From: Bacteroidales bacterium
GTDB taxonomy: Bacteria; Bacteroidota; Bacteroidia; Bacteroidales; UBA932
Length of the DNA stretch: 40,041 nucleotides
NCBI GenBank assembly: GCA_024398125.1
Contig: JAKSJO010000022.1
Span: 1-40,041 of the forward strand
Direction: 5' to 3'
The position numbers and the translations under genes are program-made. Shown here piece after piece: positions 1 to 40,041 of this stretch; position 1 is the first letter of the stretch; each line of letters starts with the position of its first letter. The notes beneath the pieces are model-generated. The model saw only the letters and a list, made by a program, of their open reading frames with translations. It ran no database searches and was not told the DNA's origin.

Positions 1-641
1 GAGTTGTTGAAGAATCTGGAGTTGAGGCCGGGAAGAACCTGTGCTTCGTATTTCCAGCTTCCATATTCGCCCCTGAAGCTGACGCCTATCTGATGCCATG
101 TGCATGGGAGTATCGTGGATTCGCCCTCCTGCCTGTAGACTGTGAAGAATTTGTCCGGCTCGTGGCGTGAATTGGTCAGTCCAACCGGAACTATGATCAT
201 TCCTGCGCGGATGTTCGCCCATTTGCGGAAGCTTTTCTGGATCCAGAACTGCTCCAGGAACACTTCTCCGCCGCGCTCGATCTCGTGTTCCAGCTCAACC
301 GCCTCGTCGCCTTCGACCTCTATCGAGGCCTCGACTCCTCCGTGCTCGAATTCTATTTCAGTTCCCATCGACCAGCCTTTTCCAAAGCCGTAGCCCAGCA
401 TGAATACCACATGCGGCAGGTCGAAACGGCCATGTGCGGGCGCGTCGGCATACCTGGATGGAAACATGTATCGATACGGTGAATCGCTGTATAGATTGAT
501 TGAATAGGCGGACTCCCCATAGCCTCCCATGGTCAGTCCCTTCTCATTCTCGAAACGAAGCGCGGCAGCCTCGCGTGATTCCTGTGCAGCCGCGCATATC
601 GAAAACAACGAAAATATCTCTAATAACAACAAATGTCGCAT
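1..641 (-). CDS. Outer-membrane porin, phosphate-selective porin O/P-like (5' part only)
   Basis: The reading frame is open from an ATG at 641 to the window edge, so about 213 N-terminal residues are visible and the C-terminus is missing. The protein starts with a hydrophobic signal peptide ending near CAAAQ. Alternating, aromatic-rich strands follow, as in a beta-barrel, with stretches such as GRFDLPHVVFMLGYGFGKGW, EFEHGG, LEQFWIQKSF and TILPCTWHQIG. These are the kind of blocks I know from Bacteroidota porins of the OprO/OprP type. It would sit in the outer membrane and pass small solutes; the substrate cannot be told. An A-rich stretch with AAGGACAG just before the ATG is a possible ribosome site, and a good promoter lies upstream. 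It points away from the CRISPR locus and is probably unrelated to it. Moderately sure of the family, sure that it is a gene. Confidence 0.75.
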   Translation of the reverse strand, partial: MRHLLLLEIFSLFSICAAAQESREAAALRFENEKGLTMGGYGESAYSINLYSDSPYRYMFPSRYADAPAHGRFDLPHVVFMLGYGFGKGWSMGTEIEFEHGGVEASIEVEGDEAVELEHEIERGGEVFLEQFWIQKSFRKWANIRAGMIIVPVGLTNSRHEPDKFFTVYRQEGESTILPCTWHQIGVSFRGEYGSWKYEAQVLPGLNSRFFNN

Positions 642-661
642 CTGTCCTTTTTTTTTGTTTG

Positions 662-692
662 CAAAGGTACAGGTGCGGAGTCCCGCCATCAA
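662..692 (-). promoter_or_regulatory. Promoter of the porin gene
   Basis: On the minus strand the -7 element TACCTTTG (662-669) is preceded by exactly 20 nt and then TTG (690-692). This matches the Bacteroidota consensus TTG-N19-21-TAnnTTTG. The start codon is about 20 nt downstream, giving a short leader. Confidence 0.7.
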
Positions 693-825
693 TCAGCAGT
701 TTTGTCCATTTTTCATCGGGCCTCTAATCATTTGTAGTTATCGTGGTACGAGAAAGAAGCTGTTCCCTTAAAATTAACTCCAAATAGAAATCAAAAGGAG
801 ACCTGGCGTATGTAGAATCTTGTGC

Positions 826-855
826 AAAAAAAAGAAAGCGGAGACAAGCTCCGCC
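826..855 (-). terminator. Intrinsic terminator of the tracrRNA
   Basis: On the minus strand GGCGGAG and CTCCGCT form a stem around a short loop (838-855). A T-rich tract follows, ending in eight T in a row (complement of 826-833). Confidence 0.85.
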
Positions 856-912
856 TTTCCTGAATGTTTTCACAACGGAATAATCCTTATTGTGATTTGC
901 TTTCAACTTTGT
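826..912 (-). ncRNA. tracrRNA of the type II-C CRISPR system
   Basis: This is the trans-activating RNA that pairs with the crRNA repeat and loads Cas9. On the minus strand the RNA begins with an anti-repeat (890-908, GTTGAAAGCAAATCACAAT). It is complementary to the first 19 nt of the repeat as read on the minus strand, with one G-U wobble at the end; ACAAA just before it can pair further after one bulged A. Next come AAGGATTATTCCGTTGTG, which resembles the nexus region of II-C tracrRNAs, and a GC-rich hairpin with a run of eight T. A perfect promoter lies just upstream, so the predicted RNA is about 87 nt. It is divergent from cas9. The ends are predicted from promoter and terminator, not measured. 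Confidence 0.9.
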
Positions 913-916
913 TTTG

Positions 917-947
917 CAAATATATCCAGACGAAAAGAGAAAAGCAA
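917..947 (-). promoter_or_regulatory. Promoter of the tracrRNA
   Basis: The minus strand reads TTG (945-947), 20 nt, TATATTTG (917-924), a full match to the Bacteroidota consensus. A start about 4-7 nt downstream puts the RNA 5' end right at the anti-repeat, which suggests a short primary tracrRNA that needs little or no 5' processing. Confidence 0.8.
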
Positions 948-959
948 AACAATAATCAT

Positions 960-967
960 TATATTTG
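960..967 (+). promoter_or_regulatory. Probable cas9 operon promoter (-7 element)
   Basis: TATATTTG lies 18 nt before the cas9 start codon. No TTG is seen 19-21 nt upstream, so the -33 element is poor. The element lies only about 13 nt from the -33 box of the divergent tracrRNA promoter. Confidence 0.5.
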
Positions 968-985
968 GTAAAATACTATTTGACA

Positions 986-3900
986 ATGAAGCGAATACTC
1001 GGACTTGATCTTGGATCCTCAAGCATTGGATGGGCTGTTGTGGATCTTGATTCAGATAAAAGAAGTATCGTCAACATGGGAAGCAGGATTATCCCGCTTA
1101 CCACGGATGATGAAAAACAGTTCACAAAAGGACAGGCAATCACAAAGAATGCCGACAGAACGTCTATGCGAACTGCAAGGAAAGGCTATGACCGTTATCA
1201 GATGAGACGGGCCAACCTGAAGGCCATTCTTGAAGATGCTGGGATCGTTCCGGTTGATATCGTGAAGCCGATTGACCTTTGGATGCTTCGGAGCAAGGCA
1301 GTTTCAGAGCGTATTGAATTGTCTGAACTTGGTCGCGTATTGCTTCATATCAACCAGAAGCGAGGCTATAAGTCGGGAAAGGAAGATTTCAACGACAGCT
1401 CAAAATCCAAGTATGTTCAAAGTGTAAACGAAAACTACAAGTATCTTGTTGATAATAACATGACACTTGGTCAGTATTTCTATGGAGAACTTCTTAAAGA
1501 TGGCGCTTTCCGCGTCAAGGACAGGGTGTATCCACGTATCGCATACATTTCCGAGTTTGATGCGATAATTGCTAAGCAGAGAGAGTTCTACCCCGATGTC
1601 CTTACGGATGCTTTTGTCAAAAGAGTCAAGGACGAGACAATTTTCTATCAGAGAAAGTTGAAATCGTGTAAACACCTTGTATCAGTTTGCGAATTCGAAA
1701 AGAAGGAGTACATAAAAGCCGATGGTACATCGATAGTGACAGGTCCGAAAGTGGCCCCGAAGTCATCTCCAGTTGCCCAGCTGTGCAAGGTTTGGGAGTT
1801 TGTGAATACCATAACGATCACAAACAAGTTAGGAGACCAGCTGTATTTATCTCCTGAACAGAAGATGGCTATAGCTGATTATCTCAAACGAAATGTCAGG
1901 ATAAAGGTTACTGAAGTACAAAAGATTCTTGGGATATCGAGGAAAGATGGATGGTGGATTGACAAGACCATCTCCCAGAGAAATGTAGGTGATTCCACAT
2001 ACGTAAGAATCGCGGAGGCTCTCGGAGGAAAGTATCCCGAACTTCTTAGAATGGAAGTTATCATTGACGATCTTCCCGATACATCTACAGGTGAGGTGCG
2101 ACTTGCAGTTTCGGAATCAATCAAGACGGAACCTCTGTTCCGGCTATGGCACACGATGTACTCGATATCGGACGAAGATGAACTTCGTAAAGCTCTGACC
2201 AGGAAATTCGGCATAACAGATGAAGACATATTGACAAATCTGTCGAGGATCGATTTCGTCAAGGATGCCTATTCGGGAAAGTCAAACACGGCAATGAGAA
2301 AGATACTTCCGTATCTCATGAAGGGATACGTATATTCCGATGCATGTGTCATGGCTGGCTATAATCATAGCAACTCTATCACCAAGGAAGAGAATCTAAA
2401 GCGTGAGCTTAAGACCAGGCTTGACCCGATCATGAAGGGTGAAATGCGTCAGCCTATTGTCGAGAAGATTCTGAATCAGACGATCAACGTGGTAAATGCC
2501 CTTATCGAACAATATGGAGCGTTTGATGAGATTCGAGTTGAGCTTGCCAGGTCGCTCAAGCAGAGTAGGGAAGAGAGGGAAAGGACCACAAGTGATATCT
2601 CCCGGAATGAACGAGAGAACAAGGTTGCTGCTGAGAAGGTCGCAGAATATGGTTTCACACCAACCAGGAACCGTATACTCAAGATGAAACTATGGGAGGA
2701 GACCCAGCATCTCTGTGTGTATTGCGGCCAGCCTGTGAGTGCAACGGAATTCCTGTCTGGTATCGATGTGGAAAAGGAACATATCATACCTAAGTCTCTA
2801 TTGTTTGATAACGGCTCAAGCAACGTTACCTGCGCATGCAGAAAGTGTAACCAGGAGAAAGGCAATAAGACAGCTTTCGACTTTATGAAATCGAAAGGTG
2901 ACGCAGAGTTCACAGATTATGCGGAGAGGGTAAAGTCTCTTTATGACAATAAGCAGATCCGCTGGTCAAAATATGACAAACTGATGATGTCCCAGGACTC
3001 TATTCCTACGGATTTCATAAACCGCCAGCTTCGCGAGACACAGTATGTTTCGAAGAAAGCAGTAGAGTTGCTTAAAGAAGTATGCTACAATGTGTGTGCT
3101 ACCAGTGGAAGTGTTACAGACTTCCTTCGCCATACATGGGGTTGGGATGAAGTTCTTCATGACCTTCATTTCGATCAGTATAAGGAGGCAGGATTGACCG
3201 AGATCAAAGAGGTCGCAACAAATGGGAATGTGAAGCAAGTTGAACGTATCAAGGGCTGGACGAAGCGTATGGATCACAGGCATCATGCAGTTGATGCCTT
3301 GGCGATAGCTTGTACGTCGCAGAGCATTATTCAGCAACTGAACACTCTCAGCACTCTGAAAGATGTTCCAAATTCCGGAATTGAATCGCAAGGAACACAG
3401 TTCAAGGAAAGGCATACCCGACTTGAGAAATACGTCCTTTCACAGCCTCACTTTACTACGGCAGAAGTCAGGGAGGCTGTAGAAAAGATTCTCATTTCCT
3501 TCAAGAGCGGAAAGAAGGTTGCAACACCAGGAAAGAGGTACGTTTATCAAGGTGGCAAGCGAGTTCTAAAGCAGAATACTCTTGTCCCTAGAGGTGCATT
3601 GTCGGAGCAGACTGTCTATGGCAAGATTTCTCTGAATGGAAAGGATGAGATTGTTGTTAAGCAGGCTGTTTCAAGCCTGGATTCAAAGAAGGCCGCCAAG
3701 ATAGTTGATGCTGCAATAAAGGCTATCATCCTTGATTATCTCGATAAACATAAAGGCAAGTTTGTAGAGAATGATCCTCCAAGGGACCATCAGGGCAATA
3801 TTATCAGATCGGTAAGGATTACGACTGGTTTGGATGCGGTCGTTCCTGTGCGTTACGATTCGAATGGTGAACCAATGGGTTTTGTGAAGCCGGGAAACAA

Positions 3901-4398
3901 CCACCACATCGCCTTGTATCGTGACAGGAAAGGAAAACTGCAGGAGAGTGTCGTAACCTTCTGGCATGCGGTTGAGAGGAAAAAGTACGGTCTCCCGGTT
4001 GTTATCAAGGATCCTTCAGGATGTCATGCTGAGCTCCCTGATAATCTGCCGGAATCATTCCTTGCTCAATTACCTGACCCGACATGGCAATTTGAGATGT
4101 CTCTGCAGTCAAATGAGATGTTCATTCTTGGCATGACTGAAGAGGAATATGATGATGCGATTGCTGCTGGCGAGTTCGCAAAGTTGAGTAAACATCTTTA
4201 CAGAGTTCAGAAACTTGCATCAATGTACTATGTTTTTCGACATCATTTGGAAACATCGGTTGATGATAAGATAAATGGTGAAAAAAATGAGAAGCTATCA
4301 ATGGCATTGGGTAAGTTTATTAGAATTACAAGTTTTGATAGTCTATATAGAATGAACCCAATAAAACTCACGATTTCCAACCTTGGCGAGATCAAGCC

Positions 4399-4402
<4 letters not shown>
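986..4402 (+). CDS. cas9: CRISPR-associated endonuclease Cas9, type II-C
   Basis: RNA-guided DNA endonuclease that cuts both target strands using tracrRNA and crRNA. The start at 986 gives MKRILGLDLGSSSIGW, the canonical RuvC-I beginning with D8 as first catalytic residue; an in-frame start at 965 would add seven residues and overlap the promoter. An Arg-rich bridge helix follows (near RTARKGYDRYQMRRANLKAI). RuvC-II has E519 (EIRVELARSLKQS). The HNH domain has CVYC and CRKC pairs around EHIIPKS with H599. RuvC-III has HHAVDALAIA with H767 and D770. All nuclease residues are present, so it should be active. At 1138 residues it is within the usual II-C range. It overlaps cas1 by 4 nt. Base composition is AT-richer than the housekeeping genes, consistent with horizontal transfer. 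Confidence 0.97.
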
Positions 4403-5678
<1,276 letters not shown>

Positions 5679-5693
5679 TGGTTATAGAGACGA

Positions 5694-5728
5694 AAAAATC
5701 AGGGCAACTGCCCTGATTTTTCTTTTTC
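5694..5728 (+). terminator. Intrinsic terminator after cas2
   Basis: A 13-bp perfect stem (AAAAATCAGGGCA with TGCCCTGATTTTT, two-base loop) is followed by TTCTTTTT. It has A- and T-rich flanks on both sides, so it can also stop minus-strand transcripts leaving the array. Confidence 0.85.
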
Positions 5729-5776
5729 TGAATAGCTAATCTAATTAATTGACTATCAGCTAAATCTTTGAATCCA

Positions 5777-7508
5777 GTTGTGACTGTATGTCAAAGTTAC
5801 AAATGTTGAAAGCAAATCACAACCTTTCTGTCGGTGGTTCTATTTATTATAATGTTGTGACTGTATGTCAAAGTTACAAATGTTGAAAGCAAATCACAAC
5901 TCACGCAAGGACATCAATAAGGCAAAGGGGTTGTGACTGTATGTCAAAGTTACAAATGTTGAAAGCAAATCACAACCATCGGAGCAGTGAGTGGTGCAAA
6001 TCCGACGTTGTGACTGTATGTCAAAGTTACAAATGTTGAAAGCAAATCACAACCGGTCAAGGCTCCATCCCGTTGGGGACTTGGTTGTGACTGTATGTCA
6101 AAGTTACAAATGTTGAAAGCAAATCACAACGGTCCTGGGCCACGGCCACGTCAATGGAGTGTTGTGACTGTATGTCAAAGTTACAAATGTTGAAAGCAAA
6201 TCACAACATCTTTCGTTCATAACTATTTCTCAATTGGTTGTGACTGTATGTCAAAGTTACAAATGTTGAAAGCAAATCACAACGGTATTTGATACAATCG
6301 CCTATTTTATAGGTTGTGACTGTATGTCAAAGTTACAAATGTTGAAAGCAAATCACAACCCCTACCGTCCGGGCGTACTATCTGTTACGTTGTGACTGTA
6401 TGTCAAAGTTACAAATGTTGAAAGCAAATCACAACATGCGGTTGTGACAATCTGGGCGGTCTTAGTTGTGACTGTATGTCAAAGTTACAAATGTTGAAAG
6501 CAAATCACAACTTGTACGCGCTGATGTTGTCCTTGAGGTCGTTGTGACTGTATGTCAAAGTTACAAATGTTGAAAGCAAATCACAACTCTCACGACCTAT
6601 GACAGCGTGGAGTGCGGTTGTGACTGTATGTCAAAGTTACAAATGTTGAAAGCAAATCACAACACCGGGATGGTCTTGCTTGTGCCGCCGCCGGGTTGTG
6701 ACTGTATGTCAAAGTTACAAATGTTGAAAGCAAATCACAACATACGACCACCACATCATTACATCGCCGTGTTGTGACTGTATGTCAAAGTTACAAATGT
6801 TGAAAGCAAATCACAACGGCGCTTCGTTTCCCCCTTCAGGACTTTGTGTTGTGACTGTATGTCAAAGTTACAAATGTTGAAAGCAAATCACAACGCTCCG
6901 TAAAAACAATAATATCCGTTAAACGTTGTGACTGTATGTCAAAGTTACAAATGTTGAAAGCAAATCACAACCGAGCGTGTCGCCGTTTTGCATCATTCTA
7001 AGTTGTGACTGTATGTCAAAGTTACAAATGTTGAAAGCAAATCACAACACCCTGGAGATGTAATCATTGACCCTTGCGTTGTGACTGTATGTCAAAGTTA
7101 CAAATGTTGAAAGCAAATCACAACAAATTGTAACGCCTGTTGATAATAAGGGTTGTTGTGACTGTATGTCAAAGTTACAAATGTTGAAAGCAAATCACAA
7201 CACAACGAAACCGTAATTGTTGTTGAACGTTGTTGTGACTGTATGTCAAAGTTACAAATGTTGAAAGCAAATCACAACAGCCCAGGGCTTCGCTCTGGGC
7301 GGTAGAGTGTTGTGACTGTATGTCAAAGTTACAAATGTTGAAAGCAAATCACAACGGTGGCGGCCCAATTCGTGCCAATGTTTGGTTGTGACTGTATGTC
7401 AAAGTTACAAATGTTGAAAGCAAATCACAACACCTAAAGGGTACAAGATACCAGGCAGCGAGTTGTGACTGTATGTCAAAGTTACAAATGTTGAAAGCAA
7501 ATCACAAC
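5777..7508 (-). CRISPR. Type II-C CRISPR array, 23 repeats of 47 nt and 22 spacers
   Basis: Repeats start at 5777, 5854, 5930, 6007, 6084, 6161, 6237, 6313, 6389, 6465, 6541, 6617, 6695, 6771, 6848, 6925, 7002, 7078, 7155, 7232, 7309, 7385 and 7462. I read all 23 as identical, including both terminal ones. As read on the plus strand the repeat begins GTTGTGACTGTATGTC and ends AAGCAAATCACAAC. Spacers are 30 nt (11), 29 nt (10) and 31 nt (1), all different. The strand is inferred from the tracrRNA: its anti-repeat pairs with the 5' half of the minus-strand repeat, which is the part kept in a mature type II crRNA. The conventional leader would then lie at 7509 and beyond, away from cas2. Because no terminal repeat is degenerate, the old end cannot be recognised from decay. 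Confidence 0.98.
5792..7507 (-). promoter_or_regulatory. Promoter embedded in every CRISPR repeat (23 copies)
   Basis: Within each repeat, plus-strand nt 16-23 (CAAAGTTA) and nt 44-46 (CAA) read on the minus strand as TTG, 20 nt, TAACTTTG. This is a full match to the Bacteroidota promoter consensus, in the direction of crRNA transcription. The start would fall in the last 9-12 nt of the repeat, so each promoter would give a crRNA precursor holding one spacer and the next repeat. Neisseria II-C arrays are known to use promoters inside repeats; here this is inferred from sequence only. Confidence 0.6.
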
Positions 7509-7762
7509 CCTATAACACCATTACTAGAAAAGAGAAGCAAATCTTGAAGTATAATTCAACCTTCAATTCAAATGCTCACTGTTTAGCCTTATATTTTGAA
7601 GACTCGATACTCATCTATCGGTCTTGCAAAAACAATTCGCAACTACTTTGAAACCATCACAGAAGCCCAGGAAGTCATTGTCTTCAAAGGGAAAATAATG
7701 ATTACAGTCACTCGTGGACGAATTGGAAAGTCGTTTGAGAGAGACTTTTGTAAAGAATATAC

Positions 7763-7796
7763 AAAAAAATAAATAGACCTCGAAGAGGTCTATTTA
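7763..7796 (-). terminator. Intrinsic terminator of short unit C
   Basis: TAAATAGACCTC and GAGGTCTATTTA form a 12-bp stem with a GAA/TTC loop (7770-7796). On the minus strand it is followed by seven T; on the plus strand no T-run follows, so it works for the minus strand. Confidence 0.8.
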
Positions 7797-7856
7797 TGAG
7801 ATGGTTATCTGTAGTTCCACCTCTCCACGAAAACTTACGGGTAGTCATTTCTGACA
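7763..7856 (-). ncRNA. Candidate short transcript (unit C), about 90 nt
   Basis: A consensus promoter (7860-7889) and a strong terminator (7763-7796) bound about 90 nt on the minus strand. An ATG at 7848 opens a frame starting MTTRKFSWRGG, but it has no stop before the terminator T-run, so the product is more likely RNA than protein. It does not match an RNA family I can name. It runs in the same direction as the crRNAs and ends before the array. Confidence 0.35.
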
Positions 7857-7859
7857 ACG

Positions 7860-7889
7860 CAAATATAGTTACTATCTCTGAACAACCAA
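7860..7889 (-). promoter_or_regulatory. Promoter of short unit C
   Basis: The minus strand reads TTG (7887-7889), 19 nt, TATATTTG (7860-7867). The -33 box overlaps the T-run of the terminator of the preceding unit, so the two units are packed tail to head. Confidence 0.6.
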
Positions 7890-7915
7890 AAAGTCCGGCC
7901 ATCTGACCGGACTTT
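7888..7915 (-). terminator. Intrinsic terminator of short unit B
   Basis: AAAGTCCGG and CCGGACTTT form a 9-bp stem around an 8-nt loop (7890-7915). On the minus strand five T close the structure. It begins 4 nt after the stop codon of the frame in unit B. Confidence 0.75.
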
Positions 7916-7919
7916 AATA

Positions 7920-8102
7920 CTATTTCTTTTTCTTCTTCTGACCGACGCCTATATGAAGCGAGTCATTAAGAACCGTATGGCGAACGGAGATGCCATCGAC
8001 GAAGTATGGCTTCGAAATGAAGATGGTTCAATCAAAAGACTCATAAAAAAGTTTGCGAGGCGTATGAAACGTCTCGCATTCTGGCAGCGAATCGGTAGTC
8101 AT
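7920..8102 (-). pseudogene. Small interrupted frame (unit B), 60 codons with an internal TGA
   Basis: A single minus-strand frame runs from an ATG at 8102 to a TAG at 7920-7922 and is broken only by a TGA at codon 25 (8028-8030). The first part reads MTTDSLPECETFHTPRKLFY; the second contains KPYFVDGISVRHTVLNDSLH and ends GVGQKKKKK right before an intrinsic terminator. Position, terminator and codon choice suggest a real small gene that suffered a nonsense change, for example TGG to TGA. A hairpin with a distal T-run (8045-8077) lies inside the frame and could stop part of the transcripts. I recognise no family. The antisense strand holds an uninterrupted 50-codon frame (7953-8105), which I think less likely because it lacks its own signals. 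Confidence 0.3.
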
Positions 8103-8122
8103 TAGCTACGGAATCGCTAGTG

Positions 8123-8130
8123 CAAATATA
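8123..8130 (-). promoter_or_regulatory. Possible promoter of short unit B (-7 element)
   Basis: TATATTTG on the minus strand lies 20 nt before the ATG of unit B. The -33 position reads TGT instead of TTG, so the promoter is weaker than that of unit C. Confidence 0.4.
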
Positions 8131-8159
8131 GCAATTATTTTCAATAACATACACCTCCT

Positions 8160-8198
8160 AAAAAAGAATCCGCCATCCCTTCATCAGAGGTGGCGGAT
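8160..8198 (-). terminator. Intrinsic terminator downstream of the solitary repeat
   Basis: ATCCGCCA and TGGCGGAT form the stem (8168-8198); on the minus strand TCTTTTTT follows. It closes a unit of about 200 nt that would start in the solitary repeat. Confidence 0.75.
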
Positions 8199-8356
8199 CA
8201 TCTTTCAATACTTCTTTATTTCCTCGCTATTACACATTCCTTCTCCATGGCTATCCCGCTTGACAGTCATCAGTGAGGGCGCGGTTGACCTTGAAGCGGT
8301 AGACCTCGATGTTGTACACGATGCCCTCATGGTCATGGTTGGATATCGAGCTTGTG

Positions 8357-8404
8357 GTTGTGACTGTATGTCAAAGTTACGAAATGCTGAAAGCAAATCA
8401 CAAC
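8357..8404 (-). repeat. Solitary degenerate CRISPR repeat
   Basis: A 48-nt copy of the array repeat, differing by one inserted G (8381) and one T-to-C change (8387), lies 848 nt beyond the last array repeat. No second repeat is near it. The minus-strand promoter is retained as TTG (8401-8403), 21 nt, TAACTTTG (8372-8379), and the 19-nt tracr-pairing part has one mismatch. A crRNA made from it would take its guide from 8405-8434. It may be a remnant of a longer array or a regulatory element. Confidence 0.9.
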
Positions 8405-8452
8405 AAATACTCCTGGAGCGATTCGTATAAGCGGAAGCATTATTGTTTAATG

Positions 8453-8483
8453 GAAAAATGAAACGAATCCGTTTCGATTTTTC
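8453..8483. promoter_or_regulatory. Long imperfect palindrome upstream of the toxin operon
   Basis: GAAAAATGAAACG and CGTTTCGATTTTTC pair with one bulged base around AATC. The palindrome ends exactly at the -33 box of the toxin promoter. A- and T-rich arms make it a possible bidirectional terminator; the position also suits an operator for the MqsA-like repressor. Confidence 0.5.
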
Positions 8484-8514
8484 TTGCTTATGGGGCTATT
8501 CTTTCCTATATTTG
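8484..8514 (+). promoter_or_regulatory. Promoter of the toxin-antitoxin-chaperone operon
   Basis: TTG (8484-8486), 20 nt and TATATTTG (8507-8514) match the Bacteroidota consensus fully. This places the transcription start near 8520 and rules out the possible upstream start at 8484 for the first gene. Confidence 0.75.
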
Positions 8515-8531
8515 CAAACCAAACGACGATT

Positions 8532-8924
8532 ATGGCCGGGAATAGAGCGACAAGGGAAGATGTGGAGGCTTTCTTGAATGAATTCAAGGAGAAGGCAAAG
8601 GTCTTCGGCATAGTATACAATGAAGGCAAAGGAGAGAACAGGCAGACGCTTTTAGACCTGGAACTATTTGGAAGCAAGCGAGACCAATACATACTGAATC
8701 TAAGACCGGAAGACTATTACCAAGGCCCCGATGAAAATGACTATGACAAAGAAGAGGGGCCTGTATGGATGTTTGGAATAGGTATCAAAAAAAGAGGGAA
8801 AAAGAAGAAGCTGCCGATTTACATCAAGATATATATTACCAAGGCCGAGGGTGCATCCAATTATTGCGTTTCCTTCCATGTGGCAAAATTTGAGATGTCG
8901 TTCCCATATAAAACAGAGTTATGA
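8532..8924 (+). CDS. MqsR-like toxin of a type II toxin-antitoxin system
   Basis: Predicted mRNA interferase, growth-inhibiting unless bound by the downstream antitoxin. The 130 residues follow the MqsR layout: a helical N-terminus (REDVEAFLNEFKEKAKVFGI), then ILNLRPEDYYQGP, VWMFGIGI, LPIYIKIYI and CVSFHVAKFEMSFPYK. These correspond to the L-x-x-x-DFY, tryptophan, Y-[IL]-K-I and VSF blocks of E. coli MqsR. The Lys of YIKI matches a residue implicated in MqsR catalysis. The start at 8532 is chosen because the promoter ends at 8514. The stop overlaps the antitoxin start (ATGA), so translation is coupled, and toxin-first order is that of mqsRA. The assignment rests on pattern and context, not on a search. 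Confidence 0.6.
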   Translation: MAGNRATREDVEAFLNEFKEKAKVFGIVYNEGKGENRQTLLDLELFGSKRDQYILNLRPEDYYQGPDENDYDKEEGPVWMFGIGIKKRGKKKKLPIYIKIYITKAEGASNYCVSFHVAKFEMSFPYKTEL

Positions 8925-9484
8925 GAAGTCCATTCACAGGCGGAAACGTCATAAAGAAGTCAAGATACGAAACATATACTTTCAGGAACGAAGAGTATAC
9001 TATCCTTGCCTATTATTTTGAATGCGAGGATACCGGAAAGACCTTCACGAATGCTGAGGTTGACGATCAGATGATGAATGATGTGTATAACCAGTATCGT
9101 AAGCGCCATGGTATACCTTCTCCATCTGAGCTGAAGGATCTCAGGGGGAAATATGGATTATCCGCTCACGTAATGTCCAAGATTGCAGGCATTGGAATCA
9201 ACCAGTACGGACTTTACGAAAATGGCGAAATGCCTACTGTCATTGTCGGACAGAAGCTTTCCACTCTTTTTGAGAAAGAATCGCTCCTTAAAAGCATTGA
9301 TGGAGCTCGCGTCAGATTGGGTAAGAATTATGAACGAATCAGAGAAAAGGTTCAGTCATATGCTGAGCCTCGGTCATTCAAACTCGCCAAGGTTTACTAT
9401 CCCCAATTCGACGAGCTTATTCCATTGACATCTCCTGCAATCGCCTTTCCGATAAGAAAATCGAGGTGGGCAACGTGCCGATAA
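8921..9484 (+). CDS. MqsA-like antitoxin with HTH domain and C-terminal extension
   Basis: Predicted antitoxin that binds the toxin through its N-terminus and the operon DNA through a helix-turn-helix. The N-terminal domain (MRSPFTGG ... TYTFRNEEYTI ... YYFECEDTG) matches the fold pattern of MqsA, but the zinc-binding CxxC pairs are lost (SPFTG, CEDTG). The XRE-type helix-turn-helix is clear near residues 75-110 (LRGKYGLSAHVMSKIAGIGI then QYGLYENGEMP). At 187 residues it is about 55 longer than E. coli MqsA. In known toxin-antitoxin-chaperone systems such an extension is the chaperone-addiction segment, which fits the SecB-like gene 18 nt downstream. Overlaps the toxin gene by 4 nt. Confidence 0.65.
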   Translation: MRSPFTGGNVIKKSRYETYTFRNEEYTILAYYFECEDTGKTFTNAEVDDQMMNDVYNQYRKRHGIPSPSELKDLRGKYGLSAHVMSKIAGIGINQYGLYENGEMPTVIVGQKLSTLFEKESLLKSIDGARVRLGKNYERIREKVQSYAEPRSFKLAKVYYPQFDELIPLTSPAIAFPIRKSRWATCR

Positions 9485-9502
9485 CTATCACATACCATCA
9501 TT

Positions 9503-9952
9503 ATGGAAGATAAAGTTAATGTAAGGTTCAAACTTGTCTCTATTGACAATGAAAGCTGCACTCCAGATTTTGAAGGAGTTGATCTTCTTTCAATCCCAGA
9601 GGAGAAATTAAAGTTTCAATACAGGATTGACACTGTAATACAGATGTCAAAGGATACCATTCTTGTTATTCCAAGTATTCGTTATTCTTACGAAAGACAC
9701 GTTTTGCTGGATGCAACGGCTGTGTTCACATACTCTGTCCGGAATCTTGACAGCGCAATTGCGATCGATAAGGAAAACCAGAGGATCAATGTGAACGCCG
9801 ACCTCTTTCCGGCCCTTGTAGGAGCAGCATACAGTACACTCAGGGGAATAGTATTTGCAAGGACATCAGGTACGTCCCTCTCAAAATACCCTCTTCCGAT
9901 GATTGAGGTGAAAACACTCGTAGAGAAGAATGGAATCTCAGTTGAGGAATAA
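9503..9952 (+). CDS. SecB-like chaperone of the toxin-antitoxin operon
   Basis: A 149-residue protein without signal peptide or membrane segment. The N-terminal part is rich in beta-strands (FKLVSIDNESCTPDF, ERHVLLDATAVFTYSV). The C-terminal part (INVNADLFPALVGAAYSTLR, GIVFARTSGTSLSKYPLPMI) follows the SecB order of a helix with a conserved Arg, then a G-T-x-L turn and a proline-rich strand. In tripartite toxin-antitoxin-chaperone systems a SecB-like protein protects the antitoxin from degradation and so controls the toxin. Here it follows an MqsA-like antitoxin with an extended C-terminus by 18 nt, in the expected gene order. Alternative: an unrelated small protein; sequence similarity to SecB is weak by eye. 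Confidence 0.5.
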   Translation: MEDKVNVRFKLVSIDNESCTPDFEGVDLLSIPEEKLKFQYRIDTVIQMSKDTILVIPSIRYSYERHVLLDATAVFTYSVRNLDSAIAIDKENQRINVNADLFPALVGAAYSTLRGIVFARTSGTSLSKYPLPMIEVKTLVEKNGISVEE

Positions 9953-10089
9953 CGCGCAAGAAACCATTGCAAAGAACTCCCACAACTTGTGGGAGAATTG
10001 ACCGCATCCAAGAAACTCGCCCAAATTGAGCGAGAAATTGAGAGTGAAGATAACAAGCGTAAGACACCCAGCGGTTGGCTAATTTTTGC

Positions 10090-10097
10090 TATCTTTG
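10090..10097 (+). promoter_or_regulatory. Probable obgE promoter (-7 element)
   Basis: TATCTTTG lies about 80 nt before the obgE start. The expected -33 TTG is not at the right distance (the nearest TTG is only 12 nt upstream). Confidence 0.45.
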
Positions 10098-10178
10098 CAG
10101 AATTCAGTGCAGTTTTGTTACCCGCTTGTTACTTGCGCAACATAATGCATGCCAAATACAATTGACATCCAGATAGTT

Positions 10179-11171
10179 ATGGCAGATTCGAATTTCATAG
10201 ACTACGTTAAGATATATTGCGCGTCGGGACATGGCGGCGCAGGATCGACCCATCTTTACAGGGCGAAGTACATCCCAAAGGGTGGCCCGGACGGAGGTGA
10301 CGGCGGTCGCGGCGGACACATCATCCTCCGCGCGAACCCTCAGTTCTGGACACTCATCCACCTGAAGTACCGCAAGCATGTTAAGGCTGAGGACGGTGGC
10401 AGGGGAGAGGGCGGACTGCGTCATGGAAAGAATGGAACGGACATCTATCTTGATGTCCCTCTAGGAACAGTCGTCAAGGACGCCGAGACCGGAGAGGTGC
10501 TCATGGAGCTCGTTGAGGAGGGACAGGAGGAAATCCTTTGTCCAGGTGGTCGTGGAGGCTTCGGAAACGACCATTTCAAGACTCCGACTCTCCAGACCCC
10601 ACGCTTTGCACAGCCAGGCGAGGAAGGCGTCGAGGGCTGGTTCATCCTTGAGCTCAAGCTTCTTGCGGATGTCGGTCTGGTCGGTTTCCCTAACGCCGGC
10701 AAGTCGACACTTCTTGCGACGATTACCTCCGCCAAGCCGAAGATTGCGAACTATGCCTTCACTACCTTGGAACCGAATCTCGGTATCGTGAAATACTACG
10801 ATGACCAGTCATTCGTGATGGCAGACATTCCGGGCATCATCGAGGGTGCTCATGAGGGAAGGGGAATCGGAACCCGCTTCCTTCGTCATATCGAGCGCAA
10901 CTCAGTGCTTCTTTTCATGGTTTCAGCCGAGGAAGATGACATCACAGCCGGATATCATACCCTCTTGAACGAGCTGCAGGAGTACAATCCCGAGCTTCTT
11001 GTAAAGGAAAGGGTGCTCGCGGTTACCAAGTGCGACATGATCGATGAGGATATCGAGAAGGAGATTCTTCCAACCCTTCCGAAAGACATTCCTCACGTAT
11101 TCATATCATCAATGACCCAGGAGGGCCTTCGCGAGCTGAAGGAACTTCTCTGGACAGCTCTTCATAAGTAA
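10179..11171 (+). CDS. obgE: GTPase ObgE (CgtA), ribosome-associated
   Basis: Essential GTPase acting in large-subunit ribosome maturation and the stringent response. The glycine-rich Obg fold fills the N-terminal half ([20 protein letters not shown], then [15 protein letters not shown] and [10 protein letters not shown]). The G domain follows with G1 [10 protein letters not shown]3 DIPGI and G4 TKCD. No C-terminal OCT domain is present, giving 330 residues, as usual in Bacteroidota. The start at 10179 is chosen because ObgE proteins of this phylum begin MADSNF; an upstream ATG at 10149 adds ten unrelated residues. A PAP2 gene follows after one base. In many Bacteroidota hpt, adk and obgE run in one direction; here obgE faces adk and hpt, suggesting a local inversion. 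Confidence 0.97.
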
Positions 11172-11172
11172 T

Positions 11173-11757
11173 ATGCTGGACAGGCTGCAGGACATAGACA
11201 GGGCGGCAACCCTTGCAATCAATTCGCTTCATACTCCCGTAAGCGACAGCTTCTGGCAGCTGATGTCCGATGTGAAAGTCTGGATCCCTTTCTATGTGGT
11301 CATCATCATCTGGCTGATTGCCAGACTGGGGCCGCGCAAGGCTTTGGTCATAGTCCTTTCAATAGTGCTGACCATCGTCATGTGTGACCAGTTGGCCAAT
11401 CTTGTAAAAGACTCGGCGGCCCGTCTTCGTCCTTGCTATGACAGTTTTTGTGTCCAGGGAGGATTGCATATCCTGGAGCGCAGGACCGGACTGTTCGGCT
11501 TTTTCTCCGCTCATGCAGCCAATGCCTTCGGACTGGCCGTCTGTGCCATTGTGGGGGCTAGAAGCGATATCCGCAACAGGTACAAGGGATTCGCGGCGGT
11601 GATGATCATCTGGGCCATCCTTGTCGCAGTCAGCCGCGTCTTCGTCGGCAAGCACTTCCTTGGAGACATTCTGGCGGGCTCAGCCGTCGGATCGATACTT
11701 GGATATCTCACCGCCCGTCTGGCCCGCCAGATAATGTACAGGTTGAATATTTCCTAG
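11173..11757 (+). CDS. PAP2-family membrane phosphatase
   Basis: Integral membrane acid phosphatase family acting on lipid phosphates such as undecaprenyl pyrophosphate or phosphatidylglycerol phosphate. Of the three family motifs, KDSAARLRP fits K-x6-RP, FSAHAANAFG fits the central (P)SGH motif with SAH, and SRVFVGKHFLGD fits SR-x5-H-x3-D. Hydrophobic segments near residues 38-52, 58-75, 115-130 and 143-158 are membrane helices. The exact substrate is not decided by the sequence. It starts one base after obgE, so it is co-transcribed with it, and its TAG overlaps the adk stop codon on the other strand (CTAG). Confidence 0.88.
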   Translation: MLDRLQDIDRAATLAINSLHTPVSDSFWQLMSDVKVWIPFYVVIIIWLIARLGPRKALVIVLSIVLTIVMCDQLANLVKDSAARLRPCYDSFCVQGGLHILERRTGLFGFFSAHAANAFGLAVCAIVGARSDIRNRYKGFAAVMIIWAILVAVSRVFVGKHFLGDILAGSAVGSILGYLTARLARQIMYRLNIS

Positions 11758-12341
11758 AGATTCTTCATAACCTCGGTAAGACGACCGCGAACAACCTCGA
11801 TACCCTCGAGACCTGGACCGCCGTCACCGTCGATCTCATGATACTTGCCAGCAGCCTTGTAGTAGTCGATAAGCGGCTCGGTCTGGTTGTGGTAAGTGTT
11901 GATTCTGTTCTGGATGGTCTCCTCCTTTGCGTCATCAGCGCGACCCTCGATGGCAGCTCTGTGAGCGATTCTTGCCTTGATGATCTCGTCGTTGATCATG
12001 AGAGAAATGACACCGGTAAGCTCCTCGCCTCTCTTTGCGAGCATCTCGTCGAGAGCCTTAGCCTGTGGAAGGGTACGTGGGAAACCGTCGAGAAGGAAAC
12101 CCTCAACACCGGTAGTGTTGTTGAATACTGACTCGATCATGCCTTCAACTACCTCGTCTGGAACGAGGCATCCGGCTGCGATGAGCTCCTTGGCCTTGTT
12201 TCCAAGCTCGGTGCCAGCCTTGATCTCTGCGCGGAGAAGTTCTCCTGTAGAGATGTGCTTGAGCTTGTAGGTTTCAACCATGTTGCCGGCCTGGGTGCCT
12301 TTGCCTGCTCCCGGAGGGCCGAAGAGAATGTAGTACTTCAT
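11754..12341 (-). CDS. adk: Adenylate kinase, short form
   Basis: Converts AMP and ATP into two ADP and so balances the adenine nucleotide pool in the cytoplasm. The P-loop GPPGAGKGTQ spans residues 8-17. The NMP-binding part contains HISTGELLRAEIKAGT and the second core motif is GFLLDGFPRTLPQA. The LID is the short type (HRAAIEGRADDAKEETIQNR) without the zinc-binding insert, giving 195 residues. It lies 13 nt downstream of hpt and is probably co-transcribed with it. Both enzymes belong to purine nucleotide metabolism. Confidence 0.97.
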   Translation of the reverse strand: MKYYILFGPPGAGKGTQAGNMVETYKLKHISTGELLRAEIKAGTELGNKAKELIAAGCLVPDEVVEGMIESVFNNTTGVEGFLLDGFPRTLPQAKALDEMLAKRGEELTGVISLMINDEIIKARIAHRAAIEGRADDAKEETIQNRINTYHNQTEPLIDYYKAAGKYHEIDGDGGPGLEGIEVVRGRLTEVMKNL

Positions 12342-12354
12342 GTTCGTTTTATTG

Positions 12355-12897
12355 TTATTCTAGAATATAAATGTCCTTGAGATTTCGTCCGAGCTCGTCA
12401 TAGTCAAGTCCGTAGCCGACGATAAACCTGTTTTCTATTTCCATTCCGACGTAGTCAAGAGGCAGTGACTGCTGATACACCTCAGGTTTGGTAAGCATGG
12501 TGCAGATCTTTACGGATGCCGCTCCCTTCTCCAGCAATATGTCACGCAGAGCCACGATGGTGTTGCCTGTATCCACGATATCCTCTATGATGATTACATC
12601 TCTGCCTGTGACATCTCCGGTAAGTCCCATTGGAACCTTCACCTTTCCGGTAGAGGATGTCCCTTGGTATGAGGTCATCTTGATAGACATCAGTTCAGCC
12701 GCGAAATTGCATCTTTTCATTATGGCTGCGGTGAACATGGTGGCTCCATTGAGTACGTTAAGGAAGATTGGAATCCTGCCGCTTCCGGCATAATCGGAGT
12801 TGATCTTGTCAGCTACCTTGTCGATGGCTTTCTCAAGTACCTCATTAGAGATATAAGGTACGAAAGTCTTGTCATGGAGGGTTATTTTTTCGTACAT
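12355..12897 (-). CDS. hpt: Hypoxanthine phosphoribosyltransferase
   Basis: Purine salvage enzyme that joins hypoxanthine or guanine to PRPP. The PRPP-binding loop VIIIEDIVDTGNTI is complete, with the acidic pair E-D and the DTGNT turn. FLNVLNGATMFTAAIMKRC is the N-terminal pyrophosphate loop region, and the C-terminal hood contains DYVGMEIENRFIVGYGLDYD. The length of 180 residues is normal. First gene of a two-gene operon with adk. Confidence 0.95.
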   Translation of the reverse strand: MYEKITLHDKTFVPYISNEVLEKAIDKVADKINSDYAGSGRIPIFLNVLNGATMFTAAIMKRCNFAAELMSIKMTSYQGTSSTGKVKVPMGLTGDVTGRDVIIIEDIVDTGNTIVALRDILLEKGAASVKICTMLTKPEVYQQSLPLDYVGMEIENRFIVGYGLDYDELGRNLKDIYILE

Positions 12898-12919
12898 ATC
12901 ATATTGAAATGAAATCCAA

Positions 12920-12927
12920 CAAATTTA
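12920..12927 (-). promoter_or_regulatory. Probable hpt-adk promoter (-7 element)
   Basis: TAAATTTG on the minus strand lies 22 nt before the hpt start codon. No TTG is found at the -33 distance. The same 105-nt gap also has to hold the promoter of the divergent helix-hairpin-helix gene, for which I see only TACGTTTTG, a near match. Confidence 0.4.
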
Positions 12928-13002
12928 AAAAGATTTTTTCATGTTTTTGACCATTATTTACGTTTTGTTGATGTAGTCTTGCGGTAAAAAGCATGAACGG
13001 AT

Positions 13003-14715
13003 ATGAATATTATGAAAACGGCATCGCTTGCCTTTATGATGAGCTTTACGGCTTGTCCTGCCGCATTTGCAGACCATGGGAAAGACTTCGCCGAAGCCGT
13101 TGCATTGCTGTGCGGTGCCGGTTCCGCCGAGGAACTGGATGAAGATATACTGGATGTGTATGCAAGACTGTCCAGGCATCCTCTGCATCTGAATCATGCC
13201 AATGCACGTGCTATCTCCGCATCGGGACTTCTCACTCCATATCAGGCTGCGTCACTCATTGACTATCGGTCCCGCCATGGTGATGTGCTTTCTTTTTCAG
13301 AACTGGCGGCGGTGAATGGCTTTGGAGAAGCCTTTGCGGACGCTCTCAGATACTTTGTCGTGCTCGATTCGGATCGGGGGCCGGGATCCGTTGAAACAGG
13401 TCGCAGGGCAGACGCGGAACTGATACTGCGGACAACCATGAAAGGGGAGACGGACAGTGGAGGAGACTGCTCCTATGGGGCGAAGCTGCGATTCTCGTAC
13501 GGAGATAACCTCTCGCTGGGAGTGACGGCCAAAAGACCATACGGCGCGGATGGCTTTGCACCCTCGTCTACCAATCTCAGCCTGATGTTTGCCAGGAGGA
13601 ATCTAAAGCTGGTCTTGGGTGATTTCAATGCCCGTTTCGGTCAGGGACTTGTATGGCGCAGCGGCTTTGCGCTGGCAGGCTTTGGCTCAGTGTCTGCATT
13701 CTCGGTCAATCCCACAGGGCTGTCGCCGGCCTGGTCGTATAATTCGCCGGGAAGGGGAGGAGGGCTGAGTCTGGCTCTGGGCCGTATGGAGCTGACCTCG
13801 GCCGCGAAATTGGCAAAAGACAATACGCTTCAGCCGCTTCTCAATGCCAGTTTGTTCCTGACTGGCGGCCAGATTGGACTGACCATGACAAAGGAAGCTT
13901 TGTCCATGGATACACGTTTCTGTACAGGCCGTATGGATTGGTTTGGAGAGGCCGCCTATGCTGTCGCATCGAAGATCCCGGCCATTATTGCCGGCACGGT
14001 GTTCAATCCGGAGTACCGGCATAGGCTTGGAATGCGGGTAAGATACTATCCTGCGGAATACAGGGTGTCCACGGCATCGGCTGCGGGAGCGACCACCAGA
14101 AGCTCAGACGAGATAGGCGCAACGCTCGGTTATGAGACAGCTGCATTCACATCAACTATTGATGCCATGCAAAGGCCTTCCGACGGAAGCCGGCAATACA
14201 GAGCTGTCTTATCATACGCAACAGAGGGAGATGGGCCTTACAAACTGTCGTTAAGGACCGTGGAACGCTTCAAACCAGGAATGGACCTGCCTTTCCGCAC
14301 GGACCTGAGAGCACAGCTGGGATATGTGTCCGGGCAATGGCAGCATGTGTTGAGGCTGAATGCATTGATGTGCCGCAATACCGGCTACCTCGGGTACTAT
14401 GAGCTCGGATGGGATAATGCGGGCGATGAAGGTAGAATTGAGCTGAAGGCATTCGGCAGACTGACCATGTTCAGCATTGAGCATTGGGATGACCGGATCT
14501 ACGTATACGAAAGGGATGCGCCCGGGAACTTCAGCTCCAGGGCATTCTGCGGCAGGGGATGGAACGCTCAGATGTATGTGGGAATGACAATCAGAACGCG
14601 GGACTGGAAGCGTTTCTCGCTGTATGCAAGAGCCATGATCCAGGATTGCTCACGCGAAAGACCGCATGACCGAAGGATGGTTGAACTTAGGCTCCAGGCC
14701 GTCGCCCGATTCTAG
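13003..14715 (+). CDS. Helix-hairpin-helix protein with a C-terminal beta-barrel-like region
   Basis: The protein starts with a signal peptide (MNIMKTASLAFMMSFTACPA, cleavage near AFA). Residues about 45-120 hold helix-hairpin-helix repeats (LHLNHANARAISASGLLTPY then VLSFSELAAVNGFGEAFADA). The remaining 450 residues are rich in alternating Gly, aromatic and polar residues (GLSLALGRMELTSAAKLAKD, VLGDFNARFGQGLVWRSGFA) and end in RLQAVARF with a terminal Phe, as in outer-membrane barrels. Bacteroidota commonly carry this architecture; its role is not established and a link to DNA uptake would be a guess. The stop codon directly abuts the mltD stop on the other strand. Confidence 0.75.
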   Translation: MNIMKTASLAFMMSFTACPAAFADHGKDFAEAVALLCGAGSAEELDEDILDVYARLSRHPLHLNHANARAISASGLLTPYQAASLIDYRSRHGDVLSFSELAAVNGFGEAFADALRYFVVLDSDRGPGSVETGRRADAELILRTTMKGETDSGGDCSYGAKLRFSYGDNLSLGVTAKRPYGADGFAPSSTNLSLMFARRNLKLVLGDFNARFGQGLVWRSGFALAGFGSVSAFSVNPTGLSPAWSYNSPGRGGGLSLALGRMELTSAAKLAKDNTLQPLLNASLFLTGGQIGLTMTKEALSMDTRFCTGRMDWFGEAAYAVASKIPAIIAGTVFNPEYRHRLGMRVRYYPAEYRVSTASAAGATTRSSDEIGATLGYETAAFTSTIDAMQRPSDGSRQYRAVLSYATEGDGPYKLSLRTVERFKPGMDLPFRTDLRAQLGYVSGQWQHVLRLNALMCRNTGYLGYYELGWDNAGDEGRIELKAFGRLTMFSIEHWDDRIYVYERDAPGNFSSRAFCGRGWNAQMYVGMTIRTRDWKRFSLYARAMIQDCSRERPHDRRMVELRLQAVARF

Positions 14716-16104
14716 CTATTTCTGGATCAGGATGGTCTGGCCGATGCTGAGACGGTCGCTCTTGAGGTTGTTCCACTTCATGAGCTGGTTGACCGTGACA
14801 TGATTGCGGGCTGCGATCTTGCTGAGTGTGTCGCCGCTCTTGACCTTGTAGACTATGGTCGATCCAGATACTGTTGTTGTGCCTGGCTTGGATCCCTTGC
14901 TTGATGCTTTGGCGTCGGTGTATACCTTGTGAGCTATGGAGTCAGCCTTATAGATGGAGTCCTGACGGGCAATGAACAGTCCGCTGTGCTGGAGGTCAAG
15001 GCGAAGCACGGAAGGAGTCGATTCGCCAGGAATTATGTCCTTTACGTACTCAGGGTTGAGGTTTCGTATGTCTTCGACAGGGACTCCTACGGCTCTTGCG
15101 ACATGCTCGAGATTGAGGTTGCGGCGTATCATGAATGTGTCGATCTCGAAAGGCATGGATGTCTCCTCAGGCTCTATGCCGCATTCCCTTGCATAGGTGT
15201 ATGCATAAAGCGCTCCGACGAAGGCTGGCACATATCCTCTGGTCTCCCTTGGCAGGTATGGATATATTGACCAGAAGTCGCGTCTGCCACCGGCGCGGCG
15301 GATTGCCTTGTTGACGTTGCCGGAACCGCAGTTATAAGAGGCGATGGCGAGTATCCAGTCCCCGAAAAGCTTGTACGAGCTCTGAAGATATCGCGCTGCC
15401 GCGTCAGAAGACTTTTCTACGTCAAGACGCTCGTCCACGAAAGTGTTTATTGTAAGCCCATAGTTCAGTCCGGTACGGTACATGAACTGCCACAGTCCGC
15501 GGGCTCCGGCACGCGAGGTGGCTACAGGGTCGAGGGCGGATTCAATTATGGACATGATCTTGAGTTCCTTAGGCAATCCATAGCGATCCAGTGTTTCCTC
15601 GAATATAGGCATGTAATACTTGCTCAGTCCGAGAATGCGGGCGGTCTTTGCCCTGTTCTTCTCTGTATATAGAATGATATAGTTGCGGACATTCTCGTTG
15701 AATGGCAGATTTATGAATGAATTCATAGCCTCGAGACGTGCAATCAGGACAGAATCGGGAACGTCTGTGGTGAAATGCTCGTCTTCAAGGTCAGGAAGCT
15801 CTTCCGCCTCCGCCTTTGCCTTGTTTACAAACCACATCATCCTGAGGCTGTCAGTCATGTCGGCGTCATATTTCGGCCCTTGTGGAACTTTTCTTGTCTG
15901 CTCTACCTCGGCCTGAGCCTTTGCGTACTGGCCTATCTCGTCCTTCGCGATGACGAGTTCCTTCATAAGAGAGTCAATCTGATCCTTGAGCTCACTGTTC
16001 TCCTTGATGAGTGTGCGCTTGTTTCCCCTGAGGAACTGAGCATCCAAAGGGAAAGTAAGCAATGATAGGAAAACGGTCAGTGAAATCAGTTTAAGTGCTC
16101 TCAT
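14716..16104 (-). CDS. mltD: Membrane-bound lytic transglycosylase (MltD-like) with LysM
   Basis: Cleaves peptidoglycan glycan strands to give 1,6-anhydro ends. It begins with a signal peptide (MRALKLISLTVFLSLLTFPL, then DAQ), followed by a coiled-coil-like stretch (LIKENSELKDQIDSLMKEL). The SLT (GH23) domain has IMSIIESALDPVATSRAGAR with the catalytic Glu, then GLWQFM and ASYNCGSGNVNKAI. One LysM domain closes the protein (YKVKSGDTLSKIAARNHVTV). The start at 16104 is preferred because it begins with the signal peptide; an ATG at 16131 would add nine charged residues and overlap the upstream gene. It is last in an operon parA-parB-DUF5683-mltD. Confidence 0.92.
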   Translation of the reverse strand: MRALKLISLTVFLSLLTFPLDAQFLRGNKRTLIKENSELKDQIDSLMKELVIAKDEIGQYAKAQAEVEQTRKVPQGPKYDADMTDSLRMMWFVNKAKAEAEELPDLEDEHFTTDVPDSVLIARLEAMNSFINLPFNENVRNYIILYTEKNRAKTARILGLSKYYMPIFEETLDRYGLPKELKIMSIIESALDPVATSRAGARGLWQFMYRTGLNYGLTINTFVDERLDVEKSSDAAARYLQSSYKLFGDWILAIASYNCGSGNVNKAIRRAGGRRDFWSIYPYLPRETRGYVPAFVGALYAYTYARECGIEPEETSMPFEIDTFMIRRNLNLEHVARAVGVPVEDIRNLNPEYVKDIIPGESTPSVLRLDLQHSGLFIARQDSIYKADSIAHKVYTDAKASSKGSKPGTTTVSGSTIVYKVKSGDTLSKIAARNHVTVNQLMKWNNLKSDRLSIGQTILIQK

Positions 16105-16114
16105 GTGTGGTCGT

Positions 16115-17008
16115 TTAGAATGAGAATCCAAGACTCAGTCCCAGACCTGACGGTCCGGTTGAACAGAACGCAAAATCCGTTCCTGGAGTGATTACCGTAG
16201 GTCTGATGTGCATGCTGATGTCATCGTTGACTTCGAAATCCTGCATATAGGCAAAGACGTTGGCGTCAATTACCTGCAGCAGATAGAAGGCTGCTATAGC
16301 GACAGTCGAATAGTCACGGTATCGTCGGTAGATGTCTCGATAATATTTGGCGGTTTCAGCGCTTATGCTTTCACTGTAGCCGGAATCCGGTGTCGTGGCT
16401 TCATTGTGGATGCGCTTGTATCGCTTGTAGTTTATGTTGTTGGTGTCATAGAAGTGATAGGCTCCCATCAGTCCTCCCAGATAGATAGGAATCTTCCATG
16501 CTTCTCCGTTGTATGCCTGACCCAGTCCGGGAAGGAGGATCGAGAAAATTGTGGCTTTGCCTGGATTGTGGCCTTGGCCCTTGTCGTACTGCAGGACTCC
16601 GTCCATAAGGGTGCCCCAGTAGACAAGCCCGGCTCCTGCGAAAAAGAGGTTCGCCATCTTGTCATCGCCGTTCTTTTTCGCATTGATTCCGGCGCCGATG
16701 CCTGCACCGATTCCTGCGTAGCTGATGGGAATCTTCCAGTACTGTCTGTGGTAGTACTGCTGTGCTCCGATGAACACCGCAGATCCTCCGAACAAGGTTC
16801 CGATCTTGAGTTCCTGCTTATGGGTTACTCCAAGCATGAACTCTTTCAGCGAGAACATCTGCTGTACGGAATCGGCTGCCTCGGTCGCGTCGTTTCCATA
16901 GTTGCCCTTGGAGAATGCCTCGTCCCTGAACTGCGCAGCAGCCCAGTTCTGAGCCCCAAGGAAAAGAATGGAGGCCAGAAGAATCTTTATGAGCCTATAT
17001 CTTGGCAT
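16115..17008 (-). CDS. DUF5683 membrane protein
   Basis: A 297-residue protein with an N-terminal signal or anchor (LIKILLASILFLGAQNWAAA) and several glycine-rich hydrophobic segments (ISYAGIGAGIGAGI, ATIFSILLPGLGQAYNGEAW). SILLPGLGQAYNGE is the recognisable core of the DUF5683 family. The function is unknown. In Bacteroidota the gene usually sits between parB and a transglycosylase gene, as here; it overlaps the end of parB by 14 nt. The location suggests a role in envelope or cell-division processes, but this is inference. Confidence 0.88.
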   Translation of the reverse strand: MPRYRLIKILLASILFLGAQNWAAAQFRDEAFSKGNYGNDATEAADSVQQMFSLKEFMLGVTHKQELKIGTLFGGSAVFIGAQQYYHRQYWKIPISYAGIGAGIGAGINAKKNGDDKMANLFFAGAGLVYWGTLMDGVLQYDKGQGHNPGKATIFSILLPGLGQAYNGEAWKIPIYLGGLMGAYHFYDTNNINYKRYKRIHNEATTPDSGYSESISAETAKYYRDIYRRYRDYSTVAIAAFYLLQVIDANVFAYMQDFEVNDDISMHIRPTVITPGTDFAFCSTGPSGLGLSLGFSF

Positions 17009-17930
17009 TGTCCAGTGCCTCGAGGAATCTGCGAACTTCCTCGTCAGAGTCGAAATGGATAGTCATGCTTCCCTTGCCTGAAGCAGTCCGCTTAAGGGAG
17101 ATGTCCTTGCTGAAATACTTTCCTATGTGTTCCAGAACCTGGTAGTAATGGTCCGGGAGCTGCTGCTCGGGCTTGGCGGCCGGCTTGTGTCCGGATGCAG
17201 GATCCTTTGCAAGGATTTCAAGCTGGCGTACAGACAGGCCTTCCTTGATGACGCGGTCACAGAGTTCTTCCTGGATTATCGAGTCTTCGATTCCGAGAAG
17301 TACCTTTGCGTGACCTTCGCTGAGAAGGCCGACCTTGAGGTCGTGCTGAATCTTGGCAGGAAGGGTGAGGAGTCGGAGCGAGTTGCTGATGGAAGTACGC
17401 TTCTTTCCTACGCGCTCTGCCATCTTTTCATGTGTGAGGTGGCACTCATCGATGAGTCTCCTGTACCCAAGAGCAACCTCAATAGGGTCGAGATCCTTGC
17501 GCTGGATGTTCTCGACGATGGCCATTTCCATCATGCCCTGTTCCGAGGTGTCACGGATGTATGCCGGTATCATGTCCATGCCACAGCTGCGGCATGCACG
17601 GAAACGGCGTTCTCCGCTGATGATCTGGTACTTTCCTCCGTCAACCATACGGACGGTGATAGGCTGGATAAGTCCAAGAGCCTTGATTGACTGTGCAAGC
17701 TCTTCGAGTGCCTCTCCGTCGAATGACATGCGTGGCTGGAAAGGGTTCGGCTCGATCATGTCGACAGGGATGCGTACGATGTCGGCCTTTTCCTTTGTGC
17801 CGCTGTTGCGGTTGCCTACGATTTCCTTGTTGACATAGCCGACAGGTTTCCTGATGCTGTCGATATCAACGGCATTGCCGAGCAGGGCGTTTACACCCAT
17901 GCCCAGACCGAATTTCTTATTTGATGCCAT
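16995..17930 (-). CDS. parB: Chromosome-partitioning protein ParB
   Basis: Centromere-binding CTPase that loads at parS sites and helps separate the origins. The N-terminal ParB domain starts at residue about 50 (IPVDMIEPNPFQPRMSFDGE) and has the CTP-binding motifs SGERRFRAC and ENIQRKDLDP. The helix-turn-helix follows (LTHEKMAERVGKKRTSISNS). A C-terminal dimerisation segment is short (MTIHFDSDEEVRRFLEALDN). The start codon overlaps the last base of the parA stop (TAATG), so the two are translated in a coupled way. I did not find a clear parS palindrome in the window. Confidence 0.96.
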   Translation of the reverse strand: MASNKKFGLGMGVNALLGNAVDIDSIRKPVGYVNKEIVGNRNSGTKEKADIVRIPVDMIEPNPFQPRMSFDGEALEELAQSIKALGLIQPITVRMVDGGKYQIISGERRFRACRSCGMDMIPAYIRDTSEQGMMEMAIVENIQRKDLDPIEVALGYRRLIDECHLTHEKMAERVGKKRTSISNSLRLLTLPAKIQHDLKVGLLSEGHAKVLLGIEDSIIQEELCDRVIKEGLSVRQLEILAKDPASGHKPAAKPEQQLPDHYYQVLEHIGKYFSKDISLKRTASGKGSMTIHFDSDEEVRRFLEALDNAKI

Positions 17931-18703
17931 TAAATGCCTGGATTTTTGTCCAGAACCTCCTTGGCGAGGTTCAGGTAGTTGCTTGATCCGTTGCTCATGA
18001 TATCATAGAGTATGATAGGCTTTCCATGGGAAGGAGCCTCGCTGAGACGGATGTTTCGCTGGATGACTGTATTGAATACCATATCCTCGAAGTGGTCCCG
18101 CAGTTCGTTGAGCACCTGGTTGTGAACTCTTGTGCGGCCGTCGAACATGGTTACTACAAATCCCTCTATGGTGAGGTTCGGATTCGTTCCGCTCTGCACA
18201 AGACGTATGGTCTGGAGAAGCTTTCCAAGACCCTCAAGCGCAAAGAATTCCGGCTGAACAGGAATGATTACCGAGTCTGCTGCGGTCAGAGAGTTGATTG
18301 TGACCAGTCCGAGCGATGGTGAACAGTCGATGATTATATAGTCATAGTTGTTTCTAATAGGCTCAAGTGCATCCTTGAGAAGGGATTCTCTGTCCTGTGC
18401 CTTTATCATCTCGATCTCGATGGCTACGAGATTGATGTGGGAAGGGATCATGTGAAGATTCGGTATCTCCGTCTGGACCAGCGCGTCGCTAACAGAAATG
18501 GCGCTTTCCATCACTTCGTACAAGGTCCTTTTCTCGTCACTGTCTGACGAGAAGTTGAGGCCTGACGTAGTGTTGGCCTGGGGATCGGCGTCGATGATCA
18601 GCACTTTCTTTTCAAGTACTGCAAGCGAAGCTGCAAGATTGATTGCCGTGGTGGTCTTTCCGACTCCTCCTTTCTGATTTGCTATTGCGATTATCTTTCC
18701 CAT
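17930..18703 (-). CDS. parA: Chromosome-partitioning ATPase ParA (Soj-like)
   Basis: Walker-type ATPase that acts with ParB in chromosome segregation. The deviant Walker A KGGVGKTTTAINLAASLA begins at residue 11, the A' motif is LIIDADPQANTTSG and Walker B is YIIIDCSPSLGLVTINSL. There is no N-terminal HTH, so it is the chromosomal Soj type with 257 residues. The start MGKIIAIANQKGG is canonical for the family. The best promoter match ends only 4 nt before this ATG, so the transcript may have almost no leader. First gene of the parA-parB-DUF5683-mltD operon. Confidence 0.96.
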   Translation of the reverse strand: MGKIIAIANQKGGVGKTTTAINLAASLAVLEKKVLIIDADPQANTTSGLNFSSDSDEKRTLYEVMESAISVSDALVQTEIPNLHMIPSHINLVAIEIEMIKAQDRESLLKDALEPIRNNYDYIIIDCSPSLGLVTINSLTAADSVIIPVQPEFFALEGLGKLLQTIRLVQSGTNPNLTIEGFVVTMFDGRTRVHNQVLNELRDHFEDMVFNTVIQRNIRLSEAPSHGKPIILYDIMSNGSSNYLNLAKEVLDKNPGI

Positions 18704-18707
18704 AATG

Positions 18708-18715
18708 CAAAGTTA
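18708..18715 (-). promoter_or_regulatory. Probable parA operon promoter (-7 element)
   Basis: TAACTTTG on the minus strand is separated from the parA ATG by only 4 nt. No -33 TTG is seen at the usual distance. If used, the mRNA would be leaderless or nearly so. Confidence 0.4.
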
Positions 18716-18747
18716 GGAAATTTCTTTCATTAGACATTTCTTTTTGT

Positions 18748-18755
18748 TACATTTG
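18748..18755 (+). promoter_or_regulatory. Probable promoter of the lipid kinase gene (-7 element)
   Basis: TACATTTG lies 56 nt before the start codon at 18812. The -33 position has no clear TTG. Confidence 0.4.
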
Positions 18756-18811
18756 CACCAGCTCCGAATCATTAAGAATTTGCTCGCTTTTGTATTTTCA
18801 ATTGAATACGC

Positions 18812-19768
18812 ATGGGCGAGAATTGTACTGATTGGTACATCATCATCAATCCTCTCGCCGGCTCTGGCAAGACCATGCAGAGCTGGGAGAAGGCAGAGAA
18901 AAGACTCCGCAAACTGGGTGTCGGCTATACGGTAGTCACCACAGAGTATGCGGGTCATGCTGTGCGTCTTGCCGCTCGTGCTGCAGAGAAAGGTTACAGA
19001 CGTTTCCTTGCAGTCGGCGGTGACGGCTCTGTCCATGAATTGTTCTGCGGTCTCATGAATGTCGTTTCTCACATGAGACTTAAACCCGAGGATTTCACTC
19101 TTGGTGTCATTCCTATCGGAACCGGCAACGACTGGATCCGCTCTCTTGATATTCCAGGAAGTGTCGATGGCGTGGTCAAACTCGTTGCCAAGAAATCATT
19201 CCATTACCAGGATATTGTCTGCATGAAGGGTGCCGATGGCAAGAAGACCTATATGGCCAACATCGGTGGAACCGGATTTGATTCCATGGTGTGCCAGAAG
19301 GTAAACAGCGAGAAAGTCACTGGTCGCAGAAGCCCGTTCCTTTATGTAAAGGCTCTTATCCAGACCGTTATCCAGTCTCCGATAATCAATGTCGAGGTTC
19401 TGGCTGATGGCAAGAGCATATTCAAGGGAAGATGCTACTCAATCTCCTTTGGAAATGGCTCGTATTCCGGCGGAGGCATGCGCCAGACCTCTGCGGCGGA
19501 TATGAACGATGGAAAGCTGGATGTCATGATTGTTCCGGTTCTTTCCTTGATGACAATTGCAACGAACATCTATAGATTCTATACAGGAACGACGCACAAG
19601 TGCAGGCATGTCGTGTATTCTCAGTGCAAGAATTTGAAGGTACTTCCTCTGGACCGTGATTCTGAGGTCATCTTTGAGGCCGATGGAGAGATCGAAGGAC
19701 ATCTTCCTCTTGAGATTTCAATGCTTGATACTCATATGAAGGTCGTATCAAAGAAGAGGGCAATATAG
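18812..19768 (+). CDS. Diacylglycerol kinase-family lipid kinase
   Basis: Member of the DAGK/LCB5 family, which phosphorylates diacylglycerol or sphingoid bases; Bacteroidales make sphingolipids, so either substrate is possible. The start gives DWYIIINPLAGSGKTMQSWE, the family's N-terminal motif. The nucleotide-binding GGDGSVHE follows near residue 72 and GVIPIGTGNDWIRSL near residue 98. The C-terminal half is a beta-rich domain ending with FEADGEIEGHLPLEISML. The 318-residue length is usual. It is a single gene, divergent from parA, and ends at a strong terminator shared with the V-ATPase operon. Confidence 0.9.
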   Translation: MGENCTDWYIIINPLAGSGKTMQSWEKAEKRLRKLGVGYTVVTTEYAGHAVRLAARAAEKGYRRFLAVGGDGSVHELFCGLMNVVSHMRLKPEDFTLGVIPIGTGNDWIRSLDIPGSVDGVVKLVAKKSFHYQDIVCMKGADGKKTYMANIGGTGFDSMVCQKVNSEKVTGRRSPFLYVKALIQTVIQSPIINVEVLADGKSIFKGRCYSISFGNGSYSGGGMRQTSAADMNDGKLDVMIVPVLSLMTIATNIYRFYTGTTHKCRHVVYSQCKNLKVLPLDRDSEVIFEADGEIEGHLPLEISMLDTHMKVVSKKRAI

Positions 19769-19785
19769 AGAAGGCAAATAAATGA

Positions 19786-19815
19786 AAACTCCCGGGTCTT
19801 TCGATCCGGGAGTTT
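19786..19815. terminator. Bidirectional intrinsic terminator
   Basis: AAACTCCCGG and CCGGGAGTTT form a 10-bp stem with a 10-nt loop between the convergent lipid kinase gene and the V-ATPase operon. T-rich sequence follows on both strands. Confidence 0.85.
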
Positions 19816-19837
19816 CTTTATCCTGCTATGTCGGAAT

Positions 19838-20287
<450 letters not shown>

Positions 20288-22054
20288 TTATTGATTGTTT
20301 TTCTTGAGTGGATTGTAAAGTCTTCCTTCTCCTGTATATCCACTGTTCTTGAAGTACTCTACGAAAGTGAGTCGCAGAGGATGAACGAATGCACCAAGGC
20401 TGGACATGAGGATGTTCAGTGTATGGCCGAGGAGCAGAATCACCGCAAATGGGATGAACTGCCAGGTCGGAGAGTCACCGAGCACAAGTTTGCCAAGGGT
20501 ATTGAATGCACCGCCGAGGAGACCGCCGGCAAGGCCGAGGGCATAGAGACGTGTGTAGCTCAGGAGGTCGCCGATGAGTCCCGATGCCATCTGGTATGTA
20601 TCCCAGAGACCTGCGCCGATGTTCATGAGAGGGTTCCTGTTCGGATTGTTCAGAACAAAGATGCCGATGGCTGAGACTGCTGCGATGCCGATTACAATCC
20701 ACTTGATTGTGGCTGCATCGAGCTTGAGGAGCATGCCGACACCGACAGCGATGATGCCGCCGACGATAAGCAATGTCCATCCCCAGGTCCCGAGACTTGC
20801 CTTGAAACCGTTCCTGTAGGTGTGCAGGGCAGTCTTGACTATCATAGCCAGACAGATATGGAGCACACCGATAGCGACTGCCATCACCATCTGGGCAGAG
20901 TAGCCCATGATCTTGACACTGTCTGGAATCATGATGCTCTTCAGTCCATCAGGTACCCATGATGCCTCGTAGAGGTTGATGCCGAAGGCTGTGCCGAGAA
21001 CCATGCCTACGAAGAAGGTTGCGCATCCCAGTATCGAGATCAGCGAACCCAGTCCGTTGAACATCTCGACGCTGATCCACTTCTTGTTGAGGGCAATGCC
21101 GAATATGAACAGAATGATTCCATATCCTGCGTCTCCCATGCACATCGCGAAGAAGAGCATGAAGAAGATGGAAAGGATAGGGGTTGGGTCGAACTCTCCG
21201 TATATAGGCATACCGTACATTCCGGTAATTGACTGGAACAGTCTGGAAAGACGGTTGTTCTTGAGCTTGATAGGAGGATTGTCCTCTTCCTTGGCGTCAT
21301 CGTTGAGATAGAGTACTCCGAGAGAATCGAACTTCTCTGCGAGCTCGGCCTGTCTCTCGGAAGGAGCGAATCCTTCGATGAGGCTTAGCCTGCTTTCTGC
21401 TGCCAGAGCCTTGCTGGCGCCTGCCAGATACTTGTCGAGAGAATCCATTATGGATGCATATTCCTTTCTGAGGGCAGGAATGCTGCTCTTCTCGTCGAGA
21501 AGAGCCTTTTCCTTTTCCTGAAGCAGGGAACTGATTCTTTCAAGCTCGACCTTGGCTTCGGATGCTGTGCCTGCAGGTGCCTGAATCTCCTTGAGAGGGA
21601 AATCATAGCCATCTATCGGGCCAACGGTCACGAAACTGATCTTGGACGCCTCCTCATTCATAACAGTAAGGGCATGCAGCGCTTTCCACTCTGGATTGAA
21701 CTGCTTGGCCGCAACTGAATAGAAGCGCATCTTCAGGCCGTGCTCCGCAAGTCTGTCGATTGCTGCCTTGTCGAATTCACCCCATGGAAGACGGTCCTCG
21801 TAAGCCTTCTGGGCTTCGGCCTTGCTGGCGGTGAGGGCTACGTACTCCGGGTCGCGGGTGAATTTTTCCGCTTCTATGTCTTCAATCTGTCTGCGGAGCG
21901 ATTCAGCTGCCGCATACATAGATGAAGATTTCTCGTCGAAGGCCTTGGAAGAGCGGGTGACATCCACGAGACCGATTTCCTGGATGGCCTCCAGGAATCC
22001 GTCCACTTCATCCGTCAGAAGGACGAATGAGTATTTTGTCATTTTCTCAATCAT
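20288..22054 (-). CDS. ntpI: V-type ATPase subunit I (stator membrane subunit)
   Basis: Stator subunit that forms the ion half-channels against the K ring. The N-terminal 300 residues are cytoplasmic and contain coiled-coil segments (VELERISSLLQEKEKALLDE). The C-terminal part has seven or eight membrane helices. FFAMCMGDAGYGIILFIFG is the first helix, and GLIGDLLSYTRLYALGLAGG contains the conserved Arg that faces the ring. GAFVHPLRLTFVEYFKNSGY is the typical C-terminal motif. At 588 residues it is close to the bacterial family length. It overlaps subunit D by 4 nt. Confidence 0.95.
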   Translation of the reverse strand: MIEKMTKYSFVLLTDEVDGFLEAIQEIGLVDVTRSSKAFDEKSSSMYAAAESLRRQIEDIEAEKFTRDPEYVALTASKAEAQKAYEDRLPWGEFDKAAIDRLAEHGLKMRFYSVAAKQFNPEWKALHALTVMNEEASKISFVTVGPIDGYDFPLKEIQAPAGTASEAKVELERISSLLQEKEKALLDEKSSIPALRKEYASIMDSLDKYLAGASKALAAESRLSLIEGFAPSERQAELAEKFDSLGVLYLNDDAKEEDNPPIKLKNNRLSRLFQSITGMYGMPIYGEFDPTPILSIFFMLFFAMCMGDAGYGIILFIFGIALNKKWISVEMFNGLGSLISILGCATFFVGMVLGTAFGINLYEASWVPDGLKSIMIPDSVKIMGYSAQMVMAVAIGVLHICLAMIVKTALHTYRNGFKASLGTWGWTLLIVGGIIAVGVGMLLKLDAATIKWIVIGIAAVSAIGIFVLNNPNRNPLMNIGAGLWDTYQMASGLIGDLLSYTRLYALGLAGGLLGGAFNTLGKLVLGDSPTWQFIPFAVILLLGHTLNILMSSLGAFVHPLRLTFVEYFKNSGYTGEGRLYNPLKKNNQ

Positions 22055-22665
22055 GATTTTTCCTCCTCTTCCGCTTCTTCGGCGGCATGACGCGTCTTCA
22101 CGATCTTTGAAGAAGCCTTGCTGAGGTTTTCTTCATCTTCCATGAAGCGCTTGATCTTTCTGATAGCTTCCTGATAACCCGGAATCTGGACCTTCTCGTA
22201 TAGGTTTACCTTCTGGGTCGTTTTCTTACGCTGGTAATCAAGAATACGGCTCTTCTCTTTATAGACTTCGGATTCTATTCCAAGCCTTGACAGTTCCTTA
22301 AGGATGTCTATTCCGTCAGCATACCATGCCGGTTTGGCAAAGGCATTGAAAGGCTGGATAGAGAACTGGATCTCTCCAAGGGCAGGAGTCTTGACGCCGG
22401 CGACCTTGACGGTCTTCAGCTCTACGTCTTCCACCTTGATGAGGCCAGGCTCGAACTCATTCCAGAGAGCGGCCATCTGGTCGTACTTCCCAAGCGCAGA
22501 CTCAAGTTCGGCTATCAGCCTGTCGGACTCGGCCTTCGCAGCGATAACGCTTACACGCAGTGCCGACTCCTTGTTCTTGAGGGTAGGGAGGGCCTGCTTG
22601 CGCGCCTTCAGCTGCTTGCCGATAGCCGTCAGGGATGTTTTGTTATATTGGAACTTGATTGCCAT
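22051..22665 (-). CDS. ntpD: V-type ATPase subunit D (central stalk)
   Basis: Rotating central stalk that links the A/B hexamer to the K ring. The 204 residues are mainly two long helices. The N-terminal one (KTSLTAIGKQLKARKQALPT and LKNKESALRV) and the C-terminal one (EKVQIPGYQEAIRKIKRFME) show the conserved D-subunit pattern. The tail is acidic (AAEEAEEEEKS). The gene lies 9 nt after subunit B and overlaps subunit I by 4 nt. A separate subunit F is not seen in this operon. Confidence 0.93.
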   Translation of the reverse strand: MAIKFQYNKTSLTAIGKQLKARKQALPTLKNKESALRVSVIAAKAESDRLIAELESALGKYDQMAALWNEFEPGLIKVEDVELKTVKVAGVKTPALGEIQFSIQPFNAFAKPAWYADGIDILKELSRLGIESEVYKEKSRILDYQRKKTTQKVNLYEKVQIPGYQEAIRKIKRFMEDEENLSKASSKIVKTRHAAEEAEEEEKS

Positions 22666-22674
22666 AGGCTTTTG

Positions 22675-23997
22675 TTATGCTTTTGGCCAGTACTTTTCTA
22701 CGAATACCTGCTTGATACCAGTCTCTGCAGGGCTGAAATACCTGCTGAACAGCTTCCATGCGGTGTCGAGCATCTCGTCGATCTTGATGTTTACATCGAT
22801 CGAGAGGAGTTCGGTAGCATAGTCCTTCGCAAACTTGAGGCAACGCTCATCGTAGTCGCTGAGGTCGAAACCGTTCTCGAGCTTGGTCTTTGCATTCTGG
22901 GCATCTGCATAGAGACGCACACCTGCATTCATGACCTGGCTGTGGTCATCACGGGTCTTCTTTCCCTGTACGAGCTGCTTGAGTCGTGAAAGGGAACGGA
23001 ATGGGTCGATGATGATCTTTCCTGAGTCTGAATCAGCGCGGAGGAAGAGCTGGCCCTCGGTGATGTAACCGGTGTTGTCCGGAATCGCGTGGGTGATATC
23101 TCCGTCGTTCAGGGTGGTCACAGCGATGATGGTGATCGAACCTCCGTCTGGGAGCTGAACGGCTTTCTCGTAGATCTTTGCGAGGTCTGAGTAGAGAGAT
23201 CCTGGCATTGAGTCCTTTGAAGGAATCTGGTCCATACGGTTGGATACGATACAGAGTGCATCGGCGTAAAGGGTCATGTCGGTAAGGAGCACAAGCACCT
23301 TCTCGTTCTTGTCGACTGCGAAGTACTCTGCTGCAGCAAGAGCCATGTCAGGGATAAGCAGACGCTCTACAGGAGGTTCCTCGGTGGTGTTTACGAAGCT
23401 GACAATCTTGTCCATCGCACCTGCGCTCTCGAATGCGTGACGATAGAAGAGGTAGTCATCGTTTGAAAGACCCATGCCGCCAAGGATGATCTTGTCTACG
23501 TCAGCGCGGAGCGCAACGTCGGCCATCACCTTGTTGTAAGGCTGGTCAGGGTCGGCGAAGAACGGAATCTTCTGGCCTGATACGAGGGTATTGTTGAGGT
23601 CGATTCCTGCAATACCGGTAGGGATGAGCTGTGAAGGCTGTCTTCTCTTGTAAGGGTTTACGGAAGGACCGCCGACCTGACGGATTTCGCCCTCGATCTG
23701 AGGACCGCCGTCGATAGGGTCGCCGTATGCATTGAAGAAACGTCCGCTGAGCTGCTCGCTTACGCGGAGTACAGGAGGGTTGCCGACAAATGATACCTTT
23801 GCATCGGTAGGAATACCCTCGGTTCCTGAGAATACCTGGAGGGTAACCTGGCTGCCTTTGGTCTTAACGACCTGGGCAAGTCTGCCGTCGACAACTGCGA
23901 GCTCGTCATTGGCTACATCCTGGGCCTTCAGTGCTACTGTGGCCTTGGTGATGGCGTCGAGCTGGGTGTATGTTTTCTGGAATGCCTTAGTTGCCAT
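22675..23997 (-). CDS. ntpB: V-type ATPase subunit B (non-catalytic)
   Basis: Non-catalytic subunit that alternates with A in the hexameric head. It is 440 residues long and begins KAFQKTYTQLDAITKATVAL. GRFFNAYGDPIDGGPQ and LIPTGIAGIDLNNTLVSGQK are the usual B-subunit segments. At the P-loop position the sequence is GQKIPFFADPDQPYNK, so no functional Walker A is present, as expected. VLVLLTDMTLYADALCIVSN and MPGSLYSDLAKIYEKA follow. The start overlaps the end of subunit A by 11 nt. Confidence 0.95.
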   Translation of the reverse strand: MATKAFQKTYTQLDAITKATVALKAQDVANDELAVVDGRLAQVVKTKGSQVTLQVFSGTEGIPTDAKVSFVGNPPVLRVSEQLSGRFFNAYGDPIDGGPQIEGEIRQVGGPSVNPYKRRQPSQLIPTGIAGIDLNNTLVSGQKIPFFADPDQPYNKVMADVALRADVDKIILGGMGLSNDDYLFYRHAFESAGAMDKIVSFVNTTEEPPVERLLIPDMALAAAEYFAVDKNEKVLVLLTDMTLYADALCIVSNRMDQIPSKDSMPGSLYSDLAKIYEKAVQLPDGGSITIIAVTTLNDGDITHAIPDNTGYITEGQLFLRADSDSGKIIIDPFRSLSRLKQLVQGKKTRDDHSQVMNAGVRLYADAQNAKTKLENGFDLSDYDERCLKFAKDYATELLSIDVNIKIDEMLDTAWKLFSRYFSPAETGIKQVFVEKYWPKA

Positions 23998-25741
23998 ATT
24001 CCTGAATCATTTTTTCGGTTTGTGCAAGATAGTTCATGAAGCCCTCGCTCTTGAAGGCCGAGTAGTTCATCTGCCTGAGTGAGTTGATCAGGTTCTTGAA
24101 GAAGCCGCGGCACTGCTCGTAATCCTCGAAATCGAACTTGCGGTTGCAGATGTCGAGAATGAGGTTGATCATATACTTCTGGCGCTCGAGAGGAGTGATG
24201 CAGTCGATGGAATCGAATGCATCCTGCTGCAGGAATGCGAAGTCGATAAGCTCGGACTTCCAGAATGTCTCGTGGTATCCCATTGGAACGCCATCATCAC
24301 CAAGGATGTTGATCTGATCCTGGGCCTCGCGTCCACGGCGAACCATGTTCTTGAGGGCAGATACCTTTGAAACCCATCCCTTTTCGACAACGTTGTCGAG
24401 GTATTCCTGGATCTCAGGATACTCGAGATACTTGGAGTATGAGTCGATAGGGTTTACGGCAGGGTAGCGCTTCTGGTCTGCACGGCTCTGCTCGAGAGCA
24501 TAGAAGCATCTTGCAGCTTTCTTGGTAGACTCGGTTACAGGCTCCTTGAGGTTACCACCGGCAGGGGATACAGTTCCGATGACGGTTACGGCTCCGGTCT
24601 TGCCATTATTGAGGTATACCATACCTGCACGTGAGTAGAAGTTCGAAATGATTGATGACAGGTCCACAGGGAATGCATCTGCACCAGGAAGCTCCTCCAT
24701 ACGGTTACTCATCTCTCGAAGAGCCTGTGCCCAACGTGAGGTAGAGTCGGCGAGAAGCAGACAGCGGAGACCCATTGCACGATAGTACTCGCAAATGGTC
24801 ATCGCGGTATAAACAGATGCCTCGCGGGCAGCAACAGGCATGTTCGAAGTATTGCAGATGATGGTGGTACGATCCATCAGATAGTGTCCTGTATGTGGGT
24901 CGATGAGCTCAGGGAACTCGGTGAAGATTTCAACGACCTCGTTCGCACGCTCACCGCAGGCTGCCATAACGATGATGTCTGCCTCGCCCTGCTTTGCGAT
25001 CGCATGCTGAAGCACAGTCTTGCCGCATCCGAAAGGACCAGGGATGAAGCCTGTACCGCCTTCTGCGATAGGGTTGAATGTGTCGATTACACGCACACCT
25101 GTCTCCATGATCTTGGTAGGACGTGGTTTTTCCTTGTAGCCCTTTACAGCAACCTTTACCGGCCAGTGCTGTACCATGGTTACCTTTACGTCTTCACCTT
25201 CTGCGTTGGTAAGGACAGCAATCTCGGTGTCGATGTTGTAGCTGCCTGCAGCTATTATGGACTTGACGGTGTACTCGCCCTTGAAGGTAAATGGAACCAT
25301 GATCTTGTGCATGATCCAAGCCTCCTTCACTTCTCCAAGCCAGTCTGATGCGCAGACCTTGTCGCCTGGCTTCGCGATAGGGGTGAACTCCCAGAGCTTT
25401 TCGTGGTTGAGAGGGTCGGTATAGTCACCTCTCTTGAGGAATACTCCTTCCATGGTGGTAAGGTCGTTCTGCAGACCGTCGTAGACGCTGGACAGAAGAC
25501 CAGGACCGAGTGTCGCCTCGAGCATTCGGCCCTCGAACTCGACGTGGTCGCCGTTCTTGAGGCCGCGGGTGCTCTCGAACACCTGTACGGATGCATTGCG
25601 TCCGTTGACCTTGATGACCTCGGCAAGAAGCTTGGTGCCTTCAACGTCGATGAAGCAGAGCTCGTTCTCGGCAACAGGTCCATCAATCTGGACGGTCACG
25701 AGGTTCGAAACGATACCGGTGACCTTTCCTGTACTTTTCAT
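23987..25741 (-). CDS. ntpA: V-type ATPase subunit A (catalytic)
   Basis: Catalytic subunit that binds and hydrolyses or makes ATP. The Walker A GPFGCGKTVLQHAIAKQ lies near residue 235; AACGERANEVVEIFTEFPEL and LLADSTSRWAQALREMS follow and form the catalytic site. The non-homologous insert typical of A subunits is present between residues about 110 and 190. From the ATG at 25741 the protein has 584 residues and starts MKSTGKVTGIVSNLVTVQID, the normal family start; an in-frame start at 25777 would overlap the upstream gene and is less likely. Confidence 0.96.
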   Translation of the reverse strand: MKSTGKVTGIVSNLVTVQIDGPVAENELCFIDVEGTKLLAEVIKVNGRNASVQVFESTRGLKNGDHVEFEGRMLEATLGPGLLSSVYDGLQNDLTTMEGVFLKRGDYTDPLNHEKLWEFTPIAKPGDKVCASDWLGEVKEAWIMHKIMVPFTFKGEYTVKSIIAAGSYNIDTEIAVLTNAEGEDVKVTMVQHWPVKVAVKGYKEKPRPTKIMETGVRVIDTFNPIAEGGTGFIPGPFGCGKTVLQHAIAKQGEADIIVMAACGERANEVVEIFTEFPELIDPHTGHYLMDRTTIICNTSNMPVAAREASVYTAMTICEYYRAMGLRCLLLADSTSRWAQALREMSNRMEELPGADAFPVDLSSIISNFYSRAGMVYLNNGKTGAVTVIGTVSPAGGNLKEPVTESTKKAARCFYALEQSRADQKRYPAVNPIDSYSKYLEYPEIQEYLDNVVEKGWVSKVSALKNMVRRGREAQDQINILGDDGVPMGYHETFWKSELIDFAFLQQDAFDSIDCITPLERQKYMINLILDICNRKFDFEDYEQCRGFFKNLINSLRQMNYSAFKSEGFMNYLAQTEKMIQEYGN

Positions 25742-25757
25742 ATTGTTGTCTTTTAGA

Positions 25758-26375
25758 TTATTCAGTATAATTAACACCTTCGTAGGTGCCGCGGACTTCC
25801 GCTACAAGCTTCTTGAACAGTTCCTTGCCTGTTTCAGGATCGAGTTTCACCCATCTTGAGATGATTCTTGATTTCGCAATGAAGCCGAGAATGACATCGA
25901 TGGAGAATACTTCCATTCCAAGAATGTCTTCGATCTTGTCCCAGAGGACAGCGTCAAGCTGGCGCTCGCGAGTCAGGATGTCTCCACTGTCGAGAGCGGA
26001 ATCAACACGCTCCTTCTCCTCATATTCGCCGATGAAAGGTGTCTCGGCTTCGGGATCGAAGATGATCATGTCCTGTTCTGCCGGACGGTTGAGTCTGCGG
26101 TTGAGGTACATGACCTTGGAATTTCTCATGTTCAGGTCGAAACGGTAGAACTCACGGATGAAATGATCGTGGTTCTTAAGAATCTCCTTGTAGAAGTCAA
26201 GGGTGAGATTGTCCGTCTCGTAACCTTCAAGAAGTTTGGAAATCAGGGCGTTGTCCGACTTGGAAACAAGCGAGCGGATTTCGTCGGTAAGATTATCGGC
26301 GAAAGCGGCGTCCAGTTTCCTGTCGTCGCGGTCCAGAACGGGGAGTCCGGCTATGATGTACTCATAGTTGTTCAT
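25758..26375 (-). CDS. DUF2764 protein of the V-ATPase operon
   Basis: A soluble protein of about 205 residues in the position where other V-ATPase operons have subunit C. It starts MNNYEYIIAGLPVLDRDDRK, the typical DUF2764 beginning, and contains FIREFYRFDLNMRNSKVMYL and FSIDVILGFIAKSRIISRWV. The family is found almost only in Bacteroidota V-ATPase operons and is thought to replace the C subunit that links stalk and ring; this is inference from context. The start at 26375 is chosen over 26438, which would overlap subunit E by 50 nt and adds a Cys- and Arg-rich tail not seen in the family. Confidence 0.85.
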   Translation of the reverse strand: MNNYEYIIAGLPVLDRDDRKLDAAFADNLTDEIRSLVSKSDNALISKLLEGYETDNLTLDFYKEILKNHDHFIREFYRFDLNMRNSKVMYLNRRLNRPAEQDMIIFDPEAETPFIGEYEEKERVDSALDSGDILTRERQLDAVLWDKIEDILGMEVFSIDVILGFIAKSRIISRWVKLDPETGKELFKKLVAEVRGTYEGVNYTE

Positions 26376-26388
26376 CGCCCGGTGTTTT

Positions 26389-26994
26389 TTATCCGAAGAG
26401 AATCTTCTTTGACACAGGACGCATATATCCGGCAACAAGCTCAGTAAGCGCTTCGTCGGTCATGCTGATGTAGTAGCCTCCATCCTTTGGACCGATGTTG
26501 AATCCATTGGCGATCTTCCTTGAGAAGTCGACATGGATGCCGTTCTTGAGTTCGGATGCAAGGGTGTCGGTAACATAGCTCTCAAGCTGGTCGCGAAGTG
26601 ATTCAGGAAGCACTACGGCGAGGTCGCATGAACTCTGGGAATCAAAGTTCTTTGCTACTGCCTGAAGGATTTCCTTTACGAATGAGCTGTCCTTGAGCGC
26701 ATCTTTGACCTTGGCTCCGGCAAGCTTGTCGGAAATGAGGTTCTCGATGTCGTTACGGGTAGACTGAATGCTCTGGACACCTGCCATCTTAAGGTCGTCT
26801 TCGACCTTCATCTTGAGCGCTTCAGCCTCTTTCTCGGCTGACTTGATGATGCTGGAAGCCTCCTCCTTTGCAGCGGCGATTATCGCCTGTGCTTCGGCCT
26901 TTGCAGCTTCGAGGATCTTCTCAGCCTCTTCCTTGCCTTTGTTCAGACCTTCCTTGTAAAGTCTGTCGGTAAGTTCTTGCAATTTGTCCTGCAT
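26389..26994 (-). CDS. ntpE: V-type ATPase subunit E (peripheral stalk)
   Basis: Peripheral-stalk subunit holding the catalytic head. The first 75 residues are one long Ala- and Glu-rich helix (GKEEAEKILEAAKAEAQAII and AAAKEEASSIIKSAEKEAEA). The C-terminal globular part has VLPESLRDQLESYV and DGGYYISMTDEALTELVAGY. At 201 residues it is normal for subunit E. First gene of the operon E-DUF2764-A-B-D-I-K. I see no fully matching promoter in the 200 nt upstream; TATCTTTTTG at about 27088-27097 (minus) is a near match. Confidence 0.9.
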   Translation of the reverse strand: MQDKLQELTDRLYKEGLNKGKEEAEKILEAAKAEAQAIIAAAKEEASSIIKSAEKEAEALKMKVEDDLKMAGVQSIQSTRNDIENLISDKLAGAKVKDALKDSSFVKEILQAVAKNFDSQSSCDLAVVLPESLRDQLESYVTDTLASELKNGIHVDFSRKIANGFNIGPKDGGYYISMTDEALTELVAGYMRPVSKKILFG

Positions 26995-27196
26995 GGTATT
27001 GGGGTTATAGTTGGGTTATTAATCTCTATGGCTCTTGACTGAACGTTTACAGCCGTTCCGCAAGTTTGCGAAAAATTATGTTCAGTTCAAAAAGATAGCT
27101 ACTCAATTTTCTAATGGTTGCGCAGCATTATCATTAGCAGGTCTAATGATGTGGTTGGTCAGTATTGGCTATGATTTGGGCTTTCCCCGGCTATAA

Positions 27197-28339
27197 TTAG
27201 CCGAGGAAGCTCAAAAGGATTCCGGCAGCAACCGCAGAACCGATCACACCGGCAACGTTAGGTGCCATGGCATGCATGAGAAGGTGGTTCTTAGGGTTGA
27301 TTTCACGGCCTACGGTCTCTGATACACGTGCACTGTCCGGCACGGCAGAAACGCCGGCGTTACCGATAAGAGGATTGATTTTCCTGCCTTCCTTAAGGAA
27401 TAGGTTGAGGAATTTCACGAAAAGGATACCGCAGCAGGTAGCGATTACGAATGAACCGAGACCGAGTGCGAAGATCTTGATTGACTTTCCGGTGAGGAAC
27501 TTGTCAGCCTGGGTTGAAGCACCTACGGTAAGACCGATGAGGGTGGTGACAACGTCAACGAGAGGTCCGCGGGCGGTCTCTGCGAGACGGCGAGTCACGC
27601 CGCTTTCCTTGAGAAGGTTACCGAAGAAGAGCATACCGAGGAGCGGAAGGCCTGAAGGCACGATGAATGCGGTGCAGACAAATCCGATTACAGGGAAGAT
27701 GATCTTCTCCTTCTGGCTGACCACGCGAGGTGCAGGCATCTCGATGAGACGCTCCTTCTGGTTGGTAAGCATGAGCATGAGCGGCTTCTGGATCACAGGT
27801 ACGAGTGCCATGTATGAGTATGCACATACTGCGATCGCTCCCATGAGGTCCGGTGCAAGCTTTGAAGAAAGGAAGATTGCGGTAGGACCGTCAGCTCCAC
27901 CGATGATACCGATGGCACCTGCCTCATTAGGCGCGAAGCCAAGGGCCATTGCGAGGAGGTAGGCTCCGAAGATGCCCATCTGTGCAGCAGCGCCGATGAT
28001 CATCAGTCGCGGCTGCGATATCAACGCGGAGAAGTCCGTCATCGCACCGATGCCTAGGAAGATCAGTGGGGGATACCATCCCTGCTTCACACCCTGGTAC
28101 AGGATGTTGAGCACCGAGCCGTCCTCATAGACGCCGATGTTGAGTCCAGGGAACATCGGGATGTTGCCCACGATCATACCGAAGCCGATCGGGACAAGCA
28201 GCAGAGGCTCCCATTCCTTTACAATACCCAGAGTGATGAATGTGATACCGATCGCAATCATCACCAGGTGCTGCCAGGTCATGTTGGCAAAACCGGTGTA
28301 TTGCCAGAACTGGACGAGGCTTTCAAATATATTCTCCAT
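27197..28339 (-). CDS. Sodium-pumping decarboxylase beta subunit (OadB/MmdB family)
   Basis: Integral membrane subunit that couples decarboxylation of carboxybiotin to Na+ export. The signature GAIGIIGGADGPTAIFLSSK holds the Asp known to bind Na+ in the family, and NAGVSAVPDSARV with the later GVIGSAVAAGILLSFL are the C-terminal conserved helices. About nine membrane helices and 380 residues are usual. A palindrome CGGCTA-ATTA-TAGCCG overlaps the stop codon; without a T-run it is only a possible terminator. Last gene of a four-gene operon. Confidence 0.93.
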   Translation of the reverse strand: MENIFESLVQFWQYTGFANMTWQHLVMIAIGITFITLGIVKEWEPLLLVPIGFGMIVGNIPMFPGLNIGVYEDGSVLNILYQGVKQGWYPPLIFLGIGAMTDFSALISQPRLMIIGAAAQMGIFGAYLLAMALGFAPNEAGAIGIIGGADGPTAIFLSSKLAPDLMGAIAVCAYSYMALVPVIQKPLMLMLTNQKERLIEMPAPRVVSQKEKIIFPVIGFVCTAFIVPSGLPLLGMLFFGNLLKESGVTRRLAETARGPLVDVVTTLIGLTVGASTQADKFLTGKSIKIFALGLGSFVIATCCGILFVKFLNLFLKEGRKINPLIGNAGVSAVPDSARVSETVGREINPKNHLLMHAMAPNVAGVIGSAVAAGILLSFLG

Positions 28340-28346
28340 CAGGTGA

Positions 28347-28781
28347 TTATGCTATGGTTACAATCTTTGCTCCCTCGAGAACTGAGTCTCCCTTTGCAAC
28401 ATGGATGGCGGTAACGGTACCGTCGCTCTCTGCCTGGATCTCGTTCTCCATCTTCATTGCCTCGAGTACTGCTACCTTCTGGCCTGCCTTTACTGCCTGG
28501 CCTTCCTTGACAGATACCTCGATGATGACTCCTGGAAGAGGTGAGTTGACTGGCTTGCCTGCTCCTGCAGGTGCTGCAGGTGCTGCTGGAGCTGCGGCTG
28601 CTGCGGCTGGTGCTGCCTGTGCTGCAGGTGCAGCAACTGGTGCTGGAGCGGCAGCTACTTCCTTGTCGAGCTCTACCTTATAAGATGCTCCGTTTACGGT
28701 TACATCGGCAAGCTTGCCCTCCACTGAGTTGATGGCTACATTGTACTCGTTGCCGTTGATCTTGAACTTATATTCTTTCAT
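28347..28781 (-). CDS. Biotin carrier subunit of the decarboxylase (MmdC-like)
   Basis: Carries the carboxyl group on biotin from the carboxyltransferase to the membrane subunit. The N-terminal part (MKEYKFKINGNEYNVAINSV) is followed by a flexible Ala- and Pro-rich linker. The C-terminal biotinyl domain has the biotinylation site EAMKMENEI. The start at 28781 gives 144 residues; an ATG at 28844 would overlap the upstream gene and is not supported by family starts. Located between the gamma and beta subunits, 7 nt before beta. Confidence 0.93.
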   Translation of the reverse strand: MKEYKFKINGNEYNVAINSVEGKLADVTVNGASYKVELDKEVAAAPAPVAAPAAQAAPAAAAAAPAAPAAPAGAGKPVNSPLPGVIIEVSVKEGQAVKAGQKVAVLEAMKMENEIQAESDGTVTAIHVAKGDSVLEGAKIVTIA

Positions 28782-28801
28782 GACTTGTTTGATTCTTGTT
28801 G

Positions 28802-29728
28802 TTATCTTACTGTTTTTCTGAAATTTGAAGTCCTGTCGTTCCATGCGGAAGCAGGGTTCTTGCGGATGGTGATCACGAATGGCTCGCTGTCATGGATGGC
28901 CTCGGTAAGATAGAGGTGCATTGCCATGGCGATTGCAGCTTCGGCCTCTCCTCCCATCTCTGCGTCAAGCGCCATGGCGATTGCTGCTGCGATCTCGGCC
29001 TCGCTGCCGGCACCTCCCTTAGGTGCGCTGACCTTCTTGGCCGGCTTCTTGAACTTGATCTGGCCTGAGAAGAGCTTTCCGGTGAAGGTGTAGATCATGA
29101 GGAGGATGAGGAGCGCGCAGAATACCACTGATACGCTGACGATAGACAGTGTGAAGCCGTGAGGGTCGGTCTCCTTGAGGATCTCGGCGCGGCTCTTCTG
29201 TTCGCCCTTGCCGTTGATAGACATAGGAGATGGCACTTTCTCGCTTCCGTTGTCGAAGATGAGCTGACGAGGATCGTTCGACAGCTTGCTGATGCTCATG
29301 CCCGGGGTGATGCCCACAGGGATGACGAGGCTGTCGATGATGGTCTTACCGTCATTGCTGACAAAATAGAGGGTGCTGCCTTCGCGGAGCCTGAAGTTCA
29401 GGTGGAAGGTTCCAAGGGCAGAATTGCCGCTTGCGTACAGTATCCCTACCTGACGCGGACCGATCTTTGTCCTGTTGTCACCCTTGACGATAGGACTCTT
29501 GGTCAGGTTCGTGCGGTCGTCGGAGAAATAGCATCCGGCAAAATTCACGGTACCGGTCGATGTGTTGTACATCTCGACCCAAGGACCGCGGTTGCCGTAT
29601 TCATCGGTCACGGAGTTCTCGTTCTCGACCATCACCTCGGAGATGATAAGGTCGGATACGCTCTGTGCCCGAAGCGTCAATGCTCCCGACAGAACTGTAG
29701 CGATAATAAATAATATGTACTTTCTCAT
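28802..29728 (-). CDS. OadG-family decarboxylase gamma subunit with lamin-tail domain
   Basis: Small membrane subunits of this family (about 80 residues) assemble the sodium pump. Here 308 residues carry an N-terminal signal peptide (MRKYILFIIATVLSGALTLR) and a lamin-tail domain (LIISEVMVENENSV ... PWVEMYNTS) facing the periplasm. One membrane helix (FTLSIVSVSVVFCALLILLM) follows near residue 195, then a cytoplasmic tail. The fusion is common in Bacteroidota. The role of the lamin-tail part is unknown. The gene starts 3 nt after mmdA. Confidence 0.85.
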   Translation of the reverse strand: MRKYILFIIATVLSGALTLRAQSVSDLIISEVMVENENSVTDEYGNRGPWVEMYNTSTGTVNFAGCYFSDDRTNLTKSPIVKGDNRTKIGPRQVGILYASGNSALGTFHLNFRLREGSTLYFVSNDGKTIIDSLVIPVGITPGMSISKLSNDPRQLIFDNGSEKVPSPMSINGKGEQKSRAEILKETDPHGFTLSIVSVSVVFCALLILLMIYTFTGKLFSGQIKFKKPAKKVSAPKGGAGSEAEIAAAIAMALDAEMGGEAEAAIAMAMHLYLTEAIHDSEPFVITIRKNPASAWNDRTSNFRKTVR

Positions 29729-29731
29729 CGC

Positions 29732-31243
29732 TTACAGAGGCAGGTTGTCGTGTTTCTTTGCAGGAAGCTCCTGCTGCTTGCCGCTGAGCTGCTCGAGTGC
29801 ACGGCAGATGCGGAATCTTGTGTTGCGAGGCTCGATGATATCCTCGATGTATCCCTTTGAAGCAGCCTGGTAAGGGTTGCAGAAAAGATCGTTGTACTCT
29901 TCCTCGGTCACGTCCTTGAGGATGCCGACAGCGCCCTTGGCTCCCATGACGGCAATCTCTGCTGTTGGCCAAGCGTAGTTCACGTCGCCGCGGAGCTGCT
30001 TGCAGCTCATCACGATGTGTGCGCCGCCGTATGACTTGCGGATGGTAACGGTCACCTTAGGAACGGTAGCCTCGCCGTATGCGTAGAGAAGCTTTGCACC
30101 ATTGGTGATGATTGCGCCGTACTCCTGCTGTGTGCCGCAGAGGAATCCAGGAACGTCAACGAGGGTGACGAGAGGAATGTTGAATGCGTCGCAGAAGCGT
30201 ACGAAGCGTGAAGCCTTGCGTGAAGCATTGATGTCAAGCACTCCGGCGAGAACCTTAGGCTGGTTGGCCACGATACCTACGCTGCGTCCGTTCATGCGGG
30301 CGAAGCCCACGATGATGTTCTTTGCGTATTCCTTGTGTACCTCGAAGAAGCGGCCGTTGTCGACAACACCTTCGATGATGCGGTACATGTCGTATGACTT
30401 GTTTGGATTGTCAGGTACGATGTCGTTGAGCTCGTCGTCTGTGCGGGATACAGGGTCGTTGCACTCAACAGCAGGAGCCTCCTCGCGGTTGTTCTGAGGA
30501 AGGAAGCTGAGAAGCTCCTTGATGGTCTCGATGCCTTCCTGCTCGCTTTCAGCTGCGAAATGTGCAACTCCGCTCTTTGAAGCATGAACGCTTGCACCTC
30601 CGAGTTCCTCCTGGGAAACATCCTCTCCAGTCACACTCTTTACAACCGATGGTCCGGTAAGGAACATGTAAGATGTGTTCTTTATCATGAGGGTGAAGTC
30701 GGTGAGGGCAGGGGAGTATACTGCACCGCCTGCACATGGTCCGAAGATTCCGGAAATCTGTGGAACCACACCCGATGCCAGGATGTTGCGTTCGAAGATC
30801 TCTCCGTATCCTGCGAGCGAATCGATGCCTTCCTGGATACGTGCACCGCCCGAGTCATTGAGACCGATGACAGGTGCTCCGGCGCGAACGGCCATGTCCA
30901 TGACCTTGCAGATTTTCTCGGACATCGTCTTCGAAAGCGAACCTCCTGAAACGGTGAAGTCCTGTGCGAATACGTATACGAGTCGTCCGTCGATTGTGCC
31001 GCAACCTGTAACTACTCCATCTCCGTCGATATGGTCCTTGTCCATGCCGAAGTTGGTGCAGCGATGCTGGACAAACATATCAAATTCTTCAAAACTGCCC
31101 TTGTCAAGCAGAAGGTCGAGTCTCTCACGGGCTGTAAGCTTTCCCTTGGCGTGCTGCGAAGCAATGCGCTTCTCACCGCCGCCCAAACGCGCTGCAGCGC
31201 GCTTCTCGACCAGTTTTTCAATCAATTCCTGTTGGTTGCTCAT
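29732..31243 (-). CDS. mmdA: Acyl-CoA carboxyltransferase, methylmalonyl-CoA decarboxylase alpha subunit
   Basis: Carboxyltransferase that moves the carboxyl group of methylmalonyl-CoA to biotin, giving propionyl-CoA. The first crotonase-like half has [20 protein letters not shown] and [20 protein letters not shown]; the second has [20 protein letters not shown] and [20 protein letters not shown]. The 503 residues are slightly shorter than the usual 515. Together with the biotin, gamma and beta genes behind it, it forms a Na+-exporting decarboxylase as used in succinate-to-propionate fermentation. Other acyl-CoA substrates cannot be fully excluded. First gene of the operon, behind a good promoter. 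Confidence 0.92.
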
Positions 31244-31269
31244 TTATTAGTTTTTTGATATAGCAATCA

Positions 31270-31299
31270 CAAATATAAATAAAATTTAATTTGCCGCAA
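31270..31299 (-). promoter_or_regulatory. Promoter of the decarboxylase operon
   Basis: The minus strand reads TTG (31297-31299), 19 nt, TATATTTG (31270-31277), a full consensus match 26 nt before the mmdA start. The rest of the 213-nt gap towards ettA holds only CATATTTG (plus strand), one base off the consensus. Confidence 0.7.
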
Positions 31300-31456
31300 A
31301 ACTAGAATATCGGACATTGTCCGGACGGTTTTTCCTGCTGCTTCCATTTTGTCATTTCTTGTCGTTGACTATGATATGATTTTGTATTCTGCACTCGCTT
31401 TTCTCTTTCAATCTTCTTTTTTTTTGCCATATTTGCCAGATTAATACAAGAACAGG

Positions 31457-33133
31457 ATGGCAGACGAAAAAATCATATTCTCGATGTGTGGAGTCGGAAA
31501 GACTCTTCCACACAATAACAAGGTGATCCTCAAGGACATCTACCTTTCCTTCTTCTACGGTGCAAAGATCGGTATCATCGGTCTGAACGGTTCGGGTAAG
31601 TCGACCCTGATGAAAATCATCGCCGGCGTGGAAAAATCTTATCAGGGCGAAGTGGTATGGGCTCCGGGCTACTCTGTCGGATATCTCGAGCAGGAACCTC
31701 AGATGGATCCCGAGAAGACTGTGCTCGAAGTAGTCCAGGAGGGCGTCCAGGAGGTCATGGACCTGATGAAGGAATATGAGGAGGTCAACAACAGGTTCAT
31801 GGAGCCGATGTCCGACGACGAGATGGCAAAGCTTATCGAGCGTCAGGGCGAGCTGACCGAAAAGATAGACCACTGCGACGGCTGGGAGATAGATTCCAAG
31901 CTCGAAAGGGCGATGGATGCGCTTCAGTGTCCTCCGGTTGATGCCAAGGTCGCAAACCTAAGTGGTGGCGAGAGACGTCGTGTGGCACTGTGCCGCCTGC
32001 TTCTCCGTCAGCCTGACGTGCTCCTTCTCGACGAGCCTACCAACCACCTCGATACCGAAAGTATCCAGTGGCTCGAGGCACATCTCCAGCAGTACAAGGG
32101 AACCGTCATCGCCGTAACCCATGACCGTTACTTCCTTGATAACGTCGCTGGCTGGATTCTGGAACTTGACCGCGGCGAAGGTATTCCATGGAAGGGCAAC
32201 TATTCATCATGGCTCGACCAGAAGAGCAAGCGTCTCGCTCAGGAGGAAAAGCAGGAGAGCAAGCGTCGCAAGACACTCGAACGAGAGCTTGAATGGGTTC
32301 GCATGGCGCCTAAGGCCCGCCAGGCCAAGTCAAAGGCTCGTATCGGCGCTTATGAGAAGATGGCTGCTGCGGATGCCCGCGAGAAAGAGGCTACACTCGA
32401 GATCTACATCCCTAACGGACCGCGTCTCGGCAACAAGGTCATCGGTTTCAACGATGTCAGCATGGGCTATGATGACCGTCTGCTCTTCGAGCACCTCAGC
32501 TTCGAGCTTCCGCCTGCAGGTATCGTCGGTGTAATCGGACCTAACGGTGCCGGCAAGACGACTCTCTTCCGTCTCATCATGGGCCTCGAACAGCCGCATA
32601 CAGGAGAGATTACAGTCGGAGACACTGTCAAGATTTCTTATGTCGACCAGCAGCACAAGAGCATAGATCCTGCGAAGACCGTATACGAGACAATTTCCCA
32701 GAATTCGGAATTCGTTCGTCTCGGAAACCGCGACATCAATGCCCGTGCTTATGTAAGCCGATTCAACTTCAGCGGTGCCGATCAGGAGAAGCTCTGCGGA
32801 ATCCTTTCAGGTGGCGAGCGAAACCGTCTGCATCTTGCATTGACCCTCAAGGATGAAGGAAATGTCATCCTTCTTGACGAGCCTACCAATGACGTTGACG
32901 TAAATACCATCCGTGCTCTTGAGGAAGGTCTCGAGAACTTTGCCGGATGTGCTGTCGTGGTATCGCACGACCGTTGGTTCCTGGACCGTATCGCAACTCA
33001 TATCCTTGCCTTTGAAGGCGACTCTCAGGTCTATTTCTTCGAGGGGTCGTATTCGGAGTATGAGGAGAACAGGAAGATGCGTCTTGGAAACGAGGAGCCT
33101 AAGCGCTTCAAGTACAAGAAACTCATGGAGTAG
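31457..33133 (+). CDS. ettA: ABC-F ATPase EttA, energy-dependent translational throttle
   Basis: Cytoplasmic ABC-F protein that binds the ribosomal E site and tunes early elongation to the ATP/ADP ratio. Two ATPase domains are complete: Walker A GLNGSGKST and GPNGAGKTT, signatures LSGGERRR and LSGGERNR, Walker B LLLDEPTNHLD and ILLDEPTNDVD. The linker between them is charged and helical (KSKRLAQEEKQESKRRKTLE). No membrane segments. At 558 residues it matches EttA rather than the longer Uup or shorter antibiotic-resistance types. Followed after 25 nt by a membrane protein gene. Confidence 0.95.
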   Translation: MADEKIIFSMCGVGKTLPHNNKVILKDIYLSFFYGAKIGIIGLNGSGKSTLMKIIAGVEKSYQGEVVWAPGYSVGYLEQEPQMDPEKTVLEVVQEGVQEVMDLMKEYEEVNNRFMEPMSDDEMAKLIERQGELTEKIDHCDGWEIDSKLERAMDALQCPPVDAKVANLSGGERRRVALCRLLLRQPDVLLLDEPTNHLDTESIQWLEAHLQQYKGTVIAVTHDRYFLDNVAGWILELDRGEGIPWKGNYSSWLDQKSKRLAQEEKQESKRRKTLERELEWVRMAPKARQAKSKARIGAYEKMAAADAREKEATLEIYIPNGPRLGNKVIGFNDVSMGYDDRLLFEHLSFELPPAGIVGVIGPNGAGKTTLFRLIMGLEQPHTGEITVGDTVKISYVDQQHKSIDPAKTVYETISQNSEFVRLGNRDINARAYVSRFNFSGADQEKLCGILSGGERNRLHLALTLKDEGNVILLDEPTNDVDVNTIRALEEGLENFAGCAVVVSHDRWFLDRIATHILAFEGDSQVYFFEGSYSEYEENRKMRLGNEEPKRFKYKKLME

Positions 33134-33158
33134 AAGAATACAATAATCTCATATCTAG

Positions 33159-34307
33159 ATGAAAAACAATCCTATCAAGAAACTGTGGGACAAGATTCCT
33201 ACAGGTATTGTGTGCCTTGCTGTTCTGGGCCTGGTCTTTGGCTATCTGGCCACAGTGATGGGTACCCCGAACATGCTGAACACCTTGATGAAGACCGCTC
33301 ATGACCTTCTTCTCAACACGGTGTTCTATCTCATGGCTATCTGCGTGCTTACCAGTGCGCTCAGCCAGATTCTCATGGACTTCGGCGTTGTGGATCTGCT
33401 CGAAAAGCTCCTCCGCCCGCTCATGAAGCCTCTCTTCAATCTTCCTGGAGTAGCATCTCTCGGTGCAGTCATGACTTTCCTGTCCGACAATCCTGCGATC
33501 ATCTCGCTCAGCCAGGACAAGAAGTTCTCGCACTATTTCAAAAAGTACCAGCTCATTTCCCTTACCAACTTCGGAACAGCCTTTGGCATGGGTCTCATCG
33601 TGATTGTGTTCATGGTCGGCCAGGGATTCTACTGGGAGCCGTTCGTCGGTCTCTTCGGCGCATTCTGCGGATGTATCGTTTCTACCCGCCTGATGCAGCG
33701 TGCCGTTGTAAAGGCTTATCCTAAGTACAAGGAAGAGAACGTTGTGGACCATTTCGACGAGGAGGAAGAGGCTGCTGCAGTCAGTGGCAAATCCCTCTTC
33801 TCACGCATCATGGACTCTCTTCTTGACGGAGGAAAGGTCGGTGTCGGCGTCGGCCTTGCCATCATTCCTGGCGTGCTCATCATCTCCACTCTCGTGATGA
33901 TCATGACCTTCGGTCCATCTGAATCTGGTGCTTATACCGGTGCGGCATATGAGGGAACCGAGATCCTTCCTTGGGCAGCAGGCAAGATCAACTTCATCTT
34001 CGACTGGCTCTTCGGATTCAAGGATCCACATCTTGTGGCATTCCCTGTCACCGCTCTCGGTGCTGTAGGCGCCGCCCTCGGTCTTGTTCCGACATTCATC
34101 GCCGACGGTTTCGTAGATGGCAATGCCATCGCAGTGTTCACTGCCATCGGCATGTGCTGGAGCGGCTACCTCAGCACTCACACAGCGATGCTTGACTCTC
34201 TCGGTTACCGTGATCTTACCCCTAAGGCCATCGGAGCACACACCGTCGGTGGTGTAGTTGCGGGTATCACTGCCCATCTTGTCTGTCTTCTCATAAGTCT
34301 TTTATAG
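33159..34307 (+). CDS. Nucleoside recognition (Gate) domain membrane protein
   Basis: Integral membrane protein of 382 residues with about eight hydrophobic segments. The nucleoside-recognition (Gate) fold is suggested by the SQILMDFGVVDLLEKLLRPL and MKPLFNLPGVASLGAVMTFL region, with FLSDNPAIISLSQDKKF, and by a second half with VAFPVTALGAVGAALGLVPT. An acidic cytoplasmic loop (DHFDEEEEAAA) separates the halves. The family name comes from nucleoside transporters but the substrate of this branch is not known. The stop codon shares one base with the start of the following amidase gene, so the two are co-translated. Confidence 0.85.
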   Translation: MKNNPIKKLWDKIPTGIVCLAVLGLVFGYLATVMGTPNMLNTLMKTAHDLLLNTVFYLMAICVLTSALSQILMDFGVVDLLEKLLRPLMKPLFNLPGVASLGAVMTFLSDNPAIISLSQDKKFSHYFKKYQLISLTNFGTAFGMGLIVIVFMVGQGFYWEPFVGLFGAFCGCIVSTRLMQRAVVKAYPKYKEENVVDHFDEEEEAAAVSGKSLFSRIMDSLLDGGKVGVGVGLAIIPGVLIISTLVMIMTFGPSESGAYTGAAYEGTEILPWAAGKINFIFDWLFGFKDPHLVAFPVTALGAVGAALGLVPTFIADGFVDGNAIAVFTAIGMCWSGYLSTHTAMLDSLGYRDLTPKAIGAHTVGGVVAGITAHLVCLLISLL

Positions 34308-35065
34308 TGAAAATCGTAATATTCCAGGCTGACACTATCTGGGGCGACCCGGCAGCCAACCTGAAACATCTTGACGAGAAGCTCGCCACTCTTCCTGAGT
34401 GCGGGCTTCTTGTGCTTCCTGAAATGTTTACCACCGGCTTCGCGACTGATCCGGAAGGGATTGCGGAGAAGGAAGGCCTTGGCCTTGCGTGGATGAAAAA
34501 GACTGCGGCGGCTCACAACTGCTGCATCATCGGAAGCATCGCGACTGAGCTTCCAGAATCTGTTTTCCGCAACAGAATGTACTTCGTGACTCCGGAGGGG
34601 GAGACCAGGTTCTATGACAAACGCCATCTCTTTGCGGCCGAGCGTAAGAAATACAGCGCAGGCGATGAACGTGTCATCGTCGAAGTGGAAGGCGTACGCA
34701 TCATGATGCAGGTCTGCTATGATCTGAGATTCCCTTGTTTCAGCCGCAACCGCATCGTGGACGGACGTCCTGAGTATGACATGCTCGTATATGTCGCAAG
34801 CTGGCCTCAGCAGCGTTCTGCGGCATGGAAGGCTCTGCTTCGTGCACGTGCCATCGAGAACCAGTGCTGGCTGGCCGGAGTGAACCGCTGCGGTAATGAT
34901 CCGGGGAACGGATACACCGGTGATTCGGTCGTGCTGGACCCATGGGGAGCCGATGTGGCCGCCTGTGTTCCAGGTGTTGAGGAATGGGCTGTGGCTGACA
35001 TCGATATGACTGTTCTGGAGGGCTTCCGCAAGAGCTTCCCTGTCCTTGAAGATGCCGACAGATAG
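34307..35065 (+). CDS. Nitrilase-family amidase (omega-amidase-like)
   Basis: Carbon-nitrogen hydrolase of the nitrilase superfamily, probably removing ammonia from omega-amides such as 2-oxoglutaramate. The catalytic triad is visible: E39 (VLPEMF), K105 (YDKRHLF) and C137 (MQVCYDLRFP). YVASWPQQRSAAWKALLRAR and RAIENQCWLAGVNR are typical of the YafV-like omega-amidase branch. The start codon is GTG at 34307, which overlaps the TAG of the upstream gene by one base; no ATG lies nearby. At 252 residues the length is as expected. Confidence 0.88.
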   Translation: MKIVIFQADTIWGDPAANLKHLDEKLATLPECGLLVLPEMFTTGFATDPEGIAEKEGLGLAWMKKTAAAHNCCIIGSIATELPESVFRNRMYFVTPEGETRFYDKRHLFAAERKKYSAGDERVIVEVEGVRIMMQVCYDLRFPCFSRNRIVDGRPEYDMLVYVASWPQQRSAAWKALLRARAIENQCWLAGVNRCGNDPGNGYTGDSVVLDPWGADVAACVPGVEEWAVADIDMTVLEGFRKSFPVLEDADR

Positions 35066-35090
35066 GTTTTGAAAATTTTTAAATAATATT

Positions 35091-35120
35091 TTGAAATTTC
35101 ATATCAGTTGACTACTTTTG
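35091..35120 (+). promoter_or_regulatory. Promoter of the ilv operon
   Basis: TTG (35091-35093), 19 nt and TACTTTTG (35113-35120) match the Bacteroidota consensus. The -7 element lies in the palindrome GACTAC-TTTT-GTAGTC. The predicted transcript starts near 35125 and has a leader of about 190 nt before ilvD. Confidence 0.7.
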
Positions 35121-35146
35121 TAGTCCATATATAACGAGAGAATTAT

Positions 35147-35221
35147 ATGATCAAGTCTTCGTCAATTATCGTCCTTACCCTCGGTCTCCTCGCTCTATCC
35201 GAACGCGGAATGGGAAGGTAA
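35147..35221 (+). CDS. ilv operon leader peptide
   Basis: A 24-residue frame starts at an ATG 27 nt after the promoter -7 element and ends with TAA. The peptide is MIKSSSIIVLTLGLLALSERGMGR; its middle has two Ile, one Val and five Leu in eleven residues (IIVLTLGLLAL). Leader peptides of E. coli ilv operons have the same logic: scarce branched-chain aminoacyl-tRNA stalls the ribosome on these codons. The stop codon is 29 nt before the attenuator hairpin. A possible antiterminator pairs TGGGAAGG (35211-35218, the last codons) with CCTTCTCA (35253-35260, the 5' arm of the terminator). A ribosome stalled at the Ile-Val-Leu codons would leave the first segment free, one at the stop codon would cover it. 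Confidence 0.8.
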   Translation: MIKSSSIIVLTLGLLALSERGMGR

Positions 35222-35250
35222 TGCGGTTTCAACGAAGAAATGATAGATAA

Positions 35251-35285
35251 GCCCTTCTCAAGACAATTGAGAGGGGCGTTTTTTG
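35251..35285 (+). terminator. Attenuator terminator of the ilv operon
   Basis: GCCCTTCTCAA (35251-35261) and TTGAGAGGGGC (35267-35277) form an 11-bp stem with one wobble pair and a five-base loop, followed by G and six T. It lies between the leader peptide and ilvD, 27 nt before the ilvD start, so it must be read through for expression. Confidence 0.88.
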
Positions 35286-35311
35286 TTTAGAATGAATTTG
35301 ACAGATACGAT

Positions 35312-37144
35312 ATGAAACATCAGCTTCGCAGTTCTATCACCACAGAAGGCCGCAGAATGGCCGGTGCAAGAGCACTTTGGGTGGCAACAGGCATGAAGAA
35401 GGAGATGATGGGAAAGCCCGTCATCGCCATCGCCAACTCTTTCACACAGTTCGTTCCGGGACATACCCATCTCCACGAAATAGGCCAGACCGTAAAGGCT
35501 GAGATCGAGGCGCTCGGCTGCTATGCAGCAGAGTTCAACACCATCGCGGTAGACGATGGCATCGCCATGGGTCACGACGGCATGCTCTACTCGCTTCCTT
35601 CACGCGACATCATCGCTGACAGTGTCGAGTACATGTGCAACGCCCACAAGGCCGACGCTCTTGTCTGCATCAGCAACTGTGACAAGATCACTCCGGGTAT
35701 GCTCATCGCTGCAATGCGTCTGAACATCCCTACCGTTTTCGTTTCAGGCGGTCCTATGGAGGCGGGAGTCCTTGGCAGCGCTAAGCTTGATCTCATCGAT
35801 GCAATGGTCAAGTCAGCCGATCCTTCAGTGACCGACGCGGCTATCGCCCAGATCGAGAATCGTGCCTGCCCTGGCTGTGGAAGCTGTTCAGGCATGTTCA
35901 CCGCAAATTCAATGAACTGCCTTACCGAGGCTATCGGTATCGCCCTTCCAGGAAACGGTACTGTCGTTGCGACACACAAGAACCGTATTGAGCTTTTCCG
36001 CCGCGCTGCCCGTCTTATCGTAGAGAACGCATGGAAGTACTATCGCGACGGAGATGAAAGCGTCCTTCCGCGCAGCATCGCAACCCGTCCTGCGTTCATG
36101 AATGCAATGGCTCTTGACATCGCGATGGGCGGTTCTACCAATACCATCCTCCACCTTCTCGCAGTAGCGAACGAGGCTGGCGTCGACTTCAAGATGGCTG
36201 ACATCGATGCTCTTTCACGCAAGGTCCCTTGCCTTTGCAAGGTCGCTCCAAACACCAATAAGTTCCATGTCCAGGATGTCAATCGTGCCGGCGGTATCGT
36301 CGCCATCATGAACGAGCTCGCGAAGGGCGGTCTGGTGGATACTTCGCTCATGCGCGTTGACGGAATGACCCTCGCAGAAGAGATCGAGAAGTTCTGCATC
36401 ACCTCGGACAAGGCTGATGACTGTGCGAAGAAGATCTATCTCAGCGCTCCGGCTGTCAAGTACAGCACAAAGATGGGCTCCCAGGAGACATACTACAGCG
36501 AGCATGACATGGATCGCGCAGAAGGCTGTATCCGCGACCTTGAGCATGCATATACCAAGGACGGCGGACTCGGTGTCCTTTTCGGCAACATCGCAAAGAA
36601 TGGCTGCGTCATCAAGACAGCAGGCGTTGACGAATCAATCTGGAAGTTCGCTGGTCCAGCAAGGGTATTCGACTCTCAGGAGGCTGCATGTGACGGCATT
36701 CTCGGTGGCAAGGTAAGTGCCGGCGATGTCGTTGTGATCACTTACGAAGGTCCAAAGGGCGGTCCTGGAATGCAGGAGATGCTCTATCCAACTTCATACA
36801 TCAAGTCAATGCACCTCGGCAAGGAGTGTGCTCTCATCACCGACGGACGCTTCAGCGGCGGTACCTCGGGCCTCAGCATCGGCCACATTTCTCCGGAGGC
36901 TGCTGCCGGCGGCGAGATCGGTCTTGTCCGTGACGGTGACATCATCGAAATCGACATCCCTGCACGTTCCATCAACGTCCGTCTCAGCGACGAGGAACTC
37001 GCACAGCGCCGCAAGGAGGAAGAAGCTCGCGGAGACAAGGCATTCACCCCACCTTTCCGTGTACGCGAGGTATCGAAGAGCCTCAAGGCATACGCAGCCA
37101 TGGTCAGCTCCGCTGATATGGGTGCAGTAAGAATCATCAAATAA
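35312..37144 (+). CDS. ilvD: Dihydroxy-acid dehydratase
   Basis: Fe-S enzyme that dehydrates 2,3-dihydroxy acids to the 2-keto acid precursors of valine, isoleucine and leucine. The cluster cysteines are in [12 protein letters not shown] and [34 protein letters not shown] and [20 protein letters not shown] are the other conserved blocks. At 610 residues the length is as in E. coli IlvD. First structural gene of ilvD-ilvB-ilvN-ilvC, behind the attenuator; ilvB follows after 16 nt. Confidence 0.97.
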
Positions 37145-37160
37145 GAACTCATAAATAGAC

Positions 37161-38882
37161 ATGTCAAAGATTACAGGATCGGAAGCACTTCTGAATTCCC
37201 TCATCGCAGAAGGCGTGGAGACCATCTTCGGATATCCGGGTGGTCAGATCATGCCTTTCTACGACAAACTTTACGGTTACAGCGACAGGCTTAAGCATAT
37301 TCTTGTACGTCATGAGCAGGGCGCTATACATGCAGCCCAGGGCTATGCCCGTGTCAAGGGTGTGCCTGGCGTCGTAACGGTGACCTCTGGCCCAGGTGCC
37401 ACTAACGTTGTGACTGGTCTTGCCGACGCAATGACAGATTCGACCCCACTGGTAGTGATTACCGGACAGGTCCCTGTTGCAGCGCTCGGTACCGACGCAT
37501 TCCAGGAGGCTGATATCATCGGCCTTACCGGCCCTATCACTAAGTGGAACTATCAGATCCGTACCGCCGACGAGGTGGCATGGGCTGTCTCACATGCATT
37601 CTATATCGCAAACAGCGGTCGTCCGGGACCTGTCGTTCTTGATTTCACCAAGGATGCACAGATCGGCATGACCGAGGAGTTTGAGTACAAGAAGTGTGAT
37701 TATATCCGCAGCTACGTACCGGATCCGGAGATTGATATGGATTCAGTCGATGCAGCTGCCAAGCTCATCAATGAGTCTAAGCGCCCGCTGGTCGTATATG
37801 GTCAGGGCATCACTCTCAGCGGTGCAGAGGAAGAACTCAAGGCTTTCCTCGAGAAGGCTGACATTCCTGCAGGTTCTACACTGCTCGGCCTCAGCGCCCT
37901 TCCTTCCGATTTCCGCCTCTATCAGGGTATGATCGGCATGCACGGAAACATCGCTCCAAACGTTAAGACCAATGAGTGCGACCTTCTCATCGCAGTCGGC
38001 ATGCGTTTCGATGACCGTGTTACCGGAACCGTTTCTACTTACGCACGTCAGGCAAAGGTGGTTCACATCGACATCGATGCTGCCGAGATCGGCAAGATCA
38101 TACCGGTCGAGGTAGGCGTGCTTGGAGATGCCAAGAAGGTTCTCAAGCTCCTTACCCACAAGATCGAGAAGGCAGACCACAGCGAGTGGATCGCAAGCTT
38201 CGACAAGTGCAAGAAGGTGGAGAAGCTCAAGGTTATCGACCCTGAAGTACGTCCAGGCGAAGGCTACATCAAGATGGGTGAGGTCGTAGATATGGTATCT
38301 CAGGTAAGCGAGGGCAAGGCTATTGTCGTTACAGACGTTGGCCAGAACCAGATGATGGCAGCTCGCTATTCCCGCTTCCAGCAGGGACGCAGTCTCCTCA
38401 CCTCAGGAGGTCTTGGTACAATGGGCTTCGGTATTCCAGCCGCAATCGGTGCAAAGATGGCCGCTCCTGAGCGTCCTGTATGCCTCTTTGTCGGTGACGG
38501 TGGCGTCCAGATGACCATGCAGGAGTTCGGTACCATCATGCAGGAGGGTACAGGTGTCAAGATCGTAATCCTGAACAATAACTGGCTTGGAAACGTACGC
38601 CAGTGGCAGGAACTCTTCTTCGGCGCCCGTTACAGCGCAACCCGTATGCTCAATCCGAACTACAAGCTTATAGCAGATGCATACAATATAAAGAACATCC
38701 TTGTCGAGGATCGTTCGCAGCTTCGCGCCGCAATCGAGGACATGCTGTCGGATGACAAGCCATGCATCCTTGATGTACGCGTCATTGAGGAAGGCTCGGT
38801 GATGCCTATGGTCCCTCCAGGAAAAGGCATCGGCGAGATTATGCTCAACGAGAACGAATGGTATGACGACAATAAAGCCTAA
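37161..38882 (+). CDS. ilvB: Acetolactate synthase large subunit
   Basis: Thiamine-diphosphate enzyme that condenses pyruvate with pyruvate or 2-ketobutyrate. The N-terminal domain has GVETIFGYPGGQIMPFYDKL with the catalytic Glu in VRHEQGAIHAAQGYAR. The thiamine-binding motif is GDGGVQMTMQEFGTIMQEG followed by ILNNNWLGNVRQWQELFF. The FAD-binding middle domain is present (MRFDDRVTGTVSTYARQAKV). The length of 573 residues is usual. The regulatory subunit gene starts 4 nt after the stop codon. Confidence 0.97.
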   Translation: MSKITGSEALLNSLIAEGVETIFGYPGGQIMPFYDKLYGYSDRLKHILVRHEQGAIHAAQGYARVKGVPGVVTVTSGPGATNVVTGLADAMTDSTPLVVITGQVPVAALGTDAFQEADIIGLTGPITKWNYQIRTADEVAWAVSHAFYIANSGRPGPVVLDFTKDAQIGMTEEFEYKKCDYIRSYVPDPEIDMDSVDAAAKLINESKRPLVVYGQGITLSGAEEELKAFLEKADIPAGSTLLGLSALPSDFRLYQGMIGMHGNIAPNVKTNECDLLIAVGMRFDDRVTGTVSTYARQAKVVHIDIDAAEIGKIIPVEVGVLGDAKKVLKLLTHKIEKADHSEWIASFDKCKKVEKLKVIDPEVRPGEGYIKMGEVVDMVSQVSEGKAIVVTDVGQNQMMAARYSRFQQGRSLLTSGGLGTMGFGIPAAIGAKMAAPERPVCLFVGDGGVQMTMQEFGTIMQEGTGVKIVILNNNWLGNVRQWQELFFGARYSATRMLNPNYKLIADAYNIKNILVEDRSQLRAAIEDMLSDDKPCILDVRVIEEGSVMPMVPPGKGIGEIMLNENEWYDDNKA

Positions 38883-38886
38883 TCCA

Positions 38887-39216
38887 ATGGAAGACAAGAA
38901 TCTTTATACTATCTGTATATATACCGAGAACCAGATCGGCCTCCTGGCCCAGTTCTCGAACATGTTCACACGTAGAAACCTCAATATCATGAGCCTGAAC
39001 GCCCAGGCTTCTTCAATCCCGGGAGTTCATTTCCTTCTCATCGTTGCTGAGGGTACCGGTCAGAAGGTTCATCAGCTCGTACACTCGCTCGAGAAGCGTG
39101 TCGACGTCATCAAGGTGTTCGAGTATGAGGGTGACAAGACAGGAACAGACCAGCTCAACCTCCTGCTGGACACTCTTGAGGAGGTAAGAAACTATCTTAA
39201 GATCAGAACAAGATAA
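38887..39216 (+). CDS. ilvN: Acetolactate synthase small (regulatory) subunit
   Basis: Regulatory subunit that binds valine and controls IlvB. The ACT domain is clear: YTICIYTENQIGLLAQFSNM, then FTRRNLNIMSLNAQASSIPG and VHQLVHSLEKRVDVIKVFEY. From the ATG at 38887 it has 109 residues; an ATG at 38863 would overlap ilvB and adds eight unrelated residues, so 38887 is preferred. At this size it is a one-ACT-domain subunit and lacks the C-terminal half of longer IlvH proteins. Confidence 0.92.
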   Translation: MEDKNLYTICIYTENQIGLLAQFSNMFTRRNLNIMSLNAQASSIPGVHFLLIVAEGTGQKVHQLVHSLEKRVDVIKVFEYEGDKTGTDQLNLLLDTLEEVRNYLKIRTR

Positions 39217-39242
39217 AATAACTATATAAAAACTTAACAATT

Positions 39243-40041
39243 ATGGCAAAAATGAATTTTGGCGGTGTCATCGAGGAAGTATTGACCCGCGAGGAGTTCC
39301 CTCTGGAGAAAGCACGTGAGATTCTTAAGGACGAGACCATCGCTGTCATCGGTTATGGTGTACAGGGTCCTGGTCAGTCTCTCAACCTCCGTGACAACGG
39401 TTTCAACGTAATTGTTGGACAGCGCCAGGGAAAGACCTATGAGAAGGCTGTTGCTGACGGTTGGGTACCTGGACAGACCCTCTTCTCTATCGAGGAGGCT
39501 GCTGAGAAGGCTACCATCGTTATGTGCCTCCTCTCAGACGCTGCTGTAATGAGCGTTTGGCCAACCCTCAAGAACTACCTTACTCCTGGCAAGGCACTTT
39601 ACTTCTCACACGGCTTCGCCATCACCTGGAACGATCGTACCGGTGTAGAGCCTCAGAAGGACATCGACGTCATCATGGTTGCTCCTAAGGGTTCAGGTAC
39701 CTCACTCCGTACCATGTTCCTCCAGGGTCGCGGCCTCAACTCTTCATACGCAGTTTATCAGGATGCTACCGGCCGTGCACTCGAGCGTACCCTCGCTCTC
39801 GGTATCGGTATCGGTTCAGGTTACATGTTCGAGACCACTTTCCAGCGTGAGGCTACCTCAGACCTTACCGGTGAGCGTGGTTCACTCATGGGTGCTATCC
39901 AGGGCCTTCTCCTCGCTCAGTACGAGGTTCTCCGTGAGAACGGCCACACTCCATCAGAGGCATTCAACGAGACCGTTGAGGAGCTCACCCAGAGCCTCAT
40001 GCCACTCTTCGCAGAGAAAGGTATGGACTGGATGTACGCAA
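39243..40041 (+). CDS. ilvC: Ketol-acid reductoisomerase (5' part, runs off the window)
   Basis: Converts acetolactate or acetohydroxybutyrate to the dihydroxy acids used by IlvD. The first 266 residues are visible, from MAKMNFGGVIEEVLTREEFP to the window edge. The Rossmann motif IAVIGYGVQGPGQSLNLRDN binds the cofactor. IVMCLLSDAAVMSVWPTLKN and ALYFSHGFAITWND follow, and the knotted C-terminal domain begins at about TTFQREATSDLTGERG. It starts 26 nt after ilvN and is the fourth gene of the operon. Confidence 0.96.
   Translation, partial: MAKMNFGGVIEEVLTREEFPLEKAREILKDETIAVIGYGVQGPGQSLNLRDNGFNVIVGQRQGKTYEKAVADGWVPGQTLFSIEEAAEKATIVMCLLSDAAVMSVWPTLKNYLTPGKALYFSHGFAITWNDRTGVEPQKDIDVIMVAPKGSGTSLRTMFLQGRGLNSSYAVYQDATGRALERTLALGIGIGSGYMFETTFQREATSDLTGERGSLMGAIQGLLLAQYEVLRENGHTPSEAFNETVEELTQSLMPLFAEKGMDWMYA

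Follow-up and report, generated by a model that had tools for sequence, protein, structure and literature searches.

Candidate sigma-ABfr type promoters inside the repeats of a type II-C CRISPR array from a Bacteroidales bacterium

Introduction

The type II-C CRISPR array described here, from a Bacteroidales bacterium, raises the question of where the transcription of its guide RNAs begins. In Neisseria meningitidis, Zhang reportedly described processing-independent crRNAs in 2013, and a first-pass annotation of our locus had proposed the same mode of working, with a promoter of different sigma-factor consensus in every repeat. We examined this proposal in a window of 40,041 nucleotides, the whole stretch of DNA that was analysed, and in related loci. 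At the level of sequence, each repeat contains promoter elements in crRNA direction, and we consider it likely that the primary sigma factor of the Bacteroidota, which is of sigma-ABfr type, uses each of them as a promoter, with a start at about repeat position 37.

Materials and Methods

Relatives were found by Cas1 searches, and the sample consists of the matches listed together with the regions added from the phylum (60), class (40) and order (60); the Cas1 matches above the cut-off in class and order were covered in part, some regions repeat earlier loci, and the genomes sampled may overlap in species. Among the 209 loci L039-L247, 51 had no array (contig ends, short arrays), including L243 of the same genus, and two arrays whose repeats had no assignable orientation were left out (L060, 33 nt; L212). 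A later set comprised loci found via Cas1 and not via repeats; 16 of its 80 loci had no usable array (L368 was not orientable). Among the loci sampled are native long-repeat arrays of the commensals Bacteroides faecis (L374) and Parabacteroides massiliensis (L357). Two repeats are excluded from the pool of 155 long repeats, L356 (Ignavibacteriota, 4/6 consensus bases) and L372 (6/6; labelled Eubacteriales). Loci of other cas1 genes served as a control; 15 of the 20 taken had arrays, 16 in all. Relatives were classed at the level of type II as a whole. Repeats were oriented by the 5' signature GTTGTGATTTG, of which the box studied here is not part, and the orientation was then compared with the strand of cas1. 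Start sites were predicted by the rule that the box lies at -12 to -5, as in the mapped Flavobacterium psychrophilum promoters of the available part of PMC9723704.

Results

The window carries matches to the profiles of Cas9, type II Cas1 and Cas2, all above the cut-off, as in type II-C, and an anti-repeat at 890-905 (minus) with a TAAGG...CCGTTGTG continuation, as in a tracrRNA. The features of the locus and its flanks are as follows.

890..905, minus: tracrRNA anti-repeat, 16 nt, then TAAGGATTATTCCGTTGTG
917..947, minus: putative tracrRNA promoter TTG-N20-TATATTTG, predicted +1 at 912
986..4402, plus: cas9, 1138 aa (TIGR01865, 512 bits)
4399..5346, plus: cas1, type II (TIGR03639, 300 bits)
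5346..5678, plus: cas2 (TIGR01573, 76 bits; scan from 5349)
5679..5776, no strand: probable leader (integration side), the gap between cas2 and array, by analogy with Riemerella anatipestifer
5694..5721, plus: terminator-like hairpin closing the cas operon
5777..7508, minus (crRNA strand, towards cas2): type II-C CRISPR array, 23 identical 47-nt repeats and 22 spacers
7769..7797, minus (crRNA strand): strong terminator-like hairpin with T tract, between upstream promoter and array (-15.8 kcal/mol, z -6.2)
7860..7889, minus: perfect-box putative promoter TTG-N19-TATATTTG, predicted +1 at 7855, about 350 nt upstream of the array
7890..7915, minus (crRNA strand): second terminator-like hairpin, upstream of the 7860-7889 promoter
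8357..8404, minus: solo 48-nt repeat keeping TTG-N21-TAACTTTG

On the crRNA (minus) strand, TTG-N20-TAACTTTG occurs exactly once in each of the 23 repeats (23/23), just as the first-pass annotation had stated. TTG-N20-TAnnTTTG occurs 26 times in the whole window against 0.32 expected from shuffles, and 23 of the 26 are the array repeats. The same arrangement was said to be shared with other promoters, which holds for the tracrRNA (917-947, minus) and for the gene at 8532, where it lies at 8484-8514 (plus); the decarboxylase promoter could not be located. The -7 box TAACTTTG agrees with the sigma-ABfr consensus TAnnTTTG at 6/6 bases. TTG occupies repeat positions 2-4 and the box positions 25-32, its end 15 nt from the spacer; the predicted +1 at position 37 falls 11 nt before the spacer, in agreement with the earlier placement of the start in the last 9-12 nt of the repeat. 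The repeat ends in GTCACAAC, which is not an extended -10 of the kind that starts transcription in the spacer. Sigma-70 promoters were also sought in 5600-8560 and rejected, with five sites found against 7.3 expected and none of them repeat-wide. The putative repeat promoters are listed below.

7477..7507, minus: repeat promoter 1, leader-distal, predicted +1 at 7472
7400..7430, minus: repeat promoter 2, predicted +1 at 7395
7324..7354, minus: repeat promoter 3, predicted +1 at 7319
7247..7277, minus: repeat promoter 4, predicted +1 at 7242
7170..7200, minus: repeat promoter 5, predicted +1 at 7165
7093..7123, minus: repeat promoter 6, predicted +1 at 7088
7017..7047, minus: repeat promoter 7, predicted +1 at 7012
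6940..6970, minus: repeat promoter 8, predicted +1 at 6935
6863..6893, minus: repeat promoter 9, predicted +1 at 6858
6786..6816, minus: repeat promoter 10, predicted +1 at 6781
6710..6740, minus: repeat promoter 11, predicted +1 at 6705
6632..6662, minus: repeat promoter 12, predicted +1 at 6627
6556..6586, minus: repeat promoter 13, predicted +1 at 6551
6480..6510, minus: repeat promoter 14, predicted +1 at 6475
6404..6434, minus: repeat promoter 15, predicted +1 at 6399
6328..6358, minus: repeat promoter 16, predicted +1 at 6323
6252..6282, minus: repeat promoter 17, predicted +1 at 6247
6176..6206, minus: repeat promoter 18, predicted +1 at 6171
6099..6129, minus: repeat promoter 19, predicted +1 at 6094
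6022..6052, minus: repeat promoter 20, predicted +1 at 6017
5945..5975, minus: repeat promoter 21, predicted +1 at 5940
5869..5899, minus: repeat promoter 22, predicted +1 at 5864
5792..5822, minus: repeat promoter 23, leader-proximal, no spacer after it, box 5792-5799, predicted +1 at 5787

Since the 23 repeats are identical, they represent one sequence repeated and a single test rather than 23 independent matches, and relatives were therefore compared. This comparison bore out the conservation of the box: among the matches listed, the pooled unique long repeats (155, with lengths of 45-57 nt; Bacteroidia type II, read against cas) have a perfect TAnnTTTG in 101 and at least five of the six consensus bases in 143, with the box starting at positions 22-28, compared to about 1% and 10%, respectively, in shuffled controls. 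For Bacteroidales, again among the matches listed, 50/57 unique long repeats have a perfect box whose first base lies at 22-27, compared to 0.58 in shuffles and none on the reverse strand, and 3/57 reach 4/6 at best; for other Bacteroidia the listed matches gave 15/42 perfect and 34/42 with at least 5/6 (shuffles, 4.15). The new unique repeats of the later Cas1-found set, likewise among the matches listed, have 6/6 in 36/58 and at least 5/6 in 55/58. After clustering at 65%, the 29 representatives show 6/6 in 11 and at least 5/6 in 21 (shuffles, 0.23 and 2.67), and a motif-blind count among them returned TAnnTTTG as the commonest XXnnXXXX pattern (11; runner-up, 5). Thus the box stands above shuffles among the cluster representatives, yet it is not universal.

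The box had also been proposed as a general property of the phylum. It is widespread in the long repeats of Bacteroidia, but among the matches listed a perfect box is present in 0/16 of the 36-nt Bacteroidia repeats read against cas (5/6 in 6/14) and in 1/11 long repeats of other classes, and it occurs in 0/13 unique repeats of Bacteroidales arrays read with cas. Of the 16 control arrays, which lie beside other cas1 genes of the phylum that score under the cut-off for type II and are of unassigned type, one has a 6/6 box on either strand. A -7-like end (A32, T35, T36) is found in 36-nt repeats read against cas in Bacteroidia (10/16) and other classes (9/16), and in 1/13 arrays read with cas; as a promoter element it is suggestive only, because the commonest Bacteroidia ending, GATATT, matches TAnnTT poorly. 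Long repeats lacking a box at 22-28 have one at 30-36 in 8/18, compared to 4/148 of the others; three of these eight come from other classes, and L131 is an example of such a shifted array. Six of the eight shifted boxes lie at positions 31-32, with a second TTG at 9-11. Overall, these comparisons support an embedded, putative sigma-ABfr -7 box in crRNA direction as widespread in Bacteroidia long-repeat type II arrays.

Rates of change were then compared inside and outside the box. In 46 independent sister pairs the consensus bases changed in 5/276 cases and the two nn positions in 7/92, with 29/279 changes before the box, 100/444 after it and 29/782 in the tracrRNA duplex part (Fisher p for the box, 0.013 versus nn, 2e-5 versus before and 3e-17 versus after). 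Because this test places the box wherever the match is best, it is biased towards low counts; permuted motifs came as low as the box in 5/29 cases (median, 15), we think by settling on the same stretch, and random motifs in 8/500. When the position was taken from one member only, the consensus bases changed in 10/552 cases versus 14/184 for nn. The likeness could be inheritance from one ancestor with no selection on the box, and the repeats are indeed homologues that fall into 29 clusters at 65%; we find this scarcely credible, as both flanks of the box diverge while the consensus bases hardly do.

The nn bases are TC in 55/66 repeats, far above the 13/184 of other TTG-TAnnTTTG sites and the 4/38 of tracrRNA promoters, and so are not free in the repeats, which points to a preferred promoter strength or to a motif that is also read by something else. 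One such reader would be Cas1-Cas2 or a host factor using TATCTTTG as a DNA anchor in spacer integration, the promoter likeness being secondary. Repeat-internal motifs guide integration in other CRISPR types, and box presence clusters on the Cas1 tree. However, the six kept bases are those of the sigma consensus, nn changes oftener than they do in sister pairs, and the related Cas1 of the with-cas clade goes with box-less repeats. The shift to 30-36, with its second TTG, also suits a promoter better than a fixed integration ruler, and overall we regard an integration anchor as rather unlikely.

The spacing of the TTG is N20 here and most commonly N18-N19 in relatives, and the same bases are also kept for other reasons: TTG 2-4 lies at the border of the tracrRNA duplex and in the terminal inverted repeat, from which it is inseparable, and that it is conserved is thus no proof of a -33 element. 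At the predicted start, 54 Bacteroidales repeats have T at -1 in 70%, followed by A in 61% or G in 22% at +1, which in Bacteroidales fits a start 5 nt beyond the final G of the box; a purine is as frequent (85%) at +4 and +5 and hence not unique to +1, and the predicted +1 is a purine in 57% of repeats outside Bacteroidales and in 37/55 of the later set.

We also compared the DNA preceding the arrays. The 13 unique with-cas Bacteroidales repeats, which have no box themselves, belong to arrays whose preceding 300 nt hold an inward-pointing -7 box in 11/13 (shuffled, 1.39) and a full promoter in 6/13 (shuffled, 0.08). Before 57 arrays read against cas, the same interval carries a box in three cases (shuffled, 8.28) and a full promoter in none. 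The with-cas class is one clade, so that this contrast counts as a single event in evolution, and the orientation of the class was taken from the repeat signature. Anti-repeats back the orientation at 61 loci read against cas; with cas, 2/7 loci have a tracrRNA-like anti-repeat that agrees with it and has AAGG after it, and the other five yielded none.

The tracrRNA genes, found in 61/102 loci, run opposite to cas9 in 61/61, and their promoter box is perfect in 38 and matches five or more of the six bases in 57. Their predicted start mostly lies 4-7 nt before the anti-repeat, so that the tracrRNA would stop before the box or barely touch it, and the model places the box outside the tracrRNA duplex. 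This bears on the explanation that the box is kept for RNA reasons, either tracrRNA pairing or Cas9 contact. The 5' part of the repeat is strongly kept in this way, as its few changes in sister pairs indicate, and pairing exceeds the shuffled value by more than 0.15 at 11/61 loci. Across the 61 loci, however, mean pairing of the DNA 5' of the anti-repeat with the repeat is 0.45 compared to 0.42 when shuffled, by which tracrRNA pairing was rejected as the cause of box conservation. We consider RNA reasons as a whole highly improbable.

In the window, cas2 ends 98 nt before the array, and neither csn2 nor cas4 nor any other gene is situated in that gap; by analogy the integration leader most likely lies on this side, downstream of crRNA transcription. 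With transcription heading towards leader and cas2, the leader would not be the array promoter. The earlier statement that no promoter is visible in the conventional leader position has to be amended: the leader is probably downstream, and upstream the perfect-box promoter at 7860-7889 exists, the sole one with a perfect -7 box within 490 nt of the array on the crRNA strand. The 13-bp stem and T tract of the hairpin at 7797-7769 separate it from the array, and three imperfect (5/6) boxes lie between hairpin and array. One of the known modes of type II arrays is a long pre-crRNA, here from a leader-distal promoter and processed by RNase III, with weak or silent repeat boxes. The 7860-7889 promoter could serve it, as could one of the three imperfect boxes, within TTG-N18-AAGATTTG (box 7545-7538, minus) some 30 nt upstream of the array. 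Against this, the hairpin is predicted to terminate transcription from the former, and a full upstream promoter is present in 6 of the 51 arrays (of 103 Bacteroidia arrays) with long enough flank, compared to 0.91 by shuffling, with two of the six (L137, L244) being array-type repeats. We judge a long pre-crRNA quite unlikely. Upstream-side terminators occur in 5/50 relatives and cas2-side terminators in 25/102; insulation by terminators as a general rule was rejected.

Discussion

Overall, these results favour the reading that every guide RNA probably has a promoter of its own, with a start inside the repeat. RNA polymerase would recognise TAnnTTTG at repeat positions 25-32, with TTG 2-4 in the -33 place, and start at about position 37. 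Each of the 22 spacers would then have its own primary transcript, which would open with the last 11 nt of one repeat, continue through the spacer and include the next repeat; that repeat would pair with the tracrRNA and presumably be cut there by RNase III. Read-through from the upstream promoter would be halted by the terminator. The 11-nt 5' end may be trimmed. A start inside the repeat with such an end does not imply processing-free crRNA, so of the proposed likeness to Neisseria the embedded box with another sigma consensus stands and the processing-free mode does not follow.

More tentatively, and with considerable doubt, the Bacteroidota II-C repeats may contain a movable promoter with two registers, box 22-28 with TTG 2-4 or box 30-36 with TTG 9-11. 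If so, in the first register the predicted start 8-13 nt before the spacer would give crRNAs a repeat-derived 5' tag of 8-13 nt, trimmed or tolerated; in one predicted fold this tag pairs with the next repeat around the spacer. In the second, the start would fall at the repeat end or in the spacer, as in Campylobacter. The register would thereby set repeat length (46-48 versus 36 nt) and crRNA 5' ends, and array orientation would follow the site of the promoter, repeat versus leader. A phylum-specific -7 box fixing each crRNA start would make crRNA biogenesis in gut and environmental bacteria directly testable, would predict 5' ends unlike those of Campylobacter, and would supply a strand rule for reading Bacteroidota II-C arrays; sigma-70 style promoter finders miss such a promoter.

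In the open-licence PMC literature, as far as its texts were available, we found no report of a TAnnTTTG box inside II-C repeats. Within the phylum, the accessible sections of PMC8092290 and PMC10309648 propose, for the II-C arrays of Flavobacterium columnare and F. psychrophilum, that the repeats encode a promoter and that transcription runs in the direction of the variable end; they name TTG alone, 33-35 bp upstream of the spacer, with no -7 box in the repeat. For F. columnare they give eight reads on the array and number the repeats to base 36, which is not the long class. For R. anatipestifer CRISPR1, the sections available of PMC5006608 and PMC6008519 describe 47-nt repeats, as here, and a leader between cas2 and array, where ours probably lies too; the 2016 paper reports no potential promoters in the repeats, the predictor named being BDGP, and yet TATCTTTG is present in the 46-nt repeat of the R. 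anatipestifer locus in our sample (L329). In the portion available of the published reading of the Bacteroides fragilis II-C locus, the leader was not assignable; B. thetaiotaomicron has no annotated CRISPR.

Outside the phylum, N. meningitidis has a repeat-embedded promoter, and its transcription begins inside the array and proceeds to the variable end (PMC7038990, PMC5006608, PMC8092290, in excerpt). Its extended -10 occupies the final nine nt of the repeat, and sigma consensus and start differ from those proposed here. The II-C locus of Campylobacter jejuni has one promoter per repeat in crRNA direction, a tracrRNA and three cas proteins, the repeat promoters being known from dRNA-seq according to the available text of PMC3656092. 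There, an extended -10 (GGTAAAAT) lies at the repeat 3' end and transcription starts at spacer position 5, whereas the array described here has a Bacteroidota -7 box in mid-repeat and a predicted start still within the repeat. Repeat promoters are thus already known in type II-C, and the Bacteroidota -7 box in mid-repeat would be a further form of them.

Results

Promoter pattern of the repeat

The cas genes of the locus were assigned by profile matches and the tracrRNA gene by anti-repeat search:

986-4402, plus strand, cas9
4399-5346, plus strand, cas1
5346-5678, plus strand, cas2
upstream of cas9, minus strand, tracrRNA gene
5777-7508, crRNA strand minus, CRISPR array of 23 identical 47-nt repeats and 22 spacers

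The array is read toward cas2. By analogy with R. anatipestifer, the stretch separating it from cas2 (5679-5776) is the probable leader, and the distance from array to cas2 match was 60-200 nt in 94 of 103 measured Bacteroidia arrays. On the crRNA strand the repeat, GTTGTGATTTGCTTTCAACATTTGTAACTTTGACATACAGTCACAAC, has TTG (the -33 element) at positions 2-4, then N20, then the -7 box TAnnTTTG as TAACTTTG at 25-32, confirming in every copy the TTG-N20-box arrangement that the first-pass annotation had described on the minus strand. The window has 26 occurrences of TTG-N20-TAnnTTTG where 0.32 would be expected; since the 23 repeats are copies of one sequence, chance was tested across relatives.

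Conservation of the box among relatives

Genomes were scanned with the type II Cas1 profile TIGR03639 at three levels: phylum (395 genomes, 59 matching above the cut-off), class (395, 84 matching) and order (393, 141 matching). A subset of the Cas1-positive places (209 loci, L039-L247) was taken, of which 158 had arrays. As a control for box counts, repeat positions 18 to the end were permuted. Bacteroidales arrays whose crRNA strand runs against the cas genes contributed 57 unique long repeats (45-57 nt); a perfect box (all six consensus bases) started at 22-27 in 50 of these (shuffled 0.58), and at least five bases matched in 53 (6.66). The corresponding counts were 15 and 34 of 42 in other Bacteroidia (shuffled 0.32 and 4.15), and 1 and 5 of 11 in other classes of the phylum (0.14 and 1.86); on the reverse strand the box was absent from all six repeat groups. 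Named genomes searched with a Cas1 alignment supplied a second set of 62 unique long repeats, of which 58 were new (36 at 6/6, 19 at 5/6 and 3 at 4/6), with members from Riemerella anatipestifer CCUG25054 (box TATCTTTG), Phocaeicola, Parabacteroides, Bacteroides faecis and Chryseobacterium. In the pooled Bacteroidia repeats the box was perfect in 101 of 155 and matched at least five bases in 143, and the TTG-to-TA spacing was 18 or 19 in 100 of these 143. The suggestion that the box is general in the phylum is partly supported: it is widespread in long repeats of Bacteroidia, above all Bacteroidales, but not universal, and the other classes had one perfect box in 11. At two loci (L158, L159), whose 47-nt repeats carry TTCTTTTG (5/6) at 25, the array lies on the cas strand and upstream of cas1 rather than behind cas2.

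Selection was examined in 46 independent sister pairs of repeats with 2-8 differing sites. Changes affected 5 of 276 sites at the six consensus bases, compared with 7/92 for the two free bases nn (p = 0.013), 29/279 for the stretch between duplex and box (2e-5), and 100/444 for the stretch from the box to the last six bases (3e-17); the tracrRNA-pairing part changed at 29/782. Setting the box position by best match biases these counts downward; under the same procedure the median over 29 permuted motifs was 15 changes, with five motifs at or below 5, which probably settle on the same stretch as the box, and 500 random motifs gave a median of 23, with eight at or below 5. When the position was taken from one pair member alone, the counts were 10/552 (consensus) and 14/184 (nn). 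In pairs with up to 20 differences the contrast was smaller (48/438 against 36/146), perhaps because register shifts are counted as changes. When the other classes were included, 18 of the 166 long repeats had no 5/6 box at 22-28, and eight of these 18 had one at 30-36, compared with 4 of the other 148 (p = 1e-6). Six of the eight lay at 31-32, and three came from other classes. From the repeat sequences, the box seems to shift position rather than disappear; its displacement, usually 7-8 nt, equals the spacing of the repeat's two TTGs (2-4 and 9-11). A small long-repeat subfamily (L165, L206, L336, L368) has GCTTAAAAAG replacing GCTTTCAA; its three scorable members were without a 5/6 box at 22-28, and L336 has GATATTTG at 35.

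On the predicted tracrRNA starts of 61 loci, pairing with tracrRNA was rejected as the reason for the kept box. The tracrRNA gene was located in 61 of 102 Bacteroidia long-repeat loci, opposite to cas9 in all 61, with a -7 box lying 12-32 nt ahead of the anti-repeat; this box was perfect in 38 and matched at least five bases in 57. Starts predicted from the box lie mostly 4-7 nt before the anti-repeat, and such tracrRNAs would pair at most from repeat position 2 to about 20-24, not or barely reaching the repeat's box. On the 5' side of the anti-repeat the DNA matched the repeat at 0.45 (shuffled 0.42; 61 loci), and 11 of the loci exceeded shuffled by more than 0.15.

The two free bases nn do not fit so readily. 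They are TC in 55 of 66 repeat boxes, compared with 13 of 184 TTG-TAnnTTTG sites elsewhere and 4 of 38 tracrRNA promoters, reflecting either a preferred strength of TATCTTTG or constraint by a second reader such as Cas1-Cas2; TAACTTTG in the window differs from the TATCTTTG of family members (L215, L246) within the box only at nn. The -33 TTG by itself is no evidence for a promoter.

Predicted promoters: leader or repeat

As an internal control we used 13 unique 36-nt Bacteroidales repeats from arrays read with the cas genes, with the leader upstream. Their crRNA strand was assigned from the repeat signature; two of seven loci inspected had a tracrRNA-like anti-repeat followed by AAGG fitting that strand, and none was found in the other five. 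None of the 13 had a perfect box at 22-28, and in the 300 nt before the array a -7 box directed into it was present in 11 (shuffled 1.39) and the full TTG-box pair in 6 (0.08). The corresponding cas2-side stretch of 57 Bacteroidales arrays read against cas contained a -7 box of the same direction in 3 cases (shuffled 8.28) and no full pair. Upstream of arrays read against cas, 51 of 103 Bacteroidia flanks were long enough, and the full pair was found in 6 (0.91), two being repeats themselves. The promoter thus seems to have two alternative places, leader or repeat. The arrays read with cas form one clade (Cas1 tree, 167 rows), making this a single evolutionary contrast.

A single precursor might instead arise from a promoter upstream of the array. 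In the 490 nt upstream, the sole perfect -7 box on the crRNA strand belongs to a promoter at 7860-7889, but a predicted terminator-like hairpin (7797-7769; 13 pairs, -15.8 kcal/mol, z -6.2) separates it from the array; such hairpins were present in 5 of 50 group loci, so this one is a trait of the locus and not of the group. Between hairpin and array lie three 5/6 boxes, one of which (7545-7538, AAGATTTG) is preceded by TTG at 18 nt, and this imperfect promoter could add transcripts originating outside the array. It makes the single precursor slightly likelier, which we still consider improbable, and a repeat-embedded promoter for each crRNA slightly less so, which we judge the likely arrangement.

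Further upstream, a solo 48-nt repeat (8357-8404, minus strand, 850 nt from the array) retains the promoter pattern with N21; no second repeat was found adjoining it, and it could be a relic or a short-RNA source. Short ORF pieces and hairpins at 7500-8360 may, at a guess, be remnants of genes or mobile elements. A plus-strand gene pair (8532-8924, 8921-9484) follows a TTG-N20-TATATTTG promoter (8484-8514); the second gene scored 56.6 bits with an MqsA-like antitoxin model, slightly below the NCBIfam cut-off of 61.8, and the first had no match among NCBIfam or PADLOC models.

Predicted start site

The mapped box of F. psychrophilum lies at -12 to -5 (PMC9723704), and B. thetaiotaomicron promoter elements are centred at -7 and -33 (PMC7366714). 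By the F. psychrophilum rule, +1 in the window repeat would be the A at position 37, 11 nt before the spacer, in agreement with the earlier placement within the last 9-12 nt. In relatives, 8-13 nt of repeat remain after the predicted start (mode 12). The predicted -1 was T in 70 per cent of 54 Bacteroidales repeats, while at the predicted +1 A made up 61 and G 22 per cent; among 35 other Bacteroidia repeats +1 was a purine in 57 per cent. In one modelled example (z -2.7), the predicted 5' end, GUCACAAC, could pair with the repeat that follows, enclosing the spacer.

Discussion

Promoters inside II-C repeats are established in Neisseria. They are established also in Campylobacter (PMC3656092) and inferred in Clostridium cellulolyticum. 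In Campylobacter a box at the extreme repeat end sets the start at spacer position 5, whereas the predicted start in the window is still within the repeat, so the layout differs; the proposal that this array works as other II-C repeat promoters do is supported as to a box inside the repeat and not as to where transcripts would start. In Flavobacterium (PMC8092290, PMC10309648), the repeat TTG has been proposed as a promoter element, for F. columnare on eight reads (Hoikkala 2021) and for F. psychrophilum in a 2023 paper. In R. anatipestifer, a 2016 paper reports repeat promoters as not found; the long repeat of CCUG25054 carries TATCTTTG here. New, as far as our searches of the open-licence literature show, are the conserved -7 box of the long repeats with its two registers, the predicted in-repeat start and the contrast by array orientation.
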